Source: Herbiconiux solani NBRC 106740 (GTDB taxonomy: Bacteria; Actinomycetota; Actinomycetes; Actinomycetales; Microbacteriaceae). From it: a stretch of 64,000 nucleotides of DNA. The stretch is from assembly GCF_001571005.1 (NCBI RefSeq), contig NZ_BCST01000002.1, positions 434,001 to 498,000 on the forward strand. Reading direction: 5' to 3'. Both the position numbers and the translations under genes were made by a program. The notes under the pieces were generated by a model. The model worked only from the letters and a program-made list of their open reading frames with translations, was not told the DNA's origin and did no database searches. Shown here one piece after another: positions 1 to 64,000 of this stretch. The first letter of the stretch is position 1. Each line of letters starts with the position of its first letter.

Positions 1-1
1 T

Positions 2-1384
2 CTCCTGGTTGCCGGCGACATGTCGGTCGAAGCGGTTCTCGCAGTCTCCTACGACGAGTTGGACGACGACACGGCCGAGCTGTTCCAGTCCGTCTCCATC
101 ATCGACGGGTTGACTTTCACCGGCAGAATCGCCGCCGCCGCATCGGGGAACTCCCCCTCCGCCACCGAGGCTCGTCTGGAGCACCTGGTGGACCTCGGGA
201 TGCTCGAGTCCCGCGGCGGCAGCCGCTACCGACTGCACGATCTGTTGCGCGTCTTCGCCGCTTCCCGATTCAGATCAGAGAACTCTGCCAACGAGATGGC
301 CGCGGCCCAAGACAGATTGACGTACTGGCTCCTCCGCACCGTGCTGGTCGTCGTGGGTGACAGGTCGGTGTCGATCCCGGACGAATGGGAGCAGTACCGG
401 CTAGAGGACGATCCAGACAGCGCCGACGAGTTGACTGCGCGTTCTTGGATTCTGGCCGAGGCCGACCACTGGTGGCCTGCGGTTCGCCGGGCCGCCTCTA
501 CCGGGGACCATGATGCTGTCCTCCGAGTAGCTGAGGCACTTCAGTGGAAGTCTGCGAAGTGGCATGAATGGGGGCACTGGCACGAGCTCAATGAGTTGGC
601 TCTTCGCTCAGCTACTGAGCTCGACGACAAACGACAGCAGTCGCTTCGGTCGAGCGTTCTCGCCTGGACGGCCATGACCGAGCGGGGTAATCCCATCGAC
701 GCGCAACAGCATGCTCTGACCGCTCTAGCCACGGCGGAATCGATCGGCGACGTGTATGCGTCGTCACGTGCCCACTACTTCTTCGCATGGTCCAGTTTGT
801 ACGCCGGTCAAACCGAGGGCCTCGAGGATCATCTACTATCGGCAATCGAGGGTTACGAAAAGTCTGAAGCGCTCTCGGAATCGCGGCAAGCCCGTACGAT
901 CCTGGGGGTATTGCAGCGTCGGCTTGGACGCCACGAACGTGCGATCACCGAGCTTTCCGCCGTTCTGAGCGAGTTGCCGACTGAATTCGACGAAGCCGAG
1001 GAAGACTTCGCCACGTCCTTTTCACGCAATGTCGTTCTGGAGGAGCTGGCGAATTGCTACGTCGAGATCAATGACCCCACTTCGGCCCTGCGTATGGCTG
1101 ACGCGCTGGTAAGCATGATCAGCACGCTCGACACAGACATCTTCAACGCGCGGTCGCGAATCATTCGGGCCCGCGCTCTTCTCGCTGGCGCACGAACCGA
1201 TGAGAGCCTTGTCGAGCTTGAAACCATCAAGCGGCTGCTTGCGGCCTACCCGGCGAGCGGCCACGTGGCCATGATGATGGTCGAAATGGAGGCTCTACGT
1301 TTTGCCGCAATGGAAGGAGGCTCTGTCCCAGGCGCGATCGCGGATCTCAGAGCGACCCCGCCTCCGAATAGAGCACGTGACTGA
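2..1384 (+). CDS. AfsR-type regulator, C-terminal part (5' end outside window)
   Basis: The reading frame is open to the left edge, so the first ATG at 20 is probably internal. The visible part starts in the winged-helix segment that follows an NB-ARC ATPase in AfsR/SARP-type regulators. It has the typical 'YRLHDLLRVFA' motif near residues 75-85 of the visible part. An alpha-helical, TPR-like region of about 330 residues follows. In the family this region binds partners or signals while the missing N-terminal parts bind DNA and nucleotide. The family is a confident call; the target genes cannot be told. The gene ends 21 bases before the convergent oxidoreductase gene. Confidence 0.7.
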   Translation, partial: LLVAGDMSVEAVLAVSYDELDDDTAELFQSVSIIDGLTFTGRIAAAASGNSPSATEARLEHLVDLGMLESRGGSRYRLHDLLRVFAASRFRSENSANEMAAAQDRLTYWLLRTVLVVVGDRSVSIPDEWEQYRLEDDPDSADELTARSWILAEADHWWPAVRRAASTGDHDAVLRVAEALQWKSAKWHEWGHWHELNELALRSATELDDKRQQSLRSSVLAWTAMTERGNPIDAQQHALTALATAESIGDVYASSRAHYFFAWSSLYAGQTEGLEDHLLSAIEGYEKSEALSESRQARTILGVLQRRLGRHERAITELSAVLSELPTEFDEAEEDFATSFSRNVVLEELANCYVEINDPTSALRMADALVSMISTLDTDIFNARSRIIRARALLAGARTDESLVELETIKRLLAAYPASGHVAMMMVEMEALRFAAMEGGSVPGAIADLRATPPPNRARD

Positions 1385-1405
1385 TCCTGCGTCTCGGCTG
1401 ATCGC

Positions 1406-2308
1406 TTACCCGAAAGAGAGGACGATCTTGTCGTGGGTTTCGCCCGATTCAAGGAGTCGGTGTGCCTCGGCTGCGGCTTCGATCGGCAGTATGCGGCGTC
1501 GCTTGAGACGGAGCTCTCCGGAGGCGAGGAGTGGCATGGTGGTCGCCAGGGCATCCGGTGCTCGGTCCGGGCTGGGGTGGGATAGGAGAGCTCCTGAAGA
1601 GGCGACCTCCGGGCCTCCGGTCAGAGTCACTACCCTGCTGGCATCGCCGACCGCGGTCACCGCTCGCGTCAGCTCACCATAGCCTGCTGCGTCGATGACG
1701 GCGTCCACTGGCGTGTCGATCCTGTCGAAGAGTCCGGCTCCGAACGCTAGGAATTCGCCGCCGAGTCCGCGGACGGAGTCAGCGGCTTGTTCGCTCGCCA
1801 CTCCGATCACGTGGATGCCCTGTGCTCGTGCCAACTGCACGATGATCGACCCGACCGCGCCTACCGCGCCGAGCACCACGATCGTCTCCCCCTTGGTCGC
1901 ACGGACTTGACGTAAGGTTCCGACGGCAGCATCTGCCGATGCGGGCAGAGCGGCCGCAGCGTCCCAGCTCACAGAGGCAGGCTTCGGGTACCAGACGGTC
2001 GTGGTGGCGAACTCGCCGTATCCACCTTGAGCCGGTAGCAGCGCCGCGACTTCCTCGCCGACATAGGCATCGGCGCCGTCGCCTACTGCCTCGACTACGC
2101 CGGCCGCCTCGAAGCCCAGCACGTCTCCGGGGCGTTGCGGGAACACGTTAGTGAGATTGCCTGCGCGGATGTGCAGGTCGGTGGGGCCCACCGCCGCGGC
2201 TTTCACACGTATGAGTACCTCACCCGGTTTCACGTCCGGAGATTTCACTGCACGCCACTGCAATACCTCCGGCCCGCCGAACTCCGTGATGACGATCGCG
2301 CTTGACAT
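1406..2308 (-). CDS. NADPH:quinone oxidoreductase-like protein (MDR superfamily)
   Basis: A 300-residue medium-chain dehydrogenase/reductase of the zinc-free quinone oxidoreductase type. The N-terminal GroES-like fold carries 'GPEVLQW' and 'VKAAAVGPTDLHIRAG'. The Rossmann motif is 'VLGAVGAVGSIIVQLARAQG' near residues 140-160. It should reduce quinones or enones with NADPH in the cytoplasm; the substrate is unknown. I chose the ATG at 2308 because GGAGA lies about 5 bases upstream; an upstream start at 2368 would add 20 unlike residues. It is transcribed away from the UBP gene region and converges on the AfsR-type gene. Confidence 0.82.
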   Translation of the reverse strand: MSSAIVITEFGGPEVLQWRAVKSPDVKPGEVLIRVKAAAVGPTDLHIRAGNLTNVFPQRPGDVLGFEAAGVVEAVGDGADAYVGEEVAALLPAQGGYGEFATTTVWYPKPASVSWDAAAALPASADAAVGTLRQVRATKGETIVVLGAVGAVGSIIVQLARAQGIHVIGVASEQAADSVRGLGGEFLAFGAGLFDRIDTPVDAVIDAAGYGELTRAVTAVGDASRVVTLTGGPEVASSGALLSHPSPDRAPDALATTMPLLASGELRLKRRRILPIEAAAEAHRLLESGETHDKIVLSFG

Positions 2309-2451
2309 GTGCTCTCCGTTCGTAGGATCGCATCCTCTGGCGGTTTGATACTCGCCCACGAAGTGCATGCCTCAGTTGGATTCTCGTGCCCACGCTAAGA
2401 GTCTGTTCAGCCAACAAGCAGGCCCTCCTGGGAACAGCTCCACTCTTCGAG

Positions 2452-2802
2452 CTAGCTGCGGTGCAGCTGCGACCGCCAATCCGAGGGGACGTTGCCTGCC
2501 GGTCCCGGGCTCGGTTGGTCAACTGGGCGATGACGGGGTTCCGCGAGCTCAGGCCCGTGGATGAATTTCGATGCCTCGTAGTCCCACATCCATGCTTCAC
2601 CGGGCTCATAGCTCTGGACAACCGGGTGCCCGCTGTGGTGAGCATGCGCGGTCGCATGCTGGGAAGGCGAATCGTCACAGCACCCGACGTGGCCGCACGC
2701 GGCGCAACGTCGCAGGTGCAACCACCAGCCTGTCGCCGGGTCGCAGTCAACGCATCCCGGACCGCTCGGCGGCACCCGGGTATCAATTGGCGCTTCTGTC
2801 AT
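2452..2802 (-). CDS. UBP-type zinc finger protein
   Basis: A 116-residue protein with a single ZnF_UBP domain. Cysteine pairs are visible as 'CVDC' and 'CAACGHVGCC', followed by the His-rich 'HATAHAHHSGHP' and the aromatic 'EPGEAWMWDY' signature. Small bacterial UBP finger proteins of this size are common in Actinobacteria and are often next to redox genes. Their role is not established; a ubiquitin-like ligand is not implied. Start is ATG 2802 (GTG 2805 is the alternative). The gene is divergent from the SDR gene at 2914, sharing a 111-base control region with a strong dyad. Confidence 0.8.
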   Translation of the reverse strand: MTEAPIDTRVPPSGPGCVDCDPATGWWLHLRRCAACGHVGCCDDSPSQHATAHAHHSGHPVVQSYEPGEAWMWDYEASKFIHGPELAEPRHRPVDQPSPGPAGNVPSDWRSQLHRS

Positions 2803-2849
2803 CACGGAGAAATGCTAAGTCACCGTCCCGCTGTAACAAGCCTTCGCGC

Positions 2850-2876
2850 TCCCCTCTAGGGTGACCCTCTGGGGGA
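2850..2876. promoter_or_regulatory. Candidate operator: nested 27-bp dyad before the SDR gene
   Basis: The sequence reads TCCCC-N3-AGGGT-G-ACCCT-N3-GGGGA, a two-layer palindrome centred on 2863. It ends 37 bases before the ATG of the SDR gene and sits in the divergent region shared with the UBP gene. The symmetry is seen directly. Operator function and the identity of the binding regulator are inference; MmyB-type or other regulators in the window are candidates. Confidence 0.5.
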
Positions 2877-2913
2877 TAGAACTTCTTGCGAAGCCAGGTC
2901 GCACAATCTACGC

Positions 2914-3777
2914 ATGACTACTCCACAGACATGGTTCATTACCGGCTCTTCACGCGGCTTCGGCCGATCTCTCACCACCGCAGCCCTCGAGGCAGGTGAC
3001 ACCGTCGCTGCAACGGCTCGCCGGCCAGAGCAACTCGCCGACCTGGTTGAAAAGTTTGGTGACAAGGTACTGCCGCTGGGCCTGGATGTAACAAACGCGC
3101 AGGCGGCGTCTGAGACGCTTCGTGCAGCACAGGAACGATTCGGCCGCGTCGACGTCGTCGTCAACAATGCTGGGTACGCCAACATTTCCCCCGTAGAAAC
3201 GGCTGACGAGGAAGACTTCCGCCGTCAGTTTGAGACGAACTTCTGGGGCGTCTACAACGTCACAAAGGCAGCCCTTCCGATCCTCCGGGCACAGGAAAGC
3301 GGGCTGATCATCCAGTTCTCTTCCGTTGGCGGTCGCGTTGGCGGAACTCCGGGGCTTGGTTCGTATCAAGCCGCCAAGTTCGGCATTGATGGCCTCACAC
3401 GAGTACTCGCAACCGAGACCGCGCCATTCGGGATTCGGTACTTGGTAGTAGAACCTGGCGGATTCGCAACCGATTGGGCAGGCGCATCAATGGACGTGCA
3501 CGGGGTGCCCGAGGAGTACCAGGCGACCGTGGGCGCTTTCGCGGAACGACTCCGCGGCACGGACCAGGCCGGTGACCCGGACCGCGCAGCCGACATCCTG
3601 GTGCGGGTGGCGAAACGACAGACAGTGCCGAGCCACCTGGTCATCGGAGGCTACGCGGCGCACCTGGCGATCGATTACTCCAAAGCTCAGATCGAAGAGG
3701 CGACCACCTGGGAGGCCGTTTCGGCCTCTGCCGACTTCGACGCCGACCGCGTGCAGCTCCCGGCTGACAACGCCTGA
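2914..3777 (+). CDS. SDR family NAD(P)-dependent oxidoreductase
   Basis: A 287-residue classical short-chain dehydrogenase/reductase. The cofactor motif 'TGSSRGFG' lies near residues 11-18, 'NNAG' near residue 87, and the catalytic 'SSVGG...YQAAK' with the Tyr-x3-Lys pair near residues 137-155. The length and 'GFG' motif fit the subgroup annotated as extended-C-terminus oxidoreductases. The substrate cannot be deduced. It is followed nine bases later by a second SDR gene on the same strand, so the two probably form a transcription unit behind the dyad at 2850. Confidence 0.87.
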   Translation: MTTPQTWFITGSSRGFGRSLTTAALEAGDTVAATARRPEQLADLVEKFGDKVLPLGLDVTNAQAASETLRAAQERFGRVDVVVNNAGYANISPVETADEEDFRRQFETNFWGVYNVTKAALPILRAQESGLIIQFSSVGGRVGGTPGLGSYQAAKFGIDGLTRVLATETAPFGIRYLVVEPGGFATDWAGASMDVHGVPEEYQATVGAFAERLRGTDQAGDPDRAADILVRVAKRQTVPSHLVIGGYAAHLAIDYSKAQIEEATTWEAVSASADFDADRVQLPADNA

Positions 3778-3786
3778 TAGGACGTG

Positions 3787-4536
3787 ATGACAATGAAACA
3801 GTTCGAGGGAAAAGTTGTGCTTATCACCGGCGCCGGCTCAGGAATGGGGCGTGCTGCCGCGATCTTGCTGGCGCAACGGGGAGCCGCTGTCGCATTGGTC
3901 GGCCGACGCGAGTCAAAGCTGAATGATGCCGTGACAGAGATTGCGGCCGCCGGCGGGTGTGCACTTGCCCTGCCGGGCGACGTCAGCCGACCCGAAGACG
4001 TCGAGCGCGCCGTAACGCGGACGCTCGAGAATTTTGGTGCGCTTCACCACGCTGTCAACAACGCTGGTGTGTCGGGCGACTTCACCCATCTCGTGGACAT
4101 GACCCCGGCACAATGGCAACGCACGATCGACATCGATCTCAACAGCTTGTTCTACGGCATCAAGTACGAGATCCCTGCGATCCTCGCGGCAGGAGGCGGG
4201 TCCATCGTCAACGTCTCAAGTGTCTTCGCGGACCGCGGCGGCCCTACCGCCGACTACTCCAGCGCAAAGCACGGAATCCGAGGACTGACACGCACGGCAG
4301 CAATCCAGTTCGGCCGGCAGGGCGTACGCGTGAACGAACTCCAGCCGGGCGTCATCGACACAGAGATGACCCAGGCGAATCCGGAGGGCGCACAGAAGGT
4401 GGCTGACACCGGTATTCCGTTGGGGCGGGTAGGAACTGGAGACGAGGTTGCGAAGGCAATCGCATTTCTCCTGTCCGATGATGCTTCTTACATCAACGGT
4501 GCACACCTGGCCGTGGATGGCGGCTTCCTCGCCTGA
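3787..4536 (+). CDS. SDR family oxidoreductase
   Basis: A 249-residue classical SDR. The cofactor motif 'TGAGSGMG' is near residues 13-20, 'NNAG' near 90, the catalytic Ser in 'VNVSSVFA', Tyr-x3-Lys as 'YSSAKHG', and the C-terminal 'AHLAVDGG' typical of glucose-dehydrogenase/3-oxoacyl-reductase-like members. GTG at 3784 and ATG at 3793 are other possible starts; AGGA at 3779-3782 favours the 3787-3793 region. It directly follows another SDR of different subfamily. It converges on the MFS gene across a region with an inverted repeat. Confidence 0.87.
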   Translation: MTMKQFEGKVVLITGAGSGMGRAAAILLAQRGAAVALVGRRESKLNDAVTEIAAAGGCALALPGDVSRPEDVERAVTRTLENFGALHHAVNNAGVSGDFTHLVDMTPAQWQRTIDIDLNSLFYGIKYEIPAILAAGGGSIVNVSSVFADRGGPTADYSSAKHGIRGLTRTAAIQFGRQGVRVNELQPGVIDTEMTQANPEGAQKVADTGIPLGRVGTGDEVAKAIAFLLSDDASYINGAHLAVDGGFLA

Positions 4537-4568
4537 AGTCTGTCAGAACCCGCAGAAGGGGGCGGGGC

Positions 4569-4581
4569 GCCAAGAATTGGC
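4569..4581. terminator. Possible bidirectional terminator hairpin
   Basis: GCCAA-GAA-TTGGC forms a short perfect stem, nested inside GGGG (about 4563) and CCCC (about 4586). It lies between the convergent SDR (ends 4536) and MFS (ends 4632) genes. No clear T-run follows, so efficiency is uncertain. Confidence 0.35.
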
Positions 4582-4631
4582 ACCTCCCCTTCCGTCGTTT
4601 CCGGGCTTCCCGCCTTGAGTCACCTGCGCTT

Positions 4632-6032
4632 TCACTGCGCGGTCTCTTCTTGGGTTCGGCGGCCTCCGATTCGGGTGGGCCGCGGAACTTTCGGGTTTTG
4701 GATGCCCACGAGGGACACGAGGCCTCCGGCAGCGAACAAGAGGGCTGACACGAGAATGACTCGGTGGAATCCGGCGAGGTCGAGCACCGCGGTGCCGGCG
4801 ATGAGGCTGGCGAGGGCGATCGCGATGAGGCCGGCCACTCGGGACACGGCGTTGTTGACGGCCGACGCGATGCCCGATCGTGCGGGATCGATCGCTCCGA
4901 GGATTGCCGCCGTCAGAGGCGCCACAGTGATCGCCATGCCAACTCCGAAAACCACGATTGCTGGCAACACCTGGGTCAGATAGTCGGCGCGCTCGTCGAT
5001 CCGCAACATCAGAAGAAAGCCTCCCGCCGCGAGCAGCGGGCCCATAGTCATGAACAATCGTGGTCCGAAGCGACCCGCGAGACGTCCGAACAATGAGGAC
5101 AAACCGATCAGCAGCAAGCTCGTGGGAATCATCGTGAAGCCTGCCTCGGTGGCGCTGTACCCCGCCACCTGTTGGAGGAACACGGCGATGCTGAAGAACC
5201 CCAGCGACAGCGCACCGTAGATCAAGAAAGTCGCCACATTGCCCACGGTGAAGTTGCGCACCCGAAACAGCGCGAGAGGCAGCATCGGTTGCTCGGTCCG
5301 GCGTTCGAACAACACGAAGGCAACAAGCGCGGCCGCGCCGATGACAAGTGGCACGATCACGACCGGAGATGCCCACCCGAAGTTCGCTTGCTCGATGAGC
5401 GCGAAGACGGGCAGTCCGAGTCCGACGATACCGAGGATCGCTCCAAGCACATCGATCCGGGCTCCAGGCTGGCGGTGGTGGTCGGGCTCGAGCTTGGCGA
5501 GCAGCAGCAGAGTCACCACGATCGGCAAAACGTTGATGCCGAATATGAATCGCCACGAGAGCTGGTCGACGAGCACGCCGCCGAGTATGGGCCCGGCGAT
5601 GTTCGCCGCGCTGGTGAACGCCGTCCACGTACCGATTGCACGGCTCTGCGCGGGGCCAGAGAAGTTCGCCAAGATGATTGCGAGCGACGACGGGACAAGG
5701 AGTGCCCCCGCGATCCCCTGCAGCCCGCGCGAGACGATGAGGAACTCGATGCTCGGCGCGAATGCACACAGCAGTGAGGTGACACCGAACCCGACGAGTC
5801 CCGCGGTCAGTACCTTCTTGCGGCCAAACACATCCGACAGCGACCCGGCAAGGAGGATGACGGAGCCGAGCGTGATGAGGTAGGCGTCGACCACCCATTG
5901 CTGCGACGTCAGCGCACCTCCGAGGTCGTGGCTAATCGCGGCCAACGCCACGTTGATGACCGATCCATCCAGGAATGAGACGAAGGCAGACAGAATCGCG
6001 ACAGCGAGGACGAAGCGCTGCGAGGCAGTCAT
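4632..6032 (-). CDS. MFS transporter, DHA2 (EmrB/QacA-like) type
   Basis: A 466-residue integral membrane protein. The N-terminus 'AFVSFLDGSVINVALAAI' matches TM1 of the 14-TM drug:H+ antiporter family 2. Motif A appears as 'GSLSDVFGRKKV' after TM2, and motif C-like 'IAGPILGGVL' in TM5. Proton-driven export of small, often toxic molecules is the family role; the substrate is not predictable. ATG 6032 was chosen because it sits just before the hydrophobic segment; ATG 6044 or 6062 would add 4-10 residues. Divergent from the SnoaL-like gene at 6225. Confidence 0.87.
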   Translation of the reverse strand: MTASQRFVLAVAILSAFVSFLDGSVINVALAAISHDLGGALTSQQWVVDAYLITLGSVILLAGSLSDVFGRKKVLTAGLVGFGVTSLLCAFAPSIEFLIVSRGLQGIAGALLVPSSLAIILANFSGPAQSRAIGTWTAFTSAANIAGPILGGVLVDQLSWRFIFGINVLPIVVTLLLLAKLEPDHHRQPGARIDVLGAILGIVGLGLPVFALIEQANFGWASPVVIVPLVIGAAALVAFVLFERRTEQPMLPLALFRVRNFTVGNVATFLIYGALSLGFFSIAVFLQQVAGYSATEAGFTMIPTSLLLIGLSSLFGRLAGRFGPRLFMTMGPLLAAGGFLLMLRIDERADYLTQVLPAIVVFGVGMAITVAPLTAAILGAIDPARSGIASAVNNAVSRVAGLIAIALASLIAGTAVLDLAGFHRVILVSALLFAAGGLVSLVGIQNPKVPRPTRIGGRRTQEETAQ

Positions 6033-6224
6033 TTTTGCAACCATGAGCGCAGTCCACCGCACGTCCGCCGAAACAGCGTGGCCCCCTCAGGGACGGCTGA
6101 CCAGACGCTCGTATCGAGGCGAGAACGTGTCGAAGATTGGCTCATTGCTCCCTGTGATTCCTGGCGCGCCACGGCTAGCTTCGTGCCTGCCCGGCCATCG
6201 AGCCGGAATCCCGAGGAGCCAGAT

Positions 6225-6896
6225 ATGTCGGCCAAAGACATCGTTATCGAAGCAACAGAGCAGCTGTTCAACCGCAAGGACACCGCCATCCTCGACCAGG
6301 TGTTCGGGCCCGTGTACGTGCAGCACTCAGCCCTCGGGGCCGACGGCGTTGACGGGCTGAAGGTGCTCGTCTCGAGCCTGCCTGAAACAGCCGGGTATAC
6401 GCTGACGCGAATCATTGCTGACGGCGGTCTCGTGGTGACGGAGGGAGAGTTCACCGGATTCGCGCCCGTGCCGCTGACTGGTTACGACGTGTGGCGGGTC
6501 GTTGACGACCGAATCGTGGAGCACTGGGACGCTTTGGGTGCCGCGGCAACCCATTCCGCGACCCTCGACGTTCAGACCGGCGGCGACACGGTCGCCGCAA
6601 ACCGAGCGCTCGTCACCGAATGGGTTGCGAGAGCTCTCGTCAGTGGCGACCACCGCGCGGATGAGGACTATCTCGCGCCTGGCGCCGGGGTGGCATACGA
6701 CGAGGACCTGGTCTACCGCACCGTCCATGCTGTCATCGCCGACCAGGACGTCGTCTACACGCGCTCCGAAGGCGAAAAGAACGGCCCGGTCATCATCAAC
6801 GACATGTGGCGGGTGACCGACGGCCGCATAGTCGAGCACTGGAGCCTCATGACCCCCGTTCCGGAGAGCCTGCCGCACGGCAACGGAGCCTTCTAG
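6225..6896 (+). CDS. Tandem SnoaL-like domain protein
   Basis: A 223-residue cytoplasmic protein with two repeats of a SnoaL/NTF2-like fold. Each half ends in the same signature: 'WRVVDDRIVEHWD' near residue 90 and 'WRVTDGRIVEHWS' near residue 205. Single-domain members are common, while fused pairs are less so. Related proteins include polyketide cyclases and many of unknown activity, so no reaction is assigned. The start at 6225 is supported by a GAGGAG box 6 bases upstream. It lies divergently from an MFS exporter and leads into the RidA-hydrolase run. Confidence 0.78.
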   Translation: MSAKDIVIEATEQLFNRKDTAILDQVFGPVYVQHSALGADGVDGLKVLVSSLPETAGYTLTRIIADGGLVVTEGEFTGFAPVPLTGYDVWRVVDDRIVEHWDALGAAATHSATLDVQTGGDTVAANRALVTEWVARALVSGDHRADEDYLAPGAGVAYDEDLVYRTVHAVIADQDVVYTRSEGEKNGPVIINDMWRVTDGRIVEHWSLMTPVPESLPHGNGAF

Positions 6897-7007
6897 CAGC
6901 CAGCGCCCCTTGAGTGTGGGGCTGAGAGGGCCACGATACGACGCGGACGCGCTCCTACCTTGAGAGCACCGCCTCCACCCAGGAGGTGCTCTGAAGGAGT
7001 GGATCAC

Positions 7008-7472
7008 ATGTCAGAGCTCGACGATCGACTGGCTGCACTAGGGATCGCAATCCCTCACCAGGCCGCAGCGCCGGCGGGCGTGTACGTGCCCGCGGTCATC
7101 AGCGGGCACCTCGTGTTCACGGCAGGCCAACTACCGTTCGTAGACGGCGAATTGCCCACCACCGGCAAGGTGGGAGCTGAGGTCACGCCGGACGACGCGA
7201 AAGCTCTCGCTCGCACTGCCGCGATCAACGCTCTCGCCGCGGTCGCAGCAGTGATCGGCTCGCTCGATCGAGTGACACGGATCGTCAAGGTCGTGGGCTT
7301 CGTTTCCTCCGACCCGTCGTTCTTCGGCCAGCCCGGAGTCCTGAACGGCGCCTCCGAGCTACTCGGAGAGATCTTCGACGACCTCGGTGTGCACGCCCGA
7401 AGTGCAGTGGGAGTCGCCGTACTCCCGCTGAACTCACCGGTCGAGGTCGAACTGACCGTCGAATTCTCCTGA
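7008..7472 (+). CDS. RidA family protein (YjgF/YER057c/UK114)
   Basis: A 154-residue RidA-fold protein. It belongs to the longer subgroup with 'VFTAGQLPFVDGELPTTGKV' near residue 40 and the C-terminal 'RSAVGVAVLPLNSPVEVE', which keeps the conserved Arg that binds the carboxylate of enamine/imine intermediates. RidA proteins hydrolyse reactive 2-aminoacrylate-type imines; some members have other, unknown roles. A strong GAAGGAGT box lies just before ATG 7008. It is followed after 42 bases by two alpha/beta hydrolase genes on the same strand, probably in one operon. Confidence 0.87.
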   Translation: MSELDDRLAALGIAIPHQAAAPAGVYVPAVISGHLVFTAGQLPFVDGELPTTGKVGAEVTPDDAKALARTAAINALAAVAAVIGSLDRVTRIVKVVGFVSSDPSFFGQPGVLNGASELLGEIFDDLGVHARSAVGVAVLPLNSPVEVELTVEFS

Positions 7473-7514
7473 TCGCTCCCACCTTCCTAGCAGACCCACA
7501 CGAAAGAGAAAATC

Positions 7515-8228
7515 ATGACTGAACTAACCGTCGTACTCGTGCACGGCGCCTTCGCCGAATCCGCAAGCTGGAACGGCGTCATCGCCGCCCTGCAGAACAA
7601 GGGAGTGACGGCAATCGCCACACCGAACCCTCTCCGCGGCGTGACGACCGACGCGGACAACGTCCGTCGTGCGGTCGAGGCCGTCGGCGGCCCTGTCCTG
7701 CTCGTCGGCCACTCCTACGGGGGCGCCGTCACCACCGAGGCAGCCGTTGGAAGTGACGCGGTCAAGGGCCTCGTCTACGTGTCGGCGTTCGCGCCCGACC
7801 ACGGCGAGACATCACTGGGACTGACCGACAAGTTCCCCGGTAGCACCCTCGGCGAGACGGTCCGACCGATCCCGCTCGGCGACGGCACCAACGACCTCAT
7901 CGTCGACCGCGAGCTCTTCCCGAACCAGTTCTGCGGAGATGTGGCCTTGGCAGACGCCAAGATCGCCGCATCCACGCAGCGCGCGGTGCGAGACTTCGCC
8001 CTCGCAGAACCGCAGCCAGCTGAGACCCCGGCCTGGAAGACCCGGCCGTCGTGGTTCGTCTTCGGATCAGCCGACAAGAACATCCCGGCCGCCGGCCTCC
8101 GGTTCATGGCAGAGCGCGCGGGTTCGCTGAAGACCGTAGAGATCGAGGGAGCCTCACACTCGAGCATGGTCTCCAACCCCGGCGTGGTCGCCGGTCTCAT
8201 CCTCGAGGCCATCGCCCACCTGTCCTGA
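7515..8228 (+). CDS. Alpha/beta hydrolase
   Basis: A 237-residue alpha/beta hydrolase of the short esterase-like group. The oxyanion 'VHGAFAESASWNGV' is near residue 10, the nucleophile elbow 'VGHSYGG' near residue 70, and the catalytic His in 'IEGASHSSMVSNP' near residue 215. The substrate is unknown. AGAGAAAATC precedes the ATG. It sits in a run with RidA and a second, only distantly related hydrolase, which suggests a shared catabolic or detoxifying pathway by context only. Confidence 0.85.
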   Translation: MTELTVVLVHGAFAESASWNGVIAALQNKGVTAIATPNPLRGVTTDADNVRRAVEAVGGPVLLVGHSYGGAVTTEAAVGSDAVKGLVYVSAFAPDHGETSLGLTDKFPGSTLGETVRPIPLGDGTNDLIVDRELFPNQFCGDVALADAKIAASTQRAVRDFALAEPQPAETPAWKTRPSWFVFGSADKNIPAAGLRFMAERAGSLKTVEIEGASHSSMVSNPGVVAGLILEAIAHLS

Positions 8229-8261
8229 ACCGGCCCAAGAATTCTCATAAGGAGAAAGATC

Positions 8262-9098
8262 ATGACCGAATTCCTGGCCGACGCCGCCGAGACACTCTTC
8301 GTGGATGCGCCTTCGGCGAGATTCGCCTACAGGCGGCTCGGGCGACCCAACGGGTTGCCCCTCGTGATGGCAATGCGCCTTCGCGGAACGATCGACCATT
8401 GGGACCCTGCATTCCTGGACGCGTTGTCGGCGAACCGCGAGGTGATCATCTTCGACAACCGCGGCATCAACCTGAGCACGGGTACACCGGCTTCCTCCAT
8501 TGCAGAGATGGCCGAGGGTCTGATCGAGTTCACGACTGCGCTGGGCTTGAGGAAGTTCGATCTCTTCGGTTGGTCGATGGGTGGGATGGTCGTCGCGACC
8601 GCCGCCCTCGCTCGGCCCGAGCTGGTGGGACATTTGGTCTTCTCGGGCAGCACCCCCGGCATCATCGAGGGACAGCCGATGGCGCCGGCAAAGGTCTGGC
8701 AGATTGCCGGCCGGGGCACGAACACGGAGGAAGACTTCCTGTTCCTGTTCTATCCGGAAACAGAATCCGGCGTCAGCCATGGCAGAAGCCAACTCGAACG
8801 TCTGCGAACGCGCCTTCACGTCTCTGAAGCGGTCGTCTCAGCCGAAGCGTCAGCGGCGAGCATCGAAGCCATCCGTGCTTTCGGTGCCGGGGTTTTCGAC
8901 CGGTTGCCTGAGCTCACGATCCCGGTATTGATCGGCGTGGGCTTGCATGACGTGATGGCTCCCCCGTATTCCAGCATCCAAGCGGTGTCACAGCTCTCAC
9001 GCGGAAAGCTCGTCGTCTACTCGGATGCTGGACACGGATTTCTTTTCCAGTACCACGCCGATTACGCCGGAGAGGTGAACTCGTTCCTGGGCTGGTGA
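8262..9098 (+). CDS. Alpha/beta hydrolase (paralogue of 26265 gene)
   Basis: A 278-residue alpha/beta hydrolase. The nucleophile elbow is 'LFGWSMGG' near residue 104 and the His lies in 'YSDAGHGFLFQY' near residue 258. It starts after a clear AAGGAGAAAG box. The segments 'AYRRLG', 'DHWDP', 'FDNRG' and 'KFDLFGWSMGG' match 'AYRRFG', 'DNWDP', 'VDNTG' and 'RYDLFGFSLGG' of the hydrolase at 26265, so the two are paralogues within one window. The substrate is unknown. Downstream lies a remnant of another enzyme gene. Confidence 0.85.
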   Translation: MTEFLADAAETLFVDAPSARFAYRRLGRPNGLPLVMAMRLRGTIDHWDPAFLDALSANREVIIFDNRGINLSTGTPASSIAEMAEGLIEFTTALGLRKFDLFGWSMGGMVVATAALARPELVGHLVFSGSTPGIIEGQPMAPAKVWQIAGRGTNTEEDFLFLFYPETESGVSHGRSQLERLRTRLHVSEAVVSAEASAASIEAIRAFGAGVFDRLPELTIPVLIGVGLHDVMAPPYSSIQAVSQLSRGKLVVYSDAGHGFLFQYHADYAGEVNSFLGW

Positions 9099-9113
9099 CA
9101 GCTGGCGCGGGCT

Positions 9114-9254
9114 CTACAGGTTGATGGCATGACCGATCAGGCCGTGGAAACCTTCCTGCAGAACCTCGCCCAGCGTCGGGTGGGTGTGAACGTTCGCAGT
9201 ACGGATCGCCGCGACGTAGCCCCTAGGGTCGGCCCCCAGCTCGACGACGTCGAA
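9114..9254 (-). pseudogene. Remnant of a dihydrolipoyl-dehydrogenase-like C-terminus
   Basis: The minus strand here reads '...RTANVHTHPTLGEVLQEG' then 'FHGLIGHAINL' and a stop. This is the pattern of the dimerisation-domain end of class I pyridine nucleotide-disulfide oxidoreductases (the 'HPTL' motif holds the active-site His). Similarity spans at most about 46 codons. The same frame upstream runs into the regulator gene in a different frame, so the rest of the enzyme is missing. It looks like a leftover from deletion or insertion. I rely on motif memory, so confidence is moderate. Confidence 0.45.
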
Positions 9255-9274
9255 TCGGGTGGTCGATGTTCCCC

Positions 9275-10288
9275 CTAGTGGATGCCGACGCTCGTCACCG
9301 GTTCGTCGGTCGACCGGGCACGCAGGCGCTCGGCGCGGGATTCTGTCGGTCGAAATGTGTGACGGTACGCCATGGGAGAGACTCCGAGCAGAGCTCCGAG
9401 GTGGTTGCGCAACGACGTCGCGGTGGCATAACCGACCGCCGTGGCGATCGCGTCGATCCCGAGATCCGTCGTCTCGAGCAGACCGCGCGCGACGGCGAGC
9501 CTCTGCTGTGTGAGCCACCGCCGCGGGGCCAGACCCGTCTCGGCGAGGAAGCGTCGGCAGAAAGTGCGCTCGCTCATGTGGGCGTGGGCCGCCAGGTCTG
9601 CCACCGTGAGGGACTGATCGAGCCGGCTCAGGGCCCATTCCCGTGTCGCCCCTGTCGACGCGTCCGCACCTGCTGGGACGGGGCGTTCGATGAACTGCGC
9701 CTGCCCACCATCCCGGTGCGGAGCCACCACGCAACGTCGCGCAGCGCGCGTTGCGAGCTCGGAACCGAAGTCCTTCCGGATCAGGTGGAGACACAGGTCG
9801 ATCCCTGCTGCGGCTCCAGCAGAAGTCAGCACCTCTCCCCCATCGACGAAAAGCACGTTCTCGTCGAGTTCGATGTCGGGGTACCACTTCTGGAACACGG
9901 TCGCGCATTGCCAGTGAGTGGTCACCCGCTGATCGTCGAGGATGCCGGCCGCGGCCAGGGTGAAGCCCCCTGTGCAGATCGATACGACCCGAGCGCCGGG
10001 CCGAATCATCGCGAGCGCATCACGAACATCGTCCCCCAGCTCGCGCTTCAGGGAGTAAGGGTCGATGGGCGTGACGATGACCGTATCCGCCTCAGCGAGG
10101 ATCTCGGGTCCCGCAGAGGGGATCACAGAGAATCCAGCATTGGTTTCGATCGATCCGCCGGTCGGAGTGCAGAGCGTGACGGTGTACGCACCATCGGTTG
10201 CGCCGAAGATGCGTGCCGGAATGCCCATTTCGAAGGGGTACGCGCCGTTCTGCGCCAGAACGACGACTCGATGTGGATCTGCAGCCAT
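9275..10288 (-). CDS. GlxA family transcriptional regulator (DJ-1/PfpI + AraC)
   Basis: A 337-residue protein. The N-terminal DJ-1/PfpI-like domain (about residues 5-170) has the nucleophile-elbow 'VVSICTGGF'. The C-terminal AraC/XylS domain (about 210-315) has two helix-turn-helix motifs: 'LTVADLAAHAHMSERTFCRR' and 'GIDAIATAVGYATATSLRNH'. Members bind DNA and often control divergently placed enzyme genes. I set the start at ATG 10288 because 'VVVLAQNGAYPFE' is the usual beginning; the frame continues open upstream but overlaps the promoter of the oxidoreductase at 10362. A perfect inverted repeat lies between the two genes. Confidence 0.85.
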   Translation of the reverse strand: MAADPHRVVVLAQNGAYPFEMGIPARIFGATDGAYTVTLCTPTGGSIETNAGFSVIPSAGPEILAEADTVIVTPIDPYSLKRELGDDVRDALAMIRPGARVVSICTGGFTLAAAGILDDQRVTTHWQCATVFQKWYPDIELDENVLFVDGGEVLTSAGAAAGIDLCLHLIRKDFGSELATRAARRCVVAPHRDGGQAQFIERPVPAGADASTGATREWALSRLDQSLTVADLAAHAHMSERTFCRRFLAETGLAPRRWLTQQRLAVARGLLETTDLGIDAIATAVGYATATSLRNHLGALLGVSPMAYRHTFRPTESRAERLRARSTDEPVTSVGIH

Positions 10289-10309
10289 GTTGGCGAGTTT
10301 ATAGCGAAC

Positions 10310-10327
10310 AATGACGTGCGTGTCATT
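10310..10327. promoter_or_regulatory. Inverted repeat between glxA-like and quinone reductase genes
   Basis: AATGACGTGCGTGTCATT has perfect 6-bp arms (AATGAC/GTCATT) around a 6-bp centre. It sits in the 73-base gap between the divergent starts at 10288 and 10362. The likely role is an operator for the GlxA-type regulator controlling itself and the oxidoreductase; that is inference from position and symmetry. Confidence 0.5.
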
Positions 10328-10361
10328 TCCGAACCGGACAGACACGCTTAGCGTGGTCGTC

Positions 10362-11294
10362 ATGGCAGAGACGATGCGGGCGATCATCCAGGACGAGCTC
10401 GGCGGCCCCGAGGTGCTGCATGAGGCTTCCATTGAGATTCCGACCCCGGGGATCGGGCAGGTGCTCGTTCGCGTTCGGGCAGCCGGCGTCAACCCCGCTG
10501 ACTTCATGAATCGGCAGACCGGCGTCTTCAGCGGGACTCCGCCGTTCACGCTCGGTTGGGATCTGGCCGGCGTTGTCGCAGCCGTCGGCCCGGGCATCAC
10601 GCTCTTCGAACCGGGCGACGATGTCTTCGGGTTGCTGCCCTTTCCGCGGGGCGCAGGAGCGTACGCGGAATATGTCGTGGCGCCACCTCGCGCATTGATC
10701 CGCAAACCGGATGCACTGAGTTTCACTCAAGCAGCATCGCTCCCGTTGGCCGGGCTGACGGCTTGGCAGATGCTCGTCGAGACCGCTCACATCAGTGATG
10801 GCTCGACCGTGCTCATCACGGGTGCAACGGGAGGGGTCGGCCACCTCGCGGTGCAGATCGCAAAAGCCCTCGGAGCACACGTCACCGCCGTCGTCTCAGC
10901 CCAGAACGCTGAACTCGCCCGCACACTGGGCGCAGACGCGATCATCGACTACACCTCCACGGACTTCAGCAGACAGGTCCGAGGGCTCGATGTCGTCTTC
11001 GACGTGATCGGAGGAGATTACCCACTCAGAGCACTCGACGTACTGCGACCTGGCGGCATGCTCATCTCGACACTCCCCCAATCACTCGGGCCCTCTCGAG
11101 CAGCCGCCGCCGAGAGGGGCCTGCGTGTCGCCGGGGTATTCGTTGAATCCGATCGGCTCGGCCTCATGCAGATCACGGAACTGGTGGTGAGCGGCACACT
11201 GACTCCCCTCATTGCGGCAACGTTCCCCCTTGAGCGCGCCGATCAGGCCCATTCCTTCAAAGGCCAAGGCAAGGTCGTGCTCGAGGTGCCGTAA
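10362..11294 (+). CDS. NADP-dependent oxidoreductase (quinone reductase-like, MDR)
   Basis: A 310-residue zinc-free medium-chain reductase. The N-terminal domain has 'GGPEVLHE' and 'VRAAGVNPADFMNRQTG'; the Rossmann motif is 'LITGATGGVGHLAVQIAKAL' near residue 150. The expected reaction is NADPH-dependent reduction of quinones or enones. ATG 10362 begins the conserved 'MAETMRAIIQDELGGPE'; no good ribosome site is seen upstream, so a leaderless transcript is possible. It is divergent from the GlxA-type regulator, which is the probable controller. Confidence 0.83.
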   Translation: MAETMRAIIQDELGGPEVLHEASIEIPTPGIGQVLVRVRAAGVNPADFMNRQTGVFSGTPPFTLGWDLAGVVAAVGPGITLFEPGDDVFGLLPFPRGAGAYAEYVVAPPRALIRKPDALSFTQAASLPLAGLTAWQMLVETAHISDGSTVLITGATGGVGHLAVQIAKALGAHVTAVVSAQNAELARTLGADAIIDYTSTDFSRQVRGLDVVFDVIGGDYPLRALDVLRPGGMLISTLPQSLGPSRAAAAERGLRVAGVFVESDRLGLMQITELVVSGTLTPLIAATFPLERADQAHSFKGQGKVVLEVP

Positions 11295-11341
11295 AGGCTC
11301 CCCTGCTCAATTACCTGACGCATCAGATATGTGCTAAAGTC

Positions 11342-11355
11342 TCTGACATGTCAGA
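11342..11355. promoter_or_regulatory. Palindrome overlapping the marR start codon
   Basis: TCTGACATGTCAGA is a perfect 14-bp palindrome whose centre contains the ATG (11348-11350) of the MarR-type gene. A weaker CTGA-N4-TCAG lies about 20 bases upstream (about 11317-11328). Binding of the MarR dimer here would block its own initiation. Symmetry is observed; autoregulation is inferred. Confidence 0.55.
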
Positions 11356-11824
11356 TAAATTGAGTCCGTTCGAGTTGCGCACGTGGGAAACGCTTCACAC
11401 GGTGACCGAACAACTCAAGCGCGAAGTCGGACGGGACCTCTGGGCTGACGCCGAACTGTCCGATACCGAGTTCACGGTTCTGGCGCACCTGCGGCTCAGC
11501 CCTGACGGCGTACGACCCGGCGCCTGCGCGCAAGCGATCGGCTGGGATTCCAGCCGACTCTCCCATCAGCTCCGCCGTCTCGAGAAACGCGGACTCGTGG
11601 AGCGCCGAGCGGACCCGCTTGATGGGCGAGCGGCAGTCCTGGTGATGACGGACGAAGGCAGAGGGGTCTACCGCAAAGCGATCGGCCCCCACCTGCGTGC
11701 CGCGCAGAAATGGTTCGCGGCTGCACTCACGCCCGCGCAACTGGAGGGCCTCGCTGAGGGCCTTCAAGCCCTCCAGGCCCACATCGACACAGTGTCCACA
11801 ACGACGCAGAAGGAAAGATCATGA
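11348..11824 (+). CDS. MarR family transcriptional regulator
   Basis: A 158-residue winged-helix regulator. 'LSDTEFTVLAHLRLSPDG' and 'RLSHQLRRLEKRGLVERR' with the wing 'DPLDGRAAVLVMTDEG' are the family hallmarks. MarR dimers usually respond to small phenolic or oxidising molecules. A palindrome covers its start codon, and the stop overlaps the ATG of the next SDR gene (ATGA), so marR-SDR-FAD oxidase form a tight operon that the regulator presumably represses. The inducer cannot be predicted. Confidence 0.88.
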   Translation: MSDKLSPFELRTWETLHTVTEQLKREVGRDLWADAELSDTEFTVLAHLRLSPDGVRPGACAQAIGWDSSRLSHQLRRLEKRGLVERRADPLDGRAAVLVMTDEGRGVYRKAIGPHLRAAQKWFAAALTPAQLEGLAEGLQALQAHIDTVSTTTQKERS

Positions 11825-12588
11825 CCACCATCACGCAGCCCCGATGGGCACAGACCACCACGGATCTCAACGGCAAGACCGTACTCGTCGTCGGCGGCGG
11901 AGGAGGCGTAGGCGAGGGCGTCGTCCGCACCCTGCTGGCATCAGGCGCGACAGTCGTGGCAACGGGGCGGAATGACGAACGACTCAAAGACTTCGCAGAT
12001 CGAGTCCACGACAGCTCACTTCACGTCGCCACCCTCGACGGCCTCGGCGTCGAACTTGACGACAAGGCCGCCGCACTCGCAGCAGAGTTCGGACCGTTCG
12101 ACGGAATCGTCGTCAGCATCGCCTCCTGGGGCGAGCAGGGGAACAAGCCCCTTCTGACCATCACCGATGACGAGTGGAAGGCGCTCGTCGAAGACAACCT
12201 CACTGCCGTCTTCCGGGTCTACCGCGCCCTGACTCCGACCCTCGCACCCAGCGGCATCCTGCTGCAACTCAACGGCCTCAGCGCCGACATCCCGTTCCCC
12301 GGGAATGGTGTTGTCGCCTTGGGGGCCGCCGCCGGCAAGTCGCTCACCCGAACCCTCGCCGCCGAGCTCAGCGGAACGAGCCTCCGCGTCTACGAGGTGA
12401 TCCTCGGCGTCGTTCGCACCCGCGCCCGCCAGCTCGCCGGCGTCGACAACAGAGGATGGATCGACGGCACCGAGATCGGCACGCATATCGCCGAGCTGGT
12501 CGCCGGCACCTCGCCCCTGACGGGTGAGGTACTGCACTACTTCATCGACAAGGCCACCGGGCCTGTCACCACTCCCCCACAGTTCTAA
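11821..12588 (+). CDS. SDR-fold protein lacking the catalytic tyrosine
   Basis: A 255-residue SDR-fold protein translationally coupled to the marR gene. The cofactor loop is 'VVGGGGGVGEGV', departing from TGxxxGxG. Where classical members show Tyr-x3-Lys, this has 'ALGAAAGKSLTRTLAAEL': the Lys is present but the residue four before it is Ala. The upstream Ser region reads 'LQLNGLSAD'. Either it is catalytically atypical or it acts as a binding or sensory protein. A FAD-linked oxidase follows 12 bases downstream. Fold assignment is confident; function is not. Confidence 0.78.
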   Translation: MTTITQPRWAQTTTDLNGKTVLVVGGGGGVGEGVVRTLLASGATVVATGRNDERLKDFADRVHDSSLHVATLDGLGVELDDKAAALAAEFGPFDGIVVSIASWGEQGNKPLLTITDDEWKALVEDNLTAVFRVYRALTPTLAPSGILLQLNGLSADIPFPGNGVVALGAAAGKSLTRTLAAELSGTSLRVYEVILGVVRTRARQLAGVDNRGWIDGTEIGTHIAELVAGTSPLTGEVLHYFIDKATGPVTTPPQF

Positions 12589-12600
12589 GGACGAACCTTC

Positions 12601-13884
12601 ATGCTCGACATCGTTCGCGCACCCGATCCCGACTACCCCTCCCTGCGACACGTCTATGGCGCCACCGGCGCCCCCGCAGCGATCATCCGCCCCCGCACAA
12701 CGGAAGAGGTCGCTGAAGCACTTCTCTTCGCTCGCGAAACCGGTGGGGAACTCTCCATCCGAAGCGGCGGGCACGGCATCAGCAGCATCTCGACCAACAC
12801 GGGCGGGACCGTGATCGATCTTGGTCGACTCAACGGCATCGAGCGCATCAGCGACACAATGGTCAAGCTGGGTCCGGGTGCCCACTGGGGCCACGTCGCT
12901 CGGGAGCTGTATCCGTGGGGACTCTCCATCAGCTCGGGAGACTCCGGCGATGTGGGAGTAGGCGGGCTCGGTACGACCGGAGGCATCGGCCTGATGGGTC
13001 GGGCCCATGGGCTGACCATCGACAGGCTACGTTCTGCCGAACTGGTCACAGCCGACGGGGCAGTGCATCGTGTATCCGCCTCCCAGGAGCCTGATCTGTT
13101 CTGGGCGATCCGTGGAGCGGGGGCGAACATCGGCATCGTGACGTCGTTCGAGTTCGAAGCGTCCACGACTCCGGTGGTCGCCCAAGCAACCATCGCCTAC
13201 CAGCTGCGCGACACCGCCACGTTCCTCAACCGTTGGGGCGCCCTCGTTGAGCAGTCCCCTCGAGAGATATCCGCGTTCCTGTATATAGGCGTCGGAGCGG
13301 CACCGTTCGCGCAGGCAACTGTCGTCTACGCATCGGATGATGCCGATTCGGCTCTGACCGCACTCACGCCGTTCACTGAGCTGCCGGGCATGGCCGGGCA
13401 GCGAGCACAGATCGTGCCCTACGCCGCCGTTCCACTCACAACAGACGCGCCTCACAGTGGGCAGCAGCGCGCATTCACGCACACCGGCCTGGTCGATCAT
13501 CTGGACCTCGATGTCTCACACGGGCTCGGCGCTCTCCTCGCGGAGGGCAGCACTCAGATGGTGCAGATCCGCTCGGCGGGAGGCGCGATCAACGATGTTC
13601 CACCCGACGCCACGGCATACGCGCACCGGCACCAGAACTTCTCCGTGACCGCGATCGCGAGCGTCGATTCGCCACGCTTCGCCGCCGCCTGGGAGCCGGT
13701 GCACGCGCTTACGACGGGAATGTACTTGAGCTTCGAATCCGGGCGCGACCCGGGTCGCATCATGGAGGCCTTTCCGCCTGCCACCCTGAGCAGGCTCCGC
13801 GCTATCAAGTCAGAATGGGATCCGGAAGGGGTGTTCAGCCAGAACTTCGACGTCACCCGTCCTAGTTCGGTGCCAACACCGTAG
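12601..13884 (+). CDS. FAD-binding oxidoreductase (PCMH/BBE-type)
   Basis: A 427-residue flavoprotein of the berberine-bridge-like oxidase group. The PCMH-type FAD domain includes 'SIRSGGHGISSIS' near residue 57; the His in GGH is the usual covalent FAD site. 'VGVGGLGTTGGIGLMGRAHG' follows without the Cys used in bicovalent members. The C-terminus 'WDPEGVFSQNFDV' matches the BBE tail. It should oxidise an alcohol, sugar or similar compound using oxygen. AAGGA precedes ATG 12601. Its last 23 bases overlap the convergent LAL gene. Confidence 0.83.
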   Translation: MLDIVRAPDPDYPSLRHVYGATGAPAAIIRPRTTEEVAEALLFARETGGELSIRSGGHGISSISTNTGGTVIDLGRLNGIERISDTMVKLGPGAHWGHVARELYPWGLSISSGDSGDVGVGGLGTTGGIGLMGRAHGLTIDRLRSAELVTADGAVHRVSASQEPDLFWAIRGAGANIGIVTSFEFEASTTPVVAQATIAYQLRDTATFLNRWGALVEQSPREISAFLYIGVGAAPFAQATVVYASDDADSALTALTPFTELPGMAGQRAQIVPYAAVPLTTDAPHSGQQRAFTHTGLVDHLDLDVSHGLGALLAEGSTQMVQIRSAGGAINDVPPDATAYAHRHQNFSVTAIASVDSPRFAAAWEPVHALTTGMYLSFESGRDPGRIMEAFPPATLSRLRAIKSEWDPEGVFSQNFDVTRPSSVPTP

Positions 13885-16588
13885 CGAGCTGAGATCGCCG
13901 ACTGATCCCCAACTTGGCGAACGCGCGGTGGAGATGGGCTCCGACAGTTCGGTGCGAAAGGTAGATCTGGTCGGCGATCTCTCGATTGGTCAAGCCCTCT
14001 GCCGCGAGCCGCGCGACCAGGAGCTCCTGAGCGGTGAGGAGCCGGCCCGCCTCTACGCGGGCCGGTCCGATTCGGCTGGAGTCCACGCCGCCCGCTGCAC
14101 GGAGTTCAGCCGAGGCTCTTTCGGCGAGGGGACGGATCGACTCGGCTTCGAAGACGCGAAGCGCCTCCCACAGTTCGGTTCGGGCTTGGACGATCCGCCG
14201 ATCTCTGCGCAGTCGCTCTCCGAAATGCAGTCGCGCCCTGGCCAGTTCTACGGTTGAACCCGCTCGCATACCCGCTTCGATAGCGGCCTCAAAGTGCGTG
14301 GTTGATTCCTCTCCCTCGGCCATGATTCCTCGAGAACGCGCAACGACCACTCGAAGATGATCAGAATCGGTAGCCTCGATGGCCCGGTCAGCTCGCTCCA
14401 GCCACTCATCGACCTCGACGCGTCGCCCGGTTCTCACGCTCAGCTCGGCGAGGTCTCCCCCAGCCCACAAGGCAATCGGCTCATTGACCCGTGTCTTCAC
14501 GAGTTCGTCGATCGCCACATCGGACCGACCCTCGTCGATGGCTAGCTGCGCCGCAGCCCAAGCCGCAGTGGCCGCGATGCGGGCAAATGGCTGCGGACCT
14601 GCCTGCTCGAGGACCGTCTGGAGTGCTTCACGGGCGAGCTCTGCCTCGCCGCGCTGTGCGCGAGCTCGAGCGATGAAGGCTGCCGCCATTCCGCCGACGA
14701 CCCCCAGGTTGAGTTCTCTGCTCAGGTGCAACGCCTGCTCTACGTCGGCCAACCCCGCGGTCAGGTGTCCTGCGATGATGCGCAGCCCCCCACGGCCGCA
14801 CAGTCCTGTGGCTTCGTCGCTGGTTCGCGCGGCGGCATGAAAAGCTCTCGTAGCCGCGTCCCAGACGGTCTCAGCCGCCCAGAGATCGCTGACTTCCTCG
14901 GCACTGAACGCCAGGCAGTTGATGAGCACCGAATCTGTCTGTCGTAGTCGGCCTTCGAAGGCCCGAAGCGCGATCTCGACATCCCCCGTTCCTCGCCCGG
15001 GCTCCATGAGCGTAAGGCCGATGCGCTGAAACACGTCGTCGCCGCTGGGGTCGACCTGCCACAGCTCTCGCGCAATGACTGACCTCACCTCGGCTGGTTC
15101 GCCGAGTATGTAGGCACGGACAGCTGCGAAGACGAGCGCCTCGATCCGGTCATCCCGATCATGCAGCTCGCCCGCGAGGCCGACCAAGTCGAGAGCGCTC
15201 CGACCTTGATGAGCAGTGGTCTGGCTGAGCATCCATTCCGTTCGGGCAAGCCGGAGTACGTCGTCATCGCCTTCGGCAAGAGGGATCGCCTCGGCGATCA
15301 GGGCTGCCGCAGCATCAGGAGCCCCCGCCTGGCGGGTCGCTTCTGCGGCCAGAGCGATTCGATGGGCTCGGTCGGTGGTGATGGGTGAAAGATCGGCTGC
15401 ACGCTGCCAAGCCGCAGCAGCCTCGATGCGCGCACCCCGCCGTTCCTCTGCTTCCGCGGCGTGGTCGAGTTCGCGTGCTACATCCTCGTCCCAACCCGAT
15501 GCTGCGGCCGCTCGATGCCAAGCGGCACGAGTCGGGTCCGTGACCGAAGCAGCCAGCGCGGAGTGCGTATCCGCTCGGCTTCCGGAATCACTCGCGCTGT
15601 ACAGGGCCGAACTGACAAGGGGGTGCCGGAACCGATACTCACCGTCTCTCACCTGGATCAGCTTGAGCCGCTCGGCGGGGACGAAATCGCGTTCGGACAG
15701 ACCTAAGACGTGAAGGGAAGCGATCACCTCCCGCAGGCTTGCTCGTTGACCGGCAGCCGCGACCAGGAGCGCCTGGCGAGTGGATTCTGGAAGCTGTCGA
15801 ATCTCTGACAGGAATGTTTCCTCAAGTCGTCCCGTGAGTGGCAACCACTCGCCAGTCAGTCCCGGGACAGCTGAACTGGGGGGCGCTGAGATGGCGAACT
15901 CGGTGAGCGCCAATGGGTTTCCGAGCGAGTTGGACACGATCAGATCACGCACCCGAGCCTCAAGCGTCGGCGAACTCTGCTCGATCAGCTTCAGGGAGTC
16001 GGCATCGCTCAGGGGCGCCAGCGGAAGCAGCCCGCCGAACCGAGTTGCGAAGTCGGTCTCCCCCTGACCTGGCCGTGCCGTTGCGATCATGAGTACAGGA
16101 AGCCCACTGAGACGACGGGCGAGGAAACCGATGACGTCCGCGCTGGACGAATCGAGCCAGTGGATGTCTTCGGCAATCACAAGCACGGGCGACTCCGCTG
16201 CCGTCTCCTCGAGGAGTCCTAGCGCACCCAACCCAAGAAGCAGGCGGTCCACATCGCCGTCGTCGCTCATTCCGAAGGCCGTGCGGATAGCACCCGCCTG
16301 CCGTGAGGGAACGGTCTCCAGGTGGCGGAGCAGTGGTTGGAGCAGCTGGTGGAGGCCAGCGAATCCAGCAGAGCTGGCGTCTCTGACGCCAGCGCATTCG
16401 ACGACCTCGAACCCGCGCCCGATGGCTTGGGTTCGCACCGACTCCATGAACGCGGTCTTTCCGATCCCTGCCTCTCCCTGAACGAGAAGAGCACCGCCGT
16501 GTCCTCCCGCAGCTCGGTCAAGGGCGGCGATGACCGCGCTCGTCTCAGCATCGCGCCCGATCAGGCGTACCGGCGATTGCAGGCTCAC
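13862..16588 (-). CDS. LuxR-family regulator with AAA ATPase domain (LAL type)
   Basis: A 908-residue large ATP-binding LuxR regulator. The N-terminal ATPase has Walker A 'GEAGIGKT' near residue 40 and a Walker B region 'VLVIAEDIHWLD' near residue 140. A long helical, TPR-like middle follows. The last 60 residues form the LuxR helix-turn-helix ('LTNREIADQIYLSHRTVGAH'). LAL proteins activate catabolic or secondary-metabolite genes. Its start overlaps the stop of the MmyB-type gene by 4 bases, so it is the last gene of a five-gene regulatory operon read from about 19279. Confidence 0.87.
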   Translation of the reverse strand: MSLQSPVRLIGRDAETSAVIAALDRAAGGHGGALLVQGEAGIGKTAFMESVRTQAIGRGFEVVECAGVRDASSAGFAGLHQLLQPLLRHLETVPSRQAGAIRTAFGMSDDGDVDRLLLGLGALGLLEETAAESPVLVIAEDIHWLDSSSADVIGFLARRLSGLPVLMIATARPGQGETDFATRFGGLLPLAPLSDADSLKLIEQSSPTLEARVRDLIVSNSLGNPLALTEFAISAPPSSAVPGLTGEWLPLTGRLEETFLSEIRQLPESTRQALLVAAAGQRASLREVIASLHVLGLSERDFVPAERLKLIQVRDGEYRFRHPLVSSALYSASDSGSRADTHSALAASVTDPTRAAWHRAAAASGWDEDVARELDHAAEAEERRGARIEAAAAWQRAADLSPITTDRAHRIALAAEATRQAGAPDAAAALIAEAIPLAEGDDDVLRLARTEWMLSQTTAHQGRSALDLVGLAGELHDRDDRIEALVFAAVRAYILGEPAEVRSVIARELWQVDPSGDDVFQRIGLTLMEPGRGTGDVEIALRAFEGRLRQTDSVLINCLAFSAEEVSDLWAAETVWDAATRAFHAAARTSDEATGLCGRGGLRIIAGHLTAGLADVEQALHLSRELNLGVVGGMAAAFIARARAQRGEAELAREALQTVLEQAGPQPFARIAATAAWAAAQLAIDEGRSDVAIDELVKTRVNEPIALWAGGDLAELSVRTGRRVEVDEWLERADRAIEATDSDHLRVVVARSRGIMAEGEESTTHFEAAIEAGMRAGSTVELARARLHFGERLRRDRRIVQARTELWEALRVFEAESIRPLAERASAELRAAGGVDSSRIGPARVEAGRLLTAQELLVARLAAEGLTNREIADQIYLSHRTVGAHLHRAFAKLGISRRSQLATVLAPN

Positions 16589-17382
16589 AGTTCGAGGGTA
16601 TCCCCCAGGAACACGATTAGCAGCAGCCCGTCGGCACCGGGTACCTCGAAGGTGCTGCAGGTCGCGCGCGCCTCCGCGGAGCCGCCGACACCGACGCGCA
16701 TCCGACCGTACGGAACCGGCCGGGCGTCGTGCCGTGCCCAGAGACGTCTGAAATCGTCATCTCTGATCGAGAGTCGCCCCACTAGTTCCTGAAACCGACG
16801 GTCGTGCGGATTCCCGTGGTAGCGGAGGGCTCCCAGTACCCGGCTCGCCCCTGCTTCCCAGTCGTGGTCGTCCCGGCCTTCAGCTGCGAAGACGGACTCG
16901 ATCAGGTTGAAACCCTGTCGAAGCCGACCGTCGCCGAGTTGAGCAGCGGCATCGTTCACCAAGAACACGTCGAAATTGACCGAGATGATCATTGCCGGCG
17001 TATTCGACCACCCTCTGAGCAGCTGCACCATCTCTTCTGTGACTTCGATCTCGAGCTGCTCCGGTGATGAACGAAACGGCTTCAGCTGCATATGCCGCAA
17101 CCGCAACAGATGCTGCTCAGCGTTGTGGTCGAGCAAAAGAGCTTTCGCGATGCCCCGCAAGACCTGGTCCGACGGCTCGCGGTCGTGCCCCTGCTCCAGT
17201 CGCAGATAGTATTCCGGGCTGATCGATGCCCGCTTCGCAACCTCCTCGCGCCGGAGTCCGGGAACCCTGCGGTTGGGTTCACGCACGAGACCGACCGCTT
17301 CGGGCGGAATGGCAGCGCGCCGGGCCCACAAGTACTCACCGAGAATGGTCGACGAGCGGTTGCTCGACCTCACACTGGTCAC
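16585..17382 (-). CDS. MmyB-type helix-turn-helix regulator
   Basis: A 265-residue XRE-family regulator. The helix-turn-helix (residues about 10-85) carries 'GLRREEVAKRASISPEYYLR' and 'LEQGHDREPSDQVLRGIAKA', typical of the MmyB group. The remainder is the MmyB ligand-binding domain (PAS-like; it bound a fatty acid in a studied homologue). The gene overlaps by 4 bases both the upstream GlcG/HbpS-type gene (17379-17382) and the downstream LAL gene (16585-16588), which implies coupled translation. Targets are unknown, though many MmyB regulators control neighbouring SDR or hydrolase genes. Confidence 0.87.
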   Translation of the reverse strand: MTSVRSSNRSSTILGEYLWARRAAIPPEAVGLVREPNRRVPGLRREEVAKRASISPEYYLRLEQGHDREPSDQVLRGIAKALLLDHNAEQHLLRLRHMQLKPFRSSPEQLEIEVTEEMVQLLRGWSNTPAMIISVNFDVFLVNDAAAQLGDGRLRQGFNLIESVFAAEGRDDHDWEAGASRVLGALRYHGNPHDRRFQELVGRLSIRDDDFRRLWARHDARPVPYGRMRVGVGGSAEARATCSTFEVPGADGLLLIVFLGDTLEL

Positions 17383-17885
17383 AGTGCGCCTCCCACACTC
17401 CGTGCGGCCGAAGAGACCGCGTCATGGTCCTGCGATGGGGAACCCCCACCCGCTCCCAGCCCACCGATGACGACACCCCCACCGTCGAGTATCGGAACTC
17501 CTCCGGCCACGAACGCCAGTCTGACCTCAGACGAGGTCGCGATTGTCGCGAGCGGCCCTCCTGCCGCTGCTGCGCTGAGATCAGACGTGGAAGCAGCAAA
17601 ATGCACCGCAGTGCGTGCTTTCGCGATGGATGAGTCGATCGCCCCGATCGCGGCGCCATCCATTCGGGTGAGCAGGACCAGATTGCCGCCGCCATCCACC
17701 ACCGCCACGCAGGACGGTATCCCGGTGTCTTCGACTCTTCTGATGGCAGCGGTCGTGAGTGCTCGAGCTAGTTCGAGCGGCAAGATGATCGGGGAAACAA
17801 CGGCCATGTCCATGTATGGACTCTGCCGCGGAGACCTACTGTGAGGCATCGGTCGAATGACCACATTCGGCACAGTCATCGACAT
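17379..17885 (-). CDS. GlcG/HbpS family protein (DUF336)
   Basis: A 168-residue protein of the GlcG/HbpS family. The core 'ALTTAAIRRVEDTGIPSCVA' plus 'VVDGGGNLVLLTRMDGA' and 'GGVPILDGGGVVIGGLGAGG' is diagnostic. HbpS in Streptomyces binds haem and works with a two-component sensor; other members are of unknown function. No signal peptide is obvious. Alternative starts are ATG 17849 and ATG 17813; conserved sequence begins around residue 33. It sits between two MmyB-domain genes in a tightly packed regulator run, so a ligand- or haem-sensing role is plausible but inferred. Confidence 0.78.
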   Translation of the reverse strand: MSMTVPNVVIRPMPHSRSPRQSPYMDMAVVSPIILPLELARALTTAAIRRVEDTGIPSCVAVVDGGGNLVLLTRMDGAAIGAIDSSIAKARTAVHFAASTSDLSAAAAGGPLATIATSSEVRLAFVAGGVPILDGGGVVIGGLGAGGGSPSQDHDAVSSAARSVGGAL

Positions 17886-17896
17886 CGCAATGATCG

Positions 17897-18400
17897 CTAT
17901 CCGACGAGGTGCGCGAGCTTGGAGGCCGAACTCTCGTCCGCACCGGTCCACACCACGAGGGTGTCTTCCGAGCCGCCGCCGAGTGGTAATTCGTGCTGAT
18001 TCAGACGAAGCTCACCCGCCTCCGGGTGGCGGATCAGCACGGCTGCTTGCCCCGCGTGGTCGATATTCAGGGCCCATGACCGGGCGAAGACATCGCTGCG
18101 CGCAGTCAGCTCACCGACCAAGTCGAGAAAGATGTTGTCTTCCGGGTGCCGGTTCAATGATGATCGAAGTGCCGACGCAATGAGATCCGCCTTGTGCTCC
18201 CAGTCCTGCAGGTCCCGGTTCGTCTCTGCACCGAGGTAGGCGAATCGAGCGATGTTCGTCCCAGGCAAGTAGATGGGGTGGAGTGCCTGCGCCTTTCGTG
18301 TAGACCCGATCACATCGAGATGACGGTCATAAGCCATCATCGCGATCTCCGGTAGTGCATCAAGTACGTCCAACACGATCGGCCTCATGTCATGAACCAT
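17897..18400 (-). CDS. Stand-alone MmyB ligand-binding domain protein (no HTH)
   Basis: A 167-residue protein that aligns with only the C-terminal ligand domain of MmyB regulators. Visible signatures are 'VLDALPEIAMMAYDRHLDVI', 'NIARFAYLG', 'NRHPEDNIFLDLVGELTARS', 'FARSWALNID' and 'IRHPEAGELRLNQHELPL'. No DNA-binding domain is present. GGAGG six bases before ATG 18400 gives a good start, and the gene begins 24 bases after the stop of a complete MmyB regulator, so it is not simply a truncated copy cut by the start call. It may bind the same ligand or form heterodimers; both ideas are inference. Confidence 0.75.
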   Translation of the reverse strand: MVHDMRPIVLDVLDALPEIAMMAYDRHLDVIGSTRKAQALHPIYLPGTNIARFAYLGAETNRDLQDWEHKADLIASALRSSLNRHPEDNIFLDLVGELTARSDVFARSWALNIDHAGQAAVLIRHPEAGELRLNQHELPLGGGSEDTLVVWTGADESSASKLAHLVG

Positions 18401-18424
18401 CAGAACCTCCGCGCCTGGACTTCC

Positions 18425-19279
18425 TCATGCTGTCGCCTGATGGTTCCCGAAACCGGCATGCGTGTTCGTCGACGCATGGGCGACTCGGAGGGACTTGACC
18501 ATATCTGCCGCGGCGGACTCGGCTTCTGCGTGCAGCACAGTGAGAAGATGGTTCTCGTCACCGGCTGGCCTGAGGCTCTGCAACGAGAACTCGACTCGGC
18601 CGAATCCGGCGACGTCGAGGTGTAGCTCGCTTGTGTCCATCGGCGTTGCTGCGTGTGCGGCCCAGATTCGACGGAAGTCCTCATCGCGCATGGAAAGAAG
18701 CCCGATGATGTCTTGAAAGTGAAGGTCGGATGGATCGGCGTGGAACCGCAGCGCTGCAAGAGCGCGGTGTGCTGTTGTTTCCCAGTCGACGTCGGAAGCA
18801 CGCCAGTCTCGGCTGAAGATCTTCAGCACAAGACTTGTACCGAGATCGATTCCGCCGGGAAGGATCGCCTTCGCCAGCTCGTTGACGAGGACGACCGTCT
18901 GGTTCTTATCGGTCACAAATGCCGGCATCGTGGACCATTGGTCGATCATCGGCCCGAGGCTCGCCTGGATGAGGTGCTGGGACTCCGCCGCCCGTTGAAC
19001 ACCTGACTGGATTCCAATCAGCCTCGTCATGTACTGGATCGCGTTGGCGTCCAGCTTCAGAGCTCGCGCCAGGGAACGCAGTACCTGGTCGGAGGGTTGG
19101 TGTCCTCGGCCCTGTTCGATGCGTAAGTAGTACTCGGGGCTGATACCAGCGAGCTGAGCGACTTCATCGCGGCGGAGACCTTCAACACGGCGACCCGACA
19201 TACTCCGAAGCCCCACGTCTTCGGGTCGGAGGCTTGCCCGCCGCACCCTCAGATACTCTCCCAGTGGTGAGTCCACCAT
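18425..19279 (-). CDS. MmyB-type helix-turn-helix regulator
   Basis: A 284-residue XRE/MmyB regulator. The helix-turn-helix is marked by 'GLRRDEVAQLAGISPEYYLR' and 'IEQGRGHQPSDQVLRSLARA'; the ligand domain follows, with 'DRHL'-like 'VTDKNQTVVLVNELAKAI', 'FQDIIGLLSMRDEDFRRIWA' and 'LHLDVAGFGRVEF'. ATG 19279 has GAGG five bases upstream and begins at the usual distance from the helix-turn-helix; the frame is open to 19423. It is the first gene of the five-gene minus-strand regulator run and is divergent from the haloperoxidase-like gene at 19556. Confidence 0.85.
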   Translation of the reverse strand: MVDSPLGEYLRVRRASLRPEDVGLRSMSGRRVEGLRRDEVAQLAGISPEYYLRIEQGRGHQPSDQVLRSLARALKLDANAIQYMTRLIGIQSGVQRAAESQHLIQASLGPMIDQWSTMPAFVTDKNQTVVLVNELAKAILPGGIDLGTSLVLKIFSRDWRASDVDWETTAHRALAALRFHADPSDLHFQDIIGLLSMRDEDFRRIWAAHAATPMDTSELHLDVAGFGRVEFSLQSLRPAGDENHLLTVLHAEAESAAADMVKSLRVAHASTNTHAGFGNHQATA

Positions 19280-19555
19280 CCACCTCGCATTCTTCTTGCC
19301 GATCGACGCCGGAGTTCTTGTTCGGAACAACTCTGACCACCTCGCCGTTTCTCGTCCATGCAGAACACAGGCAGATACGAGCAGAAGGTGGCCAGTTGGC
19401 GCGGTCCTGGCGATTAACGGCAAACGCGTAGCGCCGCTGGACCCGCAATTAACTCCCGCTAGCTGTCCCCCTAAGGGCCACGTGCTTCGGGGGTCAGATT
19501 CCTAACGTTGTGGACGTCACAACGACTACAACGACCACACTCAGGGAGAAAGACC
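19280..19555. promoter_or_regulatory. Divergent control region, MmyB operon / haloperoxidase gene
   Basis: A 276-base gap between divergent starts. It contains a perfect inverted repeat, CGTTGTG-GACGT-CACAACG (19506-19524), 31 bases before the start at 19556, and a looser dyad with CCCCC (19467-19471) and GGGGG (19489-19493). The latter resembles the C/G-run dyad at 2850. No convincing -35/-10 pair was fixed by eye. These are the likely binding sites for one or both MmyB regulators. Confidence 0.5.
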
Positions 19556-20380
19556 ATGCCGTACTTCACTACCTCCGAGGGCATCGAGCTCTATTACACC
19601 GACAACGGTGCCGGCCAGCCGATCGTGTTCAGTCACGGATGGCCACTCTCGAGCGACGCGTGGCAGGTCGAGCTGAAGGTGTTCGCTGACGCCGGCTACC
19701 GCACCATCGCGCACGATCGTCGCGGCCACGGCCGGTCACAGAAGACCTCCACCGGCAACGACATCGATACCTACGCCCGCGACCTCGCCGAGCTGATCGA
19801 GCACCTCGACCTGCACGACCTCGTCATCTGGGGCCACTCGACCGGTGGCGGCGAAGCGGTCCGCTATGCCGCGCAGTACGCAAACGGTCGCGTCGCGAAG
19901 GTGGTCACCGCTGGAGCCATCCCACCCGTGATGCTCAAGTCGGACAAGAATCCGGGTGGGTCGCCGATCGAGGTCTTCGACGGCATCCGCGCAGGAGTGC
20001 TGAAGGACGCGTCGCAATTCTGGATCGATCTCGCCGAGGGCCCGTTCTTCGGCGCCAACCGCCCGGGTAGTTCCGTTTCCGAGGGCGCGAAGCGTGACTT
20101 CTGGCGCCAGGGTGCGCTGGTGAACCTCGCAGCGGCCTACGACTGCATCAAGGCGTTCTCGGAGACGGAGCAGTTCGACGATCTCAAGGCGCTGGACGTG
20201 CCGATCTACATCGCGCACGGCTCCGACGACCAGATCGTTCCCATCGCCGGCGCTGCCGAGCAGAGCATCAAGCTCGTGAAGTACGGCACGCTCAAGGTGT
20301 ACGAGGGTGCGCCGCACGGTATCTACGGCGACTATCAGGATGAGCTCATCAAGGATGTGCTCGCCTTCATCAAGGCGTAG
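19556..20380 (+). CDS. Alpha/beta hydrolase, non-haem chloroperoxidase-like
   Basis: A 274-residue alpha/beta hydrolase of the bacterial cofactor-free haloperoxidase group. The oxyanion region is 'FSHGWPLSSDAW', the nucleophile elbow 'WGHSTGGGEAVRY' near residue 97, the acid in 'YIAHGSDDQIVP', and the His in 'EGAPHGIYGDY' near residue 254. Members are perhydrolases/esterases in vitro; the physiological substrate is unknown. AGGGAGAAAG precedes ATG 19556. The start region carries a 7-bp inverted repeat, and the gene is divergent from the MmyB-type regulator, which is the likely controller. Confidence 0.87.
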   Translation: MPYFTTSEGIELYYTDNGAGQPIVFSHGWPLSSDAWQVELKVFADAGYRTIAHDRRGHGRSQKTSTGNDIDTYARDLAELIEHLDLHDLVIWGHSTGGGEAVRYAAQYANGRVAKVVTAGAIPPVMLKSDKNPGGSPIEVFDGIRAGVLKDASQFWIDLAEGPFFGANRPGSSVSEGAKRDFWRQGALVNLAAAYDCIKAFSETEQFDDLKALDVPIYIAHGSDDQIVPIAGAAEQSIKLVKYGTLKVYEGAPHGIYGDYQDELIKDVLAFIKA

Positions 20381-20384
20381 AGAA

Positions 20385-21332
20385 ATGCGAACACTCCGCC
20401 CCCGACCGCCGTTGAACACCTTCGGCATCGCTTTCGGGTTGACCGGGTTGGCCGGAGCGTGGACTGAGGCGGCGCGTTCACTCGCGTCGCCTCAGTTCAT
20501 CGCTGAGGCCCTGTGGGTTCTCGCCCTCCTGGTCTGGCTCGCCACAGCCGTCCTCTTCATCAGCAGGTTGCATGGATGGAATGAACTGACCGGGGACTTG
20601 AAGAACCCGGTGCTGGGTCCGTTCGCAGCGCTCATCCCGATTCCGCCGATGCTCTTGGGCGCCCACCTCGAGCCGACTCTGCCTCAAGTCGGCGTTCCTC
20701 TCGTGTGGGTCTGCGTTGTGGTGTCGGCTGTGTTCGGGTCGTGGTTCATCTCGCAGCTTCTGACAGTCTCGCGAGGGTTCGGGCCCGTTCACAGCGGCTA
20801 CTTCCTCCCGACGGTCGCAGCAGGACTGCTTACCGCGCAATCTCTGGCGGTGATCGGAGAACCGAAGCTTGCAGTCGGCGCCCTCGGCATCGGGATGCTC
20901 TTCTGGCTGTTGATCGGAGGGGCGGTGATCGCTCGACTGATCGCAGGTCCGGACTCGCTGGCAGCGTTGATGCCCACCCTCGGCATTTTCTCGGCCCCGC
21001 CCGCGGTGGCCGGTAACGCCTGGTGGATCATCAGCGGCGGCCAGGGCAGCATGATCAGCGAGCTGCTGGCCGGCGCCATGGCGGCAGTCATAGCGCCCCA
21101 TCTTTTCCTGGTCAGACGGTATGCGAAGCTGCCGTTCGCGCTTGGATTCTGGGCGCTCACCTTCACAGCGGCTGCGAGCGCTACGTTCACGCTTCGGCTG
21201 CTCTCGCTCGAGAGTGGAGCCTGGGCGGCAGTGGCCGCTTGGTGCGTACTCGCGGCCGCCACGCTGTTCATCGGCGCGATCGGCGTACGATCCCTGGCGC
21301 TCCTGAGGCAGCGACAGCCAGTCCGATCGTGA
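20385..21332 (+). CDS. TDT-family (TehA/SLAC1-like) membrane transporter
   Basis: A 315-residue protein with about ten hydrophobic segments. The opening 'NTFGIAFGLTGLAGAWTEAA' matches the first TM of the tellurite-resistance/dicarboxylate transporter (TDT) family, which includes TehA and plant SLAC1 anion channels. Transport of anions or organic acids is expected. The ATG lies 4 bases after the haloperoxidase stop, so the two are co-transcribed. The 3' end overlaps the convergent ABC permease gene by 65 bases (21268-21332). Confidence 0.75.
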   Translation: MRTLRPRPPLNTFGIAFGLTGLAGAWTEAARSLASPQFIAEALWVLALLVWLATAVLFISRLHGWNELTGDLKNPVLGPFAALIPIPPMLLGAHLEPTLPQVGVPLVWVCVVVSAVFGSWFISQLLTVSRGFGPVHSGYFLPTVAAGLLTAQSLAVIGEPKLAVGALGIGMLFWLLIGGAVIARLIAGPDSLAALMPTLGIFSAPPAVAGNAWWIISGGQGSMISELLAGAMAAVIAPHLFLVRRYAKLPFALGFWALTFTAAASATFTLRLLSLESGAWAAVAAWCVLAAATLFIGAIGVRSLALLRQRQPVRS

Positions 21333-22596
21333 GGCACAGTCCGGTCACTGCGAGCAGTGGCCGGACTTCGACGTACGCGGCGGTTTCTGGATGCGTGACG
21401 GCCAATACCCAGAACTCGGCTACGACCGTGGCGACCAGTGCGATGACGCCAACGAGGGCCGCTGTCGCAACTCCGATGACCACTTCCCAGAGGCGCTGCA
21501 GAAGCATCACCGGAGTTCCAGCACCCAGCGAGTCGAGAACCCCGGTCTCCCGTCGGCGTTGCACCGAGCGGAGCAGAAGTGAAGCTCCCCCACCGATGGC
21601 AGAGAGCAGCACGGGGCCGAAGAGCACGAGCATCGTTCCCTCTGTCGGATCGTTGCCGGTCGCCCCGCTGGCGCTCGAGGCGATAGAGGTGCCAGCGAGA
21701 AAAGTGACGGGGAGGCCGATCGCAACGGCGAACGGTGTGATCGGCGCGGCACCATCGCGGCTGCGTGTGACATCAACGCGCGCCAGCATGAACGACGTCG
21801 ACCAAACTTTCGGAACGATTGCTGTCCAGAGTCGAGCCACCGCCGCCATCGCATTGCGACCGGGCAAGCACATCAGGGCCACCAACGCAGGCCCTATGAG
21901 AAGCGGCTGCGAGCCACCCGACGAGACGGACGATGGCAGAGAAGCGAGCAGCTGGTAGAGCAGCAGAGCGAGTGCGACCGCCACGACACTTTTCACGACC
22001 AACGCGCCGCTGACCCCGGGGCTCGATGGCCTGTCGGTCGCCGCGATGCCGCTGACCAGTCGAACGGGAGGGGTATCGGCAGCTCGTCGAGCTGCCGGAA
22101 TCGCGGCCGCACCGACCAGTAGCGTCACGGCGCCGACTGCGCTCAGAACTCCCGTCGGACCGACGTGCGCGTCGAAGGCACCCAGCGCCTCGGTGAGCGT
22201 GGCTCGCGCGAAGACCGGCCCGAACCAGAGACCGAGCAGGGCCCCTGGGATAGCGCCGAAGATCCCAACGACGACTACCTGCGAGAAGACGACCACCCCA
22301 ACTTGACCGGGCAACACACCACCGATCTGCCATAGCCCGAACGTCGGCCGCCGCGCGTCGATTGTGGCGCGCGACACTGAGCCCATCACGATCACCAGCG
22401 ACACCACAGTGAATGCGATCACCGTGCCGGCGATGGCAAGGAGCGCGAGCGACGTGACGTCGGTGATCGGGAACGCCGACTCGATCAGGGTGGCGGGCAC
22501 AAGGGCGACGAAGGCGCCTGCGGCTGCTACAAACGCGGCCGCCGCCCACAGAACCCAAGAATCGCGTAAGTCCTGCAGTGCGAGCCGGGCGATCAT
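21268..22596 (-). CDS. ABC transporter permease (FtsX-like)
   Basis: A 442-residue membrane protein with about eight TM helices in two blocks, an N-terminal helix (residues 12-35) and FtsX/MacB-type cores near 45-165 and 285-435. Its start overlaps the stop of the upstream ATPase gene (ATGA at 22593-22596), as is usual for these pairs. Related systems export peptides or drugs or extract lipids and lipoproteins. Substrate is unknown. It converges with, and overlaps, the TDT transporter gene. Confidence 0.82.
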   Translation of the reverse strand: MIARLALQDLRDSWVLWAAAAFVAAAGAFVALVPATLIESAFPITDVTSLALLAIAGTVIAFTVVSLVIVMGSVSRATIDARRPTFGLWQIGGVLPGQVGVVVFSQVVVVGIFGAIPGALLGLWFGPVFARATLTEALGAFDAHVGPTGVLSAVGAVTLLVGAAAIPAARRAADTPPVRLVSGIAATDRPSSPGVSGALVVKSVVAVALALLLYQLLASLPSSVSSGGSQPLLIGPALVALMCLPGRNAMAAVARLWTAIVPKVWSTSFMLARVDVTRSRDGAAPITPFAVAIGLPVTFLAGTSIASSASGATGNDPTEGTMLVLFGPVLLSAIGGGASLLLRSVQRRRETGVLDSLGAGTPVMLLQRLWEVVIGVATAALVGVIALVATVVAEFWVLAVTHPETAAYVEVRPLLAVTGLCLTIGLAVAASGAPGIVRRSRR

Positions 22597-23312
22597 GCCG
22601 CGTGCTCCACCGCGCGGAAGACGTCACGGGCGCTCGGCCGCACCATTTCACGGTGGACGCGCCCATCGCGCATCACGAGCACGCGATCGGTCCTGGCCGC
22701 TGCTTCCGGGTCGTGAGTGACCATCACAACCGCCCGCTCATCGGTGACGGTCTGTCGCAGCAGACCAATGACCTCGGTGCCGGCAACCGCATCCAACGCC
22801 CCCGTGGGCTCGTCTGCGAAGAGCACTCGAGGCCGCGCAACCAGTGCGCGGGCTATAGCGGTTCGTTGCTGCTGACCGCCGGAGAGACTGGCGGGTCGTG
22901 CATTCCCGAACGACTCCAGCCCCACGGACTGAAGACTCGCATCGATTTCGCCGCGCGGCACGCGGCGACCTGCGAGGCGCGCTTGCATTTCGACGTTCTC
23001 CCGCACGCTGAGTGAGGGCAGCAAGTTGTAGGACTGGAACACGAAACCAACTTGATCGCGTCGCAAGCGCGCGATCTGCGAGCGGCTCAGCGATGCGATG
23101 TCGGTGCCGACGAGGCTGACTGACCCGCTTGAGACGGGTTCGAGGCCGGCCAGGCAGTAGAGCAGTGTCGACTTGCCGGAGCCGCTCGGTCCGACGACCG
23201 ACACGAATTCGCCCTCCTGGACCTCGATTGAGACATCGTGCAGGATCTCCACTGAGGGGCGCCCTCCCGCTCCTCGATAGCTCTTCCTTACGTTCTGCGC
23301 GACAACGAGCAT
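22593..23312 (-). CDS. ABC transporter ATP-binding protein (MacB/LolD type)
   Basis: A 239-residue ATPase. Walker A 'GPSGSGKSTLL', Q-loop region 'VGFVFQSYNLLPSLSV', signature 'LSGGQQQRTAIARAL', Walker B 'VLFADEPTGALD' and switch 'VMVTHDPEAA' are all intact. It powers the FtsX-like permease encoded immediately downstream. ATG 23312 follows AGGGAGCTGC. Regulation is not apparent; no histidine kinase pair is adjacent. Confidence 0.9.
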   Translation of the reverse strand: MLVVAQNVRKSYRGAGGRPSVEILHDVSIEVQEGEFVSVVGPSGSGKSTLLYCLAGLEPVSSGSVSLVGTDIASLSRSQIARLRRDQVGFVFQSYNLLPSLSVRENVEMQARLAGRRVPRGEIDASLQSVGLESFGNARPASLSGGQQQRTAIARALVARPRVLFADEPTGALDAVAGTEVIGLLRQTVTDERAVVMVTHDPEAAARTDRVLVMRDGRVHREMVRPSARDVFRAVEHAA

Positions 23313-23477
23313 GCAGCTCCCTTCGGATCACCTATTCAGCGTAGGAAGAGAGCTTCGAAAGAGGGTGACCTCACGGGGAACAGCCCCATGGGCAGCCTGT
23401 CCGTGGAAGGGCCATGACCGCCCTGTCGAGTCTGCCTACCGTTTGATCAGGCCAGCCGATCGAAGGGAGAGCCAGCC

Positions 23478-25028
23478 ATGCAAATCAATGCGGACGACCT
23501 GCTGCGCGACTTGCGCACACACGGTGTGCGTCAGGTTCACATCGCGGATGCAGAGACGAAGGCGCTCGTCCGGAACGCGGCGGGGCCGACGGCGGAGCCC
23601 GTTCCCGTCATTCTGTCGCCGGAGGGCTCGGCAGCGCCGGGCGCCGCCGCCGGGGAGTCTGCCGTGACTAGCGAGCTCGCGGCCTGTGCCGGGTGGCTGG
23701 CGAACGACGGCTTCCTTGACGGCGTCGCGAACATCATCCGCACCGACGCTGCGGTTATCGCGCTTGTACTCCTGACCGGTGCGCCCACGGACCGCGCCGC
23801 AGCCGAAAGGCTGCAGGCCCTTGCCGACGGCGGTGCGCGCTGCGAAGTCGTCCACGACGGCCTGCACCTGCCGAGCGCCATCGCGCGCGCCGCGCACTTC
23901 GCTCTCGAAGAGCGCTCTGTCGCAGTCGTCGCCTTCTCTGCCTCACAATTGGCCCGGCAAAACGCAGCCGGAACAGTCGAGCTCCCGGCGACCGCTGCAC
24001 CCGATGCTCCAAGGAGAGTTCCGCATGCGGACGACCTACACCGTACGGCGATGGCGTTGGGCGCATCCCGGAACGTGGTGCTCGTGGCGGGAGGCGGAAC
24101 GGCGGACGCCCATGATGAGGTGCTGGCTCTGGCCTGCATTCTGCAGGCACCCATAGCGCACACGCTCCGCGGTAAGGAGAACCTGGAGTGGGGAAACCCC
24201 TACGACATCGGGCTTGTAGGAGACTCAGGCCACTCAGCGGCACGCGACGCTCTTGCCCGCGCCGATACCGTCGTGCTCATCGGAACGGACTTCGCCTACC
24301 CGGGGTTCATTGCCCCGGGAACGCTCGTAATTCAGATCGATCGGGATGCCCGCCGTATTGGACGCAGCACGGCGGTGCATTTCGCGCTCTTGGGTGACGT
24401 GGGGGAAACGCTCTCAGCGCTGGCGTCCTGCCTGACGCTGCGCACCGACAAGGCGTTCATGGTCGAGTCAACGGCCCTCCGTCGGATGGAAGAGGTTTGG
24501 TTTCGCTCCGAAGCGGTCACTGCAGCATTCGACGCCGAGAATGTTGCGGCGTTGTTGAGCGAAGTCGCTAGCGCCGACGCCATTTTCGCCGTCGATGTCG
24601 GTCCGGAGTGGCATCGAGCGGTGCGGCACCTCCGCACGAACGGAAGCCGACGCCTGATCGGTTCCATGAGGCATGGCGCGCTGGCCGATGCAGTCTCGCG
24701 GGCAGGGGGCGCACAATCCGCCGACCCAGAACGCCAGGTGATCGTCCTCGCCGGCTTGCGTGGGGCGGCGCAGCTGGGCGGACAACTCACGGCTCTCGCA
24801 GCCCGCGACCTTCCGGTGAAGGCGGTGCTGCTGAACCCGTGCCCGGCCACGACCTGGCTACCCAATGGCTTGAGCGGCATCGATGTTACGAGGTTGGATC
24901 TGTTCTCAGACGCGCGTTCGGCGCTTACTCGCCTCCTCTCCTGCAAGGGCACTGCGGCGGTCGAGATTGCCCTGGGTGTCCCAAGCGCGGAACGAGCACG
25001 GCGCGATCTGAGCGGAGCGCTCCGATGA
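23478..25028 (+). CDS. PoxB-like ThDP-enzyme homologue with degraded active-site motifs
   Basis: A 516-residue protein with the three-domain order of pyruvate oxidase/dehydrogenase (PoxB). The middle domain is well kept: 'HTLRGKENLEWGNPYDIGLVG', and 'LIGTDFAYPGF' and 'VIQIDRD' near residues 225-290. The C-terminal domain keeps 'RRLIGSMRHGALADAV' and 'DPERQVIVLAG', but the GDG start of the thiamine-diphosphate motif is 'GLRGAA' and the Asn-rich metal site is 'LLNPCPATT'. The N-terminal 'ELAACAGWLANDG' replaces the usual Gly-rich loop. The frame is intact, so it may be a non-catalytic relative. It overlaps the next MFS gene (ATGA). A GGGAG box precedes the start. Confidence 0.72.
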   Translation: MQINADDLLRDLRTHGVRQVHIADAETKALVRNAAGPTAEPVPVILSPEGSAAPGAAAGESAVTSELAACAGWLANDGFLDGVANIIRTDAAVIALVLLTGAPTDRAAAERLQALADGGARCEVVHDGLHLPSAIARAAHFALEERSVAVVAFSASQLARQNAAGTVELPATAAPDAPRRVPHADDLHRTAMALGASRNVVLVAGGGTADAHDEVLALACILQAPIAHTLRGKENLEWGNPYDIGLVGDSGHSAARDALARADTVVLIGTDFAYPGFIAPGTLVIQIDRDARRIGRSTAVHFALLGDVGETLSALASCLTLRTDKAFMVESTALRRMEEVWFRSEAVTAAFDAENVAALLSEVASADAIFAVDVGPEWHRAVRHLRTNGSRRLIGSMRHGALADAVSRAGGAQSADPERQVIVLAGLRGAAQLGGQLTALAARDLPVKAVLLNPCPATTWLPNGLSGIDVTRLDLFSDARSALTRLLSCKGTAAVEIALGVPSAERARRDLSGALR

Positions 25029-26251
25029 CGAGCGAACGCTGGGGCTCGCGAGGCGAGCAGCACACGACATGGCCGCTGGCTGGGATCGTGTTCGCCTCGG
25101 TAGTGGTGGCCTGGGCGGCAGGGGCAGGCACTCCGCTGCTGTCTCTCTACCAGCGAGATTGGGGGTTCCCGCTCTGGGAGCTGACCGCTGCGTTCACTGT
25201 GTACGCAGTCACGCTGCTTCTGACCTTGCTCCTGGCAGGGTCCCTTTCCGACCACCTCGGACGGCGCCCGGTGTTGATAGGCGCCCTCATCCTGATGCTC
25301 ATCTCTAGTGCGTTGTTCTGGGTTGACGATCAGGTCGGATGGGTCATCGCGGCCCGCGCTCTCCAAGGTGTTGCGACGGGGGCAGCGACGAGCACTTTTG
25401 CGGCGGCCATCATCGAACTCAGTAGCGCCCGCCGCCGGCCGGTAATGACTGTGGTGACGAGCGTTGCCCCTGTGGCCGGCCTTGCGCTCGGCGCCCTCAC
25501 CACCGGCGTCCTGACCGACATGGTGCACGATCCCACGCGTCTTGTATTCGGCATCCTTGCCGTATGTCTTGTCATCGGCATCGTCTCCGTGGGAGCCGCA
25601 CGCGAGACATCAGCGAGAACGCCTGGAGTCCGCGAATCTCTTCGTCCTCGGCTGGTAATCCCGCGCTCAGCGCGCCGGTGGTTCCTCGGAGTAGCCCCGT
25701 TGGTTGCAGCCGGGTGGATGTTCTCCGGGCTGTTTCTCGGTTTGGCGCCGACCTTCGACCGGACCCGTTTCGGCATCGACAGCGGCGCACTCAACGGCGT
25801 GATCGTGGCACTTCAGCCCGCGTCGACCGCCCTATTCGGGTTGATCTTCACTCGGGTTAAAGCGGAGCGCTCCGCTTTTATCGGCGCGATTCTGATGGTG
25901 ATCGGGGCTGCCCTGGCCGTAACCGGCGTCGCATCGGGACAGCTACTAATCGTCGCCGTGGGGGCCGTGGCCGGAGGGGCTGGTCAGGGCGCCGGGTTCG
26001 GCGCATCGCTGCGAGTCCTCGCACCCCTCGCTGAAAGCCAGGACCGCGGTGGCTTATTCGCCGCCATCTACCTGATCGCCTACGGGAGCTACGGCCTGCC
26101 TGTCCTGGTGGCCGGGACACTCTCGGGCGTGACTGACCTCACCATCATCGTCCTCGCCTACGGGGCCGTCGTCATCGGTCTCGCAGTCTGGGCCTTTATC
26201 TCCGTCTCATTTCTTGCCCGGCGGGTCCCCGCCGAAGCGACCACCCCCTGA
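25025..26251 (+). CDS. MFS transporter
   Basis: A 408-residue twelve-TM major facilitator. Motif A is 'GSLSDHLGRRPVLIGALIL' near residue 75, and 'ARALQGVATGAATSTFAA' is the TM4 signature. Start ATG 25025 overlaps the stop of the PoxB-like gene, indicating coupled expression. The family exports drugs or sugars; nothing here fixes the substrate. A hydrolase gene follows 13 bases later, so PoxB-like, MFS, hydrolase and the 27138 gene form one unit. Confidence 0.85.
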   Translation: MTSERWGSRGEQHTTWPLAGIVFASVVVAWAAGAGTPLLSLYQRDWGFPLWELTAAFTVYAVTLLLTLLLAGSLSDHLGRRPVLIGALILMLISSALFWVDDQVGWVIAARALQGVATGAATSTFAAAIIELSSARRRPVMTVVTSVAPVAGLALGALTTGVLTDMVHDPTRLVFGILAVCLVIGIVSVGAARETSARTPGVRESLRPRLVIPRSARRWFLGVAPLVAAGWMFSGLFLGLAPTFDRTRFGIDSGALNGVIVALQPASTALFGLIFTRVKAERSAFIGAILMVIGAALAVTGVASGQLLIVAVGAVAGGAGQGAGFGASLRVLAPLAESQDRGGLFAAIYLIAYGSYGLPVLVAGTLSGVTDLTIIVLAYGAVVIGLAVWAFISVSFLARRVPAEATTP

Positions 26252-26264
26252 AAGGAAGAACACC

Positions 26265-27122
26265 ATGACCACCACCACACTCAACGCGCCCAATCTTTCA
26301 ATTGCGGCTGCGAATGGGGAGACATACGCGTACCGACGGTTCGGCACCAGTTCCGACGACGTTCCGATGGTCTTCCTCCAGCACTTCCGCGGCAACCTCG
26401 ACAACTGGGACCCAGACCTGATCGACGCGATTGCCGTGGAGCGCGAAGTCATCCTTGTCGACAACACCGGCGTGGGGGGATCAACTGGCCGAGTTCCCAC
26501 TTCCGTCGCGCAGATGGCGCGTGATATCACGGCATTCGTCGACGCGATCGGCATCCCCCGGTACGACCTGTTCGGATTCTCGCTCGGCGGTTTCGTCGCT
26601 CAGGAGCTTGCACTGCTGCGTCCGACCGCTGTGCGGACAATCACGCTCGCGGGAACCGGCCCATCCGGTGCACCGCGAATGCACGGATGGCGTGAGGACA
26701 TCCGTCGCGAATCGCACCACGACCAGCCCACCCCGGAAAGCTTGCTCTACATCTTCTTTGCTCACACCGACACCAGCCGAGCGCTGGGCGGCCAGTTCCT
26801 TCGCCGCATCTTCACTCGAACCGAAGACCGAGACGCCCCCACCACACCGGCGGTGCGCGATGCGCAGTACGACGCCGTACTCGACTGGGGCATCCCCACG
26901 CTCGGCCGGCTCGAACGTCTCCTCGGAATCACCCAGCCGACCCTGATCCTCCAGGGCGACAACGATCTGATGATCCCGACTCCTGGATCCCACATCCTCG
27001 CGGGTCTGATTCCGGATGCGCGCATCCACATCTTCCCCGACGCCGCACACGCGTCGATCTTCCAGTACCCGACCGAAGCTGCGGCCCTGGTCAACGACTT
27101 CGTCGACTCGACGAACATCTAG
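26265..27122 (+). CDS. Alpha/beta hydrolase (paralogue of 8262 gene)
   Basis: A 285-residue alpha/beta hydrolase. The nucleophile elbow is 'LFGFSLGG' near residue 105, the acid lies in 'QGDNDLMIP', and the His in 'FPDAAHASIFQYP' near residue 265. Start ATG 26265 has AAAGGAAGAA upstream; an in-frame GTG-type extension to 26214 overlaps the MFS gene. It is clearly related to the hydrolase at 8262. Fourth-to-last gene context (PoxB-like protein, exporter, unknown protein) suggests handling of one compound. Confidence 0.85.
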   Translation: MTTTTLNAPNLSIAAANGETYAYRRFGTSSDDVPMVFLQHFRGNLDNWDPDLIDAIAVEREVILVDNTGVGGSTGRVPTSVAQMARDITAFVDAIGIPRYDLFGFSLGGFVAQELALLRPTAVRTITLAGTGPSGAPRMHGWREDIRRESHHDQPTPESLLYIFFAHTDTSRALGGQFLRRIFTRTEDRDAPTTPAVRDAQYDAVLDWGIPTLGRLERLLGITQPTLILQGDNDLMIPTPGSHILAGLIPDARIHIFPDAAHASIFQYPTEAAALVNDFVDSTNI

Positions 27123-27137
27123 AAATCGGAGAAAATC

Positions 27138-27857
27138 ATGGGAACGCTACTCGAGAAGATCATCTACGCGCACGGCGGAAGTCGCTGGAGCGAGGTCGAT
27201 CAGATCTCGGCGACACGGCAGTTCGGCGGTGCATTCTGGTCACTGAAATCTGTTCCCGGGATCGCCGAAGAAGGTCGATTCACGGTCGACCTCCGACGCG
27301 AACACAGTCAGCTCTACAACTTCGGTGACGCGAATCTTCATACCGACTTCACCCCCGACAGGGTTGCGATCGTCCGGGCAGATGGCGCCGTGGTCGAGGA
27401 ACTGCTGAATCCGCGTGACTCGTTCAACGGCCACGAGCTGATGACGCCCTGGAACGATCTGCATCTGGCGTACTTCACCGGATATGCCATGTGGACCTAC
27501 AACACCGAACCGCAGTCGTTCACCCTAGACGGGGTGGTCACGGAAGAACTCGGCCCCTGGACCGAGGAAGACGGTCAGGTCTGGGACAGGCTCCAGGTGA
27601 CGTACCCGAGCTCCCTCGCCACCCACACACCGGTTCAGGTCCTGTACGCGGACTCCGACGGAGTCCTCCGTCGCCGTGATTACTCCGTCGACATCGCGGG
27701 GGGATCACCTGCTGTGGAGTACATGACCGAGCACACGCTCTTCGACGGACTGCTGCTGCCCAAGCATCGGGAGATCTTCGTGCGCGACGACGCCGGTCAT
27801 GCTGTGCGGGAGCCCCTGCTCGTCTCGATCGACATCGACGACGTCTCCATCGGATAG
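27138..27857 (+). CDS. Hypothetical protein, 239 aa
   Basis: I do not recognise a named family. The protein is soluble, acidic, without signal peptide or TM segment. Visible features are an N-terminal 'LLEKIIYAHGG..W..V' that resembles the start of outer-membrane-lipoprotein-carrier-like proteins, many beta-strand-like stretches, and aromatic-rich 'TPWNDLHLAYFTGYAMWTYN' near residue 100. GGAGAAAATC precedes the ATG, 15 bases after the hydrolase stop, so it is the last gene of the PoxB-like operon. A long hairpin follows its stop. A lipid- or ligand-binding barrel is a guess from the N-terminus. Confidence 0.6.
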   Translation: MGTLLEKIIYAHGGSRWSEVDQISATRQFGGAFWSLKSVPGIAEEGRFTVDLRREHSQLYNFGDANLHTDFTPDRVAIVRADGAVVEELLNPRDSFNGHELMTPWNDLHLAYFTGYAMWTYNTEPQSFTLDGVVTEELGPWTEEDGQVWDRLQVTYPSSLATHTPVQVLYADSDGVLRRRDYSVDIAGGSPAVEYMTEHTLFDGLLLPKHREIFVRDDAGHAVREPLLVSIDIDDVSIG

Positions 27858-27876
27858 AGGCAGTCAATCCGACGTT

Positions 27877-27916
27877 GTCAGTCCTCCCGAAACCGTCTGA
27901 CCTCGGGAGGACTGAC
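27877..27916. terminator. 14-bp perfect hairpin between convergent genes
   Basis: GTCAGTCCTCCCGA (27877-27890) and TCGGGAGGACTGAC (27903-27916) are exact reverse complements around a 12-base loop. The hairpin follows the 27138 gene and also lies inside the last codons of the convergent 27878 gene. No T-run is present on either strand, so it may act as a factor-assisted or bidirectional terminator, or as an mRNA-stabilising element. Confidence 0.55.
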
Positions 27917-28423
27917 ACGTTGCAGGGCCAGCGCCGAGGCTTCATCAGCAGGCTCCCACAGGACGACAGAATCTCCGCTCCCGTCCGAGACGGAGTTGAG
28001 CGTGTAGGTCAGTTCCGCCGACGACGTTTCCCCGGTGGAGAAGCGGAACGTGCCGGTGCGAGTCGGCGCCACATTTCGCGCCCAAGCATCGTTGAAATCC
28101 TCGCTCAGGGCTGCGAGCTCACCCACCAGCCTGATGAACTCGTCATCCTCACCATGGCGGCCCAGCGATGCTTTCAACGCGGCCGAGACATGTTCGCACG
28201 CCAAACCCCACCCGACGTCGACATGCGAGGGCTTCTCGACGAGAAACACCGCACGCGCAATATTCGCCCCTACGGCAGACGACGGCAGGACGGCCGAAGC
28301 GAGGCCGTTGGCAGCGAAAACTGTGAGGTGCCTATCGAGCCCAAGAGCCGGAGTCTCTGTCAGCGAAGCAATCAGTGCGGCGGCAGCAGCACGATCGGGT
28401 AGTTCCTGACTCGTATGGGGCAT
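27878..28423 (-). CDS. Second stand-alone MmyB ligand-domain protein (no HTH)
   Basis: A 181-residue protein resembling the ligand-binding half of MmyB regulators: 'LTETPALGLDRHLTVFAANG' then 'LASAVL', 'NIARAVFLVE', 'LGRHGEDDEFIRLVGELAAL', 'FNDAWARN' and 'FRFSTGETSSAELTY'. There is no helix-turn-helix, and the divergent gene starts only 152 bases upstream, leaving no room for one. It is unlinked to the similar protein at 17897 and diverges from it in sequence. Start ATG 28423 is the only good choice. It is divergent from the cNMP-reductase fusion, a context that could suggest redox or lipid sensing, by inference. Confidence 0.7.
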   Translation of the reverse strand: MPHTSQELPDRAAAAALIASLTETPALGLDRHLTVFAANGLASAVLPSSAVGANIARAVFLVEKPSHVDVGWGLACEHVSAALKASLGRHGEDDEFIRLVGELAALSEDFNDAWARNVAPTRTGTFRFSTGETSSAELTYTLNSVSDGSGDSVVLWEPADEASALALQRVSPPEVRRFRED

Positions 28424-28575
28424 GCGCTACACGCTAATGGCCGGGCAGATGCGGAAGGTACTCCTCAGAGGGCCACCATGAATTTTCTCAGCATTCCACG
28501 ACGACGATGCGCAGGTCTGATCCTGCCCCCGTCTGAGCCACGCTGCTCCGGCGACCGAACGCTATTTTCAGCGTC
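28424..28575. other. Divergent intergenic region, no clear site
   Basis: This 152-base gap separates the MmyB-domain gene from the cNMP-reductase gene. It must hold two promoters, but I could not fix -35/-10 pairs or a symmetrical operator by eye. Confidence 0.3.
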
Positions 28576-30252
28576 ATGACCGATTTCACTTCCGCAGATG
28601 CCCGTGCCGTCCATCCAGTCCTGTCCGCTCCACAGATGTCCAGGTTGGCCGCCTATGGCAATGCCAGCACTGTGGTTGCAGGGGAGTCGGTGTTCGGCTC
28701 AGGTGATGTCTCGCCGGATCTCATCCTGGTTCATCAAGGCGCGGTCGACGTGGTCCAGCCGGCGACGATGCTGGTCGACGAGACGGTCATCGATTCTTTC
28801 GGACCCGGTGAGTTCGTCGGCGAGCTCAACCTCTTGACCGGGCAGCGGATCTTCCTGCAGGGCCGGGTCACGAAAGACGGTTCGGTCACGCGCGTCACAG
28901 CGGCGGGGTTCCGAAAGGTGATGGCGGAGGATCCTGAGCTGTCGGACCTCATGCTGCGGGCGTTCATCAGTCGGCGGCGTTTCCTGAAGGGTGGGCAGGG
29001 GGCACGCGGTGTCGAGATCGTCGGAAGCGCTTTGGACGGACGAGCATTAGGACTGCGCACCTACGCCGCTCGCCAGAGAATCGCGCACTCTTGGATCGAT
29101 ATCGAAAGTCCCGACGGAGCAGCAGTGGCGCGCAAGCTGAATCTCGGCCCCGACGACTTGCCCGTGGTGCTGGCACCAGACGCCACCTTGAAGACGGCAA
29201 CTCCCGGCGACTTGGCCCGGCACCTTGGGCTTACCTACCGACCACGGGGGGAGGCCGAAGTCGTCGACCTGGCTGTAATCGGTGGCGGGCCATCGGGGCT
29301 GGCCGCAGCAGTCTACGGAGCCTCCGAAGGCTTGGACACCATATTGCTGGAGGCGGTGTCGCTGGGCGGGCAGGCTGCTGCGAGCTCCCGGATCGAGAAC
29401 TACCTCGGCTTCCCGTCGGGTCTGAGCGGTGAGGAACTCACCGCGCGGGCCATGGTGCAAGCAGAGAAGTTCGGCGCACATCTCTACTCGCCGTGCGAGG
29501 TGAAGGCACTGGATACATCGGGTCCATTGATCGAATTGGACTTGGAGGATGGAGTCAGAATTCGAGTGAAAGCGGTGATAGTTGCAACGGGCGCCCGATA
29601 CAGGTCACTGCCTATAAGCAACTGGGCAGACTTCGAAGGGGCCGGTATCTATTATGCGGCGACAGAGATCGAGGCCAGGGACTGTGGGCAGAGCAGCGTC
29701 ACCGTGATCGGCGGCGCCAACTCTTCCGGGCAGGCGGCCTTGCATCTCGCATCGCGAGGTGCAGCTGTCACAATCGCAGCTCGCCGCGCAGATCTGCGAG
29801 CGACGATGTCCTCGTACCTGGTCGACCGCCTGGAGGCGCACCCGCTCGTTGAGATCCGTACCCGCACCGAAGTCGTGGGTTTAAGTGGTGCCCGCCATCT
29901 CGAGAAAGTGGAGCTCACCGACCATACGACCGGGACGACGTGGTCTCAGGACTGCCGCGGTCTTTTTTGCTTCATCGGCGCCGAACCCGCGACGGGATGG
30001 TTGCGTGGCAGCGGAAACGGAGACTTGGCACTGAACTCTGATGGATTCCTACTGACCGACACAGACCTACCTCCCTCGGCGGAGGCCGCTTTCCGTCCGC
30101 TGGGTAGGAGCCCGCTGCCGTACGAGACGAGCATCCCGCGGGTTTTTGCCGTTGGTGATGTCCGTCAGGGCTCGATGAAGAGGGTCACTGGCGCGGTGGG
30201 AGAAGGGGCCAGCGCAGTGAAATCCGTTCATGTTGCGGTCGGAAACGTGTAG
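28576..30252 (+). CDS. cNMP-binding domain / thioredoxin reductase-like fusion
   Basis: A 558-residue three-part flavoprotein. Residues about 15-130 are a cyclic-nucleotide-binding fold ('ILVHQGAVDVV', 'FGPGEFVGELNLLTGQ'). Residues about 150-220 look like a thioredoxin/glutaredoxin-type insert ('LRTYAARQRIAHSWIDIE') without a CxxC. Residues about 230-555 are thioredoxin-reductase-like, with FAD site 'VIGGGPSGLAAAVYGASEG', 'GGQAAASSRIENYLGFP' and NADP site 'VIGGANSSGQAALHLAS'. The usual CxxC is absent: 'YYAATEIEARDC' stands there. This architecture is known in Actinobacteria as an annotated fusion but its reaction is not established. Start ATG 28576. Confidence 0.83.
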   Translation: MTDFTSADARAVHPVLSAPQMSRLAAYGNASTVVAGESVFGSGDVSPDLILVHQGAVDVVQPATMLVDETVIDSFGPGEFVGELNLLTGQRIFLQGRVTKDGSVTRVTAAGFRKVMAEDPELSDLMLRAFISRRRFLKGGQGARGVEIVGSALDGRALGLRTYAARQRIAHSWIDIESPDGAAVARKLNLGPDDLPVVLAPDATLKTATPGDLARHLGLTYRPRGEAEVVDLAVIGGGPSGLAAAVYGASEGLDTILLEAVSLGGQAAASSRIENYLGFPSGLSGEELTARAMVQAEKFGAHLYSPCEVKALDTSGPLIELDLEDGVRIRVKAVIVATGARYRSLPISNWADFEGAGIYYAATEIEARDCGQSSVTVIGGANSSGQAALHLASRGAAVTIAARRADLRATMSSYLVDRLEAHPLVEIRTRTEVVGLSGARHLEKVELTDHTTGTTWSQDCRGLFCFIGAEPATGWLRGSGNGDLALNSDGFLLTDTDLPPSAEAAFRPLGRSPLPYETSIPRVFAVGDVRQGSMKRVTGAVGEGASAVKSVHVAVGNV

Positions 30253-30725
30253 GCGATCGTCTCTGCAGCATTCGCCCTCAGCGGTCGTGCGGCTATCGGG
30301 GACGACGCAGCCCATAGACCGACTGGGTCTTCCGCCGCGATTGAGGTCGAAGAGGAGCTGGTCACCGTCGATGTCCGCATCGCCCGGTCGCTCCTTGATC
30401 AGAACGGTTCGCTCACCGACCAGCAGGTCGTGGCCGGCGCCAAGAAGAAAGGCATCGCGGCGGCCGTCGAGGGCGACACCGTCGTCTACACCATGACGAA
30501 GCCGCAGCGTGACGAGATGCTCGCTCAGATGCGTTCATCTGCGTAGGACGCCGCAGATGAGCTCACCGCCTACGATTCGAGCTCGGTGACAGCTGTCGAG
30601 TTCAACGACTCAATGACGTCGTCCCCGACGACATCGCCGTCATCGTCGAGTTCGTCGACGACACGACCGGAGAGATACTCGACACCGGCTCTTACCAGGA
30701 ATTGCGCGAGAGCCTTGGCCAGTAG
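30253..30725 (+). pseudogene. Decayed lipoprotein-type gene
   Basis: Directly after, and in frame with, the stop of the reductase gene, the reading 'AIVSAAFALSGRAAIG' resembles a lipoprotein signal whose lipobox Cys has become Arg. It continues 'EVEEELVTVDVRIARSLL' and 'VVYTMTKPQRDEMLAQM' to a TAG at 30544-30546, then in the same frame 'DELTAYDSSSVTAVEFNDSM'. A frame change leads to 'DDIAVIVEFVDDTTGEILDT' and a TAG at 30723-30725. No start codon exists. This fits a small lipoprotein family that I know only as hypothetical actinobacterial proteins. It looks truncated at the 5' side, interrupted by a stop and internally deleted. Confidence 0.55.
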
Positions 30726-31101
30726 ACGCTGCTACTCATCGGGCCTCGATCGCCTTCATAACGTGGCTGCGGTCAGCGCCGCTCGCGCGGCGCCTCGAAT
30801 AAGTAAAGAATTCTGAGACACGCGCTGCGCGCTGCGCGCTGCGCGCTGCGACGATCTCTCCCCTCCCCGCGAACCACAGCGCTAAAGGCCCCGTTCTCAG
30901 AGTGCTATTTGGCGCCATGCGTCCTGGCAGGTCGCATCCAAATCGAGATTGTCCGGATCGAATAAACCCGCTTCTGAACGAATTGTGCACGTTAACCGAT
31001 CCCTCGGCGGACCTCTTCTTTCAGCTCTAAATGACGGCCGGATGACCGACGAATCACCCTCTCGGTTGCCCACCGGAAATGCCCAGCCCCGCATACATCA
31101 C
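30726..31101. other. Gene-poor stretch with tandem repeat
   Basis: About 375 bases with no coding region that I can support. It contains the 7-bp tandem repeat at 30822-30849 and otherwise unremarkable, lower-GC sequence. It is part of the scar-like zone between the reductase gene and the composition boundary. Confidence 0.4.
30822..30849. repeat. Four tandem copies of GCGCTGC
   Basis: Four exact, head-to-tail copies of the 7-mer GCGCTGC. It lies in a non-coding stretch next to a decayed gene. A 7-bp unit can expand or contract by slippage; no function is evident. Confidence 0.85.
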
Positions 31102-31506
31102 TCAGTTGGAGAGGCTGGGAAGGTCGCCGTCCACCTCATCGACATGCGTGTCCAACAGGATGCGACCACCCAGGTCGGCGAGGACCGCTACCTCGGTTAC
31201 CGAGAACCCGATCCCGTCTTGCGATGGGGCGGGAGACCAACTTATGAACAGTTGCAGATCGCCTTTCGACAGAACTGGTCGGAGAACATCGGCACGGTCG
31301 GCCAAGAACGCCGTCGCGTTCTCAATCTTCGCCATGACCGTCAAACCCCCATCTCCTTCGAAATCGCCGACCCACCGATCGAGCTTCGTCGAGACGCTTG
31401 GAACGCTCAAGATTCGAGAGAAGTCGGAGGCAGAAAGCGTCTCGGAGATGAGCACGATCGACACCCTCGACCACTGCGGAGGCTGACGCTGAGGCACGTT
31501 GTTCAC
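31102..31506 (-). CDS. Hypothetical protein, DUF4279-like
   Basis: A 134-residue soluble protein. 'ETLSASDFSRILSVPSVST' near residue 24 and the C-terminal 'LQLFISWSPAPSQDGIGFS' plus 'LADLGGRILLDTHVDEV' match the pattern of DUF4279, in which the protein compares two-subdomain strands and ends in a '...aDLGi.l..Di' stretch. The role of the family is unknown; several members sit near toxin-immunity genes, but no toxin is visible here. The start at 31506 lacks a good ribosome site. Moderate confidence in being a gene. Confidence 0.5.
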   Translation of the reverse strand: MNNVPQRQPPQWSRVSIVLISETLSASDFSRILSVPSVSTKLDRWVGDFEGDGGLTVMAKIENATAFLADRADVLRPVLSKGDLQLFISWSPAPSQDGIGFSVTEVAVLADLGGRILLDTHVDEVDGDLPSLSN

Positions 31507-31627
31507 AGCGTGATGATCTCAGTATTTAGCCCGGATACTCGACTGCGGAATTACGAAAGCACAGCAGCAGGCGTTTCGGAACAGATGATTTGATCCCGAT
31601 GACCGACCACGAGGCGTCCCTGATCGC

Positions 31628-32290
31628 TTACTTCATGTTGAAGTCGGGAGCACGATCCTCTGGAGGCTGATTCGGCGCCTGCAGTTCGGCGCGAAAAGTC
31701 TTTGCGATGTCGTCGAGGCGATCAAGGTCGACGAGCCCCTTGGGTCGTTTGGTACTCGAAGGGTCCATGACAATCAGCGGAAACTTTGTTGGAGGCGTGT
31801 GGATGTGAATCCAAATCGCATTGGCAGAGAAGCCGGCCGCCGGGTACGGTCCCGCCTCGATCGAGGAGATGCTGAACGCCGGTATCTCTGCCGCCGGGCG
31901 CAGCTGACCGTGCCGTTCAGTCCACAGCGCGAGCGTTCCCGTCGAGACCGACACGGGAGTGAACTTCGGAACACTCACTGACGTGTGGCCCAGCTTCTTC
32001 ATCGCCCGGCGAGTGTCCACAAACGTCAACGCGACGATAACGAAAGGCGAATCACGCCTCGAACGTATCTCGGCCGCGGACTCGCGAGCTCGCATGTATG
32101 GCCTACTCGGCGACAGCAGGAGCACGACGACCAGTACGAGGAAGCCGGCCAGGGTCGGGATTGCGATCCAGGTGAAAGTCGGCCCCCGGGCTATGCCCTT
32201 GATGACCACGGTTGTGGTCATTCCAGCGAGGAAGATCACCGTCCCCGCGATGTACAACCCGCGCCCGGCCGCCTGCCCGTTGCGGCTCAT
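31628..32290 (-). CDS. Hypothetical membrane protein, 220 aa
   Basis: Not a recognised family. Two N-terminal TM segments are evident: 'GLYIAGTVIFLAGMTTTVVI' near residues 11-30 and 'IAIPTLAGFLVLVVVLLL' near residues 42-59. A cytoplasmic domain of about 150 residues follows. The layout suggests a membrane-anchored domain protein. Its start overlaps the stop of a possible small gene upstream (ATGA at 32287-32290). It lies in the accessory zone among other small membrane proteins. Confidence 0.55.
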   Translation of the reverse strand: MSRNGQAAGRGLYIAGTVIFLAGMTTTVVIKGIARGPTFTWIAIPTLAGFLVLVVVLLLSPSRPYMRARESAAEIRSRRDSPFVIVALTFVDTRRAMKKLGHTSVSVPKFTPVSVSTGTLALWTERHGQLRPAAEIPAFSISSIEAGPYPAAGFSANAIWIHIHTPPTKFPLIVMDPSSTKRPKGLVDLDRLDDIAKTFRAELQAPNQPPEDRAPDFNMK

Positions 32291-32466
32291 AGGTTCGGCA
32301 CAGGAAGAATGAACGAACCAACGACGAATGGCACTATGCCTCCATCCAAACGGAGTGCCCCTAGCGCAGCTTCCACGGCCTCCGCGCCTTCGCCTTCATA
32401 TTTTCCCGGCCGTATGACTGCGCCAGGCCTCGAGCTGCAGTAGACATCACCCAGAGCCTCAAGCAT
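32287..32466 (-). CDS. Possible small gene, 59 aa
   Basis: A short frame from ATG 32466 whose stop overlaps the start of the membrane protein gene downstream. That overlap is the only support beyond length. The sequence 'LEALGDVYCSSRPGAVIRPG' matches nothing I know. An in-frame start at 32577 would add 37 residues. Confidence 0.28.
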   Translation of the reverse strand: MLEALGDVYCSSRPGAVIRPGKYEGEGAEAVEAALGALRLDGGIVPFVVGSFILPVPNL

Positions 32467-32536
32467 GCACGCTTGACGGTTCCTCACCGGACTAATTGTT
32501 CCGGACAAGCGCGCTTGCGCCCAGATGCCCGCTGTC

Positions 32537-32812
32537 TTACGGGCGTTCGCGCACTTCATCTGAAAAGTATTTCTCAACGCCGCGTTGGAGCAACTCTGCC
32601 CGAACGATCACCAACGCCCCCAGGGCAAGCGTTACGTAAATGATGGCCGTCACCACCCAATTTCCGGGTCCGATCAGAGTGACGCCGCCACTCGAATCGC
32701 AGGAGATGCCCAACGGGAAAACACTGAATCGACCATGGACACCGCCGGCACTCTGACACGGGGTGTCGGCGCCGCCGTCGTGCAGAATCACCCACGTTGT
32801 TACCGCCGCCAA
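32537..32812 (-). CDS. Small membrane protein, 5' end apparently frameshifted
   Basis: The frame encodes 91 residues from a TTG at 32812. It contains a clear TM near the C-terminus ('VVTAIIYVTLALGALVIVRA') and a short polar loop with two Cys. Upstream in the same frame codons for 'WWVGVVLIAGLLLAAVTTWV' form a first TM but have no ATG or GTG before a stop. An ATG at 32873 exists one frame away. Either a rare TTG start or a frameshift near 32860 explains this. No family is recognised. Confidence 0.42.
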   Translation of the reverse strand: MAAVTTWVILHDGGADTPCQSAGGVHGRFSVFPLGISCDSSGGVTLIGPGNWVVTAIIYVTLALGALVIVRAELLQRGVEKYFSDEVRERP

Positions 32813-33074
32813 GAGCAGACCCGCGATCAGAACAACCCCAACCCACCACAGCCAAGAACGACGAGTGCCTCATGTGGATTCCCCAACCGTCAGCGCCCCC
32901 GCGCCTCTCTGACTATCCGCGTTCCGCTGAGTTGGAACACAGATGAATAGTACCCAGCGCACGCGAGCTAGAAGGCGCGCATGGGAGTTTCTGGTAACCG
33001 ATCGGCTCGCGGTCGCCTGAGCAATAGGTATCGGCGCCCTGAAGCGCGACGCTCAAGGATGCTACGTTCCGTAT
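32813..33074. other. Short non-coding stretch
   Basis: Apart from the first-TM codons of the frameshifted minus-strand gene near 32813-32870, I see no gene, RNA or repeat that I can support in this 262-base interval. Confidence 0.3.
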
Positions 33075-33266
33075 GTGGGGAACAACACAGCCGTCAGGGC
33101 ATACTGGTTTTTAGGCGCGTTGGGGGTTCTTCTCGTCATCGTCGACTCGACATTGATCATTCTCAATCCGAACGCGATCGCCCCGTATTTCGCCGCTATC
33201 GCAGGACTGTGCTTAGTCGTCATTTGCGTCATCGGGCTGAGGAGCCAATGCCGACCAAGAGGTTGA
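33075..33266 (+). CDS. Possible small membrane protein, 63 aa
   Basis: Starts at GTG 33075. Two hydrophobic stretches, 'YWFLGALGVLLVIVDSTLII' and 'YFAAIAGLCLVVICVIGL', make a two-TM protein with a basic tail ('RSQCRPRG'). No ribosome site is visible, so it may be leaderless or not expressed. The pattern resembles the other two-TM proteins in this zone. Confidence 0.42.
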   Translation: MGNNTAVRAYWFLGALGVLLVIVDSTLIILNPNAIAPYFAAIAGLCLVVICVIGLRSQCRPRG

Positions 33267-33347
33267 ACTTTCTCGCTCATGGAGAAATCGGCGAGCGGAT
33301 GGTGCCCAAATGTCGCCACCGCTGCACGTAAACCGATGGGTCTGCCG

Positions 33348-33578
33348 TCACAACGACCAGCGGACAGATTGACGTCGGCGCTTGAACCAGAGAATCGCTA
33401 AGGCCACCAGAGACACGAGCACACCAGCTATCCCGACGAACCACATGCCGTTAGTGACAAGCAAGCCCACTTTGGACCCGAAATAGTCGTAGACGTACGC
33501 GGCGACGAGCGCAGCGGCCGCCATGACAACACCGCCTGCCAACACGTATAGCCAGTTTCGAACTCTCACCAGCCACAC
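33348..33578 (-). CDS. Small membrane protein, 76 aa
   Basis: A GTG-started 76-residue protein with two TM segments ('YVLAGGVVMAAAALVAAYVY' and 'MWFVGIAGVLVSLVALAILW') and a basic C-terminus 'FKRRRQSVRW'. No family is recognised. It is divergent from the 33646 gene, 67 bases away. Confidence 0.5.
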   Translation of the reverse strand: MWLVRVRNWLYVLAGGVVMAAAALVAAYVYDYFGSKVGLLVTNGMWFVGIAGVLVSLVALAILWFKRRRQSVRWSL

Positions 33579-33645
33579 CCTATTCGGGCACGATGGGCGA
33601 CCGCTCGGCGCGCCCTAGAGTCGACAGGTAGGGGATGCTGGGCAG

Positions 33646-34122
33646 ATGAGTATGGAGCGGGTTGTTGCCATCGTCTCGTCGCTGAGCAAGGGGCGATGGC
33701 TGGTAAGCGAAGAAGCCGCGCTGGATGAACTGCAGCTACTTGGGTTCGGCAATGCGGCCGAAACGGTCGTCGAGCTCTCGTCTGGGGTGCGGCAACGACG
33801 GGTCGACCCCGTCTCAGGCATCGAACATGCGTCGCTTTCGAGCCTTTATGGCGAGCCGACGAGCATCTTCTTCTTCGTTGCATCAGCTCCCGAGCCCGCA
33901 AGTGCAAGCACGACCGGGGCATACGAGGAACTAGTCGCCGGTCTCAGCGAAGAGCTTGGATCGCCGGAAAGGGTTTGGGTGGAACAGCCCTCACCCCTGC
34001 GGTGGCGGACCGGCGAACTCGATGTTGGCGTGCAACTCTTCGACCGACGCGATACCAGTGTCGTAATGGTCTGGGTCGAACATCGCACGCGCAGCCAGAC
34101 GGCCGAGAACAGCGCCCGCTAA
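33646..34122 (+). CDS. Hypothetical protein, 158 aa
   Basis: A soluble, acidic, 158-residue protein that I do not recognise. It reads like one alpha/beta domain ('ERVVAIVSSLSKGRWLVSEE', 'IFFFVASAPEP', 'ELDVGVQLFDRRDTSVVMVW'). Start ATG 33646 (second ATG 33652). It is the last supportable gene before the composition boundary. Small proteins of this sort in actinobacteria are sometimes immunity-like, but no partner is visible. Confidence 0.5.
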   Translation: MSMERVVAIVSSLSKGRWLVSEEAALDELQLLGFGNAAETVVELSSGVRQRRVDPVSGIEHASLSSLYGEPTSIFFFVASAPEPASASTTGAYEELVAGLSEELGSPERVWVEQPSPLRWRTGELDVGVQLFDRRDTSVVMVWVEHRTRSQTAENSAR

Positions 34123-34501
34123 GCGATCGACCAGCGCGTAGCGACCGCCAACGCCTGCTTAGCCCGCCCCGCGGTTACCGGAGTGCTCGTTTACCCCGCC
34201 CGACTTGTTTGCCCGGAAGGGTGCCTCATCTGCAACACCGGCGCCGTCTCGAAAAACTGAAGATTTACGAGACGTCGGCCGCAGGCTCGACGACCGCCCC
34301 CTCTCCCCCGGATTCCGGGCATCGTCAATGTCTCGCCAAGTCGTCTCAGTCATTCGCCTGTCTCACCGGCGCTTCCGGGGGGTTAGCGAGACACGAATGC
34401 GGGATGCGACGTCTTGGTTGATGCGAGCGCTCGCTAGCTTTGAAGAAAAGCAGGCAGGCACCCGGTGAGTCAGTCGGCCAGACAGTCGGGCAGGCTGCGG
34501 G
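34123..34501. other. Gene-free junction between unlike DNA regions
   Basis: This 379-base interval separates the moderately GC-rich left part from the very GC-rich right part. I find no gene. It contains six GTCTC/GAGAC words within 147 bases (34246, 34269, 34330, 34343, 34360, 34388), including a GTCTC...GAGAC inverted pair at 34360-34392. It could be a site used by a recombinase; no recombinase gene or tRNA is seen. Confidence 0.45.
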
Positions 34502-35347
34502 TCAGGCGTCCGCCGCCAGGCGCTGCGCCCCCAGCACGGCGAGCAGCGCGAGCTTCTCGGCGCTCGGCGTGCCCGGCGTCGCCGTGAACACCAGGAGGGA
34601 CTGCTGCTGGTCGGGGTCGAGCACGATCTGGCAGTGCAGCGTCAGGTCGCCGACCTCGGGATGCTCGAACCGCTTCTCGTCGGTGTAGCGCAGGTCGACC
34701 CCGCCGAGCTCCCAGATCGCGGCGAACTCGGGGCTGACCGCCTGCAGGTGACGCACGAGGGCGGCCGCCTCCGAGTCCGGCCCGGCCTGCGCGGCCGCGG
34801 CCCGCAGCTGCGCCGCCTTCACCCGGCTGTGGTGGGGGTGGTCGGCGGCAGGGTGGATGCTGCGCGTCTCGGTCTCGACGAACCAGCGGTAGGTGGCGCT
34901 CCGGACGAACCCGGTGCGGCCGGTCTGATCGCCGAGCAGGGCGACCGCCGCATCCGTCTGCACGAGGGCCTCACCGAGCGAGCCCATGATCTGGGCCGGG
35001 GTGTCGGCGAGACGGTCGAGGATGCGCATGAGCCCCGGGCTGACGTGGTCGCTCGAGGCGCTGCGGCTGGGCGGGCGGTGGCCGGCCAGCAGGAAGAGGT
35101 GATCGCGCTCGGCGAGCGTCAGCCGGAGGCCGCGGGCGAGGGCGGCGACCATCTGCTCGGAGGGCTGCGGGCCGGAACCACGCTCGAGCCGGGCGAGGTA
35201 GTCGGCCGACATGCCCGAGAGCTCGGCGACCTCTTCGCGGCGGAGGCCCGGAGCCCGCCGTCGGGGGCCGCGGCGGAGCCCGACGTCTTCGGGCTGCAGC
35301 ACCTCGCGGCGGGTGCGCACGAAGTCGCCGAATGCGATCGGGTCCAT
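34502..35347 (-). CDS. MmyB-type helix-turn-helix regulator
   Basis: A 281-residue XRE/MmyB regulator. The helix-turn-helix has 'GLRREEVAELSGMSADYLAR' and 'LERGSGPQPSEQMVAALARG'; the ligand domain follows, with 'PAQIMGSLGEALVQTDAAVA', 'FAAIWELGGVDLRYTDEKRF' and 'HPEVGDLTLHCQIVLDPDQQ'. GAGGAGCA lies six bases before ATG 35347. It is divergent from an SDR gene at 35551, the classic pairing in which the regulator controls the oxidoreductase. Codon use is much more GC-biased than in the two MmyB genes at 16-19 kb. Confidence 0.88.
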   Translation of the reverse strand: MDPIAFGDFVRTRREVLQPEDVGLRRGPRRRAPGLRREEVAELSGMSADYLARLERGSGPQPSEQMVAALARGLRLTLAERDHLFLLAGHRPPSRSASSDHVSPGLMRILDRLADTPAQIMGSLGEALVQTDAAVALLGDQTGRTGFVRSATYRWFVETETRSIHPAADHPHHSRVKAAQLRAAAAQAGPDSEAAALVRHLQAVSPEFAAIWELGGVDLRYTDEKRFEHPEVGDLTLHCQIVLDPDQQQSLLVFTATPGTPSAEKLALLAVLGAQRLAADA

Positions 35348-35366
35348 GGGGTGCTCCTCGGGGTGC

Positions 35367-35389
35367 GGGTGGGGTGGGGTGGGGTGGGG
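35367..35389 (-). repeat. G-run repeat (GGGGT)n before the MmyB gene
   Basis: GGGT followed by four GGGG runs separated by single T (35367-35389) on the plus strand, directly upstream of the minus-strand MmyB start at 35347. Five G-runs meet the usual G-quadruplex pattern. It lies in the 5' leader or promoter of the regulator. Confidence 0.7.
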
Positions 35390-35550
35390 CGCGTTGTGCG
35401 GTGCAGTGCGGTGCGGGACGGATGCGTTTCGGGCGCCGTGGCGTCCCGCATCCTCCACTCTTCCCCGTTCCCGCCACCGTATCCACTGCACGCCGGTCAG
35501 TGGATGAGCGTGTCCTGGTCCGCGCGACGACCGGCGGGTGGAATGGAGCC

Positions 35551-36300
35551 ATGGACATCACGAACAGCACCGTCTTCATCCCCGGCGCGACCTCGGGCAT
35601 CGGCCTGGGCCTCGCCCTCCGTCTGCAGCAGGCCGGCAGCACCGTCATCGTCGGCGGCCGCCGCACCGAGCTCCTCGAGACCATCGCCCGGGAGCACCCC
35701 GGCATCCACACCGCCCGCATCGACACGACCGACCCCGCCTCGATCGCCGCCGCCTTCGACGACGTGACCGGGCGCTTCCCCGCGCTCGACACCCTGATCG
35801 CGATGGCGGGCATCATGCAGCCCGAGGATCTCCGCGACGCCTCGTTCCTCGAGGTGGCCGAGGCGACCGTCACGACCAACCTGCTCGGGCCGATCCGGCT
35901 GGTGGCGGCTTTCGAGCCGTTCCTCGAGACGCAGCCCTCGGCCACGATCATGACCGTGTCGTCGGGTCTCGCATTCGTGCCGCTGCCGGCCACGCCCACC
36001 TACAGCGCGACCAAGGCCGCCATCCACTCGTTCAGCGAGAGCCTTCGGGTGCAGCTGGCCGACACCGCGGTCGAGGTCGTCGAGCTGGTGCCGCCGGCCG
36101 TGCAGACGAGCCTGATGAACCAGGACGAGCTCGGCATGGGGATGCCGCTCGAGGAGTTCCTCGACGAGACGATGGCGCTGCTGGCCGCCCAGCCCTCGGC
36201 ACCCGAGGTGCAGGTCGAGAACGTGATGTTCCTGCGGCACGCGGTCGCGCGCGGCACCTACGACGAGACCCTGGCGCTCCTGGCCTCCCGCACCCACTGA
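35551..36300 (+). CDS. SDR family oxidoreductase (DltE-like)
   Basis: A 249-residue SDR. The cofactor motif is 'IPGATSGIGLGLALRLQQAG', the active site 'SSGLAFVPLPATPTYSATKA' with Tyr-x3-Lys intact. 'VEVVELVPPAVQT' is typical of the DltE-like group. TGGAGCC precedes ATG 35551. It is divergent from the MmyB regulator at 34502-35347 and is followed by a 24-bp-stem palindrome at 36322-36384. Substrate is unknown. Confidence 0.87.
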   Translation: MDITNSTVFIPGATSGIGLGLALRLQQAGSTVIVGGRRTELLETIAREHPGIHTARIDTTDPASIAAAFDDVTGRFPALDTLIAMAGIMQPEDLRDASFLEVAEATVTTNLLGPIRLVAAFEPFLETQPSATIMTVSSGLAFVPLPATPTYSATKAAIHSFSESLRVQLADTAVEVVELVPPAVQTSLMNQDELGMGMPLEEFLDETMALLAAQPSAPEVQVENVMFLRHAVARGTYDETLALLASRTH

Positions 36301-36321
36301 CGCTTCGGCACCACCGACTGT

Positions 36322-36384
36322 CCTCGACCCGTCAGTTGTTGTCGCTATTCCCACCGGATGGCGACAACAACTGACGGATCGAGG
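36322..36384. repeat. Long palindrome, copy A
   Basis: Arms at 36322-36345 and 36361-36384 pair over 24 bases with one mismatch around a 15-base loop; the core is GTCAGTTGTTGTCGC / GCGACAACAACTGAC. Copy B at 39459-39517 is nearly the same in the same orientation. Here it lies between the convergent SDR and aldehyde dehydrogenase genes, a terminator-like place, but T-runs are absent. Confidence 0.85.
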
Positions 36385-36421
36385 GCATTCGCGGTCCGGG
36401 CCGGGCGGGCGGCAGCAGGGG

Positions 36422-37804
36422 TCAGCCCGCGATGCGGATCAGCTTCTTGTTCACGAACTCCTCGAGCGCGAAACGGCCCATCTCGCGCCCCGAACCCGAG
36501 CGCTTCACCCCACCGAACGGCAGCTCGGCCGCGTCGCCCAGCACGAGGTTGATCCAGACCATCCCGGCGTCGATGTCGTCGGCCACCCGCAGCGCCTGGG
36601 CGTCGTCGGTCGTGTAGACGTACGATCCGAGGCCGAAGGGGGTGTCGTTGGCGAGCCGCACGGCATCCGCCTCGTCGCGCACCCGGTAGAGGGCGGCGAC
36701 CGGGCCGAAGAACTCCTCGCGGTACGCATCCATCTCGGGCGTCACGTCGGCCAGCACCGCGGGCGGGAAGAAGTTGCCCCGGGTCTCCCCCTTGGCAAGC
36801 ACGGTCGCACCCTGCGCGATGGCCCGGTCGAGCTGCTCCTGCAGCCGCTCGGTCGCCGCCTCGGACGACAGCGGCCCGAGCACCGTGCCCTCGGCCATCG
36901 GATCGGCGGGCTGGGCGGCCGTGAACGCGGAGGTGAACTTCTCGGCGAACTCGTCGAACAGACCGTCGACGACGATGAAGCGCTTGGCCGCGTTGCACGA
37001 CTGGCCGTTGTTGTCGAGGCGGGCGTTCACCGCATCCTGCACCGCCGCATCCAGGTCGTTCGTCGACAGCAGGATGAACGGGTCAGAGCCGCCGAGCTCG
37101 AGCACGACCTTCTTGAGCGCCCGGCCCGCCGCCTCGGCGACCGCCGACCCGGCCCGCTCGGAGCCGGTCACCGAGACGCCCTGCACCCGCGGATCCTCGA
37201 TCACGGTCGCCGACTGCTCGTTCGTGGCGAAGAGGTTGATGTAGACGTCCGGATGCGCCCCGGTCGCGTCGACCGCGTCGGCGAAGATCTGCGCGATGGC
37301 GGTCGCCGACGCCGGGCACTGCGGGGCGTGCTTCAGCAGGATCGTGTTGCCGGCCACGATGTTGGGGCCGGCGAACCGGGCCACCTGGTAGTACGGGAAG
37401 TTCCACGGCATGATGCCGAACAGCACCCCCAGCGAGGCGCGGCGGATGAAGGCCGATCCCCCGCCGTCCTCGAGCTCGATCGGCTCGTCGGCGAGGTACT
37501 TCTCGCCGTTGTCGACGTAGTACTGGTAGATCGCGGCCGCGAAGTCGACCTCGCCCAGCGCCTGCTCGAGCGGTTTGCCCATCTCGCGCACAGCGAGGGC
37601 GGCGAGCTCGTCGCGGCGCTCGAGGTGCAGGTCGGCGACCTTCTGGATGAGGGCGGCCCGGTCGGCGATCGGCACCCGGCGCGACCAGTCGCGATGGGCG
37701 GCCGAGGAGCGGGCGAGCGCGTCCTGGAGCGCCTCGTCGGTGATCGTCGGGTACTCCTCGAGCGTCTCGCCGGTGGCGGGGTCGATCACGGCGTAGTGGG
37801 TCAC
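36422..37804 (-). CDS. NAD(P)-dependent aldehyde dehydrogenase of the putrescine pathway
   Basis: A 460-residue aldehyde dehydrogenase resembling succinate-semialdehyde/aminobutyraldehyde dehydrogenases. The catalytic Glu is in 'LELGGSDPFILL', the catalytic Cys in 'DNNGQSCNAAKRF', and 'GIMPWNFPYYQVAR' is the cofactor-entry motif. It starts at GTG 37804 with GGAGGAGA seven bases upstream and overlaps the stop of the putrescine oxidase gene. The expected reaction is 4-aminobutanal to 4-aminobutanoate, or succinate semialdehyde to succinate; context supports the former. A long open frame upstream in the same phase is a high-GC artefact. Confidence 0.85.
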   Translation of the reverse strand: MTHYAVIDPATGETLEEYPTITDEALQDALARSSAAHRDWSRRVPIADRAALIQKVADLHLERRDELAALAVREMGKPLEQALGEVDFAAAIYQYYVDNGEKYLADEPIELEDGGGSAFIRRASLGVLFGIMPWNFPYYQVARFAGPNIVAGNTILLKHAPQCPASATAIAQIFADAVDATGAHPDVYINLFATNEQSATVIEDPRVQGVSVTGSERAGSAVAEAAGRALKKVVLELGGSDPFILLSTNDLDAAVQDAVNARLDNNGQSCNAAKRFIVVDGLFDEFAEKFTSAFTAAQPADPMAEGTVLGPLSSEAATERLQEQLDRAIAQGATVLAKGETRGNFFPPAVLADVTPEMDAYREEFFGPVAALYRVRDEADAVRLANDTPFGLGSYVYTTDDAQALRVADDIDAGMVWINLVLGDAAELPFGGVKRSGSGREMGRFALEEFVNKKLIRIAG

Positions 37805-39312
37805 TGGGGTTCTCCTCCGGTGGGGCGGGCGGTGGTGGACGAAGCGGGGGTGGATGCGGCCGAGTCGGCTGCGGCGGGCTGGGTAGCGCCGGGCTCGGTA
37901 GCGGCGGGCTCGGCTGCGGCGGGCTCGGCTGCGGCGGGCTCGGCTGCGGCGCCGAGCTCGGCGATGACCTCGGCGGCCAGGCGGCGCCCGACCCGGATCG
38001 CCCCGTCGACGTGCTGGTACCCCTCGGCCGCGAGGTCGCTCGACCCGAAGCGCAGGCTCCCGACAGGCTCGAGCTGCGCGGCGCCGTAGCGGGTCAGCCC
38101 GCCGAGGTCGAAGCTGGCGGCATAGGCGCCCTGGGTCCACTCCTCGGAGGCCCAGTCGCTCTCGTAGTACACGGTCGGCGCCTCGGCCTCGGGCCCGAAG
38201 TACGCGGCGAGGGAGGCGAGCACGGCCCGCTTGCGCTCGGCCGGGTCGAGGCGGAACAGCGCATCCGCCTTCTCGTCGGAGACGAAGCCGACCAGGGTGC
38301 CCTGCTCCTCGCCGAAGTTCGAGTTGTCGTAGGCCTCGTGCACCACCTGGTACGGGCTGAAGGCCGTGCCCGAGAGCCCGGCCGCGCGCCAGAACGGCGT
38401 CGGGTAGGTCGCGTGCACCTTGATCACGAGGCCGAGCGACTGGTGCTGCTGCAGCTGCTGACGGATGCGCGGCAGCGGCGGCGCATACTCGATGCGGTCG
38501 TAGAGGTTGGGCGGCACCGCGACGAGCACTCGGCGTGCGGCGACGGCGAGGGTGTCGGTCGTGACGGTCGCCGCATCCGCCGACCAGTCGATGTGACGCA
38601 CGGGCTGCCCGAGCCGCACGTCGTCGCCGAGCCGTTCTGCGAGCGTGAGCGGCACAGACTGCAGGCCGCCGACGACGCGGCGGTCGAGGATGAAGTCGGC
38701 GTCGACCAGGTTGCTGAAGCTGCCCGCACTCGCGGCCATCAGCAGCGCCTGCAGCAGCGAGAACGCGTGCGCGGGCTTGGTGAGCATGGCGTCGGCGATG
38801 AACAGGGCGATGTTCTCGATCGCCTCGGCGTCGTCGGTCTGCTGCTCGAGCCAGCTGCGGAACGAGATACGGTCGAAACGGGATGCCTCGGGATGCTCCC
38901 AGGGCGCGGCCGGGTCGGTCTGGGCGACGAGCTCGTCGAGCACGACGATCAGCCGTTCGATCTCGGCCTTCGTGTGCTCGCCGGCCGGGAAGATGTCGCC
39001 GGTGAAGCGGGCGGCCTGGCCGTCGGGGCCGATGTAGACGCTCTCGCCCTCGCGGTAGCGCTCGTAGGTGGAAAGGCCCAGCTCGTCGAGGGTCTCGAGC
39101 AACGCGGTCTGGTCGGGTGAGACCCACTGGCCGCCGAGCTCGAACATCTGGCCGTCGATCAGGTCTGTCCAGAGCCGGCCGCCGACGCGGTCGCGGGCTT
39201 CGAGCACGATCACGCTCAGCCCGGCCTGGGCGAGCTTCGTCGCGGCCGTCAGGCCGGTTGCTCCGGCGCCGATCACGACGACATCCCGTTCGAGGCGTTC
39301 CAACTCCGGCAC
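37801..39312 (-). CDS. puo: Putrescine oxidase
   Basis: A 503-residue flavin monoamine oxidase that closely follows the Rhodococcus/Kocuria-type putrescine oxidase as I remember it: FAD site 'VVVIGAGATGLTAATKLAQA', then 'GGQWVSPDQTALLETLDELG', 'LTKPAHAFSLLQALLMAASA' and 'YYESDWASEEWTQGAYAASF' near the C-terminus. It oxidises putrescine to 4-aminobutanal with oxygen. I chose GTG 39312 because homologues start about there; the frame is open to GTG 39468, inside palindrome B. The last 50 residues are Ala/Pro/Glu-rich, encoded by 15-bp repeats. It is followed directly by the aldehyde dehydrogenase gene. Confidence 0.85.
   Translation of the reverse strand: MPELERLERDVVVIGAGATGLTAATKLAQAGLSVIVLEARDRVGGRLWTDLIDGQMFELGGQWVSPDQTALLETLDELGLSTYERYREGESVYIGPDGQAARFTGDIFPAGEHTKAEIERLIVVLDELVAQTDPAAPWEHPEASRFDRISFRSWLEQQTDDAEAIENIALFIADAMLTKPAHAFSLLQALLMAASAGSFSNLVDADFILDRRVVGGLQSVPLTLAERLGDDVRLGQPVRHIDWSADAATVTTDTLAVAARRVLVAVPPNLYDRIEYAPPLPRIRQQLQQHQSLGLVIKVHATYPTPFWRAAGLSGTAFSPYQVVHEAYDNSNFGEEQGTLVGFVSDEKADALFRLDPAERKRAVLASLAAYFGPEAEAPTVYYESDWASEEWTQGAYAASFDLGGLTRYGAAQLEPVGSLRFGSSDLAAEGYQHVDGAIRVGRRLAAEVIAELGAAAEPAAAEPAAAEPAATEPGATQPAAADSAASTPASSTTARPTGGEPQ
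37891..37950 (-). repeat. Four 15-bp tandem repeats in the puo 3' end
   Basis: GGGCTCGGCTGCGGC repeats three times exactly (37906-37950), with a fourth copy at 37891 differing at two bases. They encode 'AAAEP' pentads in the putrescine oxidase tail. The number of units could vary between strains. Confidence 0.85.
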
Positions 39313-39536
39313 GACGACTCTTTTCGTAGGTTTTCGAGCTCTCCACGACGGATCCCGGCGCAGCACGCCACGGTCGCAGTCGCTTTCGATGGTAGTCGCC
39401 GCGGCCTCGCGCGCATAGGCCTCGGCCGGCGTCGGCGTCGCTGCCACCGAAGGTCGCCGATCCGTCACTTGTTGTCGCTATTCGCCGCCGATAGCGACAA
39501 CAACTGACGGATCGAGGACAGGCATAGGGTCGGAGG
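39313..39536. promoter_or_regulatory. Divergent region, puo / GNAT genes
   Basis: A 224-base interval between the likely starts of puo (39312) and the GNAT gene (39537). Besides palindrome B it should contain promoters for both genes. I could not fix promoter boxes by eye. Confidence 0.35.
39459..39517. repeat. Long palindrome, copy B
   Basis: Arms at 39459-39481 and 39491-39513 pair over 23 bases with one mismatch around a 9-base loop. It shares the core TTGTTGTCGCTAT / ATAGCGACAACAA and the flanking GATCGAGG with copy A, 3.1 kb away. It lies between the divergent puo and GNAT genes, so unlike copy A it is not placed as a terminator. Confidence 0.85.
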
Positions 39537-40091
39537 ATGCGTGGGAGTGCGGGAGCGGGCGGCACGGCGGACGAGGACACGGCGGGCGGGTTCGTCGTGC
39601 GGCGGACGATCGAGGAGGACTGGCGGGAGGTGCGGGGGCTCCGGCTCGAGATGCTCGCCGACACTCCGCTGGCCTACCTCGAGACGGTCGCGCACGCCGA
39701 GCGGCGCTCCGAGGCCGAGTGGCGCGCCTGGGCCCGGGACGGCTCGGCCCCCGACGCCATCACCGCCGTCGCCATCACCGACGAGGGGCGCTGGGTCGCG
39801 TCGATGACCTCGAAGGTGCCGCGCGGCGCATCCGGAGCCTTCCTCTTCGCCGTCTACGTCTCACCCTCGCATCGCGGCCGGGCCGCCGGGGTGACGGATG
39901 CTGTACTCACGCGCATCGAGGAATGGGCCCGCGAGCGCGGCGACACCCTCACCCTCGAGGTGCACGAGCACAACGACCGTGCTGTGGGGGCGTACCGCTC
40001 TCGCGGGTTCGTCGAGACGGGCGTCACCCGCCCCTACCCGCTCGATCCCTCTTCGGGCCGCGAGCTCGAGATGCGCAAGCGCCTCGCCTGA
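39537..40091 (+). CDS. GNAT family N-acetyltransferase
   Basis: A 184-residue acetyltransferase. The acetyl-CoA motif A is 'VYVSPSHRGRAAGVTDAVL' near residue 105 and motif B 'VHEHNDRAVGAYRSRGF' near 142. The start may be the ATG at 39537 or an internal codon nearer 'FVVRRTIEEDW' at residue 19, since the first 18 residues are low-complexity. Acetyl-acceptor unknown. It sits between palindrome B and the TipA-like regulator, which converges on it. Confidence 0.85.
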   Translation: MRGSAGAGGTADEDTAGGFVVRRTIEEDWREVRGLRLEMLADTPLAYLETVAHAERRSEAEWRAWARDGSAPDAITAVAITDEGRWVASMTSKVPRGASGAFLFAVYVSPSHRGRAAGVTDAVLTRIEEWARERGDTLTLEVHEHNDRAVGAYRSRGFVETGVTRPYPLDPSSGRELEMRKRLA

Positions 40092-40122
40092 CGAGGCGGC
40101 CCACCCGGCCAGCTGGGGGCGG

Positions 40123-40890
40123 CTAGGAGAGGGTACGGGCGTAGGCCGCGAGGGCGTCGCGCACGAAGGTCGCGCCCTCCACCCCGCCGTAGTTCGCCGC
40201 GAAGCGCGGATCGGCCACGTACATCTCGCCGAGACCCGTGAGGTACTCGGCCGTCGGTGCACCGGCCTCCGACCCGGGCGTGCCCGGAATCCCCGCGAGC
40301 CACTCGGCCTGCCGCCGCGCGAGCTCTTGCCCGGCCGGCCCCGCAGGATCCTCCCCGGCCGACGCCGCCGCCCGCCAGTCCTCGGCGAGCGCGGCCGATC
40401 GCTCTGTCCACGCAGCCCGGTCGGTGTCGCTCATCCCGCGCCACCAGTCGTCGCTCCGGGCGTACGCCTCGGAGCCCCAGCGCTCCTCGACCTCCTCCCG
40501 GTACCGGGTGTGGTCGAATCCGTCGAACATCTTCTCCGCCATCAGCGGTTCCTCCTTCTCCATCGTGTCGATCGTCGAGAGCACCGCGGCGATCCTCCGG
40601 CCGAGCAGCTCCTGCTCGGCACGCAGGCGGCCGAGGTGGCGGCGGAGCGCCGCCGGCGCATCCGTCTCCCGCTCGAGCAGCTCGGCGATCGTCGGCAGCC
40701 CGAGCCCGAGTTCGCGCAGCAGCAGCACCCGCTGCAACCGCACGAGCGCGCCCTCGTCGTAGTACCGGTAGCCGTTCGCGCCGACCCGGCTCGGCGCGAT
40801 CAGACCGATCGCGTCGTAGTGCCGCAGGGTGCGGCTCGTGACGCCGGTCAGGCCCGCGATCTCCGAGATCGGCCACTCTCGTGTGCTCAT
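40123..40890 (-). CDS. MerR family regulator, TipA-like (TipAS domain)
   Basis: A 255-residue MerR-type regulator. The winged helix reads 'ISEIAGLTGVTSRTLRHYDA' then 'IGLIAPSRVGANGYRYYDE', followed by a coiled dimer helix (about 70-120) and a TipAS drug-binding domain ('FDHTRYREEVEERWGSEAYA', 'MYVADPRFAANYGG'). TipA-type proteins bind hydrophobic cyclic peptides or other drugs and activate genes from a promoter with an elongated spacer. It is divergent from an aldo/keto reductase gene across a 21-bp dyad. Confidence 0.87.
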   Translation of the reverse strand: MSTREWPISEIAGLTGVTSRTLRHYDAIGLIAPSRVGANGYRYYDEGALVRLQRVLLLRELGLGLPTIAELLERETDAPAALRRHLGRLRAEQELLGRRIAAVLSTIDTMEKEEPLMAEKMFDGFDHTRYREEVEERWGSEAYARSDDWWRGMSDTDRAAWTERSAALAEDWRAAASAGEDPAGPAGQELARRQAEWLAGIPGTPGSEAGAPTAEYLTGLGEMYVADPRFAANYGGVEGATFVRDALAAYARTLS

Positions 40891-40906
40891 GCTGCGAGCG
40901 TAGGAG

Positions 40907-40927
40907 TTGACGCTGCGGCAGTGTCAA
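40907..40927. promoter_or_regulatory. MerR-type dyad between tipA-like and AKR genes
   Basis: TTGACGC-N7-GTGTCAA has 7-bp arms with one mismatch. It lies in the 51-base divergent gap. The TTGAC arm also reads as a -35 element for either strand, as expected of a MerR-type promoter. Likely the site of the TipA-like protein. Confidence 0.6.
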
Positions 40928-40941
40928 GCGAGGCTGGAACG

Positions 40942-41895
40942 ATGACCCGCATCGGCACCAGCGACCTCGACGTCTTCCCCCTCTCGCTCGGCGGCAACGT
41001 CTTCGGCTGGACCGCCGATCGCGACACCTCCCTCGCCATCCTCGACGCCCACGCGGCCGGCGGCGGCGACTTCATCGACACCTCGGACAGCTACATGGCG
41101 AGCGCCCCGGGCAACGTCGGCGGCGAGTCCGAGACGATCATCGGCGAGTGGTTCACCAGCCGCGGCTCGCGCGACGCGACGGTGATCGCGACGAAGGTGT
41201 CGAAGCATCCGCAGTTCAAAGGCCTCTCGGCGTCGACGATCGCGGCCGCGGCGGATGCTTCGCTCGGCCGCCTGCAGACCGACCGGATCGACCTCTACTA
41301 CGCCCACGCCGAAGACCCGGCGACCCCGCTCGAGGAGACCGCGGAGGCCTTCGACCGGCTCGTGCGCGCGGGCAAGGTGCGCTACCTCGGGCTGTCGAAC
41401 TTCGCGCCCGAGTCGGTCGAGCGCTACCTGGCGATCGCCGACGCCAATGGCTTCGCGCGCCCGGTCGCGCTGCAGCCGCACTACAACCTGGTGCACCGCA
41501 ACGAGGTCGAGGACGAGCTGGCGCCGATCGCCCTGCGCGAAGAGCTGTCGGTCATCCCCTACTTCGCCCTGGCGAGCGGATTCCTGACAGGCAAGTACCG
41601 CTCGAAGGACGACTTCGCCGGCAGCGTGCGGGCGCCCTCGGCCGCCAAGTACGTCTCGACGCAGGGCCTCACGATCGTGGATGCGCTCGAGGAGATCGGC
41701 CGCGCCCACGACGCCTCGATCGCCACCGTCGCCCTGGCCTGGCTCGTGGCCAAGCCCTTCGTGGCGGCACCGATCGCGAGCGCCAGCCGGGCCTCGCAGG
41801 TCGCGGACCTGCTGGCCGTGGGTCGCGTGACGCTCAGCCCCGAGGAGGAGGCGCGCCTGGACGCCGTCTCGGCCTGGACCCCGCCGGCGGCCTGA
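40942..41895 (+). CDS. Aldo/keto reductase
   Basis: A 317-residue AKR. The catalytic set reads 'GGGDFIDTSDSYM' (Asp, Tyr), 'VIATKVSK' (Lys) and 'DLYYAHAEDPATP' (His). 'PYFALASGFLTGKY' and 'PIASASRASQVADLL' mark the NADPH site. It reduces aldehydes or ketones. ATG 40942 follows GAGGCTGGAACG. The divergent TipA-like MerR regulator probably controls it. Confidence 0.88.
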   Translation: MTRIGTSDLDVFPLSLGGNVFGWTADRDTSLAILDAHAAGGGDFIDTSDSYMASAPGNVGGESETIIGEWFTSRGSRDATVIATKVSKHPQFKGLSASTIAAAADASLGRLQTDRIDLYYAHAEDPATPLEETAEAFDRLVRAGKVRYLGLSNFAPESVERYLAIADANGFARPVALQPHYNLVHRNEVEDELAPIALREELSVIPYFALASGFLTGKYRSKDDFAGSVRAPSAAKYVSTQGLTIVDALEEIGRAHDASIATVALAWLVAKPFVAAPIASASRASQVADLLAVGRVTLSPEEEARLDAVSAWTPPAA

Positions 41896-41927
41896 CCTCG
41901 CCGGTCGCGGCGGTCAGCACGCGGCGG

Positions 41928-43604
41928 TCAGCACTCCGGCACGTTGACCGCGAGACCGCCTCGGGCCGTCTCGCGGTACTTGTCGCTCATGTCGGCACCG
42001 GTCTGGCGCATGGTCTCGACGACCTGGTCGAAGCTCACCCGATGGGCCCCGTCGCCGCCCAACGCGAGCTTCGCCGCCGTGATCGCCGTCACCGCCGCCA
42101 CACCGTTGCGCTCGATGCACGGGATCTGCACCAGGCCGCCGATCGGATCGCAGGTGAGACCGAGGTGGTGCTCCATCGCGACCTCGGCCGCGTTCTCCAC
42201 CTGGCGCACGTCGGCGCCCAGCAGCGCGGCGAGCCCGGCGGCCGCCATCGCCGAGGCCGAGCCGACCTCACCCTGGCAGCCGACATCGGCCCCCGAGATC
42301 GAGGCACGCTGCTTGATGATGCCGCCGATCGCGGCCGCGGTGAGCAGATAGGTCTCGATGTCCCGGCGGGCCTCCGGCGAGTCGAACGGATCGCGCGCGA
42401 GATCGGCGCGGGCCAGGTCGGTCGGCGCCGGCGGCGTGAGCACGGTGCGCGTCGGGGCGGCCGCATGCCGGTGCCGCAGCGCGTGGTAGAGCACGGCCGG
42501 AACGATCCCGGCGGCCCCGTTCGTCGGAGCGGTCACGACCCGGTTGCCTGCCGCGTTCTCCTCGTTCACGGCCATCGCCGCGATCGTGGCCCACTCGGGG
42601 CTGTTGGCCACGCCGTCCTCGGCGAGCATCCGCGCGAGCTTCGCCGCCCGCCGGGGCACCTTGAGCCCGCCCGGCAGGATGCCCTCGGTGCGCAGCCCCG
42701 ACTCGATGCAGCCGCGCATCACGCCCCAGATGCGGTGCAGGCCCTCGCGCACCCCCTCGACACCGCCCTGGTGCCGCGCGGCCTCGTTGGCGAGCACGAC
42801 CTCGGCGATCGACATGCCCCGACGGGTGCACAGGGCCAGCAACTCGTCCCCCGACCCGAAGTCGCCCCCGGCCACGACCGTCGCCCGGGATTCCGTGGCC
42901 GGAGTCTGCCACACCCTCGCGTCAGCACCCGCCGAGATCGCTGGAACCGCCGACCCCTCAGAAGCGCCCGACACCTCAGACACCTCAGAACCACCCGGGA
43001 CCGCCGACACTTCGGTGACCCCCGAGACCGCCGTCGGGATCGCGGTCGGCACAGGCTGCTCCGGAATCTTCTCGCCCGAGCCCGAGCCAGCCCCCGCCGC
43101 CGTCACCGGCGCCCGGAGGATGAACCCCCCGCCGATCGAGTAGTAGCTGACCGCCAGCGTCTCATCCCCGAACCGCGCCGCGAACGCGACCTCGTTCGCG
43201 TACCGATCGCGCACGACCAGCGGATGCTTCGCGATGTCGTTCTCGGCGAACAGGATGCCCGCGGTCTCCGCACCCGCCAGCCGCAGCGGCGAACCCTCGG
43301 CGATCGCGGCGACGCGCATCCGCCCCGCTTCGGGATCGACGGTCTCGGGATCGGCGCCCTCCAGCCCGAGCAGCACGGCGCCGAAGGTGTTGTGCCCGCG
43401 GCCGGTCGCCGCCAGCGATCCGTAGACGTCGACCTCCAGCGCATCCGGAGCCCGGCCCGGCCAACGGGCGGCGCACTCGAGCGCGAACTCGCGCGCGGCC
43501 CGCATGGGCCCGACCGTGTGCGAGCTCGAGGGCCCGATGCCGATCGAGAAGAGTTCGAAGACTCCCGCGATCCGCTCAGCGGGTGCTCGGGGGCTCGATT
43601 CCAT
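41928..43604 (-). CDS. sdaA: L-serine ammonia-lyase with an expanded linker
   Basis: A 558-residue iron-sulfur L-serine dehydratase of the single-chain type. The beta domain opens 'ELFSIGIGPSSSHTVGPMRA'. The alpha domain has 'GCQGEVGSASAMAAAGLAAL' and 'LTCDPIGGLVQIPCIERNGV', which carry the cluster Cys residues. It converts L-serine to pyruvate and ammonia. Family members are about 455-460 residues; about 80 extra residues, rich in Ser, Val, Pro and Glu, lie between the two domains (about residues 170-245), built from imperfect repeats such as 'TEVSAVPGGSEVSEVSGASE'. The start at ATG 43604 is standard for the family. Confidence 0.9.
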   Translation of the reverse strand: MESSPRAPAERIAGVFELFSIGIGPSSSHTVGPMRAAREFALECAARWPGRAPDALEVDVYGSLAATGRGHNTFGAVLLGLEGADPETVDPEAGRMRVAAIAEGSPLRLAGAETAGILFAENDIAKHPLVVRDRYANEVAFAARFGDETLAVSYYSIGGGFILRAPVTAAGAGSGSGEKIPEQPVPTAIPTAVSGVTEVSAVPGGSEVSEVSGASEGSAVPAISAGADARVWQTPATESRATVVAGGDFGSGDELLALCTRRGMSIAEVVLANEAARHQGGVEGVREGLHRIWGVMRGCIESGLRTEGILPGGLKVPRRAAKLARMLAEDGVANSPEWATIAAMAVNEENAAGNRVVTAPTNGAAGIVPAVLYHALRHRHAAAPTRTVLTPPAPTDLARADLARDPFDSPEARRDIETYLLTAAAIGGIIKQRASISGADVGCQGEVGSASAMAAAGLAALLGADVRQVENAAEVAMEHHLGLTCDPIGGLVQIPCIERNGVAAVTAITAAKLALGGDGAHRVSFDQVVETMRQTGADMSDKYRETARGGLAVNVPEC

Positions 43605-43722
43605 CCGGAAACCCTAACCCGCGCGCAGGACCCCGGCCGTGCATCCGCCACCCACTCGCAACGAAGCTGCGCGGGTCGGCGGAAAACACCGCCGCAACCG
43701 CGTGATACGGGTGAGGACCGGC

Positions 43723-45105
43723 CTACGCCCCGACGAGCTTCTCGGCCAGGTACCCGGTGAGCCGGTCGAGCGAGATGCGCTCCTGGCCCATCGAGTCGCG
43801 CTCGCGCACGGTCACCGCGTTGTCCTCGAGCGAGTCGAAGTCGACGGTGATGCAGAACGGGGTGCCGATCTCGTCCTGTCGACGGTAGCGGCGGCCGATG
43901 GCGCCGGCGTCGTCGAAGTCGACGTTCCAGTTCTTGCGCAGGTCGGCGGCGAGGGTCTTCGCCAGCGGCGAGAGGGCCTCGTTGCGCGACAGCGGCAGCA
44001 CGGCGGCCTTGACCGGCGCGAGCCGCGGGTCGAGCTTCAGCACCGTGCGCTTGTCGACGCCGCCCTTGGTGTTGGGCGCCTCGTCCTCGTGGAACGCATC
44101 CACCAGGAACGCCATCAGCGACCGGGTCAAGCCGGCGGCCGGCTCGATGACGTACGGGGTCCAGCGCTCGTTGGTCGTCTGGTCGAAGTACGACAGGTCG
44201 GTGCCCGAGGCCTTCGAGTGGGTCGTCAGGTCGTAGTCGCCGCGGTTCGCGATGCCCTCGAGCTCGCCGAACTTGCTGCCCGTGAAGCCGAACTTGTACT
44301 CGATGTCGACCGTGCGCTTGGAGTAGTGCGACAGCTTCTCTTTGGGGTGCTCGAACAGTCGCAGGTTCTCGGGATCGATGCCGAGGTCGGTGTACCACTG
44401 GAAGCGCTGGTCGATCCAGTACTGGTGCCACTCCTCGTCCTCCCCGGGCTTGACGAAGAACTCCATCTCCATCTGCTCGAACTCGCGGGTACGGAAGATG
44501 AAGTTGCCGGGCGTGATCTCGTTGCGGAAGCTCTTGCCGATCTGGCCGATGCCGAACGGCGGCTTCTGGCGCGAGGAGTTGAGCACCGCGTTGAAGTCGA
44601 CGAAGATGCCCTGCGCCGTCTCGGGGCGGAGGTAGGCCAGGCCGCTCTCGTCGTCGACGACGCCGAGGAAGGTCTTGAGCAGGCCCGAGAACTGGCGCGG
44701 CTCGGTCCACGAACCGGGCTGCCCGGTGTCGGGGTCGCGGATGTCGGCGAGGCCGTTCACCGGCGGGTGGCCGTGCTTCTCCTCGTACTGCTCGAGCAGG
44801 TGGTCGGCACGGTAGCGCTTGTGGGTGTGCAGCGACTCGACCAGCGGGTCCGAGAAGACCTCGACGTGGCCGGAGGCCTCCCAGACCTGGCGGGGCAGGA
44901 TGACCGCGGAGTCGAGCCCGACGACGTTGTCGCGCGACTGCACCATGAACTTCCACCACTGGCGCTTGATGTTCTCCTTGAGCTCCACGCCCAGGGGCCC
45001 GTAGTCCCACGCCGACCTGGTTCCGCCGTAGATCTCCCCGGTCGGGAAGACGAAGCCCCGGCGCTTGGCGAGGGCGATGACGGAATCGAGACGTGAGGCA
45101 GGCAT
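43723..45105 (-). CDS. glyQS: Glycine--tRNA ligase (single-chain)
   Basis: A 460-residue class II synthetase of the homodimeric bacterial/eukaryotic type. The N-terminus '[20 protein letters not shown]', '[16 protein letters not shown]', '[18 protein letters not shown]' and '[15 protein letters not shown]' are family signatures, with the anticodon-binding domain in the last 110 residues. It charges tRNA-Gly with glycine. The length is normal. ATG 45105 was chosen; a long open frame upstream is a GC artefact overlapping the next gene. Confidence 0.95.
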
Positions 45106-45207
45106 TGAGGCTCCGGTAACTCCACGCGGCCGGCTGCACGCGATGGGTCTGCACAATTCTATGGGGAGGGCCCGGCCGCATCCGCCGCATCCGGCTAGGG
45201 TCGAGCC

Positions 45208-46146
45208 ATGGAGCCCGTGACCCTCACGTCCCTTCCCGTCGCGGGTATCGGACTGGCCGTCGTCGCGGCCGCCCTGCTCGCCCTCGGCAACGAACTGCAG
45301 TCGCGCGGTGTCGCAGCGGTCTCCTCGAAGGGGCTCGGGGCCAAGCAGCTCCGCAAGCTCGCGCTGAATAAGGTGTGGCTTCTCGGCACCGTCTCGTTCG
45401 TGCTGTCGATCATCATCCAGATCGCGAGCCTCTCCCTGGCGCCCCTGATCGTGGTGCAGCCGGTCGGGGTGGTGGCGCTCGTCTTCGCCGCGCTCGTGAC
45501 GGCGATCACGACCAAGCGGATGCCCTCCAAGCGCGTGGTGCGCTCCATCCTGATCTGCGTCTCGGGCGTCGCGGTCTTCGTCGGGGTGGCCGCGGTGGTC
45601 TCGCACCAGTCGCCGATCGACGAGGTGCAGCTGATCACGATCCTGATCGTGCTGGGCGTGGTGCTGCTGGCGGTCGCGGGCGCCGTCCTGTTCTTCCACC
45701 GGCCCGGGCGACGGATGCCCCCCATCCTGTTCGTGATGTTCGGCGGCCTTCTGACCGGTTTCGTCGCGACCCTCGGCAAGACCGTGATCGTGCGGGTGCA
45801 GGTGGTGCTGAGCGACCGGCTGATGCTCGACTCGGCGACGGTGCTCACCGGGTTCTGCGTGCTCGCGATCCTCGTGGCCGGCGGCCTCTCCATCTACTTC
45901 GTGCAGCTCTCGCACACCACGAGCAACCCCGAGGTGGTGGTCGCGGGGCTCACGGTGATCGACCCGTTCGTCGCCGTCATCCTCGGCATCACGATCCTCG
46001 GCGAGGCTGCCGGGGCGCCGATCTGGGCGGTGCTGGTCTTCGTGGTCGCCGGGGCGGTGGCCGTCAGCGGCGTCTTCCTGCTGTCGCGGGCCCAGCGAAA
46101 GGATGCCGCCGAGGTCGGCGAGACACCGGGGACGGCGACGGGGTGA
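45208..46146 (+). CDS. DMT family transporter (NIPA-like)
   Basis: A 312-residue membrane protein with about nine to ten TM segments. '[14 protein letters not shown]' and '[20 protein letters not shown]' resemble the NIPA/DMT group, which in eukaryotes carries magnesium; bacterial members are uncharacterised. Start ATG 45208. Its stop overlaps the GTG of the next membrane protein gene (GTGA at 46143-46146), so the two are coupled. Confidence 0.8.
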
Positions 46147-47456
46147 GCGAGGGGTCGGCAGCGGCGGGATCGGGTGACCGCGACGCGCGCGAGCGGCGGC
46201 GGGAGGCCGAGCGGTGGCTCCGCAGCGTCGGGCTGCCGTCGTTCGTGCAGCGCGGCGCACGGGCCGACGGCCTGGCCGACCGGGTGGTGCCATTCCTCGT
46301 CTTCGCGCTGGTCTCCAGCGTCGCCGCCTCCCTCCTCGGCACGGTCGACGTGCTCATCGACGACGACTCCCCCACGCTCGGAGCCCTGCTCGCCCTGCTG
46401 GTCGGCGTCGCCCTGCTGGCGGCGATCGCCGTGCCGATCCTGGCGGGCTGGCTGAGCGCGGTGCTGCTCCGGCGGCGCCCGGCCCTGCGTCTCCCGCTCG
46501 GCATCGCGGTGCCGGCCGCGTACATCCTGGTGTTCCCGGTCGTCGTGGCCATCGCCGGCGATCCGGCGTCGGCCGTCAGCCGTGCCATCGGGGCCGCGAT
46601 CACCACGGGCATCGCGTACCTCCTCACCTGGCTCGGGGTCGGGGCGGTTCTCGCCTGGGCGGCCCGGGCGGCGCTCCGCCAGACGGCGGCCATCGGCGCC
46701 CTGGTCACGCGGGCGCTGCCCATCCTGATGCTCGTCATCGTGTTCGCGTTCTTCTCAGAACCGGTCTGGATGGTGACGAGCACCATGTCACCCGCGCGGC
46801 TGTTCGCGGTCGCCGTGTTCTTCGCGCTGCTCTGCCTCTTCTTCGTGCTGCCGATCAGCCGCTCCGAGATGAAGGAGCTCGACGAGGGGCTCGAATCGAC
46901 CGACCACCTCGACCCGGAGGGCGCGGCGCCACGGCCCGGCCCGCCGCTCAGCCGGCCCGAGCGCCTCAACCTGCAGACCGTGCTGGTGTTCGCGCTGGGG
47001 CTGCAGACCGTGCTCTTCGCCGTGATCGTCTGCGCGTTCCTGGTGCTGCTCGGGATCTTCGCCTTCTCGGGCGAGGTACTCGAGGAGTGGGTCGGCGAGC
47101 GCCTCAGCACGGTCGTGGTGCTGGGCGTCGAGATCCCGTTCACCTGGGCGCTGGTGAAGACCGCGATCTTCCTCAGCTGCGTGTCGTCGCTCAACTTCCT
47201 GGTGTCGGTGACGACGAACTCGGCCTACCGGGTGGCGTTCTTCCACCCGCTGATCCGCGAGGCGCGGCGGGCGCTCGCGGTGCGGGCGCGGTACCTCGCC
47301 GGGGGTGACAAGGGGGTCGAGGCCGACGGCGCGGGTCAGGATGCGGGGCACCAGCGGGCAGGTCGCCACGGCCGCGATCCCGCCGCCGACGGTCGCGCCG
47401 AGCACGGCGACGAGGGCCCCGAGATGATCGAGCCCGGACCGGGTTCAGCGGGCTGA
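46143..47456 (+). CDS. Multi-TM membrane protein, unknown function
   Basis: A 437-residue protein started by GTG 46143, overlapping the DMT gene stop. After a basic N-terminal segment of about 45 residues it has eight or nine TM helices, e.g. '[20 protein letters not shown]', '[14 protein letters not shown]' and '[18 protein letters not shown]'. The C-terminal 50 residues are charged and likely disordered. No family is recognised. Convergent with the ku gene across 8 bases. Confidence 0.78.
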
Positions 47457-47464
47457 CCCTCGTC

Positions 47465-48397
47465 TCAGGAGGCCTTCGACGTCTTCTTCGCCGCCGCGGG
47501 CTTCTTGGCGGCGGGCTTCTTCGCCGCGGTCTCCGTGGTCTTCTTCGGCGCGGGCTTCTTTTCGGCTGTCGTCTTGCTGCCGCCATCCGATCCCGACCCG
47601 CTGCCGCCCGACCGGCTCTTGTCGACCGACCGGCGCAGCGCCTCCATCAGGTCGAGCACCTCGCCGCCTTCGTCGCCCGAGCCCGGCTCACGGCCGAAGG
47701 TCTCGTCGGTGTCGACCGAGTCACCCTGGGCGAGCTTCGCGTCGATCAGGGTGCGCAGCTGCTCCTGGTAGTCATCGGTGAACTTCTCGGGCTCGAAGTC
47801 GGTGGCGAACTGGTCGACCAGCGACATCGCCATGTCGAGCTCCTGCGACGAGACCCGCGTCGGCTCGTCGAGCGAGGGGAACGCGGCCTCGCGCACCTCG
47901 TCGTCCCAGAGCAGCGACTGCAGCACGAGCACGTCACCCCGCACCCGCAGGGCGCCGAGGCGCGTCTTCTGCCGCAGCGCGAAGTGCACTATCGCCGTGC
48001 GGTCCGTGCTCTCGAGCGTCTTGCGCAGCAGCGCGTAGGCCTTCGGCGACTTCGAGTCGGGCTCGAGGTAGTAGCTCTTGTCGAGCATGATCGGGTCGAT
48101 CTGCTCGCTCGGCACGAACTCGACCACCTCGATCTCGCGGCTGCGCTCCTCCGGCAGCGACGCCAGATCGTCTTTCGTGAGGATGACCGTGCGCTCGCCG
48201 TCGTCGTAGGCGCGGGCGATGTTCTCGTACTCGACGATCTTGCCGTCGATCTCGCAGCGACGCTGGTAACGGATGCGCCCGCCGTCCTTGTCGTGCACCT
48301 GGTGCAGCGAGATGTCGTGGTCCTCGGTGGCGCTGTAGACCTTCACGGGCACGTTGACGAGGCCGAAGGTGATGGCGCCCTTCCAGATCGATCTCAT
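47465..48397 (-). CDS. ku: Ku protein (bacterial NHEJ)
   Basis: A 310-residue Ku homologue. 'IWKGAITFGLVNVPVKVYSA', 'RRCEIDGKIVEYENIARAYD', 'EIDPIMLDKSYYLEP'-type and 'LVDQFATDFEPEKFTDDYQE' segments are diagnostic. The last 60 residues are a Lys-Ala-Pro-rich tail ('AAKKPAAKKPAAAKKTSKAS'), as in other actinobacterial Ku proteins. It forms a ring dimer on broken DNA ends and recruits LigD. ATG 48397 is the start (a TTG at 48403 is less likely). It is divergent from ligD across 37 bases. Confidence 0.95.
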   Translation of the reverse strand: MRSIWKGAITFGLVNVPVKVYSATEDHDISLHQVHDKDGGRIRYQRRCEIDGKIVEYENIARAYDDGERTVILTKDDLASLPEERSREIEVVEFVPSEQIDPIMLDKSYYLEPDSKSPKAYALLRKTLESTDRTAIVHFALRQKTRLGALRVRGDVLVLQSLLWDDEVREAAFPSLDEPTRVSSQELDMAMSLVDQFATDFEPEKFTDDYQEQLRTLIDAKLAQGDSVDTDETFGREPGSGDEGGEVLDLMEALRRSVDKSRSGGSGSGSDGGSKTTAEKKPAPKKTTETAAKKPAAKKPAAAKKTSKAS

Positions 48398-48434
48398 ACC
48401 CAATTAGACCCCTGAACAGGGCCAAGATGAAAGC

Positions 48435-51029
48435 ATGGCCGCGAAAGCAGCGAAGGGCGACGACCAGACCGTGACGGTCGGCGGGCACCGCCTGCGCATC
48501 ACGAACCTCGACAAGATCCTCTACCCCGAGACGGGCACGACGAAGGCGGATGTCTTCCGCTACTACGCCGAGATCGCCCCGATCCTCCTCCCCCACTCCC
48601 GCAACCGGCCCGCGACCCGCAAGCGCTGGGTGCACGGCGTGGGCACCGCCGACGAGCCCGGGCAGGTCTTCTTCCAGAAGAACCTCGACGACGGCACGCC
48701 GGACTGGGTGCGGCGGGTCGACATCCAGCACTCCGACCACGTCAACGTCTACCCGCTCGTCAACGACGCAGCGACCCTGGCCTGGCTCGCCCAGATCGCG
48801 GCGCTCGAGCTGCACGTGCCGCAGTGGCGGGTGGATGCGCACGGCCGGCAGAAGAACCCGGACCGCTTCGTGATCGACCTCGACCCCGGCGAGGGCGCGG
48901 GGCTGCCCGAGTGCGTCGAGGTCGCGAAGCTGGCGAAGACGATCCTGGTCGGGATGGGGCTGGAACCGGTGCCGGTGACCAGCGGGAGCAAGGGCATCCA
49001 CCTCTACGCGCCGCTCGACGGCACGCAGACCAGCGACCAGGTCTCGGAGGTGGCGCACGCACTCGCCCGGGCGCTCGAGGCCGATCACCCCGATCTCGTC
49101 GTGAGCGACATGAAGAAGACCAAGCGGGTCGGCAAGGTGCTGGTCGACTGGAGCCAGAACAACGGCAACAAGACGACGATCTGCCCGTATTCGCTGCGTG
49201 GGCGCTCCCGGCCCACCGTGGCGGTGCCGCGCACCTGGCGGGAGCTCGCGTCGAAAGACCTCCGGCAGCTCGAGCTCGACGAGGTGCTGGCGCGGATGAA
49301 GCGGCGGAGCGATCCGCTCGCCGAGAGCGCCGACGCCCCCGGGGCGCTGGAGGCGCCGGCGGGCGAGTGGCACTCGAACCGGGGGCCGGAGGACCAGCCG
49401 GATGCGCACCCGGCACCAGCATCCGGAGCCCGCGGCGGTTCTGGAGAACGTGACCGGCTCGAGGTCTACCGTTCGAAGCGCGATCAGGCGAAGACTCCGG
49501 AGCCCGTGCCCCGGGCGACGCCCGCGTCGACCGACGGGCGCTCGTTCGTGGTGCAGGAGCACCACGCACGGCGGTTGCATTGGGACTTCCGGCTCGAGCA
49601 CGACGGCGTGCTGGTCTCGTGGGCGCTGCCGAAGGGGGTGCCGGACGACCCGCACCAGAACCATCTCGCGGTGATGACCGAGGATCACCCGCTCGAGTAC
49701 GGCACCTTCGAAGGATCCATTCCCGCGGGGGAATATGGGGCGGGAACCATGACCATCTGGGACTACGGCACCTACGACCTCGAGAAGTGGCGCGATGGCA
49801 AGGAGATCATCGTCACGCTGCACGGGCAGCCGTCGGGCGGGCTGGGGGATGCACGGAAGGTCGTGCTCATCCATACCGGGCGGGGGGATCAGGAGAAGAA
49901 CTGGCTGATCCATCGGATGGTGGCGGAGGACGGAGACGGGTCGTCGTCGTCTGGATCGTCGTCTTCGGCGAAGAAGGCTTCGTCCTCCTCCTCGAAGAAG
50001 GCCGCGTCCTCATCCACCTCGTCCTCGTCCTCCACGAAAGCGGCGGCCGCCTCGCTCGACAAGGCGTTCAAGCCCATGCTCGCGACGCTGGCCACCGGTG
50101 CAGGCGATCTCGACCCCGACAGCGAGTACGCGTTCGAGATGAAGTGGGACGGCATCCGGGCCCTCATCCGCATCGACCACGGCGAGGTCGCCCTGCGCAC
50201 GCGCAACGGCAACGACGTGACCTCGGGCTACCCCGAGGTCACCGAGGCGCTCGCGCGGCTGTACCCCGATCGCTCGCTGGTGCTCGACGGCGAGATCGTG
50301 GCCCTGGATGCGCGGGGCCGGCCCAGCTTCAGCCGCCTGCAGCAGCGCATGGGCCTCTCCCGCCCGCGTGACGTCGAGGCCGCCATGGCGACCACGAAGG
50401 TCGACCTGATGGTCTTCGACCTGCTCGAGCTCGACGGGTCGTCGCTCGTCAAGGAGTCTTACGACGACCGCCGGGCGGCTCTGGAGGACGTGGTGCCGGC
50501 CGACGACGGCCCCATCCACCTGCCGCCCGCCTTCGAGGGCGACCTCGAGCACGCGATGACCGCGAGCCGCGAACTCGGCCTCGAGGGGGTCATGGCCAAG
50601 CGCCGTGACGCGCCCTACTCGCTCGGCCGTCGCTCGCGGGCCTGGCTCAAGCTCAAGCACCACGCGGCCCAGGAGGTCGTGATCGGCGGCTGGCGCCCGG
50701 GCAAGGGCCGCCGGGCGTCGCAGGTGGGGTCGTTGCTGATGGGGATCCCGGATGCCGACGGCACCCTGCGCTACGTCGGTCGTGTCGGCACCGGCTTCTC
50801 GGAGCGCGACCTCGCCGACCTCACGGCGCGGCTCGCGAAGCTCGAGCGCAAGACCTCCCCCTTCGCCGACGTGCCGGGGCCGGAGGCGCGCGACGCGGTC
50901 TGGGTGACGCCGAAGCTCGTGGGCGAGGTGGAGTTCGCGGAGTGGACGGGTACCGACCGCCTCCGCCAGCCCTCCTGGCGAGGCTGGCGCCCCGACAAGT
51001 CCCCCGCCGACGTCCGTCGCGAGTCCTGA
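48435..51029 (+). CDS. ligD: Multifunctional ATP-dependent DNA ligase LigD
   Basis: An 864-residue protein with all three LigD parts. Residues about 10-290 are the polymerase/primase domain ('VIDLDPGEGAGL' holds the metal Asp pair). Residues about 350-500 are the 3'-phosphoesterase ('QEHHARRLHWDFRLEHDG'). Residues about 560-850 are the ligase with the nucleotidyl-transfer motif 'EMKWDGIRALIR'. A Ser-rich linker of about 45 residues joins phosphoesterase and ligase. Divergent from ku, with which it performs non-homologous end joining. Confidence 0.95.
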   Translation: MAAKAAKGDDQTVTVGGHRLRITNLDKILYPETGTTKADVFRYYAEIAPILLPHSRNRPATRKRWVHGVGTADEPGQVFFQKNLDDGTPDWVRRVDIQHSDHVNVYPLVNDAATLAWLAQIAALELHVPQWRVDAHGRQKNPDRFVIDLDPGEGAGLPECVEVAKLAKTILVGMGLEPVPVTSGSKGIHLYAPLDGTQTSDQVSEVAHALARALEADHPDLVVSDMKKTKRVGKVLVDWSQNNGNKTTICPYSLRGRSRPTVAVPRTWRELASKDLRQLELDEVLARMKRRSDPLAESADAPGALEAPAGEWHSNRGPEDQPDAHPAPASGARGGSGERDRLEVYRSKRDQAKTPEPVPRATPASTDGRSFVVQEHHARRLHWDFRLEHDGVLVSWALPKGVPDDPHQNHLAVMTEDHPLEYGTFEGSIPAGEYGAGTMTIWDYGTYDLEKWRDGKEIIVTLHGQPSGGLGDARKVVLIHTGRGDQEKNWLIHRMVAEDGDGSSSSGSSSSAKKASSSSSKKAASSSTSSSSSTKAAAASLDKAFKPMLATLATGAGDLDPDSEYAFEMKWDGIRALIRIDHGEVALRTRNGNDVTSGYPEVTEALARLYPDRSLVLDGEIVALDARGRPSFSRLQQRMGLSRPRDVEAAMATTKVDLMVFDLLELDGSSLVKESYDDRRAALEDVVPADDGPIHLPPAFEGDLEHAMTASRELGLEGVMAKRRDAPYSLGRRSRAWLKLKHHAAQEVVIGGWRPGKGRRASQVGSLLMGIPDADGTLRYVGRVGTGFSERDLADLTARLAKLERKTSPFADVPGPEARDAVWVTPKLVGEVEFAEWTGTDRLRQPSWRGWRPDKSPADVRRES

Positions 51030-51070
51030 CCCGCCCTTGCGCCCACCGCTGCAGCCGCTATCCTCATTGA

Positions 51071-53056
51071 ATGAGGTATTCTCGTCTTAGCGTCCCCGTC
51101 GTCGCCGGTCTGGTCATCGCGGCCACCATCGCCTCCCCGACCCCAGCTTCGGCGACGAACTTCCTCACGGCCACGATCACGATCACCTCCCCCACCCGCC
51201 CCGATCCCGCGCCGGTGGCAGTCGCGGTCGAGCAGAGCAGCGATCGCGCCTATGTCAGCAACACCTTCGACGGCACCGTGTCGGTCATCGACCTTCAGTC
51301 CAACACGGTCGCAACCACGATCCCGCACGGACCCACCAGCATCGGCGATGGTGCCTCCGCAATCGCCGTAGACGAGCCTCACCGCCAGGTCTATGTCGCG
51401 AACTACAATTCCCACACGGTCTCGGTGATCGACACCACGACGAATGCCGTCATCAAGGTCATCCCCTACGACAGCACTCGCGGAATCGGAAAAGGTCCGA
51501 CGGGGATCGCCGTCGACAGCAATCTCTCCCGCGCCTACGTCGCCAACTTCATCGACGGCACCGTGTCCGTGATCGACACGTCGACGAACAGTGTGACGGC
51601 GGTGATTCCGCACGATTCACTGTCGGGGATCGGGAACTATCCCATCGATATCGCCATCGATGCCGGCTTGCATCGCGCGTACGTACCGAACCTCAACGAC
51701 CATTCCGTCTCGGTCATCGACACCACGACCAACAGCGTCATCACCGTCATCCCTCACGACGTCGCCACGGGAATCGGGCTCAGTCCGCGCGGGATCGCAG
51801 TCGACTCCATCCGTCATCGCGCATTCATCGCGAACGAACGATCGGGGACGGTCTCGGTCGTCGACACGGTGACGAACCACGTAGTGGGAGTGATTCCGAA
51901 CGACCGAACGAACGGTATCGGCGATGGCCCGGACGGCATCGCCGTCGATCCTGACGGACGGCAAGTCTGGGTGGCCACGGAATGGCAGATGACGGCGATC
52001 GACGCCGAGACCCTGCACGTGATTCGCGTCATCCCGAAGGAGGGGAGCTACTACGGCTCCGGGATCCAGTCGATCGGCGTGGATTCCGCGCGACGGCATG
52101 CCCTTGTCGTCGGGTTGAACTCGCAGACCGTGGCACTCATGGATTTGGACAGCACGGCGCCGCTGGTGCGGGTGAGTGGGGCGGATCGGTACGAGAGTTC
52201 GGCTCGGCTCTCCGCTGCGGAGTTCCCGGCCGGCGCCCCCGTCGCCTACGTGGCGTCCGGGGAGAACTTTCCCGATGCGCTTTCGGGTGGGGCCGTGGCC
52301 GGGAGTCGGGGTGCACCGCTGCTGCTCGTATCGAAGGAGAGCATCCCGGCCGCCGTCGGGGCGGAATTGACGAGGTTGCGGCCCGGCAGGATCGTCGTGC
52401 TCGGCGGGCCGGCATCGGTCAGCGACGGTGTCGTCGGCGCTCTCACTGCTTACGCTCCGGCGACACGCGTAGGAGGTGTCGACCGGTACGCCGTGTCGGC
52501 CGCGCTGTCAGCGCAAGCGTTCACGCCGGGTCCCCCGGCGGTCTACGTGGCGTCGGGCGAGAATTTCCCTGACGCTCTGGCCGGCGGCGCGGTCGCCGGA
52601 CTTCGAGGGGCGCCGGTTCTGCTCGTGCAGCGGGATGCCATCCCCGCTGCCGTGCAGACCGAGCTCGCACGGCTGCGGCCGGGCAAGATCGTGATCCTCG
52701 GCGGCGTCAACACCGTCAGCGCCGGCGTTGAGGGCGTCCTCGGAACAGTCGCGCCCACTACTCGCGTTGCGGGCGTCGATCGCTATGACGGGTCGGCCGC
52801 GGTCTCCGCGAGCGCATTCCCTACCGGCAGCCGAACGGTGTTCATCGCTTCGGGCAACACGTTCCCGGACGCACTGTCAGGCGGGCCGGCCGCTGCGAGC
52901 AACAACGCCCCGATCCTGCTCGTGATGAGGGACGCCATTCCTGCGAGCGTGGCCACCGAACTCTCCCGGCTCCGGCCCACACGGATCGTCGTCCTGGGCG
53001 GAGCGAACTCGGTCTCGCCCGCCGTCTTCGATCAGCTCGGCGCCTTCCTCCTCTGA
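51071..53056 (+). CDS. Secreted YncE-type beta-propeller with cell-wall-binding repeats
   Basis: A 661-residue exported protein. A Sec signal peptide covers residues 1-29 ('VPVVAGLVIAATIASPTPAS' then 'ATN'). Residues about 45-355 are repeated blades with 'VYVANYNSHTVSVIDTTTNA' and five similar units, the 40-residue YncE/YVTN pattern. Residues about 360-660 are three cell-wall-binding type 2 repeats ('RVSGADRYESSARLS', 'RVGGVDRYAVSAALS', 'RVAGVDRYDGSAAVS'). It should be displayed on the wall; its ligand is unknown. Start ATG 51071. Confidence 0.85.
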   Translation: MRYSRLSVPVVAGLVIAATIASPTPASATNFLTATITITSPTRPDPAPVAVAVEQSSDRAYVSNTFDGTVSVIDLQSNTVATTIPHGPTSIGDGASAIAVDEPHRQVYVANYNSHTVSVIDTTTNAVIKVIPYDSTRGIGKGPTGIAVDSNLSRAYVANFIDGTVSVIDTSTNSVTAVIPHDSLSGIGNYPIDIAIDAGLHRAYVPNLNDHSVSVIDTTTNSVITVIPHDVATGIGLSPRGIAVDSIRHRAFIANERSGTVSVVDTVTNHVVGVIPNDRTNGIGDGPDGIAVDPDGRQVWVATEWQMTAIDAETLHVIRVIPKEGSYYGSGIQSIGVDSARRHALVVGLNSQTVALMDLDSTAPLVRVSGADRYESSARLSAAEFPAGAPVAYVASGENFPDALSGGAVAGSRGAPLLLVSKESIPAAVGAELTRLRPGRIVVLGGPASVSDGVVGALTAYAPATRVGGVDRYAVSAALSAQAFTPGPPAVYVASGENFPDALAGGAVAGLRGAPVLLVQRDAIPAAVQTELARLRPGKIVILGGVNTVSAGVEGVLGTVAPTTRVAGVDRYDGSAAVSASAFPTGSRTVFIASGNTFPDALSGGPAAASNNAPILLVMRDAIPASVATELSRLRPTRIVVLGGANSVSPAVFDQLGAFLL

Positions 53057-53124
53057 TACCGGCTCACCGCCAAGCTCACCCACGGTGAGCCGATATGTCG
53101 TCGCCTCTTGCATTGGCGGAGGTA

Positions 53125-53140
53125 GTGAGTGTACGGTCAC
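53125..53140. promoter_or_regulatory. TetR operator site 1
   Basis: GTGAGTGTACGGTCAC, within the larger inverted repeat TGAGTG-N6-CACTCA (53126-53143), ends five bases before the tetR start. It matches site 2 (53752-53767) in 14 of 16 bases. Autoregulation is the likely role. Confidence 0.65.
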
Positions 53141-53144
53141 TCAT

Positions 53145-53699
53145 ATGGGCAAGGTGCTTTCTACTGCGGAGGTGAGACGGGAGACCGTGGTCGCCAGTGC
53201 GATCCGGGCGTTCTCGCGATCGGGGTACCTCGGCACGCCGATCGCCAAGGTCGCCGAGGAGGCGCGGATCTCGACGGCGTATGTCTTCAAGCTCTTCCCG
53301 GGCAAGGAGGCGCTCTTCGTCGCCGCACTCGAGCGGTGCTTCGAGCTCGTGCTCGAGGCGCTCGAAGCCGGAGCCGCCGGCGCGACCGAACAGACTCCCG
53401 AGGGCGTCCTCGACGCGATGGGGGATGCCTACGCCCATCTCATCGCCGACCGCGACCTCCTCATGCTGCAGGTGCACGCCCAGTCGGCCTCCGACGTGCC
53501 CGAGGTACGGCAGGCCTTGCAGCGCGGGCTCGCCCGCGTCACCGAGTTCGCGGCCAGCCGCTCGGGGGCCGACGACTCCTCCGTGCAGCGGTTCATCGCC
53601 TACGGCCAGCTCTGCCACCTCATCGTGACGGTCGGCGTCGAGAACATCGACTCCAACTGGGCACGACTTCTCAGCGAAGGCATCACGCACCCCGCCTGA
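53145..53699 (+). CDS. TetR family transcriptional regulator
   Basis: A 184-residue TetR-type repressor. The N-terminal helix-turn-helix is in 'SRSGYLGTPIAKVAEEARIS' then 'TAYVFKLFPGKEALF'; the ligand domain is short. The start at ATG 53145 immediately follows operator site 1. A drug-export MFS gene follows 89 bases later, with a near-identical operator in front of it; the regulator therefore very probably represses both. The inducer is unknown. Confidence 0.88.
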   Translation: MGKVLSTAEVRRETVVASAIRAFSRSGYLGTPIAKVAEEARISTAYVFKLFPGKEALFVAALERCFELVLEALEAGAAGATEQTPEGVLDAMGDAYAHLIADRDLLMLQVHAQSASDVPEVRQALQRGLARVTEFAASRSGADDSSVQRFIAYGQLCHLIVTVGVENIDSNWARLLSEGITHPA

Positions 53700-53751
53700 G
53701 CGCCGAACAGCCGGGTCGGACCATCGACCCGGCTTTGCTTTCCGCACAAGG

Positions 53752-53767
53752 GTGACTGTACAGTCAC
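53752..53767. promoter_or_regulatory. TetR operator site 2
   Basis: GTGACTGTACAGTCAC is a perfect 16-bp palindrome located 21 bases before the MFS start. Together with site 1 it defines a consensus GTGAnTGTACnGTCAC. Confidence 0.7.
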
Positions 53768-53788
53768 TCACCAATCGAAAGGCCCACC

Positions 53789-55288
53789 ATGTCCACCACC
53801 ACCTCCGCTATGACCCCCACCACCCCGCCCCTCAGCCCGCACCGCTGGGCCGCACTCGTCGTGCTCGCCGTCGCCCAGTTCCTCGTCGTGCTCGACGCCT
53901 CCATCGTCAACATCGCACTCCCGTCGATCGGCTCGCAGCTGGGCCTGGACACCGCCCAGCTCAGCGGCGTCATCACCGCCTACGTGCTCCCCTTCGGCGG
54001 ACTGCTGCTGCTCGGCGGACGACTCGCCGACCGGTTCGGGCACCGCCGGGTCTTCCTGATCGGCATCGCCGGCTTCATCGCCGCCTCGGCCCTCGCGGGG
54101 CTGGCACCGAACGGCGGCCTGCTGCTCGCGGCCCGCGCCCTGCAGGGAGCCTCCGCGGCACTGCTCGCCCCGGCATCCCTCGCCATCGTCACCCGCCTGT
54201 TCGTCACCCCCGCCGACCGCGCCAAGGCCCTTGGCGTCTGGGGCGCGGTCGCCGGCATCGGCAGCGCCGCCGGCGTCCTGCTCGGCGGGGTGCTCACGGC
54301 GGCCTTCGGCTGGCCCGCGATCTTCTTCGTCAACGTGCCGGCCGGGCTGTTCGTGCTCCTCGTCCTCCCCCGCCTCGTGCGCCGCGACCGGATGAACGCC
54401 ACCGACACCGAGAACACCAACGCGAACGCCAACACCAGCAACAGCAACAGCACCAACACCACCCCCGCCAAGCTCGACCTCCCCGGCGCTGCTACCGTCA
54501 CCGGAGGCCTCATCGCCCTGGTCGCCGGCCTCAGCGCCGCAGGCCAGGCCGGCTTCGGTTCCCCCCTCGTGATCGCCCTCTTCGCCGTCGCCGTCGCCCT
54601 CCTCACCGCCTTCGCGCTGATCGAACGCCGCAGCCCCGCGCCGCTGGTCGACCTGGCGATCTTCCGGCGCCCGGCCGTCACCGGCGGCAACCTCGCCATG
54701 CTCCTGATCGGGGCCGCCACCACCGCCACCTTCTTCGCCCTCTCCGTCTTCATGCAGGACGTGCTCGGCTTCGACGCCCTCACCTCCGGCCTGACGCAGC
54801 TCCCCCTCGCCGGCACCCTCGTCGTCGCGGCCGCCACGGTCCCGGCCCTGATGGCCCGGATCGGCGCCCGCCCCGTGCTCGTCGGCGCCCTGGTCGTGCT
54901 GGCTGCCGGCCTGATCTGGCTCTCGTTCGCCCCGGCCGGCGCCGGGTTCGTCAGCGACCTGCTCGCCCCGACCATCGTGATCGGCGCCGGGCTCGGCGCA
55001 TCCTTCGTCGCGGTCACCGACCTCGCCGTGAGCGGCACCAGCGGGACGGATGCGGGACTCGCCAGCGGACTGGTCAACACCAGCCAGCAGATCGGCGGCG
55101 CCCTCGGACTCGCGGTGCTGTCGACGATCGCGGCTGCGGTCACGAGCGGAGCCCTCGGATCCGGAGCAGCCCCGGCCGTCGCCGCGACCTCGGGCTTCAG
55201 CGCCGTCTTCGTCGGAGGCGCGCTGGCCGCGCTGGTCGCCGCCACCCTCGTGCTCGCCATCCGCCCCGCCCGCGCCCGCCGCGCCTGA
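53789..55288 (+). CDS. MFS transporter, DHA2 (EmrB/QacA) type
   Basis: A 499-residue 14-TM exporter. TM1 is 'AQFLVVLDASIVNIALPSIG', motif A 'GGRLADRFGHRRVFLIGIA', and 'ARALQGASAALLAPASLAIV' marks TM4. A hydrophilic loop of about 35 residues between the sixth and seventh TM is an Asn/Thr/Ser run ('TENTNANANTSNSNSTNTTP'), unusual in this family. Drug or metabolite export under TetR control is the expected role. ATG 53789 follows AAAGG. Confidence 0.9.
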   Translation: MSTTTSAMTPTTPPLSPHRWAALVVLAVAQFLVVLDASIVNIALPSIGSQLGLDTAQLSGVITAYVLPFGGLLLLGGRLADRFGHRRVFLIGIAGFIAASALAGLAPNGGLLLAARALQGASAALLAPASLAIVTRLFVTPADRAKALGVWGAVAGIGSAAGVLLGGVLTAAFGWPAIFFVNVPAGLFVLLVLPRLVRRDRMNATDTENTNANANTSNSNSTNTTPAKLDLPGAATVTGGLIALVAGLSAAGQAGFGSPLVIALFAVAVALLTAFALIERRSPAPLVDLAIFRRPAVTGGNLAMLLIGAATTATFFALSVFMQDVLGFDALTSGLTQLPLAGTLVVAAATVPALMARIGARPVLVGALVVLAAGLIWLSFAPAGAGFVSDLLAPTIVIGAGLGASFVAVTDLAVSGTSGTDAGLASGLVNTSQQIGGALGLAVLSTIAAAVTSGALGSGAAPAVAATSGFSAVFVGGALAALVAATLVLAIRPARARRA

Positions 55289-55473
55289 CGCCCGCCCGAG
55301 CACGCGCCGCGCATCCCGCACCCGCCCCGCCCGCGCCCGCCGGGGCTGACGCCCCCGCCAGGTCCGACACCAGACCGAACGCCCCTGCACATCCGTGCGA
55401 AACCCTGGCTGCGCCCCCACCGCGGTGGTACTTTCGGCCAAAGACCACCGGCCATCCAATCGAGGAGGATCTC

Positions 55474-55608
55474 ATGACCGAGAAGAAGGAACACGACGGA
55501 CGCGGCGAGCGCGACGGCGAGTACACCGACACCGAGGCCGAGAACGTGGACGTGCCCGAGCCCGAGAGCGGCGAGTACACCGACAGCGTCATCCCCGGCG
55601 ACGAGTAG
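55474..55608 (+). CDS. Small acidic protein, 44 aa
   Basis: A 44-residue, strongly acidic protein with an excellent GAGGAGGA box eight bases before ATG 55474. It holds two similar blocks, 'GEYTDTEAENVDVPEPE' and 'GEYTDSVIPGDE'. No family is recognised. A perfect terminator follows 17 bases after the stop, so it appears to be a discrete transcript. Short proteins like this occur in Microbacteriaceae genomes as hypothetical proteins; function unknown. Confidence 0.65.
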   Translation: MTEKKEHDGRGERDGEYTDTEAENVDVPEPESGEYTDSVIPGDE

Positions 55609-55625
55609 TCGACCAGGGCGAACGA

Positions 55626-55667
55626 GCGCCGCACGCCCCCGGAATCACGGGGCGTGCGGCGCTTTTT
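55626..55667 (+). terminator. Rho-independent terminator
   Basis: GCGCCGCACGCCCC (55626-55639) pairs perfectly with GGGGCGTGCGGCGC (55649-55662) across a 9-base loop, followed by TTTTT at 55663-55667. This is a textbook terminator for the small acidic gene. Confidence 0.9.
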
Positions 55668-55719
55668 CACGCCCCGGAAATCCTGCGGCGCAGAGCGGGA
55701 ATAAATCCGCCGCCGCTCA

Positions 55720-55749
55720 ACTTGACACGCGTTCGCGCGCGAGTAGTGT
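55720..55749 (+). promoter_or_regulatory. Promoter of the APC permease gene (leaderless)
   Basis: TTGACA at 55720-55725 and TAGTGT at 55744-55749 are spaced by 18 bases. A transcription start 7-9 bases after the -10 box would coincide with GTG 55758, so the message would be leaderless. No Shine-Dalgarno box is present. Confidence 0.55.
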
Positions 55750-55757
55750 CGTCACTC

Positions 55758-57791
55758 GTGGTTAATGAAACCCGCTCAGCGAAACGCTGGTTGATCGGCG
55801 ATCCGCTGCCGAGCGACAAGCTCGAGGGTCAGCTCCTCCCCAAGCGCCTGGCACTCCCGATCTTCGCGAGCGACCCGCTCTCCTCCGTGGCGTACGCCCC
55901 GCAGGAGCTGCTCATGATCCTGCTGATCGGCGGGCTCTCGTTCCTGACCTTCGCGCCGTGGGTCGCCGCAGCGGTCGTGCTGCTGCTCGTGGTGGTCGTG
56001 GCCAGCTACCGGCAGCTCGTGAAGGCCTACCCGAGCGGCGGCGGCGACTACGAGGTCGCCCATAAGAACCTCGGCGAGAAGGCGGGCCTGGTCGTCGCCT
56101 CGGCCCTGCTGGTCGACTACGTGCTGACGGTCGCCGTGTCGGTGGCCTCGGGCGTCGACAACATCATCTCCGCCCTCCCCGAGCTCAACCCGTGGCGGGT
56201 CGAGATCGCGGTGGGCTTCGTGATCATCCTGATGGCGGTCAACCTCCGCGGTGTCCGCGAGTCGAGCAAGGCCTTCGCCATCCCCACCTACGTCTTCGTC
56301 GCCAGCGTCGCCGCGATGATCGTGATCGGCCTGGTGCGCACGGCGTTCGGCGCCGCTCCCGTCGCCGAGTCGGCGGGCTTCGAGGTGCGGGCCGACCAGC
56401 TGACCCAGGCGGCGATGATCCTGCTGCTCCTGCGGGCGTTCTCGAGCGGATGCTCCGCCCTCACGGGCGTCGAGGCCATCTCGAACGGCGTGCCCGCGTT
56501 CCGCACCCCCAAGGTCCAGAACGCGCAGCGCACGCTCGTGCTCATGGGCGGCATCGCGATCTGCCTGTTCGCCGGCCTCACCGCCGTCGCACTGATCTCG
56601 GGCGTGCACTACGCCGAGGACGCCTGTCACCTGATCGGCTTCGCCGACTGCGCCACCACCCCGCAGCGGAGCCTGATGGCCCAGGTCGCGGCGGCGACCT
56701 TCGGCAACAACACGATCATGTTCTTCATCATCCAGGCCGCCACCGCGGCGGTGCTGCTGCTCGCGGCGAACACCGCGTTCAACGGCTTCCCGCTGCTCGG
56801 CTCGGTGCTGGCGAAGGACTCGTACGCCCCCAAGGCCATGCTGACCCGCGGCGACCGTCTCGTCTTCTCGAACGGCATGATCGTGCTGGCGCTCGCGGCG
56901 ACCGCGATCCTGATCGTCTACCAGGCGAACCTGACCCAGCTCATCCAGCTCTACATCATCGGCGTCTTCGTCTCGTTCACGCTCGGCCAGACCGGCATGG
57001 TCAGGCACTGGCTCCGGATGCTCAAAGAGGGTTGCGCCGACCGGGGCGCGGTCGTGCGCTCCCTCGCCATCAACGCGGTGGGAGCCGTCTTCACCGCGAT
57101 CGTGCTGATCGTAGTGACCATCACCAAGTTCACCCACGGCGCCTGGCTCGTGTTCGCGATCATGCCCGTGCTCTTCCTGCTCATGCTCGGCGTCAACCGC
57201 TACTACCGCGACGTCAACAAAGAGGTGGAGGTCGACCCGCACACCACCTTCGGCGCGACAGGCGACCACGCCATCGTGCTCGTGGGGCGGATGCAGAAGC
57301 CGGTGCTCAAGGCCCTCGACTACGCCATCGCCGCCCGGCACGACTCGATCGAGGCGGTGCACCTCTCGATCGACGAGGAGCAGACCAGCCAGCTCGAGGC
57401 CGACTGGCAGTCGATGAACATCGAGGTGCCGCTCAACATCATCGAGTCGCCCTACCGCGACGTGGCGGTGCCGCTGGCGAAGTACATCATGAAGCACCAG
57501 GCCGAGCACGGCGGCGAGGTCGTGACCGTCTACACGCCGATCTACATCGTGGGGCACTGGTGGGAGACGATCCTGCACAACCACAAGGCGCGCCGCATCC
57601 GCAAGAAGCTCATGCTCGTGCACGGCGTGACCATCGCGCTGGTGCCGTGGCTGCTCGACTCCTCCGAGCTGCTCTACGGCCGCCGTTCGCGCCCGCTGCC
57701 CGGTCAGGAGCGTCGCGGCGAGCCGGTGCGTCCGGTGCCGCGCCGCCCGCACTCGGGAGACCCCGTCGTGCAGAAGCGCGGACGAGGCTGA
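55758..57791 (+). CDS. APC family permease with cytoplasmic C-terminal domain
   Basis: A 677-residue membrane protein. Residues about 1-470 hold 12 TM segments of the amino acid-polyamine-organocation superfamily ('FASDPLSSVAYAPQELLMIL', 'GVEAISNGVPAFRTPKVQNA'). Residues about 480-640 are a cytoplasmic domain ('ATGDHAIVLVGRMQKPVLKA', 'ARHDSIEAVHLSIDEEQTSQ') resembling a universal-stress-type sensor. The substrate may be an amino acid or ion; not determined. The start at GTG 55758 follows the promoter inference; GTG 55746 is the alternative. Confidence 0.83.
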   Translation: MVNETRSAKRWLIGDPLPSDKLEGQLLPKRLALPIFASDPLSSVAYAPQELLMILLIGGLSFLTFAPWVAAAVVLLLVVVVASYRQLVKAYPSGGGDYEVAHKNLGEKAGLVVASALLVDYVLTVAVSVASGVDNIISALPELNPWRVEIAVGFVIILMAVNLRGVRESSKAFAIPTYVFVASVAAMIVIGLVRTAFGAAPVAESAGFEVRADQLTQAAMILLLLRAFSSGCSALTGVEAISNGVPAFRTPKVQNAQRTLVLMGGIAICLFAGLTAVALISGVHYAEDACHLIGFADCATTPQRSLMAQVAAATFGNNTIMFFIIQAATAAVLLLAANTAFNGFPLLGSVLAKDSYAPKAMLTRGDRLVFSNGMIVLALAATAILIVYQANLTQLIQLYIIGVFVSFTLGQTGMVRHWLRMLKEGCADRGAVVRSLAINAVGAVFTAIVLIVVTITKFTHGAWLVFAIMPVLFLLMLGVNRYYRDVNKEVEVDPHTTFGATGDHAIVLVGRMQKPVLKALDYAIAARHDSIEAVHLSIDEEQTSQLEADWQSMNIEVPLNIIESPYRDVAVPLAKYIMKHQAEHGGEVVTVYTPIYIVGHWWETILHNHKARRIRKKLMLVHGVTIALVPWLLDSSELLYGRRSRPLPGQERRGEPVRPVPRRPHSGDPVVQKRGRG

Positions 57792-57921
57792 GCGCCCGCC
57801 GTCACCCTGCCCGGCGCACGGGGTCGACCGATGGCTGCGTGCTAAACTGACCCAAGTTTTCGTCGTTGTTCGTCTCATCCGGGTGGCACCGCCCCCGGCC
57901 CGATTCGTGAGGGGGTCTCGC

Positions 57922-58128
57922 ATGGGGCGTGGCCGTCAAAAAGCCAAGCACACGAAGGTCGCACGCGAGCTGAAGTACTTCAGCCCCGACACGAACTATT
58001 CGGCGCTCGAGCGTGAACTCACGGGCAGCCAGCACGGCGAACCCGACTACTCGAAGTGGATCGACGACGACGAGGATGCGGACGCCGACGAGGCGTTCGA
58101 ACCGACCGACGAGCAGAAGCGCGCCTGA
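57922..58128 (+). CDS. DUF3073 family protein
   Basis: A 68-residue protein with the conserved opening 'MGRGRQKAKHTKVARELKYF' and 'SPDTNYSALEREL', then an acidic tail. DUF3073 genes are characteristic of Actinobacteria and are often found beside purine-synthesis genes, as here. No function is known. GAGGGGG precedes ATG 57922. Confidence 0.9.
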   Translation: MGRGRQKAKHTKVARELKYFSPDTNYSALERELTGSQHGEPDYSKWIDDDEDADADEAFEPTDEQKRA

Positions 58129-58146
58129 GCCGAGCTTTCGAGCCCG

Positions 58147-58491
58147 CTAGACCGTCTCGTCGTTGTCGGAACCGTGTTCGCGGACGAGCTCGACCGTCAC
58201 GGTGCGGGCACGACGGCGGCTGATGCGGTCGATCACGAGCGCCACGATCGCGCCCAGCGCGACGAAGATCGCGATGATGAACAGGGCCGTGAAGCCGATC
58301 ACCTGGAGGCGACTGAATTCGCCCTGCTCGGGATACGCGAAGGTCACGATGAGCGTGAGCAGCAGGCCGATCGCCGCACCGACCGCCATGAAGCGGTAGT
58401 AGCGGGGCGCACGGCGGACCGACACCGGCCCGATCTGGCCGGGTGCCTGGTCGCCGTCGCGGGTGGGCGGGACGTCGGGGTGCGAACTCAC
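58147..58491 (-). CDS. Small two-TM membrane protein
   Basis: A 114-residue protein started by GTG 58491. Two TM helices are clear: 'YRFMAVGAAIGLLLTLIVTF' and 'VIGFTALFIIAIFVALGAIV', followed by a basic-acidic tail. Similar proteins sit next to DUF3073 and purine genes in actinobacteria, but I do not know a name. The downstream sterol-carrier-like gene lies 109 bases away on the same strand, upstream of it. Confidence 0.72.
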   Translation of the reverse strand: MSSHPDVPPTRDGDQAPGQIGPVSVRRAPRYYRFMAVGAAIGLLLTLIVTFAYPEQGEFSRLQVIGFTALFIIAIFVALGAIVALVIDRISRRRARTVTVELVREHGSDNDETV

Positions 58492-58600
58492 GCCTCTATT
58501 GTCGCGCACTCGGCTGGGCATGGGGTGCGATCGGGACGCTTTGCGCGGCTCCGTTGTGGCGCGGTTCGCGCGATTCAGCGGTCGGGATGGTTCGCGCGGT

Positions 58601-58963
58601 TCAGCGGGCCAGGGGCACGACGGCCGAGAGATCGGCGCGCTGGCCGGAGGCGTGGATGCGGGCGGTCGCGCGACCCTCGGCCCAGCTGAGCCGGCCGGTG
58701 GCGAGCTCGAGCCAGGTGCGTGCATCCATCTCGACCACGTTCGGCGGGGTGCCCCGGGTGTGCCCCGGGCCCTCGATGCACTGCACGGCGCCGAACGGCG
58801 GCACCCGCACCTCGACCGAGTTGCCCTCGGCGGCGTCGGCGAGCCGCTGCAGCAGGTAGCGCACGGCGGTCGCACGGGTGTCCCGCGACGCCTGGTCGAA
58901 GTCGGCCGTGGCGGCGGCGACGGCCGCGGTGCCGTCGGCGTCGCCGATCCTCGCTTTTGCCAT
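58601..58963 (-). CDS. Sterol-carrier-like (SCP2-type) protein
   Basis: A 120-residue protein of the bacterial sterol carrier family. 'VRVPPFGAVQCIEGPGHTRG' and 'VVEMDARTWLELATGRLSWA' are recognisable. It is expected to bind lipid or other hydrophobic ligands and is a frequent neighbour of purD/purF in actinobacteria. ATG 58963 is divergent from purD at 59051, with 87 bases between. Confidence 0.8.
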   Translation of the reverse strand: MAKARIGDADGTAAVAAATADFDQASRDTRATAVRYLLQRLADAAEGNSVEVRVPPFGAVQCIEGPGHTRGTPPNVVEMDARTWLELATGRLSWAEGRATARIHASGQRADLSAVVPLAR

Positions 58964-59050
58964 GGGTCCACGGTATCCCCCGCGGGCCGGGCAGCGGCAG
59001 TCGCCCGGTGGCAGCCCGGCGGCACGGGCGCCCCTCGGTAGGCTGGGGGC

Positions 59051-61378
59051 GTGAAGATCCTCGTACTCGGCTCGGGCGCACGTGAGCACGCCATCATCAC
59101 CGCACTGCTGCGGGAGGAGGCGCACGAGATCGTGGCCGCTCCGGGCAACGCGGGCATCGCGGCAGTCGTGCCGACCGTCGCGCTCGACCCGGACGACCCG
59201 AAGGCGGTCGTCGAGTACGTGCAGGCCGAGGACGTGCAGTTCGTCGTGATCGGGCCCGAGGCCCCGCTCGTGGCCGGTGTGGCCGACGCGCTCCGCACCC
59301 GCGGCATCCCCGTCTTCGGACCGGGCCGGCAGGCCGCCGCGCTCGAGGGCAGCAAGACCTTCGCGAAACGCATCATGGATGCCGCGGGCGTGCCGACGGG
59401 TGGCGCGACGACCGCGGGCACGCTGGCCGAGGCATCCGCTGCTCTGGCGCGGTTCGGCGCCCCCTACGTGGTGAAGGCCGATGGGCTGGCCGCCGGCAAG
59501 GGCGTGTTGGTGACGAGCGACCTCGAAGCCGCGACCGCGCACGCCGCGCACTGGCTGCAGCACGGCGACGTGCTGATCGAGGAGTTCCTCGACGGCGAGG
59601 AGGTGTCGCTGTTCCTCCTCAGCGACGGGCACTCGGTCGCCCCGCTGTCACCGGCGCAGGACTACAAGCGGCTGCTCGACGGCGATCTCGGCCCGAACAC
59701 GGGCGGCATGGGCGCGTACTCGCCGCTGCCGTGGCTCGACGAGCGGTTCGGCAGCGAGCAGGCCTTCGTCGACGAGGTGATCGAGACGATCGCGCTGCCC
59801 ACCGTGCGGCAGCTCGCGAGCGAGGACACGCCCTTCATCGGCCTGCTCTACTGCGGACTGATCCTGACCCCGAAGGGCATCCGGGTGATCGAGTTCAACG
59901 CGCGCTTCGGCGACCCCGAGACGCAGGTCGTGCTGCCGCGGCTCGTCACGCCGCTGAGCGGCCTGCTCTTCGCGGCCGCGACGGGCACGCTCGGCGACGT
60001 GCCCCGGCCGGTGTTCTCGGACGAGGTCGCCGTGACGGTCGTGCTGGCGAGCGAGAACTACCCGGGCTCGCCCGTGACCGGTCGCGTGATCACCGGGCTC
60101 GGGGTCGACGAGTGGGCCGGCGGGGTCGGTGAGGTCGGCGGGACCGGAACCGGGGTCGAGGGCGTGAGCGTGCTGCACGCGGCGACCGACCGGGACGAGT
60201 CCGGCGACCGGCCGGTGCTGCGGGCGACCGGGGGGCGCGTGCTCAACGTCGTCGCCGTGGCTCCGACGTTCGGGCAGGCGCGGGATCGGGCGTACGGGGT
60301 GCTGGAGTCGATCGGGCTCGAGGGCGGGCAGTACCGGCGGGACATCGCGGAGCGGGTCGCGGGGGGTTCGGGGGCTGGGTCGGAATCCGTCTCGGGTTCG
60401 GCTTCCGGGTCGGGCTCTGGTTCGGATGCCGGGTCGGGCTCTGGTTCGGATGCCGGGTCGGGCTCGGGTGCCGACGGGGTCGATGACTCCGGGTCGGCGG
60501 AGCTGCCCGGCTGGCGGCACCTCTACAGCGGCAAGGTCCGCGACCTCTACGTGCCCGCCGACACCCCCGCAGGTGCCGAGCCGGCCGCGCTCCTCGTTGT
60601 CGCGAGCGACCGGGTGAGCGCGTTCGACCACGTGCTCGAGCCCGGCATCCACGGCAAGGGCGAGCTGCTCACGCGGCTCAGCCGGTGGTGGTTCCACCAG
60701 CTCACCGGCGTGCCGAACCACCTCGTGTCCGGGGCATCCGTCTCGCAGGGCCTGCCCGGCATCCCGGACGAGCTCGCCGGGCGGGCGATGGTGGTCAAGG
60801 CGCTCGAGATGTTCCCGATCGAGTGCGTCGTGCGCGGCTACCTCTCGGGCAGCGGGTGGAAGGAGTACCAGGCGACCCAGAGCGTCTGCGGCATCGCGCT
60901 GCCTGCCGGCCTCCGCGACGGCGACCGCCTACCCGAGCCGATCTACACCCCGGCCTACAAGGCGCCGATGGGCGAGCACGACGAGAACATCAGCTTCGAG
61001 CGCACGGTCGAGCTGGTCGGTCAGGCAGACGCCGAGGCGCTGCGCGACCTGTCGCTGGCGATCTACCGCCGCGCATCCACGATCGCCGAGGCGCGCGGCG
61101 TCATCCTCGCCGACACGAAGTTCGAGTTCGGCCGCGACCCCGAGACCGGCGAGATCACGCTCGCCGACGAGGTGCTGACGAGCGATTCGAGCCGGTACTG
61201 GGATGCCGCGGCCTACGACTCGGGTGAGCGCACAGCGAGCTTCGACAAGCAGATCGTGCGCAACTGGCTCGCCGCGAACTGGGACCAGGACGGCACTCCG
61301 CCGACGCTGCCCGCGGAGATCGTGGAGCGGACGGTGCTGCGGTACCGGGAGCTGCTGGAGCGGCTGACCGGGGAGTAG
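59051..61378 (+). CDS. purDC: Fused phosphoribosylamine-glycine ligase / SAICAR synthetase (PurD-PurC)
   Basis: A single 775-residue frame. Residues about 1-440 are PurD: 'LVLGSGAREHAII', ATP-grasp 'VVKADGLAAGKGVLV' and 'EFNARFGDPETQVVLPRL'. Residues about 485-775 are PurC: 'LYSGKVRDLY', 'VVASDRVSAFDHVLEPGIHG', 'ECVVRGYLSGSGWKEYQ' and 'ILADTKFEFGRDPETGEI'. A Gly/Ser/Ala/Asp linker of about 45 residues joins them. PurD makes glycinamide ribonucleotide (step 2) and PurC makes SAICAR (step 7 or 8). The two are normally separate. No stop or start cluster is seen at the junction. Start GTG 59051. Confidence 0.93.
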   Translation: MKILVLGSGAREHAIITALLREEAHEIVAAPGNAGIAAVVPTVALDPDDPKAVVEYVQAEDVQFVVIGPEAPLVAGVADALRTRGIPVFGPGRQAAALEGSKTFAKRIMDAAGVPTGGATTAGTLAEASAALARFGAPYVVKADGLAAGKGVLVTSDLEAATAHAAHWLQHGDVLIEEFLDGEEVSLFLLSDGHSVAPLSPAQDYKRLLDGDLGPNTGGMGAYSPLPWLDERFGSEQAFVDEVIETIALPTVRQLASEDTPFIGLLYCGLILTPKGIRVIEFNARFGDPETQVVLPRLVTPLSGLLFAAATGTLGDVPRPVFSDEVAVTVVLASENYPGSPVTGRVITGLGVDEWAGGVGEVGGTGTGVEGVSVLHAATDRDESGDRPVLRATGGRVLNVVAVAPTFGQARDRAYGVLESIGLEGGQYRRDIAERVAGGSGAGSESVSGSASGSGSGSDAGSGSGSDAGSGSGADGVDDSGSAELPGWRHLYSGKVRDLYVPADTPAGAEPAALLVVASDRVSAFDHVLEPGIHGKGELLTRLSRWWFHQLTGVPNHLVSGASVSQGLPGIPDELAGRAMVVKALEMFPIECVVRGYLSGSGWKEYQATQSVCGIALPAGLRDGDRLPEPIYTPAYKAPMGEHDENISFERTVELVGQADAEALRDLSLAIYRRASTIAEARGVILADTKFEFGRDPETGEITLADEVLTSDSSRYWDAAAYDSGERTASFDKQIVRNWLAANWDQDGTPPTLPAEIVERTVLRYRELLERLTGE
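60411..60458 (+). repeat. Two perfect 24-bp tandem copies in the purD-purC linker
   Basis: CGGGCTCTGG... is repeated exactly at 60411-60434 and 60435-60458, with a partial third copy at 60459. It encodes Ser-Gly-Ser-Gly-Ser-Asp-Ala-Gly units of the interdomain linker. The repeat count could vary. Confidence 0.85.
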
Positions 61379-61421
61379 TACTCCAGTGACGGGTGTCGGG
61401 GGTGCCGCGTAGGGTCTGACC

Positions 61422-62126
61422 ATGAACGTGATTCTGGTCGCAGGATTCTGGTTGAAGGGCTCGTCGTGGAACGACGTCGTGCCCGCACTCCGCGATGCGG
61501 GGCACACCGTGCACACACCGACCCTCGAAGGCCTCGCCTCGGTCGACGACGACCGCAGGGCGGTGACCCTGGCCTCTCAGACCGCCGAGATCGTGGCCCT
61601 GATCGACTCGATCCCGGCGGCGGAGCAGATCGTGCTGGTCGGTCATTCGGGTGGCGGGTCGATCATCCACGGTGCGGTCGACGCACGGCCGGCTCGCGTC
61701 GTGCGGGCGGTCTATGTCGACAGCTGGCCCACCGCCGACGGGGTCGCGGTGAACCTCGAGCTGCCGGCGGAGGGGGCGGATGTGCCGCTGCCGCGCTGGG
61801 ACGGGTTCGGCGAGGCCGATCTGCGCGAGCTGACGGATGATCTGCGGGCGTGGTTCCGGTCGATCGCGGTGCCCGAGCCGGTGCGGGTGGCGAGGGATCC
61901 GCAGCGGCTGCACGATCCGGCGCGCTTCGAGGTGCCGGTGACGCTGATCGCGACGACGTTCACCGAGGAGGAGCTGCAGGGGTATCTCGATTCGGGCGAC
62001 GAGCACTTCGCCGAGTTCCCGCACCTGCGCTCGGTGACGGTCGTCGAGTTGCCGACCGGGCACTGGCCGCAGTTCACCCGGCCCCGCGAGTTGGCCGCGG
62101 CCATCCTGGAGGCGATCTCGGGCTGA
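61422..62126 (+). CDS. Alpha/beta hydrolase
   Basis: A 234-residue alpha/beta hydrolase. 'LVAGFWLKGSSWNDVVPAL' is the oxyanion region, 'LVGHSGGGSIIHGAV' the nucleophile elbow near residue 70, and 'VVELPTGHWPQFTRP' holds the His near residue 210. Substrate is unknown. ATG 61422, 43 bases after the purD-purC stop, may be read from the same transcript. Confidence 0.85.
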   Translation: MNVILVAGFWLKGSSWNDVVPALRDAGHTVHTPTLEGLASVDDDRRAVTLASQTAEIVALIDSIPAAEQIVLVGHSGGGSIIHGAVDARPARVVRAVYVDSWPTADGVAVNLELPAEGADVPLPRWDGFGEADLRELTDDLRAWFRSIAVPEPVRVARDPQRLHDPARFEVPVTLIATTFTEEELQGYLDSGDEHFAEFPHLRSVTVVELPTGHWPQFTRPRELAAAILEAISG

Positions 62127-62190
62127 GTTCTTCTGAATCCGTGCCGGGCGAGGGCTGAGCGGCTGGCGGGTGCGCGCCGTCGGGCGGGGG

Positions 62191-63096
62191 TCAGGCCGGG
62201 GCGTCGATCGCCGTCGCCACGACCCGGGCCATGGGCTTTCGGATCATGTGGTCGCTGACGTTGACGACGTGGGTGGTGACGTTGCGCATCTTCTCGATCA
62301 CCTTGAGGTTGCCCGGCACCAGGAACTGATCGAGGCGTCCGTAGATGACGTCGATCGGCACGTCGACGCCCGCGAGGTCGCTGACGACGGTCTGCGACTC
62401 GATGCAGTGCTGGAGGGACTTCACGAACGGATCCCAGTTCTGCTCGGTGATCTCCATCACGTGCTCGACCGGCAGCAGCCGCGACACCACAGCCGCGGTC
62501 GCGGTCGTGAACTGCTTGTTGCCGCGGAAGTACTGGTACGCCTGGAGGTACCCCTGCACCCGGCTGCGCACGCGGGGGTCGCCGATCTCCTGGGGCGAGA
62601 GGTACACCGGCGGGCTGACGAGCACGAGCTTGGTGACGTGGGATCCGTGGGTCGCGGTGTAGCGGGTGCCGATCAGGCACCCGAGCGAGTGGCCGACGAG
62701 CACGAACGGGCGGTCGAGGTGCAGCGAGCGGATGGTGTGCGCGATCGCCGCGACGTGCTCCTCGAGCGTGTACTCGGCGCCCTCGGGCTGGGGCGAGCCG
62801 CCGAAGCCGAGCAGGTCGATCGCGATCACGCGGTGGGTCTTCTCGATCAGCGGGATGACGTAGAAGAACGTCGCCGACGAGGAGGCGATGCCGTGCAGCA
62901 TCACGACGATCGGTCGGTCGTCGTGGTCGGCGGCTCCGGACCCGCGTGCGCCGAACAGGCCCAGCGGATGCGGGGCCGGGGTGTCGGATCCCGCGCCGAC
63001 GCCGGTGCCGGTGCCGGTGCCGGTGTCGACGGCGACGTGGAGCAGCGGGGCCTTGGGGTCGCGGAGACCCTCGATCACGTCGTCGAAGAGAGCCAT
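62191..63096 (-). CDS. Alpha/beta hydrolase
   Basis: A 301-residue alpha/beta hydrolase. 'VMLHGIASSSATFFYVIPLI' is the oxyanion region, 'LVGHSLGCLIGTRYTATHG' the nucleophile elbow near residue 145, and the His lies in 'NVSDHMIRKPMAR' near residue 283. ATG 63096 has GAGAG just upstream; the frame continues to 63171 with low-complexity residues. The first 45 residues include a GT-rich loop ('DTGTGTGTGVGAGS') encoded by 6-bp repeats. Confidence 0.85.
   Translation of the reverse strand: MALFDDVIEGLRDPKAPLLHVAVDTGTGTGTGVGAGSDTPAPHPLGLFGARGSGAADHDDRPIVVMLHGIASSSATFFYVIPLIEKTHRVIAIDLLGFGGSPQPEGAEYTLEEHVAAIAHTIRSLHLDRPFVLVGHSLGCLIGTRYTATHGSHVTKLVLVSPPVYLSPQEIGDPRVRSRVQGYLQAYQYFRGNKQFTTATAAVVSRLLPVEHVMEITEQNWDPFVKSLQHCIESQTVVSDLAGVDVPIDVIYGRLDQFLVPGNLKVIEKMRNVTTHVVNVSDHMIRKPMARVVATAIDAPA
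63001..63024 (-). repeat. Four tandem copies of GCCGGT inside the hydrolase gene
   Basis: Four exact 6-bp units at 63001-63024 encode the Gly-Thr run near the N-terminus of the minus-strand hydrolase. They could vary in number without breaking frame. Confidence 0.8.
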
Positions 63097-63149
63097 CACC
63101 CCACTCTGCCGTCTGCCGCCGCCCGTGGATAGCCCGAGGCGGCGCCGGT

Positions 63150-63695
63150 TCAGCCCTGCGTGGCCGCCCACTCGGCGACGCGGCGGGCGCCCTCCTCGGG
63201 CGAGAGGTCTTCCACGCGGGTCATGATGCTCCAGCGCACCCCGAAGGGGTCGATGACCGACGCGAAGCGGTCGCCCGAGACGAAGGTCGCGGGCCGCTCG
63301 CGGACCGTCGCTCCCCCTGCCTCGGCGGCGGCCGTCGCGGCATCCACGTCGGGCAGGTAGATCGCCAGCGAGAACGAGTGCCCACCCGCGGCGGCGGATG
63401 CGGCGGCCGCGCCGACGAGGCCGTAGTCGTCGAGCGGGTCGCTGAGGGTGAGCATCCCGGCGCCGAGGTCGAGCACGGCGTGGGCGATCAGCTCGCCGCC
63501 GTCGGCCGCCGGGAAGCGGGTGACGTCGACCACCCGCGCGCCGAAGACGTCGCGGTAGAAGTCGATCGCGGCGACCGCGGGCGCGACGACGAGGTGCGGG
63601 GTCAGCGAGGTGGAGCCGTGCGGCATGCCGTTCGTCGTGTGCGCGCCGGTGGCGGCGCGGGTGGGGGTGGCTGAGGGTGCGCTTTCGGTGGTCAT
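63150..63695 (-). CDS. VOC family protein (glyoxalase-like)
   Basis: A 181-residue vicinal-oxygen-chelate-fold protein. 'SLTPHLVVAPAVAAIDFYRD' then 'VFGARVVD' opens the fold and 'VIDPFGVRWSIMTRVEDL' closes it. It belongs to the PhnB-like, metal-poor group; no activity is assigned. It is divergent from the regulator gene at 63772, 76 bases away, and upstream of the alpha/beta hydrolase on the same strand. Confidence 0.85.
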   Translation of the reverse strand: MTTESAPSATPTRAATGAHTTNGMPHGSTSLTPHLVVAPAVAAIDFYRDVFGARVVDVTRFPAADGGELIAHAVLDLGAGMLTLSDPLDDYGLVGAAAASAAAGGHSFSLAIYLPDVDAATAAAEAGGATVRERPATFVSGDRFASVIDPFGVRWSIMTRVEDLSPEEGARRVAEWAATQG

Positions 63696-63771
63696 GCGGT
63701 CATGCTAGGACGAGCATCCGGCGGCCGTCTTGTACGAATGCGACACGCATCCGAGAACCCGGAGGAGCAGG

Positions 63772-64000
63772 ATGAGCGACATCGAATCCGCACCCGACAT
63801 CGGATCCGCACCCGAGTCGAAGGGGCATCTCAACCCGGGCGACTCGGGGGTGCGGTTCGATCGGTTCGAGCTGGGTCCGGGGCTCGAGGAGCTGGTGCGG
63901 CACGTGTGGGTGGCGCGGTGGAGCATCCCGGCCGGCGAGATCAGGCCGCAGCGCGTGCTCGGGTACCCCGCCTTCAACGCGGTCGTGCGGCCGGAAGGGG
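63772..64000 (+). CDS. N-terminus of an AraC-type regulator with DUF6597 domain (cut by window edge)
   Basis: The frame starts at ATG 63772 with GGAGGAGCAG eight bases upstream and remains open to the right edge. 'GLEELVRHVWVARWSIPAGE' and 'RPQRVLGYPAFNAVVRPEG' match the DUF6597 domain found before an AraC-type DNA-binding domain, as in small-molecule-responsive regulators. The DNA-binding part lies outside the window. Codons 3-14 are a doubled 18-bp unit. It is divergent from the VOC gene, its likely target. Confidence 0.7.
   Translation, partial: MSDIESAPDIGSAPESKGHLNPGDSGVRFDRFELGPGLEELVRHVWVARWSIPAGEIRPQRVLGYPAFNAVVRPEG
63778..63813 (+). repeat. 18-bp tandem duplication in the 5' end of the regulator gene
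   Basis: Two copies of GACATCGAATCCGCACCC (second has G for A at one base) at 63778-63795 and 63796-63813. They encode two Asp-Ile-(Glu/Gly)-Ser-Ala-Pro units of an acidic N-terminal extension. Confidence 0.8.

Follow-up and report, generated by a model that had tools for sequence, protein, structure and literature searches.

In the LuxR family, the CerN/CerM and TrlR/TraR pairs already provide examples of a sensor without a helix-turn-helix domain (HTH) that antagonises a complete relative. In Cereibacter sphaeroides, the full regulator CerM and its HTH-less relative CerN, which keeps the ligand domain, have neighbouring locus tags, and pull-down, EMSA and reporter data are reported for the pair, in which CerN with ligand takes CerM off the DNA (PMC11655674). 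The truncated TraR-like protein TrlR of octopine-type Agrobacterium strains likewise lacks the DNA-binding domain and forms inactive heterodimers with TraR (PMC13043044). For MmyB-type regulators, which have many paralogues in actinomycetes, a connection with antibiotic and fatty-acid metabolism has been described (PMC3406030). Within the MltR/MmyB family a fatty-acid-like ligand in the ligand domain has been reported for MltR and one protein consisting of this domain only, SCO6676, has been noted; the portion of that account drawn on here describes no pairing of such a protein with a full regulator, no clade of them and no LAL association (PMC3406030). In the Scr1/Scr2 (XRE-DUF397) system of Streptomyces, an Xre regulator has a small adjoining partner (PMC6262351).

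Here we consider a locus of Herbiconiux solani NBRC 106740 (Microbacteriaceae) within a window of 64,000 nt (GCF_001571005.1, NZ_BCST01000002.1, positions 434,001-498,000, forward strand), where a protein comprising the ligand domain but no HTH, hereafter the bare LBD, is encoded beside a complete MmyB regulator. While CerM/CerN belongs to the LuxR/autoinducer family and is one quorum-sensing system, the pair considered here is of the MmyB/Xre type, Pfam giving MLTR_LBD only for the bare LBD, and represents a set met repeatedly across one family of bacteria; tail-to-tail overlap, found among these pairs, is not mentioned for CerM/CerN in the text of that source used here (PMC11655674). TrlR, a LuxR-family protein, is not described as a separate conserved clade (PMC13043044), and in contrast to the DUF397 partner of Scr1/Scr2, the bare LBD is of the regulator's own ligand-domain type (PMC6262351). 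No title or abstract that we found in the literature described an MmyB/bare-LBD association, in keeping with the initial annotation of this DNA, to which no such arrangement was known as a described system.

Five minus-strand genes occupy 13862-19279, in the order MmyB1, bare LBD, HbpS/GlcG-type protein, MmyB2 and LAL regulator (Table 1), and the identities first assigned to them, two full MmyBs, an HTH-less ligand domain, a GlcG/HbpS-type protein and a LAL, agree with their Pfam domains. LAL regulators are large proteins of about 900 aa with an N-terminal ATPase and a C-terminal LuxR HTH, and the 908-residue protein has this size and architecture. In MmyB1 and MmyB2, HTH_31 and HTH_3 both exceed their curated cut-offs, marking an N-terminal Xre-type HTH, and MLTR_LBD scores 84.9 and 85.9 bits against a cut-off of 26.3; on this domain content both are members of the MltR/MmyB family, and both fall in the partner group of the quick tree, on which the family-wide clade placements rest. 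In the bare LBD, MLTR_LBD covers residues 6-165 of 167 (93.4 bits) and the Pfam scan gave no HTH and no other domain; because an Xre-type HTH is lacking, we do not class it as an MmyB regulator. Its AF2 model (pLDDT 93.7) best matches MltR (3pxp, TM 0.76 by query length), and the protein is thus predicted to share the PAS-like ligand-domain fold of the MltR/MmyB family (PMC3406030).

Table 1. Features of the window referred to in the text, in order of position.
Feature	Positions	Strand	Remarks
LAL regulator, 908 aa	13862..16588	-	AAA_16 at 8-168, C-terminal GerE/LuxR HTH at 851-904
MmyB2, second complete MmyB regulator	16585..17382	-	HTH_31 + MLTR_LBD (Pfam)
HbpS/GlcG/EfgA-type protein (PF03928)	17379..17813 (start revised from 17885)	-	Pfam 3.7e-29; N-terminus shared with G004
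Element B (putative), TGGTCATTYGACSGATG	17847..17863	-	33 bases before revised GlcG start
Bare LBD, 167-aa MLTR_LBD protein without HTH	17897..18400	-	Pfam MLTR_LBD 2e-26, profile 2-168/168
MmyB1, complete MmyB/MltR-type regulator (Xre HTH + MLTR_LBD)	18425..19279	-	Pfam HTH_31 3e-11, MLTR_LBD 9e-24
Element A (putative), TGCCTGNNNTCTGCATGG	19356..19373	-	76 bases before MmyB1
Alpha/beta hydrolase, candidate target, divergently transcribed	19556..20380	+	A relative in all five LAL neighbourhoods, 72-96% identity to the gene of the window
Second bare LBD, same island	27878..28423	-	No full MmyB adjoining; closest quick-tree relative G004 L043:7190-7987

The GlcG protein had been put forward as a possible haem binder, a reading that we do not favour. 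Among solved sequences, the formaldehyde sensor EfgA, a DUF336 protein of Methylorubrum (6bws, 3e-19), comes closest to it, with HbpS behind (3e-10 and 5e-10), and haem sensing was rejected as first choice on these values. Of the ligand residues proposed for EfgA, Lys57, Ser114 and Asp121, the first and last are matched in a pairwise alignment, with numbering inferred from a 20-residue tag, whereas the Ser114 position is Gly; the GlcG gene also differs from EfgA in lying in a regulator block (PMC8153426). The reported occurrence of EfgA is almost confined to methylotrophs (PMC8153426), which makes the case for an aldehyde role of the GlcG protein weak.

How the five genes are joined depends partly on where the GlcG gene starts. 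The 24-base gap between MmyB1 and the bare LBD and the 4-base overlaps GlcG/MmyB2 and MmyB2/LAL are as initially annotated, but the 11-base gap given between the bare LBD and the HbpS-type gene holds only with the early start at 17885. We place the start at 17813 (ATG), leaving 83 bases between these two genes, because the N-terminus MDMAV.SPIILPL is common to G004 and the Pfam domain begins only at residue 35 when counted from 17885. Comparison of gene order with related genomes, which the annotation had proposed, recovered the whole set in G004 with order and strand unchanged and with identities of 63/58/69/57/64%; the full order was found in these two genomes only. Smaller pairings, MmyB with bare LBD, and MmyB with LAL and element B, recur above chance, and the view that the genes belong together is upheld. 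Short junctions, the two 4-base overlaps and the identical order in G004 would also suit one five-gene operon forming a single self-contained signalling module, as was originally suggested. This we consider improbable: the conserved 17-base element B sits inside the 83-base gap and is likewise placed between these two genes in G004, none of G006, G045 and G279 has the bare LBD and LAL together in a single co-directional block, and the islands have enzyme genes in common. Nor does the block appear self-contained: it carries two separate conserved upstream elements, and in the five genomes with a close LAL its surroundings include enzyme and transporter genes, in part the same ones, which could plausibly be its targets. 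We read it instead as two joined modules, A (MmyB1 and bare LBD) and B (GlcG-MmyB2-LAL).

Each of the two elements is conserved and rare, and each lies ahead of one module. Element A occurs exactly, in one copy each, in G000, G004, G006 and G001, always upstream of a partner-clade MmyB, and with one mismatch in G045, upstream of another partner-clade MmyB; it is probably the operator or promoter of MmyB1-bare LBD. Element B, probably in the same sense the operator or promoter of GlcG-MmyB2-LAL, is exact and single in G000, G004, G006 and G045, in each case at the LAL/MmyB locus, where G279 has two copies with one mismatch. Among the 43 partner-clade-MmyB genomes without a LAL of at least 46% identity, an exact copy was found only in G015, ahead of a whiB-like gene whose surroundings hold neither an MmyB nor a LAL, and a one-mismatch copy in three, about four such copies being expected by our own estimate. 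Copies with two mismatches were found elsewhere in four of the five close-LAL genomes. A promoter scan of 17750-19620 gave a single weak sigma-70-like site, inside the GlcG gene (mean of shuffles 0.4).

Searching 398 Microbacteriaceae genomes gave 61 matches to the bare LBD, of which seven were full MmyBs and were excluded, leaving 54; one from G155 was added later, giving 55. The family searches scored 8 (bare LBD), 2 (LAL) and 6 candidates per genome, the counts being lower bounds. With neighbours called by a simple in-house ORF caller, a full MmyB directly adjoins the bare LBD in 35 of the 54, often tail-to-tail with overlapping 3' ends, and at most two predicted genes separate the HTH-less domain from a complete regulator in 46. 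The adjoining MmyB is convergent in 27 of the 54, and in 21 of these 27 the 3' ends overlap. Hand correction showed that the second G341 bare LBD is really divergent, its ORF start having been over-long, and that the G166 bare LBD is flanked by full MmyBs on both sides. A partner-clade MmyB lies within 3 kb of 47 of the 55 bare LBDs, against a mean of 0.3 and a maximum of 3 under random placement (2000 simulations); the remaining eight include the second bare LBD of the window. All 34 genomes with a counted bare LBD also carry a partner-clade MmyB, while 14 (13 after re-reading) have the MmyB but no counted bare LBD; that the MmyB occurs alone in some genomes and the bare LBD in none is as expected if the latter is an accessory. 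Of the 98 partner-clade MmyBs, 39 appear solitary, and a missed bare LBD was found in 2 of 20 re-read stretches. In a class-wide search, the bare profile matched in 80 of 197 genomes at E <= 1e-20, and among the matches listed those outside Microbacteriaceae mostly belonged to long open frames, which is also true of full MmyBs.

Might the bare LBDs simply be by-products of duplication and truncation, staying linked by chance with no regulatory exchange? They are homologous to MmyBs, full and bare copies sometimes cluster together, and convergent pairs of two full MmyBs exist too (L184, L186). Against such an origin, which we regard as distinctly unlikely, stands first the linkage of 47 of 55 to one MmyB clade when random placement reaches at most 3. 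Secondly, the bare LBDs of Microbacteriaceae form one clade (support 99/97 in a 29-row tree; 58 of 59 rows in the quick tree), not nested within the neighbouring MmyBs, and repeated local truncation of neighbours was therefore rejected. Thirdly, dN/dS lies at 0.15-0.35 in nine of ten comparisons, well below 1, so that on this measure the bare LBDs are under purifying selection; the notion of a decaying gene was discarded on the same ground. A single short LBD outside the bare clade, L139 from another family, has an HTH-only frame beside it, and the gene seems to have been split.

Distances among bare LBDs and among their partner MmyBs correlate (28 pairs, Mantel r 0.40, p 0.0005), the set being 28 of 36 unique pairs after eight near-copies were dropped, with the G045 pair, split by the LAL, excluded beforehand. 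When pairs were swapped within genomes, holding species constant, the true pairing ranked 2 of 96, and nearest neighbours agree in just 14 of the 28 pairs. Correlated trees would likewise be expected if the two genes were inherited together as a linked cassette.

Positions corresponding to the inter-domain contacts of MltR gave a mixed picture in the bare rows, the matching of positions resting on alignments: the Arg181 equivalent is R in 41 of 57 and K in 8, the Leu185 equivalent L in 47 and the Trp210 equivalent kept in 54, and the H of the WARHD motif is lost.

In the LAL search, which covered the 398 genomes, relatives at 46-64% identity were found in four other genomes. In all five genomes with a close LAL (46% or more), it is accompanied by a partner-clade MmyB, by a bare LBD no more than 13 kb away and by element B, and the five islands share part of their enzyme and transporter genes; family scans of the island genes revealed no clear pathway. 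Around two distant LALs (40%; G365 and G000 contig 7), no MmyB, bare LBD, GlcG or exact element B core was found in 18 and 14 kb. The constant presence of a bare LBD near close LALs, immediately divergent from the LAL in G045 and 12 kb from it, beside the hydrolase, in G279, might suggest that the bare LBD acts on a target other than MmyB, for example the LAL, or assists the enzymes of the island by binding a metabolite. Most counted bare LBDs, however, adjoin an MmyB in genomes where no close LAL was found, and we think such a role very improbable.

What, then, would the bare LBD do to its MmyB? We propose, at roughly even confidence from the comparisons above and from analogy, that two separately controlled modules lie in an enzyme/transporter island and that the bare LBD counteracts its MmyB in response to a ligand. 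Let us assume that the DNA-bound form of MmyB1 is a dimer. The bare LBD, without HTH, would keep the PAS-like ligand domain that forms part of the pairing surface in the MltR crystal, and on sensing perhaps a small hydrophobic metabolite it might join its partner MmyB in a heteromer short of one reading head, whose binding to DNA would be weakened or released, as CerN does for CerM. MltR is monomeric in solution and dimeric only in the crystal, which counts against the dimer/heteromer model. The pairing, clade and selection data would also fit if the bare LBD served its MmyB as positive co-sensor, as stabiliser or as ligand carrier/buffer; the CerM protein level also drops without CerN (PMC11655674), and MmyB family members have been described as apparent ligand-induced activators (PMC3406030). 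The HTH-less relatives CerN and TrlR mainly disable the full protein, though (PMC11655674, PMC13043044), and we judge a positive role rather unlikely. Along with antagonism by the bare LBD in module A, translation within module B would be coupled and MmyB2 and/or the LAL would drive the module from element B, the GlcG protein may provide a second small-molecule input, of aldehyde type, and the two modules together would probably control the adjacent hydrolase, transporter and oxidoreductase genes.

More tentatively, and with somewhat less than even confidence, we suggest that a split class of MmyB recurs in Microbacteriaceae, in which a dedicated, co-evolving clade of HTH-less receptors would sense the ligand and work the HTH of the matched MmyB in trans, encoded as tail-to-tail overlapping or co-directional pairs, with one branch wired to a LAL and an EfgA-like sensor. 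The locus offers a concrete, testable protein pair and two candidate DNA elements, and among the related pairs of the family there are long 3' overlaps joining the gene of a regulator to that of its likely antagonist. If the recurrent HTH-less partner clade is what it appears to be, some MmyB-type regulators would be controlled as pairs, and deletion or overexpression of a single gene could therefore mislead.

Five of the ligand-domain proteins without a helix-turn-helix (bare LBDs) are encoded in the window's genome, and a search of 398 genomes of its family, Microbacteriaceae, with a profile built from 29 bare LBDs gave 61 matches in 38 genomes (E <= 1e-38), namely 54 bare LBDs and 7 full MmyBs, regulators with both an Xre helix-turn-helix and an MLTR_LBD domain. 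Thirty-five of the 54 directly adjoin a full MmyB; one predicted gene intervenes in 9 and two in 2, the full MmyB is further off in 4, and for 4 there is none in the fetched stretch. The adjacent MmyB is convergent for 27 of the 54 (after two manual corrections), and in 21 of these 27 pairs the 3' ends overlap, by 4 to 154 bases. A profile of the partner clade, the MmyB group paired with bare LBDs, found 98 partners in 48 of the 398 genomes, including all 34 with a counted bare LBD; within 3 kb, 53 of the 98 have a bare LBD, 6 another partner and 39 neither. A partner-clade MmyB lies within 3 kb of 47 of 55 bare LBDs, compared with a mean of 0.3 and a maximum of 3 in 2000 runs of random placement. 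Partners without a counted bare LBD occur in 14 genomes, or 13 after re-reading of 20 stretches (23 of the 45 partners without a bare LBD), which turned up two missed bare LBDs, one of them in genome G104. Because few candidates were scored per genome, bare LBD and partner counts are lower bounds.

Convergent pairs of two complete MmyBs also occur, at L184:2885-4653 (a stretch of genome G003) and L186:851-2867 (G188), one overlapping by 4 bases. At L139:6319-7209, in G586 from another family of the class, a short LBD frame adjoins a frame with only a helix-turn-helix; the two are probably one MmyB gene that has been split.

A careful tree of 67 LBDs has a branch (99/97; recovered in 98% of bootstrap trees) that separates the 29 bare ones from all others, and a quick tree with 134 rows unites 58 of 59 bare rows in one group (SH-aLRT 99). 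For each of the 35 bare LBDs directly adjacent to a full MmyB, the full MmyB lying nearest belongs, in the quick tree, to one group of 58 full rows (SH-aLRT 100); a further bare LBD, in G155 (stretch L138), has an MmyB of this group on one side and one from outside it on the other. The distances between bare LBDs are correlated with those between their partners (r 0.40, 28 pairs; none of 2000 permutations as high), and when partners are swapped within genomes only, the true pairing ranks 2 of 96. Of ten dN/dS values for close pairs of bare LBDs, nine lie at 0.15-0.35, and the other, from a partial comparison, is 0.47. The bare LBDs are genes that have been maintained, with a tendency to be passed on together with a matched MmyB.

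The predicted structure of the window's bare LBD (pLDDT 93.7) best matches, among solved structures, MltR (3pxp; E 7e-8, TM 0.76 by query length), with PAS domains next; 3pxp is also its only sequence match among them at E <= 0.1. The MltR crystal dimer is reported to be held partly by helix H6 and a sheet, both parts of the LBD, and MltR in solution to be a monomer (PMC3406030). A bare LBD, keeping the dimer-contact domain without the helix-turn-helix, would then form a one-headed heteromer with MmyB. Similar use of a relative lacking the helix-turn-helix as partner of a full regulator is described, although in the LuxR family, for Cereibacter CerN, whose gene is close to that of CerM and which with autoinducer binds CerM, weakening its hold on DNA (PMC11655674); TrlR and TraR are reported to form inactive heterodimers (PMC13043044). 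By this analogy, the most likely mode, to which we would give an even chance, is that the bare LBD acts like CerN and TrlR, in a heteromer that disables its full partner. Here we infer the direction of the bare LBD effect, as we do the ligand and the DNA targets.

Features of the five-gene block (window coordinates; the window is G000, contig 2, 434001-498000)
Feature	Position	Strand	Sequence	Basis
Element A	19356-19373		TGCCTGNNNTCTGCATGG	pattern derived from G000 (this genome), G004, G006
MmyB1	18425-19279	minus		expected Pfam domains
Bare LBD	17897-18400	minus		expected Pfam domain
Element B	17847-17863		TGGTCATTYGACSGATG	upstream-region comparison
HbpS-like (GlcG) gene	probable start 17813, not 17885	minus		expected Pfam domain
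MmyB2	16585-17382	minus		expected Pfam domains
LAL	13862-16588	minus		expected Pfam domains

The initial annotation had read the five genes as one operon and a self-contained signalling module. Its junction lengths are reproduced except at the HbpS-like gene, which probably starts later, because the N-terminus common to the window and G004 proteins begins there and the Pfam domain sets in only at residue 35 counting from 17885; the gap to the bare LBD is therefore 83 bases. Gene order is conserved in G004, of the same genus, where all five genes keep order and strand (L016, from 10504 down to 5083), with identities of 63, 58, 69, 57 and 64% in that order. G006 keeps the pair of MmyB1 and bare LBD, and 6.7 kb separates its LAL from the bare LBD. 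Searching for the LAL, the large ATPase regulator with a LuxR helix-turn-helix, with two candidates scored in each of the 398 genomes, gave 7 matches in 6 genomes (E <= 1e-130). Five have at least 46% identity (in G000, G004, G006, G045 and G279, the last from a third genus group, g58), and in all five a bare LBD lies no more than 13 kb away and a partner-clade MmyB is close by; the stretches fetched around the two at 40% (G365 and G000 contig 7) contain neither.

The simplest reading is of two units, MmyB1-bare LBD behind element A and GlcG-MmyB2-LAL behind element B. Across 15 genomes, element A has a further exact copy in G001 and one-mismatch copies in G045, G009 and G010; those in G001 and G045 each precede another partner-clade MmyB by about 100 bases. 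We estimate chance one-mismatch copies in about every third genome, and the G045 copy thus counts only by its position. Element B occurs as a single exact copy in each of G000, G004, G006 and G045 and as two one-mismatch copies in G279, all adjoining the LAL/MmyB locus: between bare LBD and HbpS in G000 and G004, before the LAL-adjacent MmyB in G045 and G279, at the MmyB/LAL junction in G006, with the second G279 copy before the LAL. Because these genomes also supplied the pattern, the evidence lies in its rarity and position, not in discovery. Against it count six two-mismatch copies elsewhere in 4 of the 5 genomes, with two hits for the reversed control pattern, and an exact copy in G015 (L161:7224), with no MmyB or LAL near it in that stretch, directly upstream of a gene that we take, from the start of its protein, to be whiB-like.

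The block, read earlier as self-contained, is not free-standing, because the five LAL neighbourhoods, or islands, share more than regulators. All five hold a relative of the alpha/beta hydrolase adjoining MmyB1, 72-96% identical to the window's copy; some share a SLAC1-type transporter, an ABC transporter pair, an MFS transporter, a second hydrolase with a 239-aa protein of no Pfam family, ThDP-enzyme relatives, an SMP-30/MRJP-like protein and HbpS-like proteins. These enzyme and transporter genes are candidate targets of the regulator block. The solved sequence nearest to the window's GlcG protein is EfgA, described as a cytoplasmic formaldehyde sensor reported almost exclusively from methylotrophs (PMC8153426); two of three proposed EfgA ligand residues match and the third differs (numbering deduced from a 20-residue tag). 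An aldehyde-type input through the GlcG protein is a lead, not a result.

The 239-aa protein (27138-27857, plus strand) matches no Pfam or NCBIfam family and is kept beside the same hydrolase in G004 and G045. A 516-aa pyruvate-oxidase-like ThDP protein (23478-25028, plus) has the central domain, a partial C-terminal domain and no detected N-terminal TPP-binding domain, and is possibly a non-catalytic relative. A cyclic-nucleotide-binding domain is fused to a thioredoxin-reductase-like enzyme at 28576-30252 (plus), and the islands of G004 and G279 both hold relatives at 45-48%. A 454-aa frame without Pfam match (20-1384, plus) has 77% identity to a portion of an 818-aa Xre/NB-ARC regulator, which in G004 adjoins the LAL (L016:2619-5075). 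This is one more kind of regulator close to the island.

The earlier statement that no such arrangement was known as a described system agrees with our survey of titles and abstracts in the open literature, where none describes the pairing of MmyB with a bare LBD; Xu et al. 2012 mention one LBD-only protein, SCO6676 (PMC3406030). A relative lacking the helix-turn-helix and serving as partner is already known in LuxR. As far as our searches show, what is new is a co-evolving clade of this kind recurring in the MmyB family, its tail-to-tail layout, and its association with a LAL and an EfgA-like protein.
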